A DNA stretch of 40,906 bases, taken from positions 1 to 40,906 of the IMG/VR virus record IMGVR_UViG_3300014720_000005; one strand, given 5' to 3'. The DNA is from a virus. Under the pieces are notes generated by a model, which ran no database searches, was not told the origin of the DNA, and worked only from the letters and a program-made list of their open reading frames with translations. This document shows, piece after piece, positions 1 through 40,906 of this stretch. Numbering within the stretch: the first letter of the stretch is position 1; every line of letters starts with the position of its first letter. A program made the translations under genes and the position numbers.

Positions 1-121
1 GCGCTGCGGCAGGCGTTCGAACGGCGCGGCTGTGGGCGAGCGTAGCGAGCCGAGCCCCCGCGCTGGGCGAAGCCCAGCTGCAAGGGGGCGTTCCGCTTCC
101 GTGGCTGTGGACGCGAGGCGA
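1..121. repeat. Left copy of 121-bp identical contig end
   Basis: These 121 bases are identical to the last 121 bases of the window (40786-40906). The match includes a stretch not shared with the nearby REP-like units, so it is not just two repeat copies. The simplest reading is an assembly overlap from a circular or terminally redundant molecule, with a unique length of 40,785 bp. It is probably not the phage terminal repeat, because it lies inside the hairpin repeat island between the first two early transcription units. Confidence 0.9.
24..104. repeat. REP-like hairpin unit, variant copy
   Basis: This is a shortened variant of the 98-bp unit at 40523-40718. It keeps the core hairpin gctgggc-gaa-gcccagc inside an outer gccccc/gggggc stem, but it lacks about 13 bases of the gagcgatagcgca segment. 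The same copy appears at the right end because of the contig overlap. It would be transcribed as structured RNA if reading from the promoter at 965-998 continues past 221. Confidence 0.75.
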
Positions 122-168
122 GCGAAGCGAGCCGAGCGGCGGGGTATTTTTGTGCAAACGCGAAAGCA

Positions 169-216
169 CCCCGCCTACCCTTACGGGCAAGCGGGGCGCG
201 GGGCGGCGATGATAGT
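169..216 (-). other. Hairpin plus CACTATCATC motif, repeat element copy 1
   Basis: A hairpin at 169-196 (ccccgc/gcgggg outer stem, loop around ttacg) is followed by the motif gatgatagtg, which reads CACTATCATC on the coding strand. A related element lies at 1131-1168: both share gcctaccc, a short GC-rich spacer and gatagt in the same order. The coding-strand motif resembles the CACTAT core of T7-class promoters. That is a resemblance only. Confidence 0.45.
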
Positions 217-220
217 GCGG

Positions 221-964
221 TCAGCCTACGGGTTTGGCTGCGATCTTCCTCGAGAGGATGTCCGCTGCCGAGCGCAGAAGGATTAGGGCGTTTTGGTCAT
301 CCTCCTTCGCCAGTCGTTGCGCGAGTTTCACCAACTGGTCAGCCTTTGCGACCGTGGTGGTTGTGCGTGCTTGTCGGGCTGCACACTCGGCGGGGGCTGC
401 TTTGATTGCATCTGCCCAAGCCGTGCTTCCAATCTTCGTACCCTTCTTGACTTTCGCCTTCATGACTGCCTCGGCGGCTACCGCTGGGTCCGAGGCTCTT
501 CCGATGTTGGCGAGCACGGAAGCCGTTACGCTTTGCCAACCGCGAGCATCTCCCGTTTCGGCAACTTGGTACGCTCCTTCGGCGGCAGACGCATACAACT
601 TTGCGCTAGCCTCCGTCATTCCGTTTCCGACCATTTGGGCGATACTCCAGACCCGAAAGGATGAAGCGGGCGCGGCGTCCTGGGCGGCAACGCGAGCCCA
701 AGTGTCCTCCGTGAGGCAAGCGACTAGCGAGCCGATGAGCGACACGGAACCTTCGACATACCGGCGGCAGGCGTCCGCGAGCGCAGCGAGAATCGTGGAA
801 TCCTGCTTTGCCTGCTGTGCCGCGACCTCCTCCTTGGATGGGGGAGCGGTAACGGTGGCTGACTGGGTGCGAATCTTCATAGCGTGTAACCTTTCATCGA
901 ACATCGGCGCCGTTTCGAGTCCTCGGCGGAGTGCTTTAGATGCCCTATCGGCTGCCGTGTTCAT
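221..964 (-). CDS. Early protein of unknown function, first gene after a host-type promoter
   Basis: This 247-residue protein is not recognised. It is Ala-rich and probably helical, with a Lys/Ala-rich C-terminal third and no signal peptide or membrane segment. A sigma-70-type promoter ends six bases before the ATG at 964, so the first base of the ATG is the expected +1 and the message could be leaderless. A second possible start at 880 (MKIRTQ) has AAAGG nine bases upstream. On the circular map it is the first gene of the early region, the position of T7 gene 0.3, where host-takeover or anti-defence proteins are encoded; that role is inference. Base composition is visibly richer in GC than the core genes. 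An antisense frame of the same length exists but has no promoter or ribosome site. Confidence 0.7.
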   Translation of the reverse strand: MNTAADRASKALRRGLETAPMFDERLHAMKIRTQSATVTAPPSKEEVAAQQAKQDSTILAALADACRRYVEGSVSLIGSLVACLTEDTWARVAAQDAAPASSFRVWSIAQMVGNGMTEASAKLYASAAEGAYQVAETGDARGWQSVTASVLANIGRASDPAVAAEAVMKAKVKKGTKIGSTAWADAIKAAPAECAARQARTTTTVAKADQLVKLAQRLAKEDDQNALILLRSAADILSRKIAAKPVG

Positions 965-998
965 GCGTGCATCGTAGCACGGTTTCGGGGTAAGTCAA
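965..998 (-). promoter_or_regulatory. Host sigma-70-type promoter for the 247-residue early gene
   Basis: On the minus strand, TTGACT (993-998) is followed by a 16-base spacer and TACGAT (971-976), with TG one base before the -10 (extended -10). The next seven bases place +1 at 964, the A of the ATG. Spacer length and geometry match the promoters at 40255-40282 and 38734-38761. Confidence 0.75.
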
Positions 999-1130
999 AC
1001 GCCAGTCGAAGTTTTTCCGACATTTGTGCAAGTTTTTTTTCGAGTGTGGCTAGTATTCAATACTACCGCATACGCACAATACTTATGCACTCGCGGAAAA
1101 GGTTATCGGGCGCACCCCCTCCACGACAAG

Positions 1131-1168
1131 GCCTACCCTCACGGAGCGGCGTGGACGGTGGTGATAGT
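1131..1168 (-). repeat. Repeat element copy 2 (gcctaccc...gatagt)
   Basis: This diverged copy of the element at 173-216 has the same ends (gcctaccc and gatagt), with a GC-rich spacer between them that shares short blocks. On the coding strand it begins ACTATCACC. It is six bases shorter than copy 1. Confidence 0.45.
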
Positions 1169-1194
1169 AGTCGATCTTGTGCGCCACCTTGAGC

Positions 1195-1350
1195 GTGCCT
1201 AGCGGGTCGAGGGCGAGTCTGCGAAGCCCGAGACGATAGCGCAGACTGTGTGCGTTGTTGTTGCGTTGCGGGTGTGCTGCGCGGGGCAAGTGTGCGTGTC
1301 TCCATGCCAAGCCCCTGCGCTGAGCGAAGCGAAGCTGCAAAGGGGCGTAC
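1195..1350. repeat. Diverged REP-like copy
   Basis: The blocks gacgatagcgcag and, further on, agcccctgcgctgagcgaagc...gctgcaaaggggcg follow the order of the 98-bp unit at 40523-40718 with many substitutions. The outer stem is kept as gcccc/ggggc, so pairing is retained while the sequence drifts. Confidence 0.4.
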
Positions 1351-1537
1351 CTTCTGTTCGATGATGGACGAAAAAAAACGGGGAGGTACACACATTGGCA
1401 CTTGCCTCCGAAGCGGTTGCGCGAGGGTCTACCTGTTGTGTTCCACCCTGCGTACTCTGATGCGAGTTCCAGGCGGGAGGCTGTGTGCGACGAGCCCAGC
1501 AGGGCGAGGAGCCGCGAGTATTTTTCATTTTGCCACC

Positions 1538-1547
1538 GATGATAGTG
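1538..1547 (-). promoter_or_regulatory. CACTATCATC motif, possible phage promoter core
   Basis: The coding-strand 11-mer CACTATCATCG here is identical to the one at 207-217 and to one inside the exonuclease gene (about 26361-26371). CACTAT is a hallmark of many single-subunit phage polymerase promoters, but the initiating G expected just after it is absent, so the call is weak. Confidence 0.25.
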
Positions 1548-1598
1548 GACACGATTTGATGGTAGACCACGCGCGAATCCCTCAAGTGCAACCCGAAC

Positions 1599-1612
1599 CC
1601 CCCCATGGGGGG
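1599..1612. repeat. 14-bp perfect GC palindrome
   Basis: Six C, AT, six G. It lies in the gene-free junction, about 85 bases from a second perfect palindrome. Confidence 0.7.
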
Positions 1613-1674
1613 AGCCACGCTTGGCTTGGCAATATCAAACCACTTCATATTTTTCTTCCAAAACTACGGCTTCC

Positions 1675-1796
1675 TACAAAACAGTCCTTAAGTCTTTCCG
1701 GATCCGGAAAATGGCGATATACTGGAACGCCAATGGAGCCTGAACCCGCCATCTCGGAAGTAGCCATCCCCGATACAAAACAGTCCTTAGCTTTCC
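1675..1796. repeat. Pair of direct repeats 99 bp apart
   Basis: The segments at 1675-1699 and 1774-1796 share tacaaaacagtcctta exactly and then end in ctttcc. They lie just past the last gene on the packaging side. T7 carries short direct repeat arrays next to its terminal repeat, so a role at the genome end is possible but unproven. Confidence 0.6.
1695..1710. repeat. 16-bp perfect palindrome
   Basis: TTTCCGGATCCGGAAA is perfectly self-complementary and overlaps the end of the first direct repeat. Confidence 0.7.
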
Positions 1797-1841
1797 CTCG
1801 GGAGGCGGTTTAAAGCTCCTAGGATCGGCTATAAAGCCTTT

Positions 1842-2201
1842 TTAGGACTCGGGGGTATCTACAGAGCCTTCGGAAGAAGAATGTCTTAAATCGAATTTAA
1901 ACAGGGCTTTAGCAATGTCCAATAACTCTGGGTTACTAGAGATTAACTGAAGTATGCTTATTTCTAATATTCTTATATCCTTCTCCTTAAGCTTTATACC
2001 ATAAACATCATTAATAAATTCTATAAGCTCATGTACTAGAGTACTAAAGTATACCACACCATCTAAGGTTTTTTCTAAAGTTATTGTGGGTTTAGGAAAA
2101 GAAGAATAAGAACCAAACTGATCATCTTCGCCGAAAGGACCATAAAAGATGTCGATATCGAGGGGATTCCACCTAATTTTTGTCAATCTTGTAATAGACA
2201 T
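1842..2201 (-). CDS. Small protein with HELIE motif
   Basis: This 119-residue protein is the last gene on the packaging side. Its middle reads STLVHELIEFINDVYG, close to the HExxH helix of small zinc peptidase-like phage proteins, but the second His is Glu, so catalysis is doubtful. The rest is mixed alpha/beta with an acidic Ser-rich tail. AAGGG lies ten bases before the ATG. The gap to the HNH gene upstream is 17 bases, so it probably belongs to the late operon. Function is not known. Confidence 0.75.
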   Translation of the reverse strand: MSITRLTKIRWNPLDIDIFYGPFGEDDQFGSYSSFPKPTITLEKTLDGVVYFSTLVHELIEFINDVYGIKLKEKDIRILEISILQLISSNPELLDIAKALFKFDLRHSSSEGSVDTPES

Positions 2202-2218
2202 AAAACAAAAACCCTTAA

Positions 2219-2446
2219 TTATTTTTTAGCTCTATTTACCGATCTATGGACAATTCTCAAGTTGGAGGGGGAGTTGTTTCGGGGGTTGCCATCTTTATGG
2301 TCGATGTCTAAAGAACTGTGCTTACGCACCCTACCCTTCCTAATCATTAACCTACGAACCTTATTCCTGCTGGCCCGGTCTTTCTTATAGGACTCTGTAG
2401 CTCCGTATTTACGGTACTCTTCTTTGTAGTTTCGGGGTTTAGGCAT
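2219..2446 (-). CDS. HNH homing endonuclease
   Basis: This 75-residue basic protein carries an HNH core: LDIDHKDGNPRNNSPSNLRI at about residues 46-65 contains the His and the two Asn positions of the fold. It ends in a basic tail. It is short compared with most free-standing HNH enzymes, so it may be a minimal or degraded copy. It sits beside the large terminase gene, a frequent place for HNH genes in tailed phages. In that setting it may act as a mobile element or a packaging cofactor. Confidence 0.8.
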   Translation of the reverse strand: MPKPRNYKEEYRKYGATESYKKDRASRNKVRRLMIRKGRVRKHSSLDIDHKDGNPRNNSPSNLRIVHRSVNRAKK

Positions 2447-2475
2447 TTGTTTTCTTTGGTCCTAGTACATTGTTT

Positions 2476-2682
2476 TTAAATAAATTCATTTTTAACAGCT
2501 TCCAACAGTTCCTTAGGAATAGAGTTTTTAAGGATGTGCATAGAACGAGCCAAAGAAACAGCCTTCTTAACATCCTCCGTATTCTTTAAGTAAGCCTCAT
2601 AAGCAATAATGACATCACATGAATTAGTAAGAAGCTCTGAAGTAAAGTCAGCCCAATCTTCTATTTTTAAATTTAAATCCAT
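2476..2682 (-). CDS. Small acidic protein downstream of TerL
   Basis: This 68-residue, probably helical protein is not recognised. Its start overlaps the end of the large terminase gene by 10 bases, so translation is likely coupled. The sequence (KAVSLARSMHILKNSIPKEL) has an amphipathic helix and no membrane segment. The position corresponds to the T7 19.x genes, which are also small and poorly conserved. Confidence 0.65.
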   Translation of the reverse strand: MDLNLKIEDWADFTSELLTNSCDVIIAYEAYLKNTEDVKKAVSLARSMHILKNSIPKELLEAVKNEFI

Positions 2683-4325
2683 CTGTTGCCCTTTTTTTGT
2701 TTTTTGCCTACGGCAAACTCCATGAACCGCTCTAGCTCCAGGTCCAATAACTCTTCTTTCCGGTTGTCCATTTTGGTGCTGGCGTCTTGAGCCATGATAT
2801 CTACCCAGAAGCCAATAGCCATGCTTAGAACATCAATTCTATCGTCAAAGGATAAAGCTCCTTTAGTTTTCGTAATCCTGGACATCTGCCAAAATAGACT
2901 GTAGTGCAGGGACTTATCCATTGCTCGTTTCTTGGTTGATTCGTAGTCCTCCCGAATAACCGATACGTCAACAACCAACCTGTGTTGATTTAAAACAGGC
3001 TCTAAAGTATCTATAATACGGCGTTCTTTCTGGATGTTGCTTCTAATTTCTTCTATTGTGCAAGGATATGTTTTAAGTAAATAGGGTTTTAGAAGCTCCG
3101 AAAACATACCATCGCCGAAATTAGATTCAATAATTAACTTATTAACGGAAAATTTTTTGGCTGTTTCTACCAAAGAGGACATTGTTTTTTCCGAATAACC
3201 CCCCTCAAATCCTCCAGCAGCAAGCAGATATAGATAACCGTTAAGCATCTTAACCACAGCATAGCTGGTTTCATTGTCGCCACGACCGGACGGATCAATG
3301 GCCATGACCGCGCCCTCGTAAGGAATCCAGCTGCCTTGGATATCCATTGGACCATAATATCGATCTCCATTAAACCCAACACAAGGAACATCGCGGACAA
3401 TGTTATCAACATTTGCTGCCCAAATTAATTTTTCCGGTGCGTTGTCTGGATTAAGACCCAGAACAATAATATCACTAAGCTTAAGAGGATACCTATCTAT
3501 ATCACTAAGCGTAGAATCCAACATAAACTGCAAAGCAAACCCGGTTCTTCCGTAAGAGGCTTCGCGTTCTAATAACTCTATAGTTCCAAACCTCTTAGGA
3601 TCTGTAGGATCGCCTTCCACCCCCTCTAACAACAAAGGAGCCAAACGATCCCCAAACGCATTCTTTAGACGTGTATCTGGGTATCTAGACGGCCAAATCC
3701 TAGTCTTATACCCCTTTTCGTGAAGACTGTGGTAAATACTTTGCTCTGTCTGGGGGGTTCCCAGAAACAGAATTTCTCCTGCTGGTTTTAAGACGGCTTC
3801 AAACTCTGCGATACAAGACGATAGCTTTTCTCGCATAAGGAAGGTTGCTGAGTTGTTTAAACTCTCAACGTCATCTGCAATAATAAGATCCGCACGGCTT
3901 CCTGTAATCTGGCTAGTAATACCTTTCGAAACAACCGAGGGAGCCTGGGATGGCGGAGCAGGGCCTACATCAAATGCAATTTTAGAATTTCTTTGATTCT
4001 CCTTTGGCTTAAGATGTCTGCAAATAGGTATTTCGTTGATTAACCTTAGAGTAAACGTACTAAAATCATCAGCTCTTTGTTTAGAAGCAGATACAACAAG
4101 GATGTTAATAGACGGGTCGTGAAGCAGCCTAAATACTGCGTAAGCACTTGTTAACCAGCTTTTACCAACCCCGCGAAAAGCCTGCACCACCCGCCTTCTA
4201 GGACCTTTTTGGAGATAGCTGGCAATGTCTAACTGAACATCGGTAGGCTCAGGAAGCCCCAGGTGTTCCCAAGCTAAAAACACAAAGTTTCTAAAATCTT
4301 TAAGTTTTCGCTCTAACTCATTCAT
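2673..4325 (-). CDS. Terminase large subunit (T7 gp19-like)
   Basis: This is the DNA packaging motor, which combines ATPase and headful or end-cutting nuclease. In the 550 residues the ATPase has an atypical Walker A, FRGVGKSW (50-57), and Walker B LIIADDVES (147-155). The RNase H-like nuclease begins at MAIDPSGRGD near residue 345, where the Asp is the first metal ligand, and a second acidic motif (IIESNFGDG) follows. The length is close to T7 gp19 (586). The start overlaps the TerS stop as ATGA, which indicates coupled synthesis of both subunits. Confidence 0.95.
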   Translation of the reverse strand: MNELERKLKDFRNFVFLAWEHLGLPEPTDVQLDIASYLQKGPRRRVVQAFRGVGKSWLTSAYAVFRLLHDPSINILVVSASKQRADDFSTFTLRLINEIPICRHLKPKENQRNSKIAFDVGPAPPSQAPSVVSKGITSQITGSRADLIIADDVESLNNSATFLMREKLSSCIAEFEAVLKPAGEILFLGTPQTEQSIYHSLHEKGYKTRIWPSRYPDTRLKNAFGDRLAPLLLEGVEGDPTDPKRFGTIELLEREASYGRTGFALQFMLDSTLSDIDRYPLKLSDIIVLGLNPDNAPEKLIWAANVDNIVRDVPCVGFNGDRYYGPMDIQGSWIPYEGAVMAIDPSGRGDNETSYAVVKMLNGYLYLLAAGGFEGGYSEKTMSSLVETAKKFSVNKLIIESNFGDGMFSELLKPYLLKTYPCTIEEIRSNIQKERRIIDTLEPVLNQHRLVVDVSVIREDYESTKKRAMDKSLHYSLFWQMSRITKTKGALSFDDRIDVLSMAIGFWVDIMAQDASTKMDNRKEELLDLELERFMEFAVGKKQKKGNRWI

Positions 4326-4525
4326 GCAACTTCTTCATCAAAAGGCATAATTTTAGCCAAGTTTAATAGAGGCTCGGAAGCTTGGGGAACACAGTCAATA
4401 CCGTTATCTTTTAAAAATTGACGAGCAACGTTTAAATCGGTAGAGGTTGCTTCTCCATTTTTAATCTTGTCCAACAAAGTTGTTGCTAAAACATTGTGGA
4501 TTTCTTCTAATAGTTTTTTATTCAT
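4322..4525 (-). CDS. Terminase small subunit (T7 gp18-like)
   Basis: This 67-residue protein precedes TerL and overlaps it by four bases. The sequence KIKNGEATSTDLNVARQFLK is typical of the short T7-type packaging protein A in marine and freshwater podoviruses, including the ATSTDLNVARQFLKD helix. The acidic C-terminus (MPFDEEVA) is also typical. It presumably recognises concatemer DNA and stimulates TerL. It is shorter than T7 gp18 (89). Confidence 0.85.
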   Translation of the reverse strand: MNKKLLEEIHNVLATTLLDKIKNGEATSTDLNVARQFLKDNGIDCVPQASEPLLNLAKIMPFDEEVA

Positions 4526-4549
4526 TGTCTGCTCGGAGGTAGTAGTCTT

Positions 4550-6385
4550 TCATGTAGTAAGGCTCTGAAGGGTTGAGTCGGACTGAACAAAAGGCCAATA
4601 AATAACACGAGACACGCAATTATTTAGAAAATCACGAGATGCCGTTGTGAATGGACTAGTTTGTGATCCTGCTCCAATCGTAAACTGGGTTATGTTAGCG
4701 GGGTTCGGTACGTTTGAACCCTTACCCGTTCCGTTTCCAAACGTCCCGTCTACGCAAGTGCCTCCGTTAACGCATAGCTTTACCGGCAATTGCAAGGTCT
4801 CCCCGCTTCCCGTTGCCTGACCGTAGGTAAATGCTGCTCTGTTAAACGTAGATCCAACGGCTGTATTAATAAAGCCGAGCCACCACCCTAAATATACGGT
4901 GTTGCTGCCAGACGCTGTAAACGTACCGAGCCAACTTCCGGGGGCATATGGGGCAGAAAACGCCATTCGATCTTGTGAACCAAACTGGCCTCGAAAATGA
5001 TTGACTTGAAACGTGCCGCCAGTTGTTTGAAAATCAAAGCTAGAACTTGATATAGTTGCGCTATCTAACGCCCGGGTTACCTGACTTGCGCCCGTGGGGA
5101 TCGTGCTTGACATGCCAATCCCGCTTTCCGCCTGCGGTACATACACATCAACGGCAAGACCAGAGCTGATCGTGCCGGTGTGGTTTCCAGGGCAGATTCG
5201 ATATGAGTCAGAACTCGCCTGTGTGTCTGTGCGACTGATGCTTACCCGAGTCCACGCGGTTGTAGATAGACCAGTTACCAACGCTAGTAAGTAGTTACCG
5301 CTAGTTGAGGTTGCCAGCGTTACTGAATGCCCAGACTGCGATGATGCAACCCCAGCCGGAGTGTTTGATCCTTCAATCGCAATGCTTGCGGTCGTGTTTG
5401 ATCCGACGCCACGCAGCCAAACACTAAAAGTACGGGAATTACCAGCGGCATTTGTTGCAAAGGTCACGAACATGCCGGTAGGAAACGTCGTTGTCGCAGC
5501 GGTGGTAATTCTCGCAGCGCTATTTGCAACACCATCCGGCCCCGTTTGTCCGTTCGCCAATGCTCCACTAGTTCCGCTACCGTTTATGTTCTGCCTTCCC
5601 CATCCACCCGCTGCGAAACCAGTCAGCACATTCGTCGCGCTCCCCTCGATGAGCAGCCCTCGCGGTGCCAGCGTGGTCGGGTCGTGATCGAAGCGGGGTT
5701 GGTCGAACTTCTCCGATGAGGTTGTCACAAGGTATGGGCCAGCGATTCCCCCGGGTTGTAATTGAAGGCCCCAAACGTACACATTTGCCGCGTTGCCAGA
5801 GCCGCCGTTTGGGATGCCCGACCGCTGATCAAGCCCGATGTCAATAAGAGTCCCGCTCGATGCGGGGGTAAACGACCCAGAAACTCGAGTCCATTCCGTA
5901 CCGACCTCCTGAGTTACAGCAATACCGTTGTTTCCGTCGTTTGAGTTTACTATGCGGAGGGTTACGGTTTCTATACCGGCCACAGCGCGGACATAAATGC
6001 TTCCTGTATATTGCTGACCACCAACCACGCCATTTGTTGCAGTCTGATAACAATAACTGCTGCCACTCATGTTAAGTTGAGCAGCCGTAAGATTTCCGAC
6101 AGGAGATATTACAGTCCCGGGCGGAGGAGTTGTCGGAATTATGTTATTAGGCCCGCCCCATTGCGCAGGATTTTCTGATCTTTTTGCGATGTTGCTGTTC
6201 GCCCATTGCACCTGACCGCTGCTGTTAATAAACGTGGCGTTGCCTGTCCGCGTAAACAAAATGCGGGAATCTAGAACGCCAGACGTAAAATCAAGGTCGA
6301 GCGTCCGTCCATCTCCGTCGCCAACATTTCGAAAAAAGCGTTTTAGGTGTTTATGCCGGGAATAAATAGTACGCGGTATTGTCAT
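4550..6385 (-). CDS. Tail-associated adhesin with carbohydrate-binding-like repeats
   Basis: This 611-residue protein is rich in Gly, Ser, Thr and Ala and should be mostly beta. Jelly-roll-like segments (about residues 80-215 and 265-420) resemble carbohydrate-binding modules, and the phrase RFDHDPTTLAPRGLLIEG between them is common in phage tail and receptor-binding proteins. It lies between the tail fibre block and the terminase, outside the fixed T7 plan, and has higher GC than its neighbours. It was probably acquired by transfer for host recognition. No enzymatic motif is evident. Confidence 0.75.
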   Translation of the reverse strand: MTIPRTIYSRHKHLKRFFRNVGDGDGRTLDLDFTSGVLDSRILFTRTGNATFINSSGQVQWANSNIAKRSENPAQWGGPNNIIPTTPPPGTVISPVGNLTAAQLNMSGSSYCYQTATNGVVGGQQYTGSIYVRAVAGIETVTLRIVNSNDGNNGIAVTQEVGTEWTRVSGSFTPASSGTLIDIGLDQRSGIPNGGSGNAANVYVWGLQLQPGGIAGPYLVTTSSEKFDQPRFDHDPTTLAPRGLLIEGSATNVLTGFAAGGWGRQNINGSGTSGALANGQTGPDGVANSAARITTAATTTFPTGMFVTFATNAAGNSRTFSVWLRGVGSNTTASIAIEGSNTPAGVASSQSGHSVTLATSTSGNYLLALVTGLSTTAWTRVSISRTDTQASSDSYRICPGNHTGTISSGLAVDVYVPQAESGIGMSSTIPTGASQVTRALDSATISSSSFDFQTTGGTFQVNHFRGQFGSQDRMAFSAPYAPGSWLGTFTASGSNTVYLGWWLGFINTAVGSTFNRAAFTYGQATGSGETLQLPVKLCVNGGTCVDGTFGNGTGKGSNVPNPANITQFTIGAGSQTSPFTTASRDFLNNCVSRVIYWPFVQSDSTLQSLTT

Positions 6386-6390
6386 TGGTA

Positions 6391-7062
6391 TTAAAAAAGA
6401 TTATATGCAAAGCCCCACCACATTGAACTTCCTCCACCGGCTTGCATCGTACAAGCAACAGACGTGCAATCAAGTAAATCTACAACAAAATGCATAGGGG
6501 GGTTTACTGTCGCCACACTTCCCGCAGAAGCTACACCATTATAAATAATAGGAGAAATTCCAGGTACAGAAGCTGTTGCGAGCCCATGAGAAAAAGTAAA
6601 ATAATTAAATTCTTCTCCGTTTTCCTCAAGAACAATCTTGTGGCCGTTGATTCCACCGTTCCTAGTTAGAGCAACAGACGCAAGCAAACGATGGATTCGA
6701 CATATCGGACCCGCGTTCTCCACGTCCACAACGCCGCTAAGACCCCAAACCCTAAATGATGCAGTCGTGGGAGCCGCATCGGGATCGCCATTCGAAGTTC
6801 GGTCACTAATTAACGGCACAATCGAAACCGCGTTTGGGTACGAAGGGTTGGTAGCTCTATTCACATCAAAAATAAGCGAGTCTACCTGGCAAAAACCGTG
6901 GCTAAAATTGTTGGCGGTTCCGTTGCCCGCACCGGCACTAAAAGAAAGTTCTGAAGAAATAGTACTAAGCTTTGTTTTTAGCAACATGTTTTCGTGTTGC
7001 GTTGCAATAGAGCTTGTGCCAAGGTTGTGGTCGTAAATTGTTCTTGTGGGGACGTTAGGCAT
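6391..7062 (-). CDS. Putative tail or virion protein
   Basis: This 223-residue protein, rich in Ser, Gly, Asn and Ala and probably beta, has no recognised domain. It starts MPNVPTRTIYDHN, echoed by the first residues of the next gene product (MTIPRTIYSRHK). The two may therefore attach to the virion by the same short N-terminal peptide (PxRTIY). It lies five bases upstream of the 611-residue adhesin gene and probably acts with it in adsorption. Confidence 0.65.
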   Translation of the reverse strand: MPNVPTRTIYDHNLGTSSIATQHENMLLKTKLSTISSELSFSAGAGNGTANNFSHGFCQVDSLIFDVNRATNPSYPNAVSIVPLISDRTSNGDPDAAPTTASFRVWGLSGVVDVENAGPICRIHRLLASVALTRNGGINGHKIVLEENGEEFNYFTFSHGLATASVPGISPIIYNGVASAGSVATVNPPMHFVVDLLDCTSVACTMQAGGGSSMWWGFAYNLF

Positions 7063-7074
7063 TATTTGTTTCCT

Positions 7075-7296
7075 TTAAAATAGTTTTGTAATAAAAATTA
7101 AACAAGAAGATGTAAGAAAACCTAAAACGGCGGCAACACCGTACACATAAGATTTAGAATTTTCTAATAAACGGATTCTGTTTTCGTATGTTTTTAGTCT
7201 TTCTTCGTGGGACCTGTGCATTTGCAGAAAAGCGTCAAGTTTCCCTTCCAATCTCCCAATAACCAAGATAAGTTCGGCTTCGTTATGAATGTTCAT
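7075..7296 (-). CDS. Coiled-coil single-span membrane protein, holin candidate at T7 17.5 position
   Basis: This 73-residue protein has a heptad-like coiled coil (about residues 8-47, EGKLDAFLQMHRSHEERL), then one hydrophobic span (VYGVAAVLGFLTSSCLIFI) near the C-terminus. That architecture matches the XhlA-type lysis family, in which the coiled coil faces the cytoplasm. It starts two bases after the tail fibre stop, the place of the T7 holin gene 17.5. Another holin-like protein is encoded at 22724-22903, so which one triggers lysis is open. Confidence 0.65.
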   Translation of the reverse strand: MNIHNEAELILVIGRLEGKLDAFLQMHRSHEERLKTYENRIRLLENSKSYVYGVAAVLGFLTSSCLIFITKLF

Positions 7297-7298
7297 TT

Positions 7299-9341
7299 TT
7301 AAATATCAAAAGAGACGGCTAAAGAACAGGTTTGGAAAGAGTTGGTTTGCAACCCAGGTCCTCCTCCCAGTTCAGTCATTGCAACCCCTTTAGCAGCAGT
7401 ATAAATATCTTCGTTATTACCGTTAGTCCAAAGATAATCGTAACCTGTGTATGTTCCGTCGGGCGGCGTTACACTACTGCCAACAACAAGAGTGTAAAGA
7501 CGCCTAAACCCCCCGTTAAGATAGATAGGCGTATTTGCTTGACTTAATGAGACAGTTACAACCCCCGTGTTTGACATTACTTTGCCACAAGTAGGCTTTA
7601 CGTCAAAATCGCCGTTTTCCATTGTCTGCATGTTATTGGGCAAGAAGTACCCCAAGTTTCCTTGCGGATTTTCAAAATGATTTACAATATCCAATACCGA
7701 ATGAGATTTAAATTGCCATGTAGTTCTATTGTTTGTAACCGCAATAAAATCTGCTTGCCCAAACAGCCTAAAATTGACCTCAGAAAATTGCTCCGCGGAA
7801 GGACTGGTACCCCATTTAGGAACCTTAACTCCTGCTTCAATGTCAACTTGTCCAAACGTTCCGTATTGGTCGTTGTTCATCATTTTGAGACTATAACTGT
7901 TCATTAACATAAGGGCTCTAGTGCTGTATAAAGTCCTGGGCCTGAAAACCGGACAAACATTAGGACTTCGCCGCACCAAACCTAATTCTTGAAAATAGTC
8001 TTGAGAGTTTCCTCCTGACGAATAGTCGCCCAAATATCTCCAAGGGGCTGCCGGGCTAATTCCCCCAGTCCCTCCCCCACCGGAAACGCAAGGACCTTGG
8101 ACAATAGTACCGCCGTTGCCTCCGTTAAGATACAGCCCATAAACCCAACCGTTTTGATAAAGCGCGTTGGCTGTTATAGAATTTGCGGTTTCATAATAAA
8201 AACTAACGCTAAATTTTCTACACCCTTCAGGAATTTGGATTCCGCTGTTCACGCTGGCATGAAGACCCTGGGAAAATCCTGGGGTAGCAACGATAGATTC
8301 ACTTATTTCTACATTAGACGCCCACGAATCTGTGAGAGTTTCTCCGCTTCCGATACTCCAAGTCCTATTTTGGCGAGCAACGCTTACAAAATTATTCCTA
8401 ATATCCGAAGGAGCCGTTACTTTTAATAAATTAGAGCAGGGGGCGTTTATGGGTTCAAAATCCGCTGCCTGGGCGCTTTCGGTTAAATTTCCAAATATAG
8501 TATTCGGTCCCGCATTATCAAAAATAAGAGCGCTAAGTTGACTGCTGTTGTTTGCGGTAAGTAAACTTAAACCAAACGTAGTACATGGCCTTTCTTGTAC
8601 GTCGCCGTGATCGGATTCAGGATTGCATAAAATTTTATTTCCGGAGACGTTTTGAATTTTACTATAAGTTACGGCATCGTTAGCAATCTTAGCATTAGTT
8701 ACAGCCGAGCTAGCTAATTTATCTGAGGTTACTGCCGAGGACGTAATTGTACGCTCGCTCACAGCTGAGTTGGCTAATTTAGGTTCTGTTACTGCCCCTG
8801 CCGCAATTGTTCGGGTGCTTACAGCTGAGTCGGCTAGTTTGGGTTCTGTTACCGCCGAAGCTGCAATTTTTAGGGCGCTTACAGCTGAGTCGGCTAGTTT
8901 GGGTTCTGTTACACAGCCGTCCGATAAATGAAAAGTTTCTACTTCTCCAGGCCCAAGAACTTGGCTCGATAAATCGCCAACCTCTTGGATAATGTGCAAA
9001 AGACCCTGTACGCTTTTATTTAAGTCCGCACCCGTTAAAATAGATCCATCATTAAAAACAACAATATTTCCTCTAAAATCAGATACTGTATTTGGAGTCT
9101 GTCTTACAATTGAAACAACTATACCGCTTGCGGGGGCAGTTACCAGTCTAATTTTGGGGTTAATGGTATTTAAATCAAGAAAAGTAAAATTTAGTTCCGG
9201 TTCCCCATCTAAAAATACCTTAATAAAACTTGTGCTTACATACCCATCAATTGCGGAAAACGAAAAGTCGGTTTGAGATCCGTTGGCTGTAAATTGTACA
9301 AAACTTAATGGGTCGTCGCTTAAAAGATCTTTAGTTGACAT
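7299..9341 (-). CDS. Tail fibre protein (T7 gp17-like N-terminus)
   Basis: This 680-residue receptor-binding fibre begins with the conserved virion-attachment domain of T7 tail fibres (VQFTANGSQTDFSFSAIDGY, about residues 15-34). About residues 140-230 hold a run of near-20-residue repeats built on AVTEPKLADSAVS, a typical trimeric fibre shaft. The C-terminal 400 residues are beta-rich with Gly/Asn loops and should carry receptor specificity. The gene follows the gp16-like gene, as in T7, and is longer than T7 gp17 (553). Confidence 0.9.
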   Translation of the reverse strand: MSTKDLLSDDPLSFVQFTANGSQTDFSFSAIDGYVSTSFIKVFLDGEPELNFTFLDLNTINPKIRLVTAPASGIVVSIVRQTPNTVSDFRGNIVVFNDGSILTGADLNKSVQGLLHIIQEVGDLSSQVLGPGEVETFHLSDGCVTEPKLADSAVSALKIAASAVTEPKLADSAVSTRTIAAGAVTEPKLANSAVSERTITSSAVTSDKLASSAVTNAKIANDAVTYSKIQNVSGNKILCNPESDHGDVQERPCTTFGLSLLTANNSSQLSALIFDNAGPNTIFGNLTESAQAADFEPINAPCSNLLKVTAPSDIRNNFVSVARQNRTWSIGSGETLTDSWASNVEISESIVATPGFSQGLHASVNSGIQIPEGCRKFSVSFYYETANSITANALYQNGWVYGLYLNGGNGGTIVQGPCVSGGGGTGGISPAAPWRYLGDYSSGGNSQDYFQELGLVRRSPNVCPVFRPRTLYSTRALMLMNSYSLKMMNNDQYGTFGQVDIEAGVKVPKWGTSPSAEQFSEVNFRLFGQADFIAVTNNRTTWQFKSHSVLDIVNHFENPQGNLGYFLPNNMQTMENGDFDVKPTCGKVMSNTGVVTVSLSQANTPIYLNGGFRRLYTLVVGSSVTPPDGTYTGYDYLWTNGNNEDIYTAAKGVAMTELGGGPGLQTNSFQTCSLAVSFDI
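8690..8915 (-). repeat. 60-bp in-frame repeats in tail fibre shaft
   Basis: The block acagctgagtcggctagttt recurs near 8761, 8821 and 8881 at exact 60-base steps, and more diverged copies continue towards 8690. Each encodes about 20 residues (AVTEPKLADSAVS plus a variable half). The two copies nearest the N-terminus are almost identical in DNA, which suggests recent expansion. Confidence 0.85.
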
Positions 9342-9368
9342 AATAGTTTTTATTCCTTAGAAAAAGTT

Positions 9369-12300
9369 TTATTTAAAATATGAAAGGGGGTCGTAATCTT
9401 TTTTGAGCGCCGAACCCCGTGGTTGTTCTTCCCTAAGTCCTTCCCTGAGCGCAGGCGCAACAAAAGCATCAAATACTTCTTTAACTCCTATAAGATTAGG
9501 TACAAAAGTTTGTTCTGCCTTTTTTTGCTCGGTTAGGGTCCACTCTTTACCCATGGGCCAGGAAGGAGCAATTGCGTGTATTCCGGCTCGGGATGCGTTG
9601 TCAACGGTCTCGGCTGTATTCTTAAGAAGAAGGCCGGTTGGCCCTAAGACATCAAAGATGCTTCCTTGGCGAGCCCCATAACTATAGGGGTTGCCGAAAA
9701 GAGGGTCGGGATCAACAAAACTAGTCCATACGGGATCTATAAAATAAGTGCTGATTCCGGTTTCGATAGGACCAACCCACGCTGCTTTTACAATACCAGT
9801 CGGAGACAGGTTTTCTTCCAAGGCCTCTAAGGTCTTTCTGTCCGCCCCCGCTATTTTCGCCGTTTCATAGGCAGCGTAGTTTTTGGCGGTAAGAACAATA
9901 GAGCTTAAAATTGCAACATTTAAATATTCTTTACCGACCGCCAGCGCGTCTCCATGCATGGCTCTTTGGGTGTTTGCAAGTAAGAAATTATCAACCCCCT
10001 TCAAATTAAATGTCTTGAATTGTAATAGTGTGCGGCCAAGCCACGAAAACATGTGGTCGGCAAAATCTCCGCGAGTCGGAACCGATTGAATTTTTGTATT
10101 AATAAAACGATATGCAAAATTTTCAAGCAATTTTTCTTTGAAAGGGTCGGCTTTTCCACCAAGACTAATAACCCTCGGGCCTAAGAAAGTATCTGTAACA
10201 ACTCCATTTTTATTAACATAATTAATCAGGGCGTCGTACTGAATTTCCGTTATTCCCAATAAATTTAATTGAGCCGGTTTAAGCCTAAACGAAGGCTTTA
10301 CGGCGTCATAGAGGTGTTGGATAAGAGTAGCGCCAGTCCACACTTGGGAAAAGCTTGTAACAGCGGGAAGCAAAGTAATATCAGAGTAGACATCGGATAC
10401 TTTTGTAAGTTTTTGACCAAATTTGTCAAGCTTACCTAAACCGCTTGCTTCAAAAGAATCGGGAGTATGTCTATTTAATCTAAGAACTCGCCCCACGGCG
10501 GGAGAAAACATAGCCTCAACCATTGAAGCAGCGTTTTTATTTGTTGTAGACATTGATCGCCAATTCAACAACATTTCTTGTAAAACAGGCATTTGCTTTA
10601 TCGCCGAGGATAGCCCAAGAGATCCAAACGTTCTTGCGCTTTCTGTAACGCCTGCTAACTGAAACTTTCCTCCAAACCTAAGATACGAAAGAATTCCACC
10701 AATACCTACTAGCTTATCCATAATACTAGGATTGCCCACAACAGGCTCAAATCTTAAATAACCAACTAACGAGTTTATGGCTTTTTCTTCTACAGAACCG
10801 TTTTTTAAAGTGGGTCCTAACGCATACTCGCTTTGTTGTCTTGAGCTTTTTAAGAACCCTATAATTTGATCAATTCCCGTAAATTTATCAACAGGATTAC
10901 CAGCAGCGTCTTGCATTCTAACGCCGCTTCTAGTTAACAAGCTAGAAAACTCTGTTAAAAAATCAGCCTCATTAATAGCTCCCTGTACAGACGTAAAATA
11001 TTTCTTTAGAACAAAAGAAAGATCGGTCTCCCTTAAATCACCAAGAGACATAGACTTTTTGCCCAAAGAGAAAAAGTCTTGAGTTAGGGGGATTTCGACT
11101 TCTCTATCGAGAATAGTTCTGTTTATTCCGAACGGAGTAGGCGATCCGCCCGTTTCTTTTAGGGGAGATGCGATTTTTTGCATTGCGGCTATAAGATCGT
11201 CATCTGTTGTCGTAAAAGGTTTTGTAACAGCATATTCAGAAAGATCTGATAAACGGTTTGCTAAGATTTTAGCGGCTTCGGCGGCGTCATCAAAAACAAA
11301 CATTTGTTGACCCAGAGTAACCGTTCTCTTTCCGTCATTAGTTGTTCCAAAAGCTTTTAATAGGAGATTTTCTAAAGCTAAACGGCCTTCCGCTGTTTGT
11401 GCTAAAAATCTAATTCGATCCCACTTCCAAATCCAGGGACTATAATTTAAAATATTAGAATTTTTAAACCCCGGGATTCCCTTTTCAAAAGCCTCATTTG
11501 CAAAATACCTAAGTTCTTCTCTAATTTTCTTACCGGCATTAATAGCATTAATACTTAATCCCGTTTCTTCGCCCGTGTCTAAAAACCTTAAAACTTGTTT
11601 TTGAAATTTGTCTTCAAAAAGTGGGTCTGCCTTTTTTGCACTTATAAGGCTAGCCCTAGCCCCAAAAGAAACTTCCAGTTCGCCAGAAGCTTCTTGTAAA
11701 AGCCCCCGTTGGAACGCTCTTTCGGTTCTAGTCAGAGTTTTGTTTAACGCCTGCTGGCCCGACTCTCCAATAGTCATACCCTGAGCTGTACGCAGCCACC
11801 TAGACGCATGTTTAGACATGAATCCGACAGCTCTAATTGCAGAATTTTCGCTTCCTAAAAGAACAGCAGCTTGATTCAAATGGTCGCTTATTCCAAAAGG
11901 AAGACGGCTTCCAAACCCTTCCGATTTCGGTATGTCCGCTAAAGTAAGGCCCACCACATTTGAGTTTCCAGCAAGCCCCAACGATCTTATGGCGCTTACA
12001 GAAAAAGACAGTAAATTAATTCGTTCCAAAGCAGCATCGTAAATAGCAATTTGCCGGTCTGCTGGAACGTGTTTGTTGATAATCCTGGCCATTCCCGCTC
12101 TTATTGCGTTTTCGTCCGGCATTGCCCCAAATTGGGCTCCTTGCCTAGTCATCCTCCCCAACGAAACAGTTTCTTCCAACACCGATTTAAACAAGTCAAA
12201 AGAAATGGGTTTTGAGGATCTTGCAGAAATTTCTGAAAGCGCAGAAAACACAGGAAGTCCTTGTAATCCTGATTTATCGTTAAACCAAGCCACAAAGTTT

Positions 12301-13661
12301 GCGGTTCCGTTGCTTTTAAGACGAGCAAGCTCTTTACCTTCGGCGGTTAGAAGTTTGTCTCGGGCAACTGAAAATTGTTCAAACAAATTATAAAACAAAG
12401 ATGTAAAATCGTTCGATTGGGGCGCCGAGCCGAATTCCAAAGATAAAGCAGCTCTTAGGTTTTGTGTCGCCGCAATCCTTGCTTCCTGGGAACCGTAAAA
12501 AATATCTTTTAAATACTCTAGTTGTTGAGCCACCGGCCTAAAAGCAGGATTTTTTACAAGCCTTCTCCCTTTTTTTGTTGTGGGGGGAACTAACCAACTG
12601 TAGGTCCACCCCGTTTGGCTATCGCCGACCCTAAAAGCATTCGATGCCAACCGTTGGGAAACACCGTCTTCAATGGCGTTTCTTAAAATTCTTCGTCCCA
12701 ACACCGCGTTTATGCTGCCCCCAAGCACAGAGCCAAATAATGCGGAGTTTAAAAAATCATACGAACTGTATTCGTCTAGGGGGTCTGCTCCTGCTCTAGC
12801 CGCATCATATAAAATTGTTTCTACAGCTCCTACAGCCGCCCCGCGCGCAAATAAACCGGACCTACTCATTTTTGCTGCCAGTCCTGCGGCTTCTTCGCCT
12901 AATTTGGAAGTCTGCCAAAGACCTCTTGCGGTTGCCGATCTGGATACCAAATCAGCCATTGTTCCTATTCTCATTGACGATCCCGCCAAAGCAATAGGCA
13001 AGCTAACTTCCGAAGCAACCATGAACGAGCCAATATCGGCAGATTTTCCTAACGCGCCCGGCCCCAAAAAAGGAAAATCGGAGGAGAAAAAGCTTGTGTC
13101 GATTGTCCCATCCGCAGCCATTTCTCTAAGCCGAACTTCCATTAAACGTTCTAAATAACTGGCGTAATTAGGAGCCGAAAATAAATATTGTTGGACTTCG
13201 AAACTAAATGCAGCTGTTTCTTTTGCTATAGTTTCCGTGTTGTTGTTGGGATTGAGCGCATAATTTTTCTTGGGAAGCGGATTATTAGAAAGAGAACCAA
13301 AACTGCTTTCCCATTCCAAAACTCTTTTTTCGTTTCCGGGTATATTTAAAGGTTCCGGATTTCCCGACGACTGAATTGGAATGGTAATAAGATCGTTAAT
13401 TGTTCTTGCGGCATAAGCAGGAAGTTGTCCTCCAACCAACGAATCAAGTTGTGAGCCTGCAAATCTTGCAATCTCATCGTCAAGCAATTCTCTTTTTTCG
13501 GGATCGTCTTTTAAAGAACTTTTATAAAGCTGTTCGTTTCGTTTTTGTTTCTCTAAAGAAGACAAACCCAAGCCTGTTCCTGGTGGAATATATTGTGGAA
13601 CAACACCCTCATTACTTTGAGGAATAATATTGTTGTCGGTCCCTTCAGGCTGGTTTAGCAT
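9369..13661 (-). CDS. Internal virion protein D (T7 gp16-like), DNA ejection channel
   Basis: At 1430 residues this is the largest gene, followed directly by the tail fibre gene as in T7. In T7, gp14, gp15 and gp16 leave the capsid and form the trans-envelope DNA channel. A long helical body is predicted, with Gly/Ala-rich hydrophobic helices (for instance around GSVLGGSINAVLG). I see no clear transglycosylase motif at the N-terminus, unlike T7 gp16. The N-terminus is Pro/Gln/Asn-rich and looks flexible. Assignment rests on size, position and composition. Confidence 0.85.
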   Translation of the reverse strand: MLNQPEGTDNNIIPQSNEGVVPQYIPPGTGLGLSSLEKQKRNEQLYKSSLKDDPEKRELLDDEIARFAGSQLDSLVGGQLPAYAARTINDLITIPIQSSGNPEPLNIPGNEKRVLEWESSFGSLSNNPLPKKNYALNPNNNTETIAKETAAFSFEVQQYLFSAPNYASYLERLMEVRLREMAADGTIDTSFFSSDFPFLGPGALGKSADIGSFMVASEVSLPIALAGSSMRIGTMADLVSRSATARGLWQTSKLGEEAAGLAAKMSRSGLFARGAAVGAVETILYDAARAGADPLDEYSSYDFLNSALFGSVLGGSINAVLGRRILRNAIEDGVSQRLASNAFRVGDSQTGWTYSWLVPPTTKKGRRLVKNPAFRPVAQQLEYLKDIFYGSQEARIAATQNLRAALSLEFGSAPQSNDFTSLFYNLFEQFSVARDKLLTAEGKELARLKSNGTANFVAWFNDKSGLQGLPVFSALSEISARSSKPISFDLFKSVLEETVSLGRMTRQGAQFGAMPDENAIRAGMARIINKHVPADRQIAIYDAALERINLLSFSVSAIRSLGLAGNSNVVGLTLADIPKSEGFGSRLPFGISDHLNQAAVLLGSENSAIRAVGFMSKHASRWLRTAQGMTIGESGQQALNKTLTRTERAFQRGLLQEASGELEVSFGARASLISAKKADPLFEDKFQKQVLRFLDTGEETGLSINAINAGKKIREELRYFANEAFEKGIPGFKNSNILNYSPWIWKWDRIRFLAQTAEGRLALENLLLKAFGTTNDGKRTVTLGQQMFVFDDAAEAAKILANRLSDLSEYAVTKPFTTTDDDLIAAMQKIASPLKETGGSPTPFGINRTILDREVEIPLTQDFFSLGKKSMSLGDLRETDLSFVLKKYFTSVQGAINEADFLTEFSSLLTRSGVRMQDAAGNPVDKFTGIDQIIGFLKSSRQQSEYALGPTLKNGSVEEKAINSLVGYLRFEPVVGNPSIMDKLVGIGGILSYLRFGGKFQLAGVTESARTFGSLGLSSAIKQMPVLQEMLLNWRSMSTTNKNAASMVEAMFSPAVGRVLRLNRHTPDSFEASGLGKLDKFGQKLTKVSDVYSDITLLPAVTSFSQVWTGATLIQHLYDAVKPSFRLKPAQLNLLGITEIQYDALINYVNKNGVVTDTFLGPRVISLGGKADPFKEKLLENFAYRFINTKIQSVPTRGDFADHMFSWLGRTLLQFKTFNLKGVDNFLLANTQRAMHGDALAVGKEYLNVAILSSIVLTAKNYAAYETAKIAGADRKTLEALEENLSPTGIVKAAWVGPIETGISTYFIDPVWTSFVDPDPLFGNPYSYGARQGSIFDVLGPTGLLLKNTAETVDNASRAGIHAIAPSWPMGKEWTLTEQKKAEQTFVPNLIGVKEVFDAFVAPALREGLREEQPRGSALKKDYDPLSYFK

Positions 13662-13686
13662 TTATTTTCCTTAAGTATGTCTTGCG

Positions 13687-16416
13687 TTATTCTCTTGGGG
13701 AAGGGGGAGTGTAGAGGGGAATTGCTGGCCACGTTACGTTACGATAAAATTCTCCAAACCCTCCCAGCTCCATGGTTGACATTCGAATAAACTCCACTCT
13801 TTGTGTAGAATCAAAATATAAACCTTGAAATTCTTGCAAAGTTATCGGTTTGTCTAAAACAGGAAGACCTTCAGAAGTAATAACCTGATATTTAGTTTGT
13901 CCTTCGGGTGTATCGCCAAAATTGTTTTCTGGGTAAAGCTCTACAGCCAAACTTAATTTTTTGAGACCCTTAAATTGGGGGTGGTATTTAAAAACTAATT
14001 CAACAAAACTTTTTGCTTCCGCGGCACTCGGAAAAATAGCCTTGTTTGTTTGCGCGTCTCGCATGACAAAAGCAGAAGTAAGTTCACTTGTTTTTACATA
14101 ACCACCATTAATTAGAGTAAACTCCTTGTTCCATTCGTCCATTGCATTGTCTACCCATTCATCAACACTCTGATCCCACACCTCGTAGCCCCATTGGCTT
14201 GTCATGTGGAGAAACATATCTACATGCCTATCAATTAAATCTTTATTAACATCTTTTAATTTTTGATATGTTAACTGTTTAAACGCTTCTCTGTTCTCAA
14301 GGCTAAATACGGTTTTTGTGGCGTTTGTATAAACGTTTGCGCCTGCTCTTTGTAGGTCGCCCTGCACCGCCATAATAATATCTCTTTCGCTAAAATTACT
14401 ACTTTTGGCTGTTCTTATTAGATTAATAGCTCTTAGAGTATAATCGTAGTTTTGGCTGCTAGATTTTGTCTGTTCAATATCTCTATTATTTAGGTTGGAT
14501 AAAACGTTTACAAGACCGGAAATTACCGGATCTGTACCTGTACTTGCATTAAAATTTCTTGAATAGTTTTCAACTTCTGTAACTAAAGAGTAAAGATCAG
14601 TACCGTTACCTGTATTTATGGCGCTTACGGCTAACATAGAATAGTATTGTTCGGCTATCCTGCTTGCCATACCCCATTCGGCGGTGCCTGTTCGAATATT
14701 TCCCTGATCAATAAGGCCTCTTAATTCTTTGATCCTAGCCCTTGCCCCAGCTTTTATGGGTGCGTAAAGATTTTTCTTAACTTCTTGCTGCCGTACAGGG
14801 TCCAGCTCCGCTAGGACGGCAGACTGATCTACTATGGATTTAAGAGAATCAAACATAGGTTCGGTCGATAACACACGACCCAGATCTCCTATTGAGCTTA
14901 TGGGCTTATCCAACTCTTGCAATATACCATATCCGCCCAAACTAGAAAATTCACGCGTTGCTCTATGTAAGGGGCCGCTATCCTTTGCGTCTTTTATGTT
15001 GGCTTGTAATTTATCTGCCGCTGCGGCCGTTATCTTGAATAGCTCCTCTCGCGACGCAGGAATTAAGCCGTGCTGATTTAATTCGAGATACACGGTATCT
15101 TTTAACGCGTTAACATAATTTACCTCTTCACTTGCTGCTTGATCCGGAGTCATCGATTCGTTATAAAAAACCCTGGTTGCCGCATCTGAAAGTGTATCAG
15201 TAGTTAACTGTACAAGCTCTTCAGTTTTTTGCTGAAGTGCTTGAGCAATCGCCTTCTGACCGTCTGCTCTAAGGGCGGCTTCTGTCGCTAGATTTACAGG
15301 AAGGCGCCGTATCGTGGCTTCGAGCGTTTGCATTGCAGATTCTCTTGCTTGGGGAGTATTGGGGTTTTCTCTAATTTCTCTCTGAAGTTCAGGCAACAGC
15401 CTATCAAACTCTTGTTGTTTTGCCTTAGTATGCTTTTCGTCCCCCGCTTTAATAGCACCCCATTCTTGAGCCACAGCCGCTTTTGCTTCTTGAGTGTCAA
15501 ACAGTAAACCAGAGCCTAACTTTAGGTTGTTCATCAAATATTCTGCTTCTTTAGAATATTCGCCCTGTTTTCGCAACTCAATTATAGAAGAAACAATAGT
15601 TTGATTTAATATTCCTGAACCTAAAACAGCTTCCGAGCCGTCTCTTGTCCACTCTACAAAATCAGAAATACGATCATTAGTGTTGTTTTGTACTTTTAGC
15701 TCGTGTTCGTCGATTAAATTCTGTAACGGCTTTCTAAGCAGGGGCGGCGTGTTTTCCCAAGAGGCAAAATCAAGGGTTGGTTCTTCTAGATTTTGGACAA
15801 GCTCTAATACCTTAGCTTCTACGCCCCCCACGACTAAATCAAATCGTCGTTTAGTAACCTCGTTTTCGTGAGCCAAACCCAGTTGAGGAATGGCTGAATC
15901 AAAAGTTTCGTGGAAACCCCGGCTTAAAAACACAGAATCTCTAAACGTTGCTTCTTTGTTTGCAACAAAAGAAGAGGCCAAAGCATCAAAGGCGTTTCGA
16001 TCTTTAAAGAATTCGGGGTTTTCTAAAGCTTGTTTGTTGTATAACTGTTGAAATTCTACCCGTGCTTTTTGTCCCTCCATAATACCGCTGGCTTCTTGGG
16101 CTCCTAAAGCTAACCAGGGATTTTCTGAAGGTTTGATTTTCCCTTCTTTAATCAAATCAATGTATGTTTTTTGATTCTGTCTTACTAAATCTTTTCCTGC
16201 CTCAAAATCTTCTTTGTTCCAATCTTCCTTGAGATTACCGGCAAGTCGTGCGGCCGAAACGGATAGATTAGAAAAAGCGTCGCTAAATTCTAAAGCCAAG
16301 CGAACTTGCTGTTCATCGTATAATTCAAGACCGGCTGTAGACGTTGTTCCCGGAGCTACATATGTGTTTACCGGTTTAGCGGAAACAATAATTGGGGGGG
16401 TGTTGTTTAAAGCCAT
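13687..16416 (-). CDS. Internal virion protein C (T7 gp15-like)
   Basis: This 909-residue protein is almost entirely helical, with charged repeats (Glu, Gln and Lys rich), and lies between gp14-like and gp16-like genes. In T7, gp15 forms the periplasmic tube of the ejection conduit. The N-terminus is disordered and Pro/Thr-rich. It is longer than T7 gp15 (747). The ATG at 16416 has no obvious Shine-Dalgarno but follows the gp14-like stop by 12 bases, so translation probably depends on coupling. Confidence 0.85.
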   Translation of the reverse strand: MALNNTPPIIVSAKPVNTYVAPGTTSTAGLELYDEQQVRLALEFSDAFSNLSVSAARLAGNLKEDWNKEDFEAGKDLVRQNQKTYIDLIKEGKIKPSENPWLALGAQEASGIMEGQKARVEFQQLYNKQALENPEFFKDRNAFDALASSFVANKEATFRDSVFLSRGFHETFDSAIPQLGLAHENEVTKRRFDLVVGGVEAKVLELVQNLEEPTLDFASWENTPPLLRKPLQNLIDEHELKVQNNTNDRISDFVEWTRDGSEAVLGSGILNQTIVSSIIELRKQGEYSKEAEYLMNNLKLGSGLLFDTQEAKAAVAQEWGAIKAGDEKHTKAKQQEFDRLLPELQREIRENPNTPQARESAMQTLEATIRRLPVNLATEAALRADGQKAIAQALQQKTEELVQLTTDTLSDAATRVFYNESMTPDQAASEEVNYVNALKDTVYLELNQHGLIPASREELFKITAAAADKLQANIKDAKDSGPLHRATREFSSLGGYGILQELDKPISSIGDLGRVLSTEPMFDSLKSIVDQSAVLAELDPVRQQEVKKNLYAPIKAGARARIKELRGLIDQGNIRTGTAEWGMASRIAEQYYSMLAVSAINTGNGTDLYSLVTEVENYSRNFNASTGTDPVISGLVNVLSNLNNRDIEQTKSSSQNYDYTLRAINLIRTAKSSNFSERDIIMAVQGDLQRAGANVYTNATKTVFSLENREAFKQLTYQKLKDVNKDLIDRHVDMFLHMTSQWGYEVWDQSVDEWVDNAMDEWNKEFTLINGGYVKTSELTSAFVMRDAQTNKAIFPSAAEAKSFVELVFKYHPQFKGLKKLSLAVELYPENNFGDTPEGQTKYQVITSEGLPVLDKPITLQEFQGLYFDSTQRVEFIRMSTMELGGFGEFYRNVTWPAIPLYTPPSPRE

Positions 16417-16428
16417 TAGTAAATTTTC

Positions 16429-17151
16429 TTAGTACCCCGGCCATTGAACGGGGGTGTAAAATTGATTTCCTGAAGCAGTTGCAGAAGCGGATCCTGTTTG
16501 ACCATAGCCGGAAGCAAACGGCGTTAGAGCGCCGAATACAGAAATACCAGTTGTTACGCCATTCATAATGCTGGTCCAGGGGCTTACAATAGCAGCCGGG
16601 GGCAGAGGCGACGGATAACCGCTATTGATAATAGACTGTCCTCTAGAATAAATAGCTTGAGCTTCCATAGAGGACTGTCGATAAAGGGAGCTTCTGTTTC
16701 TTTCTGCGGTTGCATCAAAGAGTCCTAGTTTAGCTTCGAATTGATTGTGCAACATGAATGCGCTGTTTCCCTCAACCCCCAAAGACGCTAATTGAGCCCG
16801 GGCTATTCCCTGAGCGGCTCGCGCTTCGTTGGTTACGCCGTAAAGCTCTCGCCTAATGGCATCGTTTTGCTGTATTCTTTGCAGGGTAAGAGCATCAACT
16901 TGGTTTGCAACGTCTCTTTCCACCCCCTCAATAGTTTGCTCATATTGTTTTTCCTGCGAGATTCGTAGTTCTTCTCTATATCTGTTTTGTTCTTGGGCAG
17001 CGTTTGCTTGTGCGTCATAAGCTACAAAGGCGCTAGAAGCACCGGCTACAACGGATCCAACAACTAACGTTCCTACTGCGGCTGCTTGTAAAGCACTAGC
17101 TCCCGCAGGCAGCAGCAGAGCCCCAAGGGGGGCAAGAAAAGGTAGGCACAT
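16429..17151 (-). CDS. Internal virion protein B (T7 gp14-like)
   Basis: This 240-residue protein starts with a hydrophobic, Ala/Gly/Leu-rich segment (residues 5-45) and continues with a long amphipathic helix (YREELRISQEKQYEQ onward) ending in a Gly/Ser/Pro-rich tail. That pattern matches T7 gp14, which forms the outer-membrane pore after ejection. It sits between the gp13-like and gp15-like genes. T7 gp14 has 196 residues. Confidence 0.85.
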   Translation of the reverse strand: MCLPFLAPLGALLLPAGASALQAAAVGTLVVGSVVAGASSAFVAYDAQANAAQEQNRYREELRISQEKQYEQTIEGVERDVANQVDALTLQRIQQNDAIRRELYGVTNEARAAQGIARAQLASLGVEGNSAFMLHNQFEAKLGLFDATAERNRSSLYRQSSMEAQAIYSRGQSIINSGYPSPLPPAAIVSPWTSIMNGVTTGISVFGALTPFASGYGQTGSASATASGNQFYTPVQWPGY

Positions 17152-17159
17152 TTGTTTTT

Positions 17160-17663
17160 TTAGTTCCTTAATCGAGCAAATTCAATAAAAGGACGTTGCT
17201 CGTATCCGAGTTTTTCTTCGATTTTGATAAATTTAAAACCAAGCCACTTAAGCCAACGAATGTGGATTAAGTTACGCTGATCCACTAGATTGTAAAGAAG
17301 CTTTGCTTTTGTTTGCATATAGTCTAGGTAAAGACCGCTTCCTTGTAAAAACTGTCGTCTATGTTTTTTAATCCTATCTGTACCCAGAAGCCATATACAG
17401 GCTGTTAAATCCGGAGGCTCTATTACAGTATACCCAAAAATAAATAGTGGTTCTTCTGTATCCGTTTCGTAAACAACAAACACCTCATCAGAAAAATTAA
17501 AACTTAAAATTAACCCCGCTAATGGAGATAGGCCCGAAAGGGCAAAAACTTCTTGCTTGTCTTCTTCCCGCATTTCTGCCGCGATTCTAGGCAAGTCTTT
17601 AAGCAAAGCTCTACGACAAGTTAAAGGCCCTTCTTTTTTTATAACATCGTTCAAATCAACCAT
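17160..17663 (-). CDS. T7 gp13-like internal virion protein (DUF2833)
   Basis: This 167-residue protein has a GNAT-like fold outline: an N-terminal helix-strand (RRALLKDLPRIAAEMREEDK), a central strand run (VFVVYETD...FIFGYTVI) and a C-terminal WLKWLGFKFI strand. The T7 gp13 family shares this look and is needed for particle assembly although acetyltransferase activity is not known. The gene sits between the tail tubular B and gp14-like genes, as in T7. Confidence 0.85.
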   Translation of the reverse strand: MVDLNDVIKKEGPLTCRRALLKDLPRIAAEMREEDKQEVFALSGLSPLAGLILSFNFSDEVFVVYETDTEEPLFIFGYTVIEPPDLTACIWLLGTDRIKKHRRQFLQGSGLYLDYMQTKAKLLYNLVDQRNLIHIRWLKWLGFKFIKIEEKLGYEQRPFIEFARLRN

Positions 17664-17673
17664 TGTTTATCCA

Positions 17674-20475
17674 TTAACCTTCTCTGTCGATTGAGTTTAA
17701 TTGATTATACTCTACTTCGGCTTCGGCGCTTAATAATTTAAAGGGTGCGGGAGATTCGCTCTCAATAATAATTCTTACCTTTTCGTTTCTCGCGTAAACA
17801 GGAATTCTAAAAACTCCTCCAGACAAGTTTGTTTGCCCGATTAAAGAAATACCTAGATTTTCTCCTGTGTAGGGATGCACAAACTCAGTATAGCCGGTCT
17901 CAGGAACATTTAGGTCTTGAATTCTAATTCTAGCATTAAAATAAGACGTTCCCTCAAATTTTAAATTTAAATACTTAATTTGAGTTCGGCCGCCTAAGAT
18001 AGAGACGTTGTTGGCAGCACCGGGAGAAGTTTTTTTCAAGTAAATAGGAGAAAATTCGTATTCCGTTTTGTATTTCAACCCAACATAAATGCTAGTGTTT
18101 GCATAATTTCCATTAACCTGAATAGTTGCGTTTGTCGCGGGGATCGTGGGAGGCGCAGGCGATTCTATCAAAGCGCTGCCGTCAACAACATTTAAAATTT
18201 CGCCGTCTTTGGTACAAACTAAATATTTTGACGCCGCGTAGTCTAACGGAACAGGAAGCTTAAAGGTTGTTCTATCTGTGTTGGCGTTGTATGTTCCTTT
18301 AATATCATAAGATCTAGAATCTAATCTAACATGCCAGGGCTTGTTTGCTTCATCAAAATTCATAGCCCCCGTTCCCATTTTAATTCTTTCGATTGTTAGA
18401 AAACTAGAGTTTTCGGTCCTGTATCGAGCCAACACAAGATACATATCGGAATCGATAAAAAATGTGTGTAAAACCCTAGCAAACGGACGTCTTGAATCTG
18501 GAAACACAAATTTAAACCACGAAGATAAAATCCTGTTTTGACCAGAATTAAAGTATTTGTACAAATAAAGGTTTCCCGAAGAAACAATAGTTACAATATT
18601 TTCTGTTGTAGTGCTGGAAATGTTGTTTGGCACTCCAGGGATTAAGGACGCAACTTCGCCCGATAAATCTACAGAAGCATAGCTTCCGTCAACGTTTACT
18701 GCGGGAATAAACTCTCGTATGCCGCAAAAGTTTCCGTTTTTGTATGGAAAGAAAACAGAGTTTGCTGATGGGGTTGGTGCGCAGAAAACAGACAAATTTT
18801 CGTAATCGCCTATAGAAGACAGGTTTGCCGTTTTGGGAGACAGAACTTCGTTCCCGATAAACAACATTTGGTTTGTGGGACTAAACGCAATAAGATCTCT
18901 ATTAAACGGAGTAACAAAAGTAATTTTTCCAACCTTACTCAAGGACGATGCGGCGTCGATTGGATCGCTGTCAAAATAGTCTAAAACAGAAGTTCTGAAG
19001 AAATTGAAAAATTCAGACACTTCTGACATAATAATGTTTTCACCAGAAACAAAAACAACCCTGCTCTGATAATAAGCAAGATTAGAAATTTGGCTATCGA
19101 CAAATGTTGGTGGGGGGTTGCTAAAATCGTCTCCGACCAATCGTTTGGCCCAGCTGTAAGAGTCGTAGTTGGCTCCAGCCGGAACGCTCGTACCAGGAGT
19201 AGTCCCGTCTGCATTTTTTAGGTAGAAAGTTAAATCTGACTGCCTAATTAAAATCTTGGGCATTTTTTCGGGATCTAATTCTATTAATATCCCCGGTTTA
19301 GTTGTTTCTACCCATAAACCGTTTGAAAAATCTTGGTTTTCGGCACTAAATTTAACATAGTAATCGTCAAAATCGGATTCTGGAGAAAGAAAAACTTTAA
19401 CTGTGTAGTTGTTAGGAGCCGTAATAGGAAGGTCTTCAAAACTCTGAACTTCGTCTCTAATAAAAGAAGAACCGCCATCACCGAAATCGTCTTCCACAAC
19501 TACAGTAAAGTTGTGTATTGTAGAGGTGAGATGGATCGTGCTGTTTACTTGTCGAGCATCAATGTCGGGTATTGCGTCTAATCCTCCGGGATGCCCGATA
19601 TAACCAGAATTCTCTCCCTCTGTTAAAACCTCGGCTACAAAGGTCGTTCCCATTTCTCCGTCCAAGCGAGTATCAAACTGTATCTGTGCAGCAGTTTGAT
19701 TGGCTCCGGGAACGGAAAACACGGATTCTTTAAGCCAATCGTTTTCCCAAGAGTCGGCGTCTTCTGTAACCTGAACTTTTGTTACCTTTCCTCCAGCAAT
19801 AGTTACTACGGCTTTAACCGATCCTTCTCTTGGTTTTGTTCCGCTTACATACGTCAAAGTTACTGATGACGTGCCGTCAGTATAGCCGTTTCCTGCGTTT
19901 TTAATTGAGGTAGATCTTGAGATATGGGAGCAAACGTACGTTACCCCATTGCTAGTAACTTTAATTGTATGCTTTCTATTAAAATTGGCTTGTTTAATAA
20001 AAACTAATCCGGCTTTATCATACACAGCCGGAATCGCAGTAGACACCGCACCGCTTTTAAATGTAACCGTTTCTTCGGCAGAAGAGACAAAAGTAACATC
20101 TCCGATAGTTATTGCTTTTCTGCTGGTAGATTCGGCAACCGACGGAAAAGCAAGCCCGTATGTTGTCTTTCGAGTAGAATTAACTAGATCATAGATGTTA
20201 TAAGTACCATCGTTAAAAATAGTTAAGAGGTATTTTTCAGATGCGTCTCTGTCGATGAAGTGGAAAAATGGAGTTTCGGTTCCCGAAAGAGCGCAAAGAC
20301 TGCCGTTTGATTTGGTTAAACCGCCAATAAACTCTGTAGGAGGCCTTCTAATAAGACCCTCTACTACGGACGGAACCGCGTTCTCAATGTTTGTTGCCTT
20401 GTTGTTCTCTCGAACACTCGGGGGCTGAGAAGAAATGCCTCCTAAAAGGTTTGGTATTGAGATTGTTTTATGCAA
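17674..20475 (-). CDS. Tail tubular protein B (T7 gp12-like), TTG start
   Basis: This 933-residue nozzle protein of the short tail is mostly beta. The N-terminus (ISIPNLLGGISSQPPSVREN) matches the conserved opening of T7 gp12 with its GGIS-QP motif. The best start is TTG at 20475: AGGA lies nine bases upstream, the codon begins one base after the gp11 stop, and no in-frame ATG precedes the conserved motif. It is longer than T7 gp12 (794). Confidence 0.92.
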   Translation of the reverse strand: MHKTISIPNLLGGISSQPPSVRENNKATNIENAVPSVVEGLIRRPPTEFIGGLTKSNGSLCALSGTETPFFHFIDRDASEKYLLTIFNDGTYNIYDLVNSTRKTTYGLAFPSVAESTSRKAITIGDVTFVSSAEETVTFKSGAVSTAIPAVYDKAGLVFIKQANFNRKHTIKVTSNGVTYVCSHISRSTSIKNAGNGYTDGTSSVTLTYVSGTKPREGSVKAVVTIAGGKVTKVQVTEDADSWENDWLKESVFSVPGANQTAAQIQFDTRLDGEMGTTFVAEVLTEGENSGYIGHPGGLDAIPDIDARQVNSTIHLTSTIHNFTVVVEDDFGDGGSSFIRDEVQSFEDLPITAPNNYTVKVFLSPESDFDDYYVKFSAENQDFSNGLWVETTKPGILIELDPEKMPKILIRQSDLTFYLKNADGTTPGTSVPAGANYDSYSWAKRLVGDDFSNPPPTFVDSQISNLAYYQSRVVFVSGENIIMSEVSEFFNFFRTSVLDYFDSDPIDAASSLSKVGKITFVTPFNRDLIAFSPTNQMLFIGNEVLSPKTANLSSIGDYENLSVFCAPTPSANSVFFPYKNGNFCGIREFIPAVNVDGSYASVDLSGEVASLIPGVPNNISSTTTENIVTIVSSGNLYLYKYFNSGQNRILSSWFKFVFPDSRRPFARVLHTFFIDSDMYLVLARYRTENSSFLTIERIKMGTGAMNFDEANKPWHVRLDSRSYDIKGTYNANTDRTTFKLPVPLDYAASKYLVCTKDGEILNVVDGSALIESPAPPTIPATNATIQVNGNYANTSIYVGLKYKTEYEFSPIYLKKTSPGAANNVSILGGRTQIKYLNLKFEGTSYFNARIRIQDLNVPETGYTEFVHPYTGENLGISLIGQTNLSGGVFRIPVYARNEKVRIIIESESPAPFKLLSAEAEVEYNQLNSIDREG

Positions 20476-20476
20476 T

Positions 20477-21070
20477 TTAATACATCCTATAAGATCGTCT
20501 AATTAGGATTCGCCAAACATCGGGACTGTCCAACATTGAGTAATCTCCTATCTCGCCCTCATATTCGGTAAGACGGGCAAGAGCCTGCATTTCGTCCATT
20601 TGAGAAAACGAATGTTGTTTTGCCGATCCCAAAACACGATCTTGAAAGACTCGGGAAGAGCGCACAGTAATATACCTTTTTCCGATTTCAGGAATGTCCG
20701 AAAATTCCATCAAATAAACCTGGGTTGTTTTTATGGGGGCGTTAAAAGAAAATGAATTTGTTACCCTATTAAACAACCTATTTCCATTAATAACTGGGTC
20801 TACAGATGAGTTTTCTCCTTCCGTATCAACCCTGACTAAACCGGGGGGAACAAGAATATATCCACTTGATGTTTCCGGAGTCATAACAACATTGATGGCG
20901 GTATTGAAATGCCACCCGTAACTCAGCACTTCTCTTGTAATCTCTTCTAAAATACTGATAGCTGTTAGAACATCGGACCTTTGTGAGTCAAGAGAATTTA
21001 CGGGGGCTTCTCCTATAGACGACATCATAGTATTAATTGCCGCTAATTTTGTAGTTGGTTCTAAAGCCAT
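20477..21070 (-). CDS. Tail tubular protein A (T7 gp11-like)
   Basis: This is the adaptor ring between portal and nozzle. The product is 197 residues from ATG 21070 (MALEPTTKLAAIN), the same size as T7 gp11 (196). The opening KLAAINTMMSSIGEAPVNSL is the family signature. An upstream GTG extension is rejected because it runs through the terminator hairpin. TATAAT directly precedes the ATG, but no matching -35 is visible. Confidence 0.93.
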   Translation of the reverse strand: MALEPTTKLAAINTMMSSIGEAPVNSLDSQRSDVLTAISILEEITREVLSYGWHFNTAINVVMTPETSSGYILVPPGLVRVDTEGENSSVDPVINGNRLFNRVTNSFSFNAPIKTTQVYLMEFSDIPEIGKRYITVRSSRVFQDRVLGSAKQHSFSQMDEMQALARLTEYEGEIGDYSMLDSPDVWRILIRRSYRMY

Positions 21071-21082
21071 ATTATATTGTTT

Positions 21083-21127
21083 CCAAAAATAGGGGAGAGG
21101 ATGCGGGATTAACCACACCCCCTCCCC
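21083..21127 (-). terminator. Late terminator between capsid and tail genes (T7 Tphi position)
   Basis: The minus-strand RNA forms a 15-bp stem (21092-21127, three G-U pairs) with a six-base loop TTAATC, followed by TATTTTTGG. It sits 36 bases after the capsid stop, where T7 places its late terminator. Partial termination here would give excess capsid over tail transcripts. Confidence 0.9.
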
Positions 21128-21163
21128 CGTAAACACAAAAACCTACAAACTTATAACAACTTA

Positions 21164-22243
21164 TTAGGTTGTCAGCTCGAAACAGCACTCTTCCCGAAGA
21201 ACGTCGTGGCCCATAGCGTACTTAGCCAAGATAAGGTGGCCAAGACGATCCATGAAGTACTCGGTTTCAACAGAAAGATCCATAAGCTTAACCGTTCCCA
21301 CAGCTTCCTTTTGGAAAATGATTCCGCGTGTGGTGCTAAAGTTGACTTGACCGTATCCAACGCCGCTATCGCCGAACACATCGTTCTTGATTCGAGTCGA
21401 ATTGTGTACGTTGGTAACAGTCGTTTCATTGGTGGTAGGAACATTGTTGGATTTATGAATTTGAATTCCGGCAACCGACACAATTGTTCCGCTAGCCAAG
21501 CTACCGTTACCTTCGGAGTTGTAATCCCGATTAATAACGTCGCTGCCAGCTGAGACCAGTTTGTAGTAATATTCCGGAGTAAGAACACAATGTCGGTCCT
21601 GCATTGGAACATTCTTCTCGTCCATTTTTTGGGCTGCTTGGAAAAGAGCCGAAACAATAGACGATGTCGTGCTTCCTCCACTAATTTGCGCGCCTAAGTA
21701 AACGGGGGCCTCGGTGCCAAAACGATTCTCCTCTCGACGAGCGCCTGCAATAACCGTTCGAATAAGATTGCGATCAAAGACATAAGACAAAGCACGTCCG
21801 ATTTCCGTCGTATAAATAGAACGGACATCGTAGTGGTTCTTCATCTGGTCAAGATCCGCAACAAATACGCTAGAAGTAAGCACATCGTCGATTTTAATTG
21901 TTTTCTCGTTGTGCGCAAACTGCTGAACATACTTAGATGTAATGTTGGCGTTGCTGTTGAATACGGTCGTCGGACTTCCACTCGGTGCTCCCGCAGCATA
22001 AAGATCCAGTCCGCTTGAGGAGGTCAGGATGCTTTCTCCCGGCGTGTGGTAGAGGGCGTTTGCCGTACCGGTAACAGGGAACTGAGCTTCCTTGCCGCTG
22101 CTAATCGTGCGGACACGGTGCAGAGGCATCATAACATTGTTCACCTCAAAAGTAGTGATGATTTCTCCTGAAAACATTTTGAGAAACAATGCATCGTTAA
22201 CGCCCCCCGGTTTACTGGGGTTTGTAAAAGCGTAATTAGACAT
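21164..22243 (-). CDS. Major capsid protein (T7 gp10-like)
   Basis: This 359-residue HK97-fold shell protein is close to T7 gp10A (345). Family features include FSGEIITTFEVNNV near residue 25, then the E-loop/P-domain region, and RRTEN-like positions (ARREENRFG) in the middle. AAAGGAA lies ten bases upstream of the ATG, the cleanest ribosome site among the virion genes. It is framed by terminators on both sides (22370-22407 and 21083-21127), so it probably has its own transcript with its own promoter in the 22244-22369 leader. Confidence 0.95.
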   Translation of the reverse strand: MSNYAFTNPSKPGGVNDALFLKMFSGEIITTFEVNNVMMPLHRVRTISSGKEAQFPVTGTANALYHTPGESILTSSSGLDLYAAGAPSGSPTTVFNSNANITSKYVQQFAHNEKTIKIDDVLTSSVFVADLDQMKNHYDVRSIYTTEIGRALSYVFDRNLIRTVIAGARREENRFGTEAPVYLGAQISGGSTTSSIVSALFQAAQKMDEKNVPMQDRHCVLTPEYYYKLVSAGSDVINRDYNSEGNGSLASGTIVSVAGIQIHKSNNVPTTNETTVTNVHNSTRIKNDVFGDSGVGYGQVNFSTTRGIIFQKEAVGTVKLMDLSVETEYFMDRLGHLILAKYAMGHDVLREECCFELTT

Positions 22244-22369
22244 AGTAAAAAAATTCCTTTGAAAAAACTAAATTAATGAATAAATAGATGGCAAAATAAC
22301 ACCGATTTAAATAGTTATCCCTCGCAAGGGGCCATAAAATCAAGGCGCTTTCTGGCTTGCCAGATGCCT
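22244..22369 (-). promoter_or_regulatory. Capsid leader with two hairpins; capsid promoter expected
   Basis: The leader is AT-rich. It holds a strong hairpin tctggc-tt-gccaga (22351-22364) with an extra outer ggc/gcc pairing and a short hairpin ccct-cgca-aggg (22319-22330). Because a terminator ends upstream transcription at 22370, a promoter for the capsid gene must lie here. I cannot identify it by motif. The larger hairpin could be an RNase III-type processing site as in T7. Confidence 0.5.
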
Positions 22370-22407
22370 AAAAAGAAAACCCCCGCAGTAGATTTCTCTA
22401 CTACAGG
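22370..22407 (-). terminator. Terminator upstream of capsid, GAAA loop
   Basis: On the minus strand CCTGTAGTAGA-GAAA-TCTACTGCGGG makes an 11-bp stem with a GAAA tetraloop, followed by GGTTTTCTTTTT. It closes the scaffold and lysis-like gene block 28 bases after the lipoprotein stop. Confidence 0.88.
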
Positions 22408-22435
22408 AGTTGGGATGTAAAAAAATATAATAGTT

Positions 22436-22678
22436 TTATTCGGACATGTCGGCTACCCACCAACCCGCCTCAAGCCTCACCTTGTTCTGGGACTTGATTT
22501 TTGTGCCGTCCTTCTGCACAACAAATACCTTGGTTTCCACCGGTTCCGCAATCTGTACCGGCGTTCCGGGTGGAACAAGAATCACGGTACTCGCGCACCC
22601 GATCAATAAACTTACGCTTAATACCACCGGCAGTAGGATCAGCGTCTTTAGCTTCAACATTTTTGGTAGATAGCCCAT
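22436..22678 (-). CDS. Lipoprotein, outer-membrane spanin candidate
   Basis: This 80-residue protein has a signal peptide: basic MLKLK, a hydrophobic run (TLILLPVVLSVSLLIGC) and a lipobox LLIGC with the Cys near residue 28. The mature part is short and contains PPGTPVQIAEPV and KVRLEAGWWVAD, a pattern seen in small phage lipoproteins. Most of it overlaps, in another frame, the gene at 22470-22724, an arrangement known for embedded Rz/Rz1 spanin pairs. It differs from classic Rz1 in not being strongly Pro-rich, so the spanin role is inference. Confidence 0.75.
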   Translation of the reverse strand: MGYLPKMLKLKTLILLPVVLSVSLLIGCASTVILVPPGTPVQIAEPVETKVFVVQKDGTKIKSQNKVRLEAGWWVADMSE

Positions 22679-22724
22679 AAATAAATTCCAGTAAAGCCGA
22701 AAACAAACCTTTTAATAAAGACAT
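22470..22724 (-). CDS. Overlapping small protein of holin/spanin-like cassette
   Basis: This 84-residue frame begins with ATG overlapping the stop of the upstream holin-like gene (TAATG). The first 16 codons lie outside the lipoprotein gene. The N-terminus is amphipathic to hydrophobic (MSLLKGLFSALLEFIYGL) and is followed by a charged helix (GGIKRKFIDRVREYRD), a pattern I associate with small partner proteins in phage membrane cassettes. The C-terminal 30 residues (Cys/Gly-rich) may just be a by-product of the lipoprotein frame. It is probably real, but its function is unknown. Confidence 0.55.
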   Translation of the reverse strand: MSLLKGLFSALLEFIYGLSTKNVEAKDADPTAGGIKRKFIDRVREYRDSCSTRNAGTDCGTGGNQGICCAEGRHKNQVPEQGEA

Positions 22725-22903
22725 TATTCTTTTGTTCCGGCGTCCTTAGCAAAAATTAATCCGAGGCCAGCGATAGCCGCAGCAACAGCCGTTGTATAGT
22801 CTGGACTTGTTGTGGGATCTCCGTCAAAAATTGCGGTTAACAAAGCGCTGACAGCCGATAAAATGGCCACAATTCCGAGAACAGTTGTGTTTTTATTTTT
22901 CAA
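22724..22903 (-). CDS. Two-span holin-like membrane protein, TTG start
   Basis: This 59-residue protein has two hydrophobic spans: TVLGIVAILSAVSALLTAIF, then, after a short loop with DGDPTTSPDY, AVAAAIAGLGLIFAK. This two-span layout with a negatively charged loop is common among small phage holin-like proteins. The start is TTG, supported by AGGAG seven bases upstream, inside the end of the scaffold gene. It is the first gene of a three-gene overlapping cassette. No functional evidence separates it from the other holin candidate at 7075-7296. Confidence 0.75.
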   Translation of the reverse strand: MKNKNTTVLGIVAILSAVSALLTAIFDGDPTTSPDYTTAVAAAIAGLGLIFAKDAGTKE

Positions 22904-22905
22904 TT

Positions 22906-23682
22906 TTATGCTCCTAAAACGTTTGAAAGTGCGACTCTTGACTCTACTTCTTTACGATATGCTGGGTCTTTATCGTATCTAGGGTCTTTCATTGCAGCCA
23001 CAATTTCGGCAATGCTCTGATAGGCTCCCGACGAAGAAGCTGTGGGGGTTTGGCCGAGAACTAGGGGCTTCTTTCCGGGAACACCCGTAGACAAATGCCA
23101 ACGTGATTTAAGACCATCTACCGCTAGGTTGATAGAGCTTGGGTTGCCGGATGAAACGGTTGCGTTAAAAGCTTCGATTTCCCCTTCGTCAAGGTTTTCC
23201 GCCGCCCACTCAACCATTTGACCGTAAGCCTCACGCCCCCCGACTCTGGACATAATAGTGTTGTTTTGAGCTTCTACTAAACTTTGCTGTCCCTGAATAT
23301 AGCTTCTAACAAAGTTTTCTGGATAACCCAAACCAACGATTGTTTTGATAGAGTCTTCGCTGATATTTCCTGTTTCCAAAAACTCCTGGTGGAAAGGCTC
23401 TAATGCGTTTTCGGAAGGAGGCTTGGCAGCTTCTGGAATCTTGGTTCCTACTTTCCGCTCCAACTCTTTGTAAGACGTCGCCATATCTTCCGGAGTGTTA
23501 AACTTTTCGGGAAGCCAGGACGGCCTTGATCCTTCCGCCTTTGGTTCTTGCGGTTCTGGGTTACTAATAGCCGCTTCCGTTTCTTTCTTTTGGACGCTCT
23601 CAATGTAAGCCGCTTCTTTGCCAGCTTCGTTGTTTACCTCTTCGGTACTACGATTAATAACGATTTTCTGTGTTTCGCTCAT
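22906..23682 (-). CDS. Capsid scaffolding protein (T7 gp9-like)
   Basis: This 258-residue acidic, helical protein lies between portal and capsid genes. The central part (FNTPEDMATSYKELERKVGT) is the conserved scaffold signature. The C-terminus is charged and helical, and would contact the capsid protein. The N-terminus is Glu/Lys/Pro-rich and disordered. It overlaps the portal stop by four bases (ATGA). Confidence 0.9.
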   Translation of the reverse strand: MSETQKIVINRSTEEVNNEAGKEAAYIESVQKKETEAAISNPEPQEPKAEGSRPSWLPEKFNTPEDMATSYKELERKVGTKIPEAAKPPSENALEPFHQEFLETGNISEDSIKTIVGLGYPENFVRSYIQGQQSLVEAQNNTIMSRVGGREAYGQMVEWAAENLDEGEIEAFNATVSSGNPSSINLAVDGLKSRWHLSTGVPGKKPLVLGQTPTASSSGAYQSIAEIVAAMKDPRYDKDPAYRKEVESRVALSNVLGA

Positions 23683-25205
23683 TGTTGATTACCTTGATTC
23701 TGAACCATATTTCCTATTGTTTCTACTGCTTTAGGACCTGCCATTTTCAGCAGTTGTTGTCGCTGCGCCATCTGTGCTTCCTGCTGTAATTCCTGATCCG
23801 TCTTAATAAGCCCCATTGTATCAATACCTAGAGAAGCAGCGCGCCTATTTAAATATTCCCTTAGATTAACAAAATTTCCCAGGGCTTCCGGCCCCAACAG
23901 TTGGGAAATTCCACCCAAAAAGATGTCTAATCTATTAAGATCATTGCCCCTACCCAAAGCATCTATACCCGTCACAATAGTGGGGGTGATAAACTTTTTG
24001 TTCATTTTTGGCATTTTTTTCTCCTTTGTTAAACGCTCTACAATTCGATTAACAAGGGGAAGTTGGAACTCTAACGAAAGAATACTGTAAATGCCGCCTA
24101 GCTGCCGTTCGATACTTTGGGTCACCAATCGAACCTCTTCGGCTGTAACCCGTTCTGCGTTCCTAATGCTTGCTTCTGTGAGCATAAAGGCATAACTCAG
24201 CCGCTCATTGATAGAACCCATTGTCTGAAGGGCCACCGTTAAATCAGCGGCTTTCTGAGCCTGAAGCACAGTAACATCCGCTGCATTTCCTTCGATAATA
24301 GACCCGTTTAGACTTTGGGCAATTTTCTTAGCTCGCGTTGTTCCCACGGGGTTAACAAGGAACACAATCTTTGACATTACAGCTGCACTCTCAATAATGC
24401 TTTTAGATAGGCTGTCTAATGAGAATAAATCTCCAAAGTATTGTTCTACATAGCTACGCCCGTAATCTTCTCCGTCAACCCTGTGCATTCGCAAAGCAAT
24501 AAACGGACTTTTTTCTTCTGGAAAAGTTGCGTAAGAATCGGGAATCAGCTTTCCGTTTATTTCTTGATAGATCTCGACCTTGTTTTTTTGGCCGACATGG
24601 CAGCAAGTGTAGAGATCGACGCTTGATTCGTATTGAGGAACATCACCAACAAAAGGCAACAGGTCTGGGCTAAGAGAAGAAATTGAAAGCTTTTCTTTTA
24701 AAATAATTTTTCTTACTTTGCCGAAACAGCATCGTTGCACAACATAGTTATCTAAGCGGAAAACCCGCATACCGCCCTCGTCCGGAAAGTGGACAAGGAC
24801 GTTTCCGACAACCAACAACTGCTTGAGGGCTTCGAACAAAGAAACCCGGATTGTCTGTCCTTCAATATCCCGCATCACCAGTCTCTCCATTTCGGAAAGG
24901 CTTGTTTCTGCCTCCGTCTTTGCCTGAGGAGAAAGCGCAGCTAGGTTTTTCGACGCCTTGGGATCGATTACAAATCTAAAAAAGGGCGCGTTTGGGGGGA
25001 GAAGGGATAAAAGAAGAGCTGAAGCCAGGTTGTTTACGCCCCGAGCGCCGACAGATTGATAGGGTGTGGCGAACGAATTGGCGGACTGGTCGCCTTCGTC
25101 TGGTAACAAGTGTGGAAGCGTTAGTTTAGAACAGTCTCGACCACGGGATATATACGGGTATCTTTCTGTCTCTAACTTTAAATACTCGCTTTTTAAAGTT
25201 CCCAT
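23679..25205 (-). CDS. Portal (head-tail connector) protein, T7 gp8-like
   Basis: This 508-residue dodecameric portal is close to T7 gp8 (536). Family marks include the N-terminal GDQSANSFATPYQSVGARGV, then NNLASALLLSLLPP, and a helical C-terminal part ending in a Gln/Met-rich tail (QQEAQMAQRQQLLKMAG), the wing and barrel region. It is the first large gene of the assembly operon and its stop is overlapped by the scaffold start. Confidence 0.95.
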   Translation of the reverse strand: MGTLKSEYLKLETERYPYISRGRDCSKLTLPHLLPDEGDQSANSFATPYQSVGARGVNNLASALLLSLLPPNAPFFRFVIDPKASKNLAALSPQAKTEAETSLSEMERLVMRDIEGQTIRVSLFEALKQLLVVGNVLVHFPDEGGMRVFRLDNYVVQRCCFGKVRKIILKEKLSISSLSPDLLPFVGDVPQYESSVDLYTCCHVGQKNKVEIYQEINGKLIPDSYATFPEEKSPFIALRMHRVDGEDYGRSYVEQYFGDLFSLDSLSKSIIESAAVMSKIVFLVNPVGTTRAKKIAQSLNGSIIEGNAADVTVLQAQKAADLTVALQTMGSINERLSYAFMLTEASIRNAERVTAEEVRLVTQSIERQLGGIYSILSLEFQLPLVNRIVERLTKEKKMPKMNKKFITPTIVTGIDALGRGNDLNRLDIFLGGISQLLGPEALGNFVNLREYLNRRAASLGIDTMGLIKTDQELQQEAQMAQRQQLLKMAGPKAVETIGNMVQNQGNQQ

Positions 25206-25214
25206 GATTTTAGA

Positions 25215-25460
25215 TTACGACCGCGTTGAGCCGCCTGATGAAGACCCTCCGGATCCGGGGATGCTGACTCCATAGCCACTTTGGGGTTGAATAACAAGTC
25301 CCCTTTTACCCCTACGCTTTACGGTTTGTTCGTTTTGAACCTGGGGCTTCTTGGGGGCCGCTTGCTTACTCGGTTCTGAAAGTCGGATAATGTCCGGTCC
25401 TCTCAGATTGTATTGCGGTGGGGGAGGAGGAGGGGGGACGCTAGGACCGCCGCCGCACAT
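25215..25460 (-). CDS. Pro/Gly-rich small protein upstream of portal (T7 7.3-like position)
   Basis: This 81-residue protein starts MCGGGPSVPPPPPPP, has a basic middle and ends with a Gly/Ser run. Small low-complexity proteins with an MCxGG start precede the portal gene in many T7-like phages. T7 gp7.3 at this position is a virion component needed for adsorption and tail assembly. Homology cannot be established by eye. The gap to the portal gene is nine bases. Confidence 0.7.
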   Translation of the reverse strand: MCGGGPSVPPPPPPPQYNLRGPDIIRLSEPSKQAAPKKPQVQNEQTVKRRGKRGLVIQPQSGYGVSIPGSGGSSSGGSTRS

Positions 25461-25476
25461 TATTTAATTAACTCCA

Positions 25477-25674
25477 TCATTGAATTTGCTCCATATAAAG
25501 GGTTTTTAAAAACACAACAACAGATCTCTGCCCAGATTTAAAGAAGATCTCGTTGACCGTTTCGGTCAAAGAAGCACATTGCTCTGGGAAGTTTTGATCT
25601 AAAAATTTTACTAATTCCTGGGTTACGATTGGAATTTTTTCGTATTCCAGTTCCTTAGAAGGCTTGTTAATCAT
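25477..25674 (-). CDS. Small acidic protein of unknown function
   Basis: This 65-residue protein starts within the end of the Nmad1 gene (8-base overlap), which supports translation. It is helical and amphipathic (ELVKFLDQNFPEQCASLTETV). I do not recognise a family. Confidence 0.65.
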   Translation of the reverse strand: MINKPSKELEYEKIPIVTQELVKFLDQNFPEQCASLTETVNEIFFKSGQRSVVVFLKTLYMEQIQ

Positions 25675-26035
25675 TTTTTACAGCTTTCTTGCTTTGAATA
25701 TAAGCGTACAAAATAATAACATAATTAATGACATCCAAGACAGTATCTCTAAGAGCTTCGTCCTTAACCTTAAAAGACCCCGTAGTAATAAACGTAGACA
25801 GACGTGACATTTTGTCGGTCAGACGAACCATGATACCGGCTTCTGTCGCACAAACCCCCATAGATTCGCATCGGGTAAAGTTTAGGAAGGGGTGGGTAGA
25901 GTCTTTCCCGCCGCTGTAATCGTGGTTTTTCCGTTCGGACAGAAACCTAGCCTCTTCGGTTAGTTCTCTGTGGAGGTTTAAAAGCCATTGCCTATCGGTT
26001 TTTTCGTTTTTATTTAAGTCTGTTGCGGTGTCCAT
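25667..26035 (-). CDS. Nucleotide modification associated domain 1 protein (Nmad1, DUF1599)
   Basis: This 122-residue protein carries the family pattern: RKNHDYSGGKD, PFLNF, GIMVRLTDKMSRL and a C-terminal DEALRDTVLDVINYVIILY. Nmad1 proteins are found near DNA base-modification genes and in phages, but their reaction is not established. No other base-modification gene is visible here, so it may act on a host or nucleotide pool. The start overlaps the exonuclease end by 22 bases. Confidence 0.88.
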   Translation of the reverse strand: MDTATDLNKNEKTDRQWLLNLHRELTEEARFLSERKNHDYSGGKDSTHPFLNFTRCESMGVCATEAGIMVRLTDKMSRLSTFITTGSFKVKDEALRDTVLDVINYVIILYAYIQSKKAVKND

Positions 26036-26754
26036 AATTTAATTTCTTGTGTGTCCCAATCGTATTCGCCGGATCTAAGAATTCTAGCACAACGAGCCTG
26101 TACGAGAGCTTCGGAAGAAGTATACCCAGAATTTACATAAGCCTGCTCAACTTCTTCCCAAACACCCTTTTTTAAAATTTTGCTTGCTGTTACCGGACCA
26201 ACCCCCTCAAGCCCCGGATATCCATCGGTCTTGTCTCCCATTAGAGTTTGTTTCAGAAAGAACAGATCGGCTTCTTTTTCATCAACAAACCTTCCATGAT
26301 CGTCTTTGTCGGGGTTCCATAACCATCCAGGGATTCCGTTTAAATCTTTATCTTGTGAGACGATGATAGTGCTGTCGGTTTGCAGTAATCCCAGGACATC
26401 GTCTCCTTCTATCTTATCCTCACACAAAACCGTATACTTTTCTTTAAACAGCTTCTTGATGGCTGCGTACCCGCAGGGCTTTCTACAAGTTTTTCTGTGT
26501 GCTTTGTAGGGTGGGTAAATCTTTTTCCTAAAATTATCCTGGCCGGAAAAGGCAATAACGCACGTTTTTACTTTTAACTTATCCAACCAAGATTCTAAAA
26601 GAGTTTCGCTGATATGCATTGCTTCGTGGATGTTCGCATAAGCAATGTCAACATCGTCCCCAAAGCTTGCAGTAAACTCTGTAATTTTGCAAACAGAATA
26701 AACAAGGATGTCCCCGTCTATTAAGGCAGTATCAACTTTAGAGTAATCAGTCAA
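26014..26754 (-). CDS. 5'-3' exonuclease (T7 gp6-like), TTG start
   Basis: This FEN-type nuclease degrades host DNA and removes primers. Its 246 residues contain the metal-binding Asp motifs: ALIDGDILVYS at the N-terminus, then CEDKIEGDDVLGLLQ, IVSQDKDLNGIPG and TLMGDKTDGYPGLEGVGPVT, the helix-hairpin-helix region. The start is likely TTG at 26754: GGAG lies six bases upstream, one base after the previous stop. A longer TTG start at 26772 would place the ribosome site inside the gene. T7 gp6 has 300 residues. Confidence 0.92.
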   Translation of the reverse strand: MTDYSKVDTALIDGDILVYSVCKITEFTASFGDDVDIAYANIHEAMHISETLLESWLDKLKVKTCVIAFSGQDNFRKKIYPPYKAHRKTCRKPCGYAAIKKLFKEKYTVLCEDKIEGDDVLGLLQTDSTIIVSQDKDLNGIPGWLWNPDKDDHGRFVDEKEADLFFLKQTLMGDKTDGYPGLEGVGPVTASKILKKGVWEEVEQAYVNSGYTSSEALVQARCARILRSGEYDWDTQEIKLWTPQQT

Positions 26755-26755
26755 C

Positions 26756-26962
26756 TCACTCTCCTGCCTCAATACATGCGTTTTCCAAAATTTTAGCTAG
26801 TCCCAAAGACCCATGTGTGCTGCTTTTAATGCAGATCTGATAGCTGTCCGAGTCGATCTTTTTATTGGTGGCAACATAACCGACAAAGGCCATCTCGGGG
26901 AATCGGTTTTTAAGCTCTTCTAACAACTCACTTGTTTCAAGATATTCAAGAGGGGTAGACAT
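26756..26962 (-). CDS. Small protein between LAGLIDADG gene and exonuclease
   Basis: This 68-residue protein starts MSTPLEYLETSELLEELKNR and has an alpha/beta outline. It overlaps the LAGLIDADG gene end by 17 bases and ends one base before the exonuclease start. The function is unknown. It may originally have followed the DNA polymerase gene directly, before the endonuclease inserted. Confidence 0.7.
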   Translation of the reverse strand: MSTPLEYLETSELLEELKNRFPEMAFVGYVATNKKIDSDSYQICIKSSTHGSLGLAKILENACIEAGE

Positions 26963-27317
26963 TTTTTAAATCCTTTAGTTTCTTGAGAAGCTTTACTTTT
27001 TTAGCTTTGCAGCTTTTGCTGTGTCCTAATTTACAAAACTTAACTAACGTTTCTATTTGGCTGTGCTTAACGATGCTGTACTTCTTAACCGCCTTTAGAA
27101 AGGCAAGAGCAGACGTTCCGTAAATAGACCAAACATAAACTTGCCGCTCCTTGGATTGTGTTCTTACGTTTCCTCCCCACTTTTTCTTGAGCTTAAACAG
27201 GGGATGTTTGTGTTTGTTCGTGATTTCTACCGTGGGAGAGTTCTTGAAAAAGACACAACCCTCCCCATCCAAAAACCCCGCAGAATACGCATTAATAGTG
27301 TTTCTACCCAGAGCCAT
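26946..27317 (-). CDS. Single-motif LAGLIDADG homing endonuclease
   Basis: This 123-residue basic protein has one LAGLIDADG motif, YSAGFLDGEGCVFF (about residues 10-23). It would therefore work as a homodimer, with the Asp/Glu of DGEG as metal ligands. It stands free between the DNA polymerase gene (12 bases upstream) and a small gene overlapping its 3' end. A frame-preserving insertion into a replication block is a classic homing site. No intron or intein border is visible in the neighbours. Confidence 0.85.
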   Translation of the reverse strand: MALGRNTINAYSAGFLDGEGCVFFKNSPTVEITNKHKHPLFKLKKKWGGNVRTQSKERQVYVWSIYGTSALAFLKAVKKYSIVKHSQIETLVKFCKLGHSKSCKAKKVKLLKKLKDLKNVYPS

Positions 27318-27329
27318 TTGTGTTTCCTT

Positions 27330-29078
27330 TTAGTGTGTTTCTGACCAGTTCGACCCGACTCGATATGCACCGTCTAGGGGACATCTAATACTAAGAGCCC
27401 CGCTTGTCGCTTGAATGCTACTCACAGCCATTTTACCAACATCTTCAGCATAAGCGGGATGAACGCTAAATTGATACTCGTCATGGATGCTTGCGACTTG
27501 ATTTACCAACACTCCACCGATCTTCAGGGCATTAAGCCTTTCCCACAGGATTATACAGGCTTGTTTCATAATCACGGCGCCTGCGGACTGGAGCAATGTG
27601 TTTAAGGCGGCGTGGGGCGAGCGTGGGTATAGGGGACGGCCATCCAACCCCTTCAAGTACCCATAAGAGTTCAATATCCTTGTCAGGTTCTTCTTGAGAA
27701 CAGCGAAGGCGGGAACTCGGTTTTCAAAACTATTCCTAGCCTCCCGCCCACCCCGGGGATTGCCAAGTACATCCCCTAGCTTATTGTCTCCCGCACCGTA
27801 GATAAGAGCGTAGATAGCACCCTTAGATTTATCCCGGATTTTCTTGTGTTCGGGATTGCTTTTATCTTGCTCTTCGTTGGTTAGGCCGAACGCGATAGCG
27901 TTGGTCCAATGGATATCTCCGTTTACTAGCTGCCCGGCGTAGTCGCCTCCGTCATACTTTCCCAGATAATGAGCCAGACAGCGTAGCTCTAACCCCGAAG
28001 CATCCACCCCAACAAGACGATACCCAGGCTCCGGAAGGAATAGGGAGCGGTATTCGGCATCGGACGGGACTTGGGCTAGGTTGGGGTTGGAGTGGGTACA
28101 GCGGCCCGTAATGGCCCCGTTGGTGTTTACCCTTCCGTGTATCCGACCATTCACACAAAGCTTTAGCCAAGCCTCATCGCCTTCTGCCAATTGACCCAAA
28201 CGTTTTTGTGCGGTCAGGTACCTACTTAGAATCTGGCCTTCTGGGAAGGACAGTTCGGATAGGATGGACTCGTCAATTTTTACCCTCCCATCCGGAGTAA
28301 ACTCTGTGGGCTTCCAACCGTACTTCTCGATAAGTCTTTCGGCAATCTGAACCCTGCTTGCGGGATTAAACTCCTGAATCTTTTGCTTGAGCGCCCTTCC
28401 GGTTTTCGCAGAAGTACGATCTATTGTCTTTGGCGGGAATAGCGACTTCATGTCTGCTTCGATATCAACCATCTCTTTTCTTAAGGTAGCGTGGAGTAAC
28501 TCGGCGCCACGGCTATCGAAACAAAAACCCGCCTCTTCCTGCTTCCGGATAATTTTTGCAAACTCCATCTCTATCTTCAAAGCCCGGTCGCTCATGGTAT
28601 TCAACGAATACAGCTTGTCTTTCAGGGCTCGTACTATTTTAACGTCTTGCTTGCAGTACTCCTCCAACGAAAGGCTATAGGAATCGAATACAGGAGCGTC
28701 AAGTTTCTGCATCCCAAGCCTGGCCCCCCAAGCTTTCAGGGAGTGGCTTCCCACAAGATCGGACGAAAGCCCTGCCGCAACGTCTTCTTCTCTGATGTTT
28801 GTCTTGAGAAGGCGAGCCAGAACCAGAGTGTCCACAACTTCGGCAGTAAACTCCGCGTGGAACCCGGTTATTTTTGCTATAGCAGGCAGATCAAAGCTAA
28901 TAATATTGTGGCCTACGATTGACTTAGCCGATTTTAAAAGCTCGCACCCAACCCCAAGATCAACCATCATGGGATCAGCATCATCCACCGCAACACAAAA
29001 ACAATGAATACTTTTTAAGTCGCTTAAACGGGTCCAGTCTTCAATTTTGTTTGTTTCGATATCAAAATAGACAACCAT
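27330..29078 (-). CDS. Family A DNA polymerase with 3'-5' exonuclease (T7 gp5-like)
   Basis: This is the replicative polymerase (582 residues; T7 gp5 has 704). The exonuclease domain has YFDIET (4-9), VGHNIISFDLP and YCKQDVKI. The polymerase domain has motif A VGVDASGLELRCLAHY, motif B KSKGAIYALIYGAG and motif C ASIHDEYQF. All three catalytic acidic positions are present. The shorter length suggests that the thioredoxin-binding loop of T7 is reduced or absent. AAGGAAG lies seven bases before the ATG. Confidence 0.96.
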   Translation of the reverse strand: MVVYFDIETNKIEDWTRLSDLKSIHCFCVAVDDADPMMVDLGVGCELLKSAKSIVGHNIISFDLPAIAKITGFHAEFTAEVVDTLVLARLLKTNIREEDVAAGLSSDLVGSHSLKAWGARLGMQKLDAPVFDSYSLSLEEYCKQDVKIVRALKDKLYSLNTMSDRALKIEMEFAKIIRKQEEAGFCFDSRGAELLHATLRKEMVDIEADMKSLFPPKTIDRTSAKTGRALKQKIQEFNPASRVQIAERLIEKYGWKPTEFTPDGRVKIDESILSELSFPEGQILSRYLTAQKRLGQLAEGDEAWLKLCVNGRIHGRVNTNGAITGRCTHSNPNLAQVPSDAEYRSLFLPEPGYRLVGVDASGLELRCLAHYLGKYDGGDYAGQLVNGDIHWTNAIAFGLTNEEQDKSNPEHKKIRDKSKGAIYALIYGAGDNKLGDVLGNPRGGREARNSFENRVPAFAVLKKNLTRILNSYGYLKGLDGRPLYPRSPHAALNTLLQSAGAVIMKQACIILWERLNALKIGGVLVNQVASIHDEYQFSVHPAYAEDVGKMAVSSIQATSGALSIRCPLDGAYRVGSNWSETH

Positions 29079-29089
29079 TTTGTTCTTCC

Positions 29090-29425
29090 TTATTCGGGGT
29101 AGTTGGCGTACATTTTAAGCTTGTCTCTCAGCTTGTCAAGAGCTATATCGTGGTATTTCCTGGCTGTTGTAGCTTTAATCGGATCGTTTGGGTTCTGCTC
29201 CGAGTACTTTCTTGCTATTTCTTCCCAACAATCCTTGTCTTTTGGGACCTTAGGCAAGAGCTTGTATCCGTACTCCGGGCGCTCCCCATAACCATACTTA
29301 CACACAACCGAGATTAATTGGGGGCTAACACCATATTGACGCGAAAGATCTATTTTTGTTTCGCCCCTAAGAACCTTTATTTTAATTTCTTCTACTTGCT
29401 CGTCTGTTAGAAGTCGTTTCCTCAT
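29090..29425 (-). CDS. Helix-turn-helix protein before DNA polymerase
   Basis: In this 111-residue protein, the first 45 residues (LTDEQVEEIKIKVLRGETKI, then SRQYGVSPQLISVVCKYG) form a resolvase or sigma-like helix-turn-helix. The rest is helical and basic with no nuclease motif. It may regulate transcription or bind replication DNA. It overlaps the gene upstream by 44 bases and ends 11 bases before the polymerase gene. Confidence 0.75.
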   Translation of the reverse strand: MRKRLLTDEQVEEIKIKVLRGETKIDLSRQYGVSPQLISVVCKYGYGERPEYGYKLLPKVPKDKDCWEEIARKYSEQNPNDPIKATTARKYHDIALDKLRDKLKMYANYPE

Positions 29426-29600
29426 TTTCTTCCTTCTTGTCTAGAATAACTACTGCTTTTTTCAACAACAAAAATACTTTTAACCTGACCATATCTTTAA
29501 AAAGATTGTTTTTTAGGTTTTTCTCGCAATCGACCAAATGCCTTGCGTATTTAATTACATCTAGTGCTGCCCTTTTTAGTTTTCGTTTTTCGTAGCTCAT
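29382..29600 (-). CDS. Small basic helical protein after the tRNAs
   Basis: This 72-residue, Lys/Arg-rich and helical protein (KRAALDVIKYARHLVDCEKN) ends in a basic tail. No Shine-Dalgarno is present. Instead TATTAT ends seven bases before the ATG at 29600, so it may be read from a leaderless message. Function is unknown. Confidence 0.6.
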   Translation of the reverse strand: MSYEKRKLKRAALDVIKYARHLVDCEKNLKNNLFKDMVRLKVFLLLKKAVVILDKKEENEETTSNRRASRRN

Positions 29601-29612
29601 TCACATATAATA
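29601..29612 (-). promoter_or_regulatory. Possible -10 element giving a leaderless message
   Basis: TATTAT at 29607-29612 (minus strand) is followed by six bases and the ATG at 29600, the same geometry as at 965-976 and 40249-40260. No good -35 is seen, so activity would be weak. It lies 20 bases after tRNA-Lys. Confidence 0.3.
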
Positions 29613-29631
29613 CCTACATATTGCCTAGTGA

Positions 29632-29704
29632 TGGGTCGAGGGGGACTTGAACCCCCAACCTACGGATTAAAAGTCCGCTACTCTACCAGTTGAGTTACCG
29701 ACCC
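29632..29704 (-). tRNA. tRNA-Lys (TTT)
   Basis: A 73-nt cloverleaf on the minus strand: 5' acceptor GGGTCGG pairs with TCGACCC, the anticodon loop ACTTTTAATC gives TTT, and the T-arm is GGGGGTTCAAGTCCCCC. The discriminator is A and no CCA is encoded. AAA codons are common in the AT-rich core genes, so it may support late translation in a host with higher GC. Confidence 0.95.
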
Positions 29705-29710
29705 TAGTTA

Positions 29711-29794
29711 TGGGGATGGTGGGACTTGAACCCACAAGGATTTTATTCCGGCAGATTTTAAGTCTACTGCGTTTGCCGATTTCGCCACAACCCC
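29711..29794 (-). tRNA. tRNA-Leu (TAA)
   Basis: An 84-nt tRNA with a long variable arm (class II). The anticodon loop CTTAAAA gives TAA, the T-arm is GTGGGTTCAAGTCCCAC, and no CCA is encoded. The acceptor has one mismatch (T5-T68). It lies six bases from the primase-helicase stop and six from tRNA-Lys. Phages of some marine hosts integrate at tRNA-Leu(TAA), but no integrase is present here. Confidence 0.93.
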
Positions 29795-29799
29795 TGAAG

Positions 29800-31410
29800 T
29801 CAAAGATCATCGTTGCTTATTACATCGTTGTTGGGCGGTGTAATCGTTTCGAACAACCGACCCGTAGATTTGTTATAAACCAGGGTTGAAGCGATGCCTG
29901 TATCTCCTGTAAATCTGTTTTTCAAGACTCGAACAGTAAGATCGTTCGGCTGCTCTCCTTGCTGATTTCTTTCTAACCCAATTACTGCATCGGCAAGTTG
30001 GGCAATAGAGTGGGAGCCCCGCAATTGGCTTAGAGACGTGGCCACCCCTTCTTCATGGCCCCGATCAGCGTCCGGCCTTCGGAGATGCGATACAGCGAAC
30101 ATGGCGGCCTGCGTCTCCTCTACCAATGAACGGAGGGATGTCATAACATTATCGATCATCCTCCGCTCATCTCCGTCCCCCAACCCACTCACAACGATGG
30201 ATAGGTGGTCCAGAAAAAGGTACTCGCACCCACACGATTTAATCATGTACCTCGCCCGGGCCAACAGGTTTTCCGGATCAACGGATCCAAAGTGGTCGAA
30301 AAGAACAACCTTTGAAACCGTAGCGTCAAATGCCTTTCTCTTATCCTCTTCGGTTATCCCGCGGTCTTTCCAAAAATATGTGGGAGTGCTTAGGTACACA
30401 CCCATCAAGTTTCTTCCGGTCCTCTTGACGGATTCCTCCAACATTAACAGACCGACCTTTTTCCCACTCCTAATCAAGTGGCAAACAAGCTCCCTGCAAA
30501 CGGATGACTTTCCAATGCCGGTTCCGCTTGTCAAAACAACAAGCTCGCCCTTGCGTATGCCCAAAAGCTTTTCGTTCAGTCCCGACCAAGGATACGGAAC
30601 AGAATCGTTCTTATCCTCTTCATTGATCGTGTTCCAAAGGTCTTCGCCAAGCACAACACCATCCGGCCTGTAGGCCTTGGCAGCGTAGACAGCGTCGATG
30701 ATCCTCTTGCCCTCTCCGCCAACCAAAGCTTCGTTGGCGTCCTTGAATCCTGGGATTGTTGCTATCCGGGCTTTACCGGGGGTCAGAAGCACGGCGCATT
30801 CTTTGGCCGCTTTCCTTCCCGCATCATCGTCATCAAACATGATAACGACAGTCTCAAACTTCTCCAACCATTCCAGATTGTTTTGGAAAGACTTAAGCGC
30901 ACCCGCCGCACCGCTAGGTACGCTGACTACCGGCCACTTATTCCCAAAGACCTGTCCAACGGACATAGCGTCAAGCTCTCCCTCCGTTACCGTTACCATC
31001 TTCCCGCCGTCCTTCCAAAGATTCATCCCGAAAAGAGGCAGCGACTTTGCGTTGCCTAAAATCAGAAAGTCCTTGGAGGGAAAGCGAAGCTTCTGCGCGG
31101 ACACCGTTCCCTCTCTGTAGTATTGAGCAATGTGAACGGCCTGGCCGTTGTATTCACCAACGCCATACTTCCAGAATATACAAGTTTCTTGGGTTAGCCC
31201 CCTTTTAAGTAAGTTGGAATACTCAACCCGAATCAGATTAGAATCTTTGTTTTCCATACAAACCACAGCGTTGTTCTCCTTTGAAGGTTCGAAGTAATTA
31301 CATCCAAAACAATAACCGTGTCCGTCACTAAATCGGGCAAGGTTATCCCTGCTGTTACATTTTGGGCAGGGCTCGTGTTTTACAAACTTTGACGGCGTTG
31401 GCTCTCTCAT
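29800..31410 (-). CDS. Primase-helicase (T7 gp4-like)
   Basis: This bifunctional replisome enzyme has 536 residues (T7 gp4A 566). The zinc ribbon has Cys at 15, 18, 34 and 37 (CPKC...CFGC). The TOPRIM domain has VTEGELDAMS and VIMFDDDDAGRKAA. The RecA-like helicase has Walker A SGTGIGKSS and Walker B YLFLDHLSI, with a conserved SQLRGSHSIAQLAD near the end. The C-terminus (PPNNDVISNDDL) is acidic, which in T7 binds the polymerase. GGAG lies eight bases before the ATG. Confidence 0.96.
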   Translation of the reverse strand: MREPTPSKFVKHEPCPKCNSRDNLARFSDGHGYCFGCNYFEPSKENNAVVCMENKDSNLIRVEYSNLLKRGLTQETCIFWKYGVGEYNGQAVHIAQYYREGTVSAQKLRFPSKDFLILGNAKSLPLFGMNLWKDGGKMVTVTEGELDAMSVGQVFGNKWPVVSVPSGAAGALKSFQNNLEWLEKFETVVIMFDDDDAGRKAAKECAVLLTPGKARIATIPGFKDANEALVGGEGKRIIDAVYAAKAYRPDGVVLGEDLWNTINEEDKNDSVPYPWSGLNEKLLGIRKGELVVLTSGTGIGKSSVCRELVCHLIRSGKKVGLLMLEESVKRTGRNLMGVYLSTPTYFWKDRGITEEDKRKAFDATVSKVVLFDHFGSVDPENLLARARYMIKSCGCEYLFLDHLSIVVSGLGDGDERRMIDNVMTSLRSLVEETQAAMFAVSHLRRPDADRGHEEGVATSLSQLRGSHSIAQLADAVIGLERNQQGEQPNDLTVRVLKNRFTGDTGIASTLVYNKSTGRLFETITPPNNDVISNDDL

Positions 31411-31443
31411 TTCATGTTCTCCAGTTAACCTAAATTTTATGCC

Positions 31444-31821
31444 CTACAAAAACACCGAAACCGCTATTTTTTCCGAGGCCGAATAAACTTTCTTGACGAC
31501 CAGGCGAACTATCTGAGAGTCGTCTTTCCAAACCCAACCATTTAGGGAGTCTAGCACAGCTTTCGCATAGTTGTCAACATCCCCTACGGGATAAGGATTG
31601 GACGGATTCTTCGGCTTGGTACAGTAGCAAGTTACGTTGACTTCGATAGGGCAGGATATCGGGCATTCCTTTGGTGCAACGATCTTACCGCGTAATGCGC
31701 GCATCTCCTTTCTAAACTTTTCGTACTTTTTCCCGTAGTACGCAAATCCTTTGCGACTAACCCGAGGCCTAGAAGCGGCAACGGGAACAACGGGGAAAAC
31801 TATCGAACAAAGAAACTTCAT
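31444..31821 (-). CDS. RusA-type Holliday junction resolvase
   Basis: This 125-residue endonuclease cuts branched DNA. The signature GDVDNYAKAVLDSLNG (about residues 79-94) with the following WKDDSQIV holds the Asp metal ligands of RusA; the N-terminal strand has PVVPVAASRPR. It occupies the slot where T7 encodes endonuclease I (gp3), so an unrelated resolvase fills the same role before packaging. The start overlaps the stop of a 30-residue gene (ATGA). Confidence 0.94.
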   Translation of the reverse strand: MKFLCSIVFPVVPVAASRPRVSRKGFAYYGKKYEKFRKEMRALRGKIVAPKECPISCPIEVNVTCYCTKPKNPSNPYPVGDVDNYAKAVLDSLNGWVWKDDSQIVRLVVKKVYSASEKIAVSVFL

Positions 31822-31910
31822 GTATATTTAGTACGTTTCTTTGTTTTGCCCTTGGCCTTGCTTTTAGTCTTTTCGTTTTTGCTACAATCACAATCGCATT
31901 TCTTTTTCAT
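31818..31910 (-). CDS. 30-residue Cys/Lys-rich peptide gene
   Basis: The product begins MKKKCDCDCSKNEK and ends in a Lys/Thr/Arg-rich tail. The ATG directly follows the TAA of the previous gene and the TGA overlaps the RusA ATG, so it fills the gap exactly. The CDCDC run could bind a metal. This spacing argues for a real gene, although the composition is simple. Confidence 0.6.
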   Translation of the reverse strand: MKKKCDCDCSKNEKTKSKAKGKTKKRTKYT

Positions 31911-32213
31911 TTACTTTTTACACTTTCTGTTTTTTGGACATGGGGTTTTTGATCCGCTTGGCCCGGCCCATAAATCTTTGCAGGCCCAATATCTAGCGGA
32001 TAATTTGTTGGTAGCAGAATCACAGTTATGACGGGCTTTAAAAGATGCCCTAGCGCCAGGACTATAGTTATTGCCGTAACCAGTAGCGCCGTAATGAATA
32101 ATTTTTTCTTGACCATTGGCGCAAGCCTTGACAACTTTCTTTTTATCGGGGTTGGGAGACTTGCGCGGCTTGTTGCAAGGCATACTGGCTTTATTTAATT
32201 TTTTCTTGGCCAT
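31911..32213 (-). CDS. Basic Cys-containing protein (DUF6321-like)
   Basis: This 100-residue Lys-rich protein contains VVKACANGQEKIIHYGATGYG, then SPGARASFKARHNCDSA and LSARYWACKDLW, a pattern familiar from small conserved proteins of aquatic phages (DUF6321-like, assigned by recall). The four Cys (13, 30 and the two in the C-terminal half) might bind zinc. Function is unknown. It is in the nucleic acid block between the SSB and RusA genes. Confidence 0.7.
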   Translation of the reverse strand: MAKKKLNKASMPCNKPRKSPNPDKKKVVKACANGQEKIIHYGATGYGNNYSPGARASFKARHNCDSATNKLSARYWACKDLWAGPSGSKTPCPKNRKCKK

Positions 32214-32217
32214 GTTT

Positions 32218-32490
32218 TTAGAAGTCCTTTAATCGTTTACGAATTGCTTTACAAGTAAAGTTTCGTTTGATGTATCTGGTAATCTTCTGTGCCTGTTCAG
32301 CTGAACAATTAAAACTTATATCGAAAGAACTATCCATAAGGGATGTACCAGATCCCATAAAGTGCTTTGGGAACTTATCTTCTAGGGCGTGGCTTACCTC
32401 AAAGTAATTTCCTTTCTTGAATGAGAAGGAGTAATCATATTGTTTTGTTTTTGTTTTCATTGGTTTTGTTTTCATTGTTTTTGTTTTCAT
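32218..32490 (-). CDS. Small protein with triple in-frame ATG start
   Basis: This 90-residue protein has three in-frame ATG codons at 32490, 32475 and 32460, each within a 15-base repeat close to ATGAAAACAAAAACA. The body (YDYSFSFKKGNYFEVSHALE) is alpha/beta and basic at the C-terminus. The first ATG overlaps the upstream stop (ATGA). I do not recognise a family. Confidence 0.65.
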   Translation of the reverse strand: MKTKTMKTKPMKTKTKQYDYSFSFKKGNYFEVSHALEDKFPKHFMGSGTSLMDSSFDISFNCSAEQAQKITRYIKRNFTCKAIRKRLKDF

Positions 32491-32759
32491 TGTTGAATTG
32501 TCTCACGAACGGTGGCTGCTCGGGCGCGGTGTAAGATTCCGGGAGTTCCCTCGCCTACCCACGCGCCTTCGCAGTTGAATGCCACCCACTCCTCAGCTTC
32601 ATCAGAAGTCATTCCTTGACGCTCAAACACACGCACAAGCTCACGATACCCGTAAACAACCACGGGAACTTGACCACATCTAGAGATGAAACCAACAATT
32701 GCGCTGTCGCATCCGTCAAAGAATAGCGTCTTGTCGTTGTCTTCAGAAGTCCGCATCAT
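32487..32759 (-). CDS. Conserved small acidic protein overlapping SSB end
   Basis: This 90-residue protein contains VVVYGYRELVRVFERQGMTS and FNCEGAWVGEGTPG, a pattern seen in small hypothetical proteins of many phages. Start chosen at 32759 (ATGATG), within the last codons of the SSB gene; a longer open frame upstream is rejected because it lies in the SSB gene. Function is unknown. Confidence 0.75.
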   Translation of the reverse strand: MMRTSEDNDKTLFFDGCDSAIVGFISRCGQVPVVVYGYRELVRVFERQGMTSDEAEEWVAFNCEGAWVGEGTPGILHRARAATVRETIQQ

Positions 32760-33393
32760 GCGTTGCTGTCTTTGTCTTCTCCAAGAAACGGGCTTGGCTT
32801 GCTTCGGGGTCGGCCTCAAAACCAAAGGATACAAAAGAATCTCCGGGTGTAAAGGTAACCAACCGCCGGATTTGTACCGCCTTCATTCGGAGGCTTACGC
32901 CTGCGCCAACCATAGCCGTGAAATATGGAACAACCTGGAAAGCTACGCGAATCTCGCTGCCGGAACCGACAGACGGAATGGGATCATACGGACTGCCCAA
33001 CGCATCATAGATAATCGGCCGTTGCGTCCAAGACTTCTTCGCATTTCCTGCCTTTGCCTTGAGCTTAAACTTAATTCTCATGGTTTTTGGAAGACCTCCC
33101 TCCATCCCCTCCTCTTCCTTGAAGGGCATTGGAGCACGCTTCAGCTTCTTCGGAGTTGCGCCCCCATGCTCTTCGCACAACGCCTGGTAACTTCGCTCTT
33201 CGCAGGTCTGAAGCGCTGCCAGGAACTTCTCCACCTCTGGGTCTTCAAGGTCTAGGCGCAACTCTACGCTGTAGACGCCGTCCTTGTCGAACTTGGTGTC
33301 GGGCTCGTTCAGGCGAGGGTACACAGCGATCCCCGTGGGTGTGGTCAGTTGCGGGAAGTTGTTTCCGTACTTTGGACTCTTCATGTTTACCAT
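32743..33393 (-). CDS. ssDNA-binding protein (T7 gp2.5-like)
   Basis: This OB-fold protein coats single strands and recruits the replisome. The 216-residue product starts MVNMKSPKYGNNF and contains PRLNEPDTKFDKDGVYSVEL, the family core. The C-terminus ends ATHDADF, acidic with a terminal Phe as in T7 gp2.5, which uses this tail to contact the polymerase and primase-helicase. AAAGGAG overlaps the first possible codons, so the start may be 33393 or 33384. The gene lies directly after the RNA polymerase gene. Confidence 0.88.
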   Translation of the reverse strand: MVNMKSPKYGNNFPQLTTPTGIAVYPRLNEPDTKFDKDGVYSVELRLDLEDPEVEKFLAALQTCEERSYQALCEEHGGATPKKLKRAPMPFKEEEGMEGGLPKTMRIKFKLKAKAGNAKKSWTQRPIIYDALGSPYDPIPSVGSGSEIRVAFQVVPYFTAMVGAGVSLRMKAVQIRRLVTFTPGDSFVSFGFEADPEASQARFLEKTKTATHDADF

Positions 33394-33432
33394 TATCTCC
33401 TTTTGCATGTACTTCAGTTGTCTTATTCAATC

Positions 33433-35826
33433 CTAATTGAAATAGTAGTCTGAAGTCAAAACCTTAGTTACATCCAAAGCACCATACTTTGGAACATCGG
33501 GAAGCCTACCCGAAGAGGGCAGTAGTGTCAATGTGGATTCACGAAAATTTCTAAAAATTTCTTCCGAAAAAAGTTTCACCGTGGATTGCCGTACAGCCAA
33601 AGCAACCTTTTTGTGGTCGGGAGCCAAGCACATTAGTTGGTCGTGGACAGTTCCCAGGTGATTGATTCCAAATGCCTTACACGCAAGCACCGTTTCCCCA
33701 AGAAGCCCACCGAACCCGTCCAGGGAGTGGACAAAGTTGGCTGGGCCTCCATTGAGTGCCTTGCGAAGAGATTGAACACCGTTCTCAACCCGAAGAGATA
33801 AAATTTTAGCCTTGGCTCCAACTTTGGTTGAGACGGTTATGGGATCGTAGTTTTCATACCTCATGCGAACAGGAAAACCTAGAGGAGTATTCCAAAAAGG
33901 AGTTACATCATTTTCCACCATCGCTTTTACACATTCCCTAATAAACTTCATTCCTATTTGAGCCGAGCCCACAACATCCCCAATAGACTCCCAAATAGTA
34001 TTCCCTAGTAAACGGTTTAGTTGATATGTATTTATATTAGTTTGGTCTATATTATTCTTCTTTAATTTTTCTTCCAACCATTCTTTAGTGTAAGTAATAC
34101 AAGAGTGTTGGGTAAGACCATATGGTAAAGTCATTGTTTGTCTTTTGGTAGCGGTTCTATCTAGACCTAGCGACAATAAAAATCTAGCGTCTTCTGTATT
34201 TAAATGTTGCAGCCGCTGAATAACTTTATCGGCTACTGATTTATATGGGTCTGCTGGCGTTTCTGAAGGGAGGACGTTGGTAGCGACTGCGGCAACCTCA
34301 TCCTTCAACAACATAGAGTATATCTGGAGTCCTTGTGTTGTGGCGTCCATCCCGACTGGTAAATGCGTGACATATCCTGAACCGTTAGCCCACAAGGACG
34401 AGAGTTCTACACAAGCAGCGTAGAAAGCAAAGGGCTCATCTGCTTTTGTCCATTCCCTATGTCCCCAGGGATCTTGCGCTATTTTACAAATTAAATCTCT
34501 ATTCTCCTCAACCCAAGCAACTCTCTTTTTGAATGTTTGTTTATCTAAACCAAATTTATTGGCGGAATGAATATACAGGGGTAAAGCATCGTCGTCTGTT
34601 TTAATCGGCTTACCATCAGCAAATTCTAAAATTGCTTTTGCGTAGGAGATGCTTTGTGGATTCAAAAATAACGGTAGTGGGTAGCCCCTGCCCCTAAAGT
34701 CTAGTTGATGGGGAAACCAAATGCGGTTGTGTTCCGCCATCTTCTGGGCAACGAACAAACACTTTAGAGTCAATATTCTTTGGGACTCGTATGATTCGTT
34801 TTGGAAATGGGTTTTGGCGGCTGCCTTACGCCATTGCCGCCGAGCCTCTGGATTATCGTCGATGTCAATTGGTTTGGACGGGACAAGGTCGTTATTGCTG
34901 GGCGGGAGATTGTCAAAGGTAAAACCACCGTCCCACGATTCTTTTACCAAATTTAGTGTTTGTTTGTTTATTCTCCACGGGGTATTTTGAACAAAGTTTA
35001 CCGCTTCGTACACGACTGATGGTAGTGAAGATGATAGTGATTCTTGAAATTTTTTGTCTCTGGACTTGACCAGGGGTCTCGGGCGCCACTCCATAGATCC
35101 GTAGCCGCCATACCAGGGGTTGCTCCAACCAAGAGGCTTCTCGACCATTGGTAGGAATACAGGCTCTAGAGCCTCGTGGTATTCATGGCACTTGGTAACC
35201 CACTCGGTAATATCTTTGGACGGCTGTATAATACAGTATTTTCTTCCTCGCTCATTTACCTTCGTTCGTATTTCGATTATACCAGTATGTTCCGCCAACA
35301 TTTCGATGAGAAGTACGCCGACCGACACCGCCTCCCTTTTAGTCCACCTATAACTAATTAGGTCTACTGCTTTTGCAGCATCACGGAGAAACCTTCGCTT
35401 TAGTTTTTGTCCAACTCGTTTGAAGGTTTTGTTTTGGATTTTCCGAATAAAGTTTGGTTCTTTTTCGGACAGGGTCTGCATTAGGATTTCGTCCTCAACC
35501 GCCCTGCCTACTTCTATTGCTGTGCTTGTTAGCCTACGCTCTTTGGAAAGACAGTCTATGACAGTTTTGGAAGTGATGACAGCGATTTTTTTGTGGCATA
35601 GTTGCGAGAGCAACGGCAAACAAGTGTGCCTTCTTCCCGCACCCTGGTTCGCCGCGCACAACCAGTTTTCTACCGCTTTAGAAAGAATGTCCGTACTGTT
35701 GTTTAGCAGCGTCCTTCCTGGTATTGTATTACTTTCAGCCCCAATTTCTGTTGCCTTCAGTTTTTTCGAGGAATACCTTTGTTTACCTAGAACAACCATC
35801 TCCTGATTTAGTTTATCTTGGCGCAT
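33433..35826 (-). CDS. Single-subunit DNA-dependent RNA polymerase (T7 gp1-like)
   Basis: This is the phage polymerase that switches transcription to middle and late genes. The product is 797 residues (T7: 883). Conserved motifs are LDFRGRGYPLP (the DxxGR motif, about 375), GMDATTQGLQ (motif A, catalytic Asp about 494), RTATKRQTMTLPYG (motif B, Lys and Tyr about 562-569) and TVHDQLM (motif C, second catalytic Asp). Start chosen at ATG 35826. A GTG at 35865 lies inside the terminator stem and is rejected. There is no Shine-Dalgarno, and TATACT ends eight bases before the ATG, so the message may be leaderless. Confidence 0.97.
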   Translation of the reverse strand: MRQDKLNQEMVVLGKQRYSSKKLKATEIGAESNTIPGRTLLNNSTDILSKAVENWLCAANQGAGRRHTCLPLLSQLCHKKIAVITSKTVIDCLSKERRLTSTAIEVGRAVEDEILMQTLSEKEPNFIRKIQNKTFKRVGQKLKRRFLRDAAKAVDLISYRWTKREAVSVGVLLIEMLAEHTGIIEIRTKVNERGRKYCIIQPSKDITEWVTKCHEYHEALEPVFLPMVEKPLGWSNPWYGGYGSMEWRPRPLVKSRDKKFQESLSSSLPSVVYEAVNFVQNTPWRINKQTLNLVKESWDGGFTFDNLPPSNNDLVPSKPIDIDDNPEARRQWRKAAAKTHFQNESYESQRILTLKCLFVAQKMAEHNRIWFPHQLDFRGRGYPLPLFLNPQSISYAKAILEFADGKPIKTDDDALPLYIHSANKFGLDKQTFKKRVAWVEENRDLICKIAQDPWGHREWTKADEPFAFYAACVELSSLWANGSGYVTHLPVGMDATTQGLQIYSMLLKDEVAAVATNVLPSETPADPYKSVADKVIQRLQHLNTEDARFLLSLGLDRTATKRQTMTLPYGLTQHSCITYTKEWLEEKLKKNNIDQTNINTYQLNRLLGNTIWESIGDVVGSAQIGMKFIRECVKAMVENDVTPFWNTPLGFPVRMRYENYDPITVSTKVGAKAKILSLRVENGVQSLRKALNGGPANFVHSLDGFGGLLGETVLACKAFGINHLGTVHDQLMCLAPDHKKVALAVRQSTVKLFSEEIFRNFRESTLTLLPSSGRLPDVPKYGALDVTKVLTSDYYFN

Positions 35827-35833
35827 AAATACA

Positions 35834-35842
35834 AGTATACCA
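35834..35842 (-). promoter_or_regulatory. Extended -10 promoter for RNA polymerase, no leader
   Basis: TGGTATACT (minus strand) is an extended -10 located seven bases before the ATG at 35826, so transcription would begin at or within a base of the start codon. No -35 match is visible because the upstream bases are the T-run and stem of the terminator. Strength is unknown. Confidence 0.55.
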
Positions 35843-35846
35843 ACAT

Positions 35847-35883
35847 AAAAAAACCCCCGCACCACCTTTCGGTAGCACGGGGG
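35847..35883 (-). terminator. Strong terminator upstream of RNA polymerase
   Basis: The minus-strand stem CCCCCGTGCTACC-GAAA-GGTGGTGCGGGGG has 13 pairs (35854-35883) with a GAAA tetraloop, followed by TTTTTTTATG. It ends the early operon and separates it from the RNA polymerase gene. In T7 the early terminator lies after the polymerase gene. Confidence 0.93.
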
Positions 35884-35894
35884 CAGAAGGAGAA

Positions 35895-35916
35895 CGCCAA
35901 GTAGAGAGCCTTGGCG
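35895..35916 (-). other. Hairpin at early operon 3' end
   Basis: CGCCAAG and CTTGGCG form a seven-pair stem with loop GCTCTCTA, 14 bases after the DUF932 stop and just before the terminator. It could protect or process the early transcript. Confidence 0.6.
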
Positions 35917-35929
35917 CCTACTATTCTAA

Positions 35930-36697
35930 CTACACATTCGAAACCCAAGATTCATAGGTGGCAAGACCCGTAGGATCGGTCATCCTTTGGGTTAGGCACT
36001 TTTCGAATGCCAGATTCCTGCGAGCCCTATGGACAGGCTCCATGCTCTTCGCGAGGTGGGTAAACGCCGCTTGCGAAAGCCAAAAAGACAACTCTGGAGC
36101 ATCGTACTTGAACGGTGGATTGGTGGTTTGGTCGTAAAAATCAAAAGCCGACTGCTTACCAAGAACACCCCTACGAACCAAATCCATCGCAAAATGAGCC
36201 AAGTTGGATTTTTCCCAACGCAAGTGCTTTAGGGTTTCCTGGCGCTCCGCATAGTAGGCTTGGTTCGCCAAGAAGTCAGTAACAACTTCCTTGCACATTT
36301 CTTCCACACGATCCCAAACCTTACCTGTGTGCTTTGCACCAAGTACCTTATCGGCGTGGATAATGCCATTGGAACAGATAAAAACTCTACGACCAAACAG
36401 CATTCTAGCCGAAATTGTTTTGTCGTAGGAGTTCATAATCGCTATAGTCCACTCCTCGCCTTGGGTGTTGACAAGGGATGAGCCTCTAACGATTCCCTCT
36501 GTAACAAAAACTGGCTTATCCTTGTGAACCATGTGGTTCACAGAAAGGAACTCGATTCCCTGATCTCCCAAAACCCGCATAGCGGTTTTGACCAAATCTT
36601 GCTGTGGAGTGAGCGTCCAGGTTCTCGTGTTTTGGGGAACTGGATACACCTCAAGAGCGGTTTCACTAATCGTAGCAAATTTTCCACTTACAGACAT
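35930..36697 (-). CDS. DUF932 phage/plasmid protein
   Basis: This 255-residue protein shows the DUF932 core: TVxNSYD-like segment (IMNSYDKTISARMLFGRRVF), then ICSNGI and a conserved KHTGKVWDR. DUF932 proteins are common in phages and plasmids and have no established activity. AAAAGGAG lies eight bases before the ATG. It is the last early gene before the terminator. An antirestriction or host-takeover role is possible, but only by position. Confidence 0.85.
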   Translation of the reverse strand: MSVSGKFATISETALEVYPVPQNTRTWTLTPQQDLVKTAMRVLGDQGIEFLSVNHMVHKDKPVFVTEGIVRGSSLVNTQGEEWTIAIMNSYDKTISARMLFGRRVFICSNGIIHADKVLGAKHTGKVWDRVEEMCKEVVTDFLANQAYYAERQETLKHLRWEKSNLAHFAMDLVRRGVLGKQSAFDFYDQTTNPPFKYDAPELSFWLSQAAFTHLAKSMEPVHRARRNLAFEKCLTQRMTDPTGLATYESWVSNV

Positions 36698-36699
36698 TA

Positions 36700-36888
36700 C
36701 TAAATTCTCCTTTTTCTTTTTGCTTCAAAAATAAGACAGACCTCTTCGTCGAGTAGCCATAGATTTTCTTCTTGGCAATATGCCATAATGAAATCAATCT
36801 TCATGTCTCCTCGCACAAAATCTTTCTTGGCATAATACTCCAAAGCCAAGTAGAAAGAGGTGCTAACGATAAACGAACTTTTTTTCAG
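36700..36888 (-). CDS. Small protein with likely CTG start
   Basis: This 62-residue frame ends TAG, two bases before the DUF932 ATG, in a stretch that otherwise would be about 250 bases without a gene. AAAGGAG lies eight bases before the CTG at 36888. The product (KKSSFIVSTSFYLALEYYAK..., acidic middle, basic end) is plausible protein. It is also open upstream, in frame with the stop of the 98-residue gene, and has no ATG or GTG start, so a readthrough extension is the alternative. Confidence 0.5.
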   Translation of the reverse strand: MKKSSFIVSTSFYLALEYYAKKDFVRGDMKIDFIMAYCQEENLWLLDEEVCLIFEAKRKRRI

Positions 36889-36948
36889 ATAGCGGGCTCC
36901 TTTATTATGCGTTGCTATATGGGTATGCGCATCCCACCCTAGAAAGGA

Positions 36949-37245
36949 TTAGTCCATTGGAGTGTACAAGTTATTGTCTTCTCCCCCACCAGGGGTAGGG
37001 AAGACAATGCCCGAGAGACCTCCTGCTGTGTAAACCAAAAGCAGCATTTGCAGCAGTTTCCTGTCCGATTGGTCAGTCAACAGCCAACGCGCTCCTATTT
37101 CACTCAACATAGCATCCCTGTTATTGTCCTTTACTGCAAACGGAACAGGAACATCGGGGTCAGACGCAATTTGATTGGCAACCATTTGGATAAGAATTGA
37201 CAATCGGTTTTTAGTAGCCTCGTATTTTTGGGATTCAGAATGCAT
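36949..37245 (-). CDS. 98-residue early protein of unknown function
   Basis: The product starts MHSESQKYEATKNRL and overlaps the end of the Api92-like gene by 11 bases. The first half is amphipathic helix; the second half (QMLLLVYTAGGLSGIVFP) is hydrophobic, but too weak for a confident membrane span. After its TAA the frame stays open for another 79 codons into the next small gene. Function is unknown. Confidence 0.65.
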   Translation of the reverse strand: MHSESQKYEATKNRLSILIQMVANQIASDPDVPVPFAVKDNNRDAMLSEIGARWLLTDQSDRKLLQMLLLVYTAGGLSGIVFPTPGGGEDNNLYTPMD

Positions 37246-37831
37246 GGTTGAACCCCTGACTTTCTACCCATCCATTCCAAAACTCAGCATCCTCTGCCCG
37301 ATCCTTTCTGAACTCCTCCAAATCAAATGGTCGTATTACAAGATTGTTTCTTGCGTCATAGGATGGGGATGAGTATTGTACGCCTTCGGGTGGAGTACAC
37401 CCACCGAATCCCATCCCTCCCTCATAGTAACTGAAGTGAACCTTGTACCCCAAGGAGACAATGTACGCAATAACAGCAATCGGGGGATTCCACGCACTAT
37501 TGAAAACATATGTAATCGTGGTTTCGAAACCAGTTTCGCTATTACCTTTCGGGTCTAGTTCGGATGGGGCAGTAGTAGTCCAAGACCCATCGTAATCGCC
37601 CCACTTGGTATCCCACTCTCTATTCGCCCAAGCGTACCAACCCCAATCCTCCACGCCCGTATAAGCCTTTAGATACTGGGGCATCGGCTTGAAGAAGTTA
37701 CACAGGGGAGCACCTGCCGTAGCACGCCCCGAGCGGAGAGCGTCTCTATGCGTCTCTAAAGCATCAACCAACATTCTCGCCATTGCGCTCGGAAGAGTTA
37801 CGATTAGTTTGTTTTGACAATGATTAGGCAT
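37235..37831 (-). CDS. Api92-like ferredoxin-fold protein (DUF1281 type)
   Basis: This 198-residue protein from ATG 37831 (MPNHCQNKLIV) has AAGGAAAC just upstream. The opening MPNHCxN, the WYAWANREWDTKWG segment and the C-terminal YYEGGMGFGG region match the Api92-like ferredoxin-like domain found on phages, plasmids and mobile elements. Its biochemical role is unknown. The start overlaps the end of the 62-residue gene, which indicates an operon. Confidence 0.85.
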   Translation of the reverse strand: MPNHCQNKLIVTLPSAMARMLVDALETHRDALRSGRATAGAPLCNFFKPMPQYLKAYTGVEDWGWYAWANREWDTKWGDYDGSWTTTAPSELDPKGNSETGFETTITYVFNSAWNPPIAVIAYIVSLGYKVHFSYYEGGMGFGGCTPPEGVQYSSPSYDARNNLVIRPFDLEEFRKDRAEDAEFWNGWVESQGFNHAF

Positions 37832-38012
37832 TTTGTTTCCTTTCTTGGTGAGTTGAAAAATCTGTAGCACGAATGATTTCTTCTGCAAGTTTTACATAAC
37901 TGATGTGCATGACGATTGACTTGGCAAGTTTGTCGTAATCAATCTCGGTGTTGGGCGGATTGACTGGCGATTCCCTTGGCAAGCCGATCATAGTCAATCT
38001 TTGGTTAGACAT
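37824..38012 (-). CDS. 62-residue early protein
   Basis: The product starts MSNQRLTMIGLPRESP, with a helical C-terminal half (DYDKLAKSIVMHISYVKLAE). It overlaps both neighbours by eight bases. I do not recognise it. Confidence 0.6.
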   Translation of the reverse strand: MSNQRLTMIGLPRESPVNPPNTEIDYDKLAKSIVMHISYVKLAEEIIRATDFSTHQERKQNA

Positions 38013-38655
38013 CTACCTTCCATCCTTCCCTTGGAGTATCTAACTTGTATTCCCTTGGAGTATCTAACAGGGAGTCGGGTTTAGTAGGAATCCGAACAAC
38101 GATGTACTCAATATAAGAACCAATAGCGTTTTCGTCCTCCCCTGTTCGCGGAACAATATCGGGAATAACATCATCAAGGGTCTTGAACAACACATCCAAT
38201 ACAGCATTCTGATTGTCTTTACTGAGACGCTCAAACGAATCTAGCGTCAGTCGGGCGGGCGCGGAATTGGGATACTCAACCATAATGTGCGTTGCAAAGG
38301 TGTTGTAGAACCAGTAGAAATCCAAGAACGATGTTACACGAGCGTGATCAGCCCAATCATTGTTAGGTGTAGCAGGCACAAAACCCAGTTCTTTCAATTG
38401 CTGGCGGGGAGTTGTTGAAGGCGCGTGGTATCGATCCCATTCCATGATGGCATGCACAGAGCGGTCTCTGTTCTCCTGCGTTTCCGATCTCAATACGCTT
38501 GAAATAAACTCCTCTCGTTCTGCATTGCGTACTTGCCAAAAAGGGGTTTCTCGCACGCTCCACGGTTCGGTGGTTCTTTTCGACCAGTATTCCGCATACG
38601 TACTCCCAGGCATCACAAAATAATTCTCGTCGATTCTATCCTGTCTAAAAAACAT
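38005..38655 (-). CDS. 216-residue early protein of unknown function
   Basis: This soluble, mixed alpha/beta protein starts MFFRQDRIDENYFVMPG. It contains a charged middle (RSETQENRDRSVHAIMEWDR) and a C-terminal repeat in which YKLDTPREG echoes the preceding LLDTPREY; the DNA shows a local duplication of cttggagtatctaac. AGGAG lies eight bases before the ATG. It is the first gene after the promoter at 38734-38761. Confidence 0.75.
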   Translation of the reverse strand: MFFRQDRIDENYFVMPGSTYAEYWSKRTTEPWSVRETPFWQVRNAEREEFISSVLRSETQENRDRSVHAIMEWDRYHAPSTTPRQQLKELGFVPATPNNDWADHARVTSFLDFYWFYNTFATHIMVEYPNSAPARLTLDSFERLSKDNQNAVLDVLFKTLDDVIPDIVPRTGEDENAIGSYIEYIVVRIPTKPDSLLDTPREYKLDTPREGWKVDV

Positions 38656-38733
38656 TACTGTTCTCCTGCGGCTGTGCCGCTGTTTGATGAAACTGTGCTT
38701 GAAGGAAACGTTCCTTCTCGCTGTCTACGCACT

Positions 38734-38761
38734 AATGTACCAGAAAAAATTCTTATGTCTA
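38734..38761 (-). promoter_or_regulatory. Second early sigma-70-type promoter
   Basis: Minus strand TAGACA (38756-38761), a 16-base spacer and TACATT (38734-38739) preceded by TGG. The region is nearly identical to the promoter at 40255-40282: GACATAA, a six-T run and TGGTACATTAG are shared. The duplication suggests two strong early promoters, as with T7 A1-A3. Confidence 0.8.
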
Positions 38762-38768
38762 CTCCTAG

Positions 38769-39584
38769 TCAAAGATTTATCGGCAGTTCTTCCATCCTAA
38801 TTGTGTGGAACAAGGATGTTGGTATCTTTCCCTTTCCTCGCAAAAGTACGATATGACCTTGGGGGTCTAGGAATCGTGCGTCTGAAATGTCGCCGTCCAA
38901 TACTGGATAATTGCCGCCAAAAATATCAACCCTCCCCTTGGCTAGACACTTCTCCTTCACTTCGTTCGAAACAACGACTGCTACATTCACTCCCCGTTTT
39001 AGGGCAGCGAAACATAGCCGTGCGTTGTGTCCGCTGTAAGAAAAAGTGTAGTGAATATCTTTCCATCCGACTAGGCGACTGAACACTTTGGTGTAGTCGT
39101 ATCGGATAATGGGGTAGGTATGTAACTCGGGAGCAAAGTCTTCCCAAGGAAGATCAGATAAGACGTTGCACCGTAGGGCAAGCCTCCATGATCCGTGCTT
39201 TCTAACGGCTTTATATAACTCTTGGTTTAGTTTCAGAAAGAACCTATAGGGGTTTTCGAACAGCAGTTTTGTTTTCAAAATTCGCGCTGCTCTTGTCCTT
39301 GGCATTCTACCCCTACCCGCAACCACGCCCAGGCAGGCTTCTTCGCAGAGTTTGCTCCTGTTCGGACATACTTGATATCCCGAAGATCCCGCAGGCGCAA
39401 GAGTTATCCCGTAAATGGGTATACTAGACTTTGCTAGTTTTGGATTTGCGTTGGGTGGGGTCAGTATTGTCTGCGTACCCTTCAGTTCGGAGGGATCGAA
39501 CACCTGTCCGTGCCAATCTATATAGGCAGATCGTGCGGCTTCCCGTAAAGGTTTCCAACCCCAGTTTTCTTTGGTTGGATTCAT
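38769..39584 (-). CDS. GP88-family protein with Cys cluster
   Basis: This 271-residue protein belongs to the family of mycobacteriophage gene product 88. It contains ITLAPAGSSGYQVCPNRSKL and then CEEACLGVVAGRGRM, a C-x6-C-x3-C cluster (near residue 75) that could hold a metal or iron-sulfur cluster. The next helix carries conserved ILKTKLLFENPYRF. The function of the family is unknown. Start chosen at ATG 39584, which overlaps the previous stop (ATGA) and has GGGAGG upstream. It ends just before the second early promoter. Confidence 0.85.
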   Translation of the reverse strand: MNPTKENWGWKPLREAARSAYIDWHGQVFDPSELKGTQTILTPPNANPKLAKSSIPIYGITLAPAGSSGYQVCPNRSKLCEEACLGVVAGRGRMPRTRAARILKTKLLFENPYRFFLKLNQELYKAVRKHGSWRLALRCNVLSDLPWEDFAPELHTYPIIRYDYTKVFSRLVGWKDIHYTFSYSGHNARLCFAALKRGVNVAVVVSNEVKEKCLAKGRVDIFGGNYPVLDGDISDARFLDPQGHIVLLRGKGKIPTSLFHTIRMEELPINL

Positions 39585-39940
39585 TTCGGAGCCCCTCCCG
39601 CTAGTGCCTGGACTGCCCACTCCCGACCCACGACCATGCGACCACAGGGGAAAGTCTTTATGATTACTATTCCCTCGTACTTCAACAAGTCCAATGCCTG
39701 CTGTTCCGTAAGGAACTTGTTAGGTCTCAAGCCACACAACGCCGCCGCAGACCACGCACTACACCCCTCAAAAAAGTTGAGTCGAACTACATTGACATCC
39801 CAAAGCCCATCAAGGTTTTCCTCTCGTTCTACTCGCAGAATATATTCCACGATTGCAAAGGCGCCTTCGGTAGACCAGTTGCTTCTCGCATCGGAGAGAA
39901 GGTCGCTAACCATTACTAACTTGTCTATTTCCTGTTTCAT
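39581..39940 (-). CDS. 119-residue early protein
   Basis: The product starts MKQEIDKLVMVSDLLSDARS and is alpha/beta with a Trp/Ala-rich centre (CSAWSAAALCGLRPNKFL). AAAGGAG lies six bases before the ATG. Its stop overlaps the GP88 start. I do not recognise a family. Confidence 0.7.
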   Translation of the reverse strand: MKQEIDKLVMVSDLLSDARSNWSTEGAFAIVEYILRVEREENLDGLWDVNVVRLNFFEGCSAWSAAALCGLRPNKFLTEQQALDLLKYEGIVIIKTFPCGRMVVGREWAVQALAGGAPK

Positions 39941-39965
39941 TTTTTCTCCTTTCTAGTATTTAGAT

Positions 39966-40178
39966 TTAGAAGTTGTCGATTTCAACCTCAGTACCCTGCT
40001 CGCTCCGCAGATGGCGCAAAAACGCTTCCACTTCGTTGTGTCCCCAATGAGACGGAATCATGTGTGTGTTGCAGCCCTCGGTTTCGTCCCAAGTCTCGCC
40101 GTCACTCAAAACTGTGATCAATCTTGTAGTAGTACGATATGACCTTCTTGTGTTTTTAGCATTCGATTCCTTTGCCAT
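39966..40178 (-). CDS. 70-residue early protein
   Basis: The product has a basic N-terminus (MAKESNAKNTRRSYRTTTR), then a strand and a TWDETEGCNTHMIP segment, and ends in acidic EVEIDNF. AAGGA lies six bases before the ATG. The upstream 30-codon frame overlaps its start by 23 bases. This is the first or second gene of the operon driven by the promoter at 40255-40282; T7 has antirestriction proteins there, but no similarity to Ocr is visible. Confidence 0.7.
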   Translation of the reverse strand: MAKESNAKNTRRSYRTTTRLITVLSDGETWDETEGCNTHMIPSHWGHNEVEAFLRHLRSEQGTEVEIDNF

Positions 40179-40248
40179 TTGAATCCTTCTTGACCAAGTT
40201 GTTATTGAGAACTAGGACTACGCAGTCCAGACCTTCTCTCTTGATCAT
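40156..40248 (-). CDS. 30-codon leaderless reading frame at first early promoter
   Basis: ATG at 40248 is the seventh base after the -10 element, so it would be translated from a leaderless message. The product (MIKREGLDCVVLVLNNNLVK...) has a short hydrophobic centre. It runs past the start of the 70-residue gene by 23 bases, which would couple their translation. It could be a real small protein, a coupling leader, or chance. Confidence 0.4.
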   Translation of the reverse strand: MIKREGLDCVVLVLNNNLVKKDSNGKGIEC

Positions 40249-40282
40249 GCGCCTAATGTACCACAAAAAACTTTTATGTCAA
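40249..40282 (-). promoter_or_regulatory. First early sigma-70-type promoter
   Basis: Minus strand TTGACA (40277-40282, consensus), a 16-base spacer rich in T, and TACATT (40255-40260) with TGG just before it. Six bases later comes ATG at 40248. This is the best host promoter in the window and drives the early operon. Confidence 0.88.
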
Positions 40283-40469
40283 TGGAAAGAAAAAAATATG
40301 TTGTAAAGTTGCTGTTTTTTTTTGGCGGCGGGTTTGGTGGGTTGGTAAGCGCGGTTATTGGTTTTAGTCGTGGCGTTGTTGTTCTACTGCGTTGGTATTT
40401 GATTTTGTATTTGGTTTTGTATTTGACGGCGGTTGGTACAGGTCGAGTGATGGTAGTGAGTTCCACCAG
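40283..40469 (-). other. G-poor non-coding stretch upstream of early promoter
   Basis: On the minus strand this is rich in A and C with few G, and has 12-base tandem copies near 40396-40430 (CAAATACAAAAC-like). It also contains a variant of the CACTATCATC motif at 40449-40458. The open frame through it reads as low-complexity protein. Seen from the promoter at 965-998, it would be the unstructured end of a long leader. Confidence 0.45.
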
Positions 40470-40501
40470 GGCTGTGTGGCTGTGTGGCTGTGTGGCTGTT
40501 G
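40470..40501. repeat. 8-bp tandem repeat ggctgtgt
   Basis: Three exact units followed by ggctgttg, next to the hairpin island. Confidence 0.75.
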
Positions 40502-40505
40502 CGCG

Positions 40506-40521
40506 GCCCCGCTTGCGGGGC
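40506..40521. other. Perfect hairpin gccccgc-tt-gcggggc
   Basis: Seven GC pairs around a two-base spacer; in RNA the loop would open to about four bases. It borders the first 98-bp unit. Confidence 0.65.
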
Positions 40522-40522
40522 T

Positions 40523-40718
40523 GCGCGGCTGTGGGCGAGCGGAGCGATAGCGCAGCGAGCCGAGCCCCCGCGCTGGGCGAAGCCCAGCTGCAAGGGGGCG
40601 TTCCGTTGCGCGGCATAGCCGCGCGGCTGTGGGCGAGCGGAGCGATAGCGCAGCGAGCCGAGCCCCCGCGCTGGGCGAAGCCCAGCTGCAAGGGGGCGTT
40701 CCGTTGCGCGGCATAGCC
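40523..40718. repeat. Two identical 98-bp REP-like units in tandem
   Basis: Units at 40523-40620 and 40621-40718 are identical base for base, and a partial third begins at 40719. Each unit contains a hairpin gctgggc-gaa-gcccagc within an outer gccccc/gggggc stem, and the end of each unit forms gcgcggc-ata-gccgcgc with the start of the next. The repeats look like bacterial extragenic palindromes, but here they sit in a phage early region. Copy number may be collapsed by assembly. Confidence 0.85.
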
Positions 40719-40785
40719 GCGCGGCTGTGGGTGGGCGCGGTGTTTGCGAACGGCTTTCGAACGGCGTGGCTGTTGTTTGCGTTCG

Positions 40786-40906
40786 GCGCTGCGGCAGGCG
40801 TTCGAACGGCGCGGCTGTGGGCGAGCGTAGCGAGCCGAGCCCCCGCGCTGGGCGAAGCCCAGCTGCAAGGGGGCGTTCCGCTTCCGTGGCTGTGGACGCG
40901 AGGCGA
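40786..40906. repeat. Right copy of 121-bp identical contig end, containing REP-like variant
   Basis: Identical to 1-121. It contains the variant REP-like unit at 40809-40889. It marks circular closure of the assembly more likely than the virion terminal repeat. Confidence 0.9.

Follow-up and report, generated by a model that had tools for sequence, protein, structure and literature searches.

A repeat island near the predicted left end of a T7-like phage genome: a hairpin-bearing module that probably expanded in one lineage within a hypervariable spacer

The present study analyzes a repeat island in the early region of an uncultured T7-like phage, in a window that comprises the entire IMG/VR record of 40,906 nt. 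The patterns detected make it probable, with considerable doubt left over, that the island arose when a module bearing hairpins expanded in tandem, in this lineage only, within a hypervariable spacer near the left end. The island is ordinary in kind, and its GC-rich units are what is unusual. The wider value lies mostly in a corrected map: the genome ends of this phage and of about 20 related uncultured T7-like phages are predictable from a short signature common to T7, T3 and gh-1, which separates the packaging site from the hypervariable early spacers.

The two ends of the record overlap by exactly 121 nt (1-121 equals 40786-40906), and once the circle is closed the island (221..1 plus 40785..40283) extends over 724 nt without a credible gene, from the stop of a 247-residue early gene to the second early promoter. 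The original prediction of about 0.8 kb of gene-free repeats, with two identical 98-bp units, a shortened unit, an 8-bp array and hairpins, was thus well founded.

40523..40731: 98-bp unit in 2.1 perfect tandem copies
40470..40499: 8-bp unit GGCTGTGT in 3.8 perfect copies
about 40806..40887: shortened repeat unit, identical to 21-102

Perfect hairpins within the island are GCTGGGCTTCGCCCAGC (three times), GCGCGGCTATGCCGCGC (twice) and GCCCCGCAAGCGGGGC. Its ORFs were considered as genes and rejected; the non-coding reading holds because none of those tested matched a Pfam or PHROGs family and because 98 is not a multiple of 3. It had been suggested that phages rarely keep so much non-coding DNA, but at this end of the genome it is normal, the first annotated gene lying at 925 in T7 and at 901 in T3.

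Judged from its predicted terminase (2673-4325), tail proteins, DNA polymerase and RNA polymerase (33433-35865), the phage is a T7-like podovirus. The minus strand carries all main genes, and this one-strand arrangement, with a T7-type terminase and a single-subunit RNA polymerase (phrog_38, E 1e-103; phrog_414, E 1e-201), is that of the Autographiviridae. Placement of the island in the early region of a T7-like phage was therefore right, given these two genes and the sigma70-like promoters at the 247-residue gene and at 40282. Elsewhere in the window a tail fibre gene holds a 60-bp in-frame tandem repeat (3.1 copies, 8728-8912), and there are two tRNA genes, Lys-TTT and Leu-TAA, at 29632-29794; a 2014 paper stated that tRNA genes had been found in no T7-like phage (PMC4283147). 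The early features that frame the island are as follows.

971..998, minus strand: the first early gene's sigma70-like promoter, TTGACT-16-TACGAT; distance to the predicted left end about 640 bp
221..964, minus strand: first early gene, 247 aa, Ala/Lys-rich, in the T7 gene 0.3 position; its start is perhaps an internal ATG near 880
208..217, minus strand: CACTATCATC motif, candidate phage-polymerase promoter core
150..205, minus strand: strong hairpin with a weak T tract, downstream of the first early gene (-36.2 kcal/mol, z -4.92, 0/200 shuffles)
40255..40282, minus strand: sigma70-like promoter TTGACA-16-TACATT, the second of the early promoters; distance to the predicted end about 2.14 kb

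The first promoter and its gene are comparable to the arrangement in T7, where promoters A1-A3 lie at 498-750 and gene 0.3 at 925, and by that analogy the site of the 247-residue gene is a candidate anti-defence position. The protein itself showed remote similarity only: no relative was found in viral contigs by pattern search or among phage isolates, no Pfam or PHROG family matched, and the fold, predicted all-helical with low confidence, had no significant PDB match. ORFs of 215-308 aa, alike in composition and several of them homologous to each other, occupy the same position in relatives. The hairpin at 205-150 is probably the terminator of the first early gene; a simple terminator scan did not flag it.

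The spacer would thus separate a first early unit (promoter 998-971, the 247-residue gene, probable terminator 205-150) from the second promoter at 40282-40255. We propose that a GC-rich module with hairpins underwent tandem duplication here. The two identical 98-bp copies would be recent, and slippage or recombination favoured by the hairpins is the probable route. The repeats would be tolerated because they lie after a terminator and before a promoter, where extra DNA may do little harm, and selection on them would be weak or absent.

Comparison with relatives is consistent with such a spacer. Relatives keep a gene-free interval of about 0.4-0.7 kb after the first early ORF, containing short repeats (22 bp in L019, 7 bp in L010, 12 bp in L011) of unrelated sequence, terminator-like hairpins with long T tracts and, in several, CACTATC clusters; several also have sigma70-like sequences, read by eye, at the place of the second promoter. 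From these shared signals and unrelated repeats it follows that conservation extends to the interval but not to what fills it. A search for relatives anchored on the early gene at 38769-39620 returned the same species only. Small hairpins like TCTAGNNNCTAGA, different in sequence in each phage, precede early genes in L007, L011 and L018 and are possible processing sites.

The CACTATC clusters raise the alternative that the island serves replication or transcription, with phage-polymerase promoters and structured or AT-rich DNA forming a left-end secondary origin comparable to the T7 phiOL region. CACTATCATC is possibly the core of a phage RNA polymerase promoter, as its distribution suggests: it occurs four times on the phage (minus) strand, at 217, 1547, 26371 and 35039, and never on the other. 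The island stands between the copy at 217 and a variant at 40451, and in several relatives motif clusters followed by an AT-rich stretch lie in the same interval. The 98-bp units, however, belong to no shared feature, and L028 has the motif inverted, the complete relative G009 lacks it, and one copy lies within the polymerase gene at 35039, so that we regard a secondary origin as unlikely. In another relative, G002, CACTATCACC/ATC is likewise confined to one strand.

Another possibility is that a REP-like or mobile hairpin element was captured from a host and then increased in number within the phage. Modular GC-rich hairpins would be consistent with such an origin in a genome of about 44% GC, where the roughly 2 kb around the join rise to 0.58-0.78, as would the recurrence of a 21-nt sub-motif, GGCGAGCGNAGCGAGCCGAGC, in intergenic DNA of six other virus contigs (L118-L123; for example L122 5169-5189). 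But two unit-derived patterns had no match in the GTDB genome collection, and the 98-bp unit was found in neither phage isolates nor plasmids, with one same-species contig its sole occurrence in viral contigs; copies are limited to the left end, and no mobilising gene lies nearby. Hosts outside the collection are possible sources, but the capture of host REP elements envisaged in the original prediction gains no support, and we consider it improbable. Neither a T7-type terminase nor a T7-type polymerase was found in the six GGCGAGCGNAGCGAGCCGAGC contigs. In these the sub-motif stands shortly upstream of sigma70-like promoter sequences and in most follows a long inverted repeat.

The same prediction had proposed selection on RNA or DNA structure and had named lack of conservation in relatives as half of what would speak against it; the unit is indeed not conserved. 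Five hairpins with arms of at least 7 occur in the closed island against 0.45 expected (0/200 shuffles), and one in a single unit against 0.1 (21/200); the excess arises because the unit was copied. Folding of the 98-bp unit is near that of its shuffles (z -0.88) and not exceptional for its GC content, while the array folds slightly better than its shuffles (z -1.64) and the 48-nt hairpin core somewhat better (z -2.68, 6/200). A further, diverged copy of that core lies apart from the array:

1306..1351: diverged hairpin-core copy, 46 nt, 39/46 identical, score 57 against 27 for the best of 200 shuffles

On the strength of this alignment the segment is a true relative of the hairpin core. It sits just inside the predicted terminal repeat. 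A diverged copy had been reported at 1195-1350; its existence stands, but its real extent is the 46 nt at 1306-1351. The idea that pairing was kept while sequence drifted did not survive closer comparison: the outer stem is retained, with one C-G to U-A change, but two of seven inner pairs are broken, so that three stem pairs vary, one with a compensating change and two with loss of pairing. The diverged copy folds as RNA little better than its shuffles (z -1.0; z +0.93 for the 1195-1350 stretch). Selection on RNA structure finds no backing in conservation or in net covariation, and the two distinct sequences that exist cannot show covariation either way. The only described RNA families detected in the window were the tRNAs.

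A structured early RNA acting as a decoy, an anti-defence factor or a processing site would accord with the stable hairpin core and with the RNase III stem-loops that the T3 and gh-1 annotations place in their early regions. Against this, the whole unit and the array fold near expectation, the island lies behind a probable terminator, the unit has no relatives, and broken pairs outnumber the compensated one. Such a role is unsupported and very unlikely; a functional structure of some kind in the island is conceivable, although nothing found here argues for one. Some observations do sit less comfortably with expansion of a module in a tolerant spacer. Three copies with differing flanks share an identical 48-nt core; the diverged relative of that core is right beside the predicted terminal repeat, a location not obviously random; and the island has a GC content of 0.61, against 0.40-0.51 in the same interval of the six relatives read. 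A further reading, which we think decidedly unlikely, is that the hairpin module has a function at the left end as DNA or RNA, for example in slowing or steering the host polymerase in transcription-coupled genome entry, and that in this lineage it multiplied to either side of the first early gene.

Location of the genome end bears on whether the island could be a packaging site, as had been suggested. Relatives carry a conserved box A (GTTTTGG..AAAAATCTGA..GGTTTRATAT) behind their last late gene (homologue of 1842-2201); in about 20 of them there follow a palindrome CCCCC..GGGGG, 41-43 nt after the AAAAATCTGA start, and a variable GC-rich stretch, after which many carry box B (CTCCCTCCCCGTTT). 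Box A plus palindrome was present in 20 of the 67 terL loci examined, this window included. In T7, T3 and gh-1 box A (AAAAATNTGA) begins exactly 17 nt ahead of the terminal repeat; the palindrome follows the box A start by 42 nt in T7 and 43 nt in gh-1, and T3 has box A only. The corresponding features here are:

1600..1654, minus strand: terminus signature, in which box A AAAAATATGAAGTGGTTTGATAT precedes palindrome CCCCCCATGGGGGG; the sole match in the window, with none in 100 shuffles
1385-1376, minus strand: box B CTCCCCGTTT
1380..1637, minus strand: predicted terminal repeat, about 258 bp, from box A at 1654 and box B; the inner boundary is less certain

By the 17-nt rule from the three reference phages, the left genome end is predicted at about 1637, and with box B taken as the likely inner boundary the terminal repeat would be about 258 bp, similar in size to the 160 bp in T7, 231 bp in T3 and 216 bp in gh-1; that of JG068, determined experimentally, is 216 bp (PMC3765740). 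Relative to the predicted end, eight of 30 related contigs stop in the range -7 to +207 nt and none at 208-584, as expected if a terminal repeat disturbs assembly. The palindrome was not seen at the record ends of the isolates ProddE and HTVC120P, so not every member of the family bears the signature. The end predicted in this way places the island 1.4-2.1 kb into the genome. Packaging is accordingly mapped by its signal to about 1654-1380 and not to the island, which lacks box A and the palindrome; the idea from synteny that the island is itself the terminal repeat was rejected on the same signature, calibrated on the reference phages. An exact box A search for close relatives returned L005 only, which is 86% identical over 2.7 kb of late genes, aligned up to 1812; beyond that point there is no alignment in the GC-rich part except box A and the palindrome. 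An ORF at 1199-1648 (149 aa) was considered as a late gene, but the conserved DNA element box A accounts for its start, MKWFDI, and it is probably no gene. A 16-bp direct repeat, TACAAAACAGTCCTTA, with copies about 100 bp apart at 1675-1690 and 1774-1789, was noted by eye on the right-end side, immediately beyond the predicted terminal repeat.

It could also be argued that the island is an assembly artefact or chimera, as the contig-end overlap of exactly 121 nt falls within the repeat region and resembles an assembler word length, and how many near-identical units there are is uncertain, since at 111 nt the longest exact repeat is barely shorter than that overlap. Yet the overlap includes non-repeat sequence on either side of the shortened unit, and contig G001 (IMGVR 3300013132_000326), 99.99% identical over 20 kb, begins within the array at 40640 and continues into the early genes, so that the join of repeat to early genes has been seen twice. 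A chimeric join to host DNA, entertained in the original prediction, is therefore unlikely on the early side; the join on the opposite side is represented by this single record. Overall we judge an artefact extremely improbable.

Several known systems resemble the island in part. RNase III sites, annotated in T3 and gh-1, are likewise hairpins and belong to the early region of phages of this kind, but they lie in transcribed leaders, whereas the island, between a probable terminator and the next promoter, would on present evidence be outside the main transcripts. Bacterial palindromic repeats of the REP/BIME type are GC-rich hairpin units, intergenic and partly tandem, and the island shares each of these traits; its units, however, are restricted to one end of one phage, with no host copy found and no associated transposase seen. 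T7 has short repeat arrays of the CCTAAAG family beside its terminal repeat, named SRL and SRR, with 13-bp-period arrays at 174-340. The T7 arrays are built of 7-bp words with a 13-bp period and those here of 98-bp GC-rich hairpin modules with no sequence relation to them. Placement differs as well, for between the terminal repeat and the first early promoters, the SRL/SRR-type position, there is only the diverged 46-nt copy, the main array lying behind the first early gene. In both phages, nonetheless, short repeats occupy non-coding DNA by the left end, and here one copy adjoins the predicted terminal repeat.
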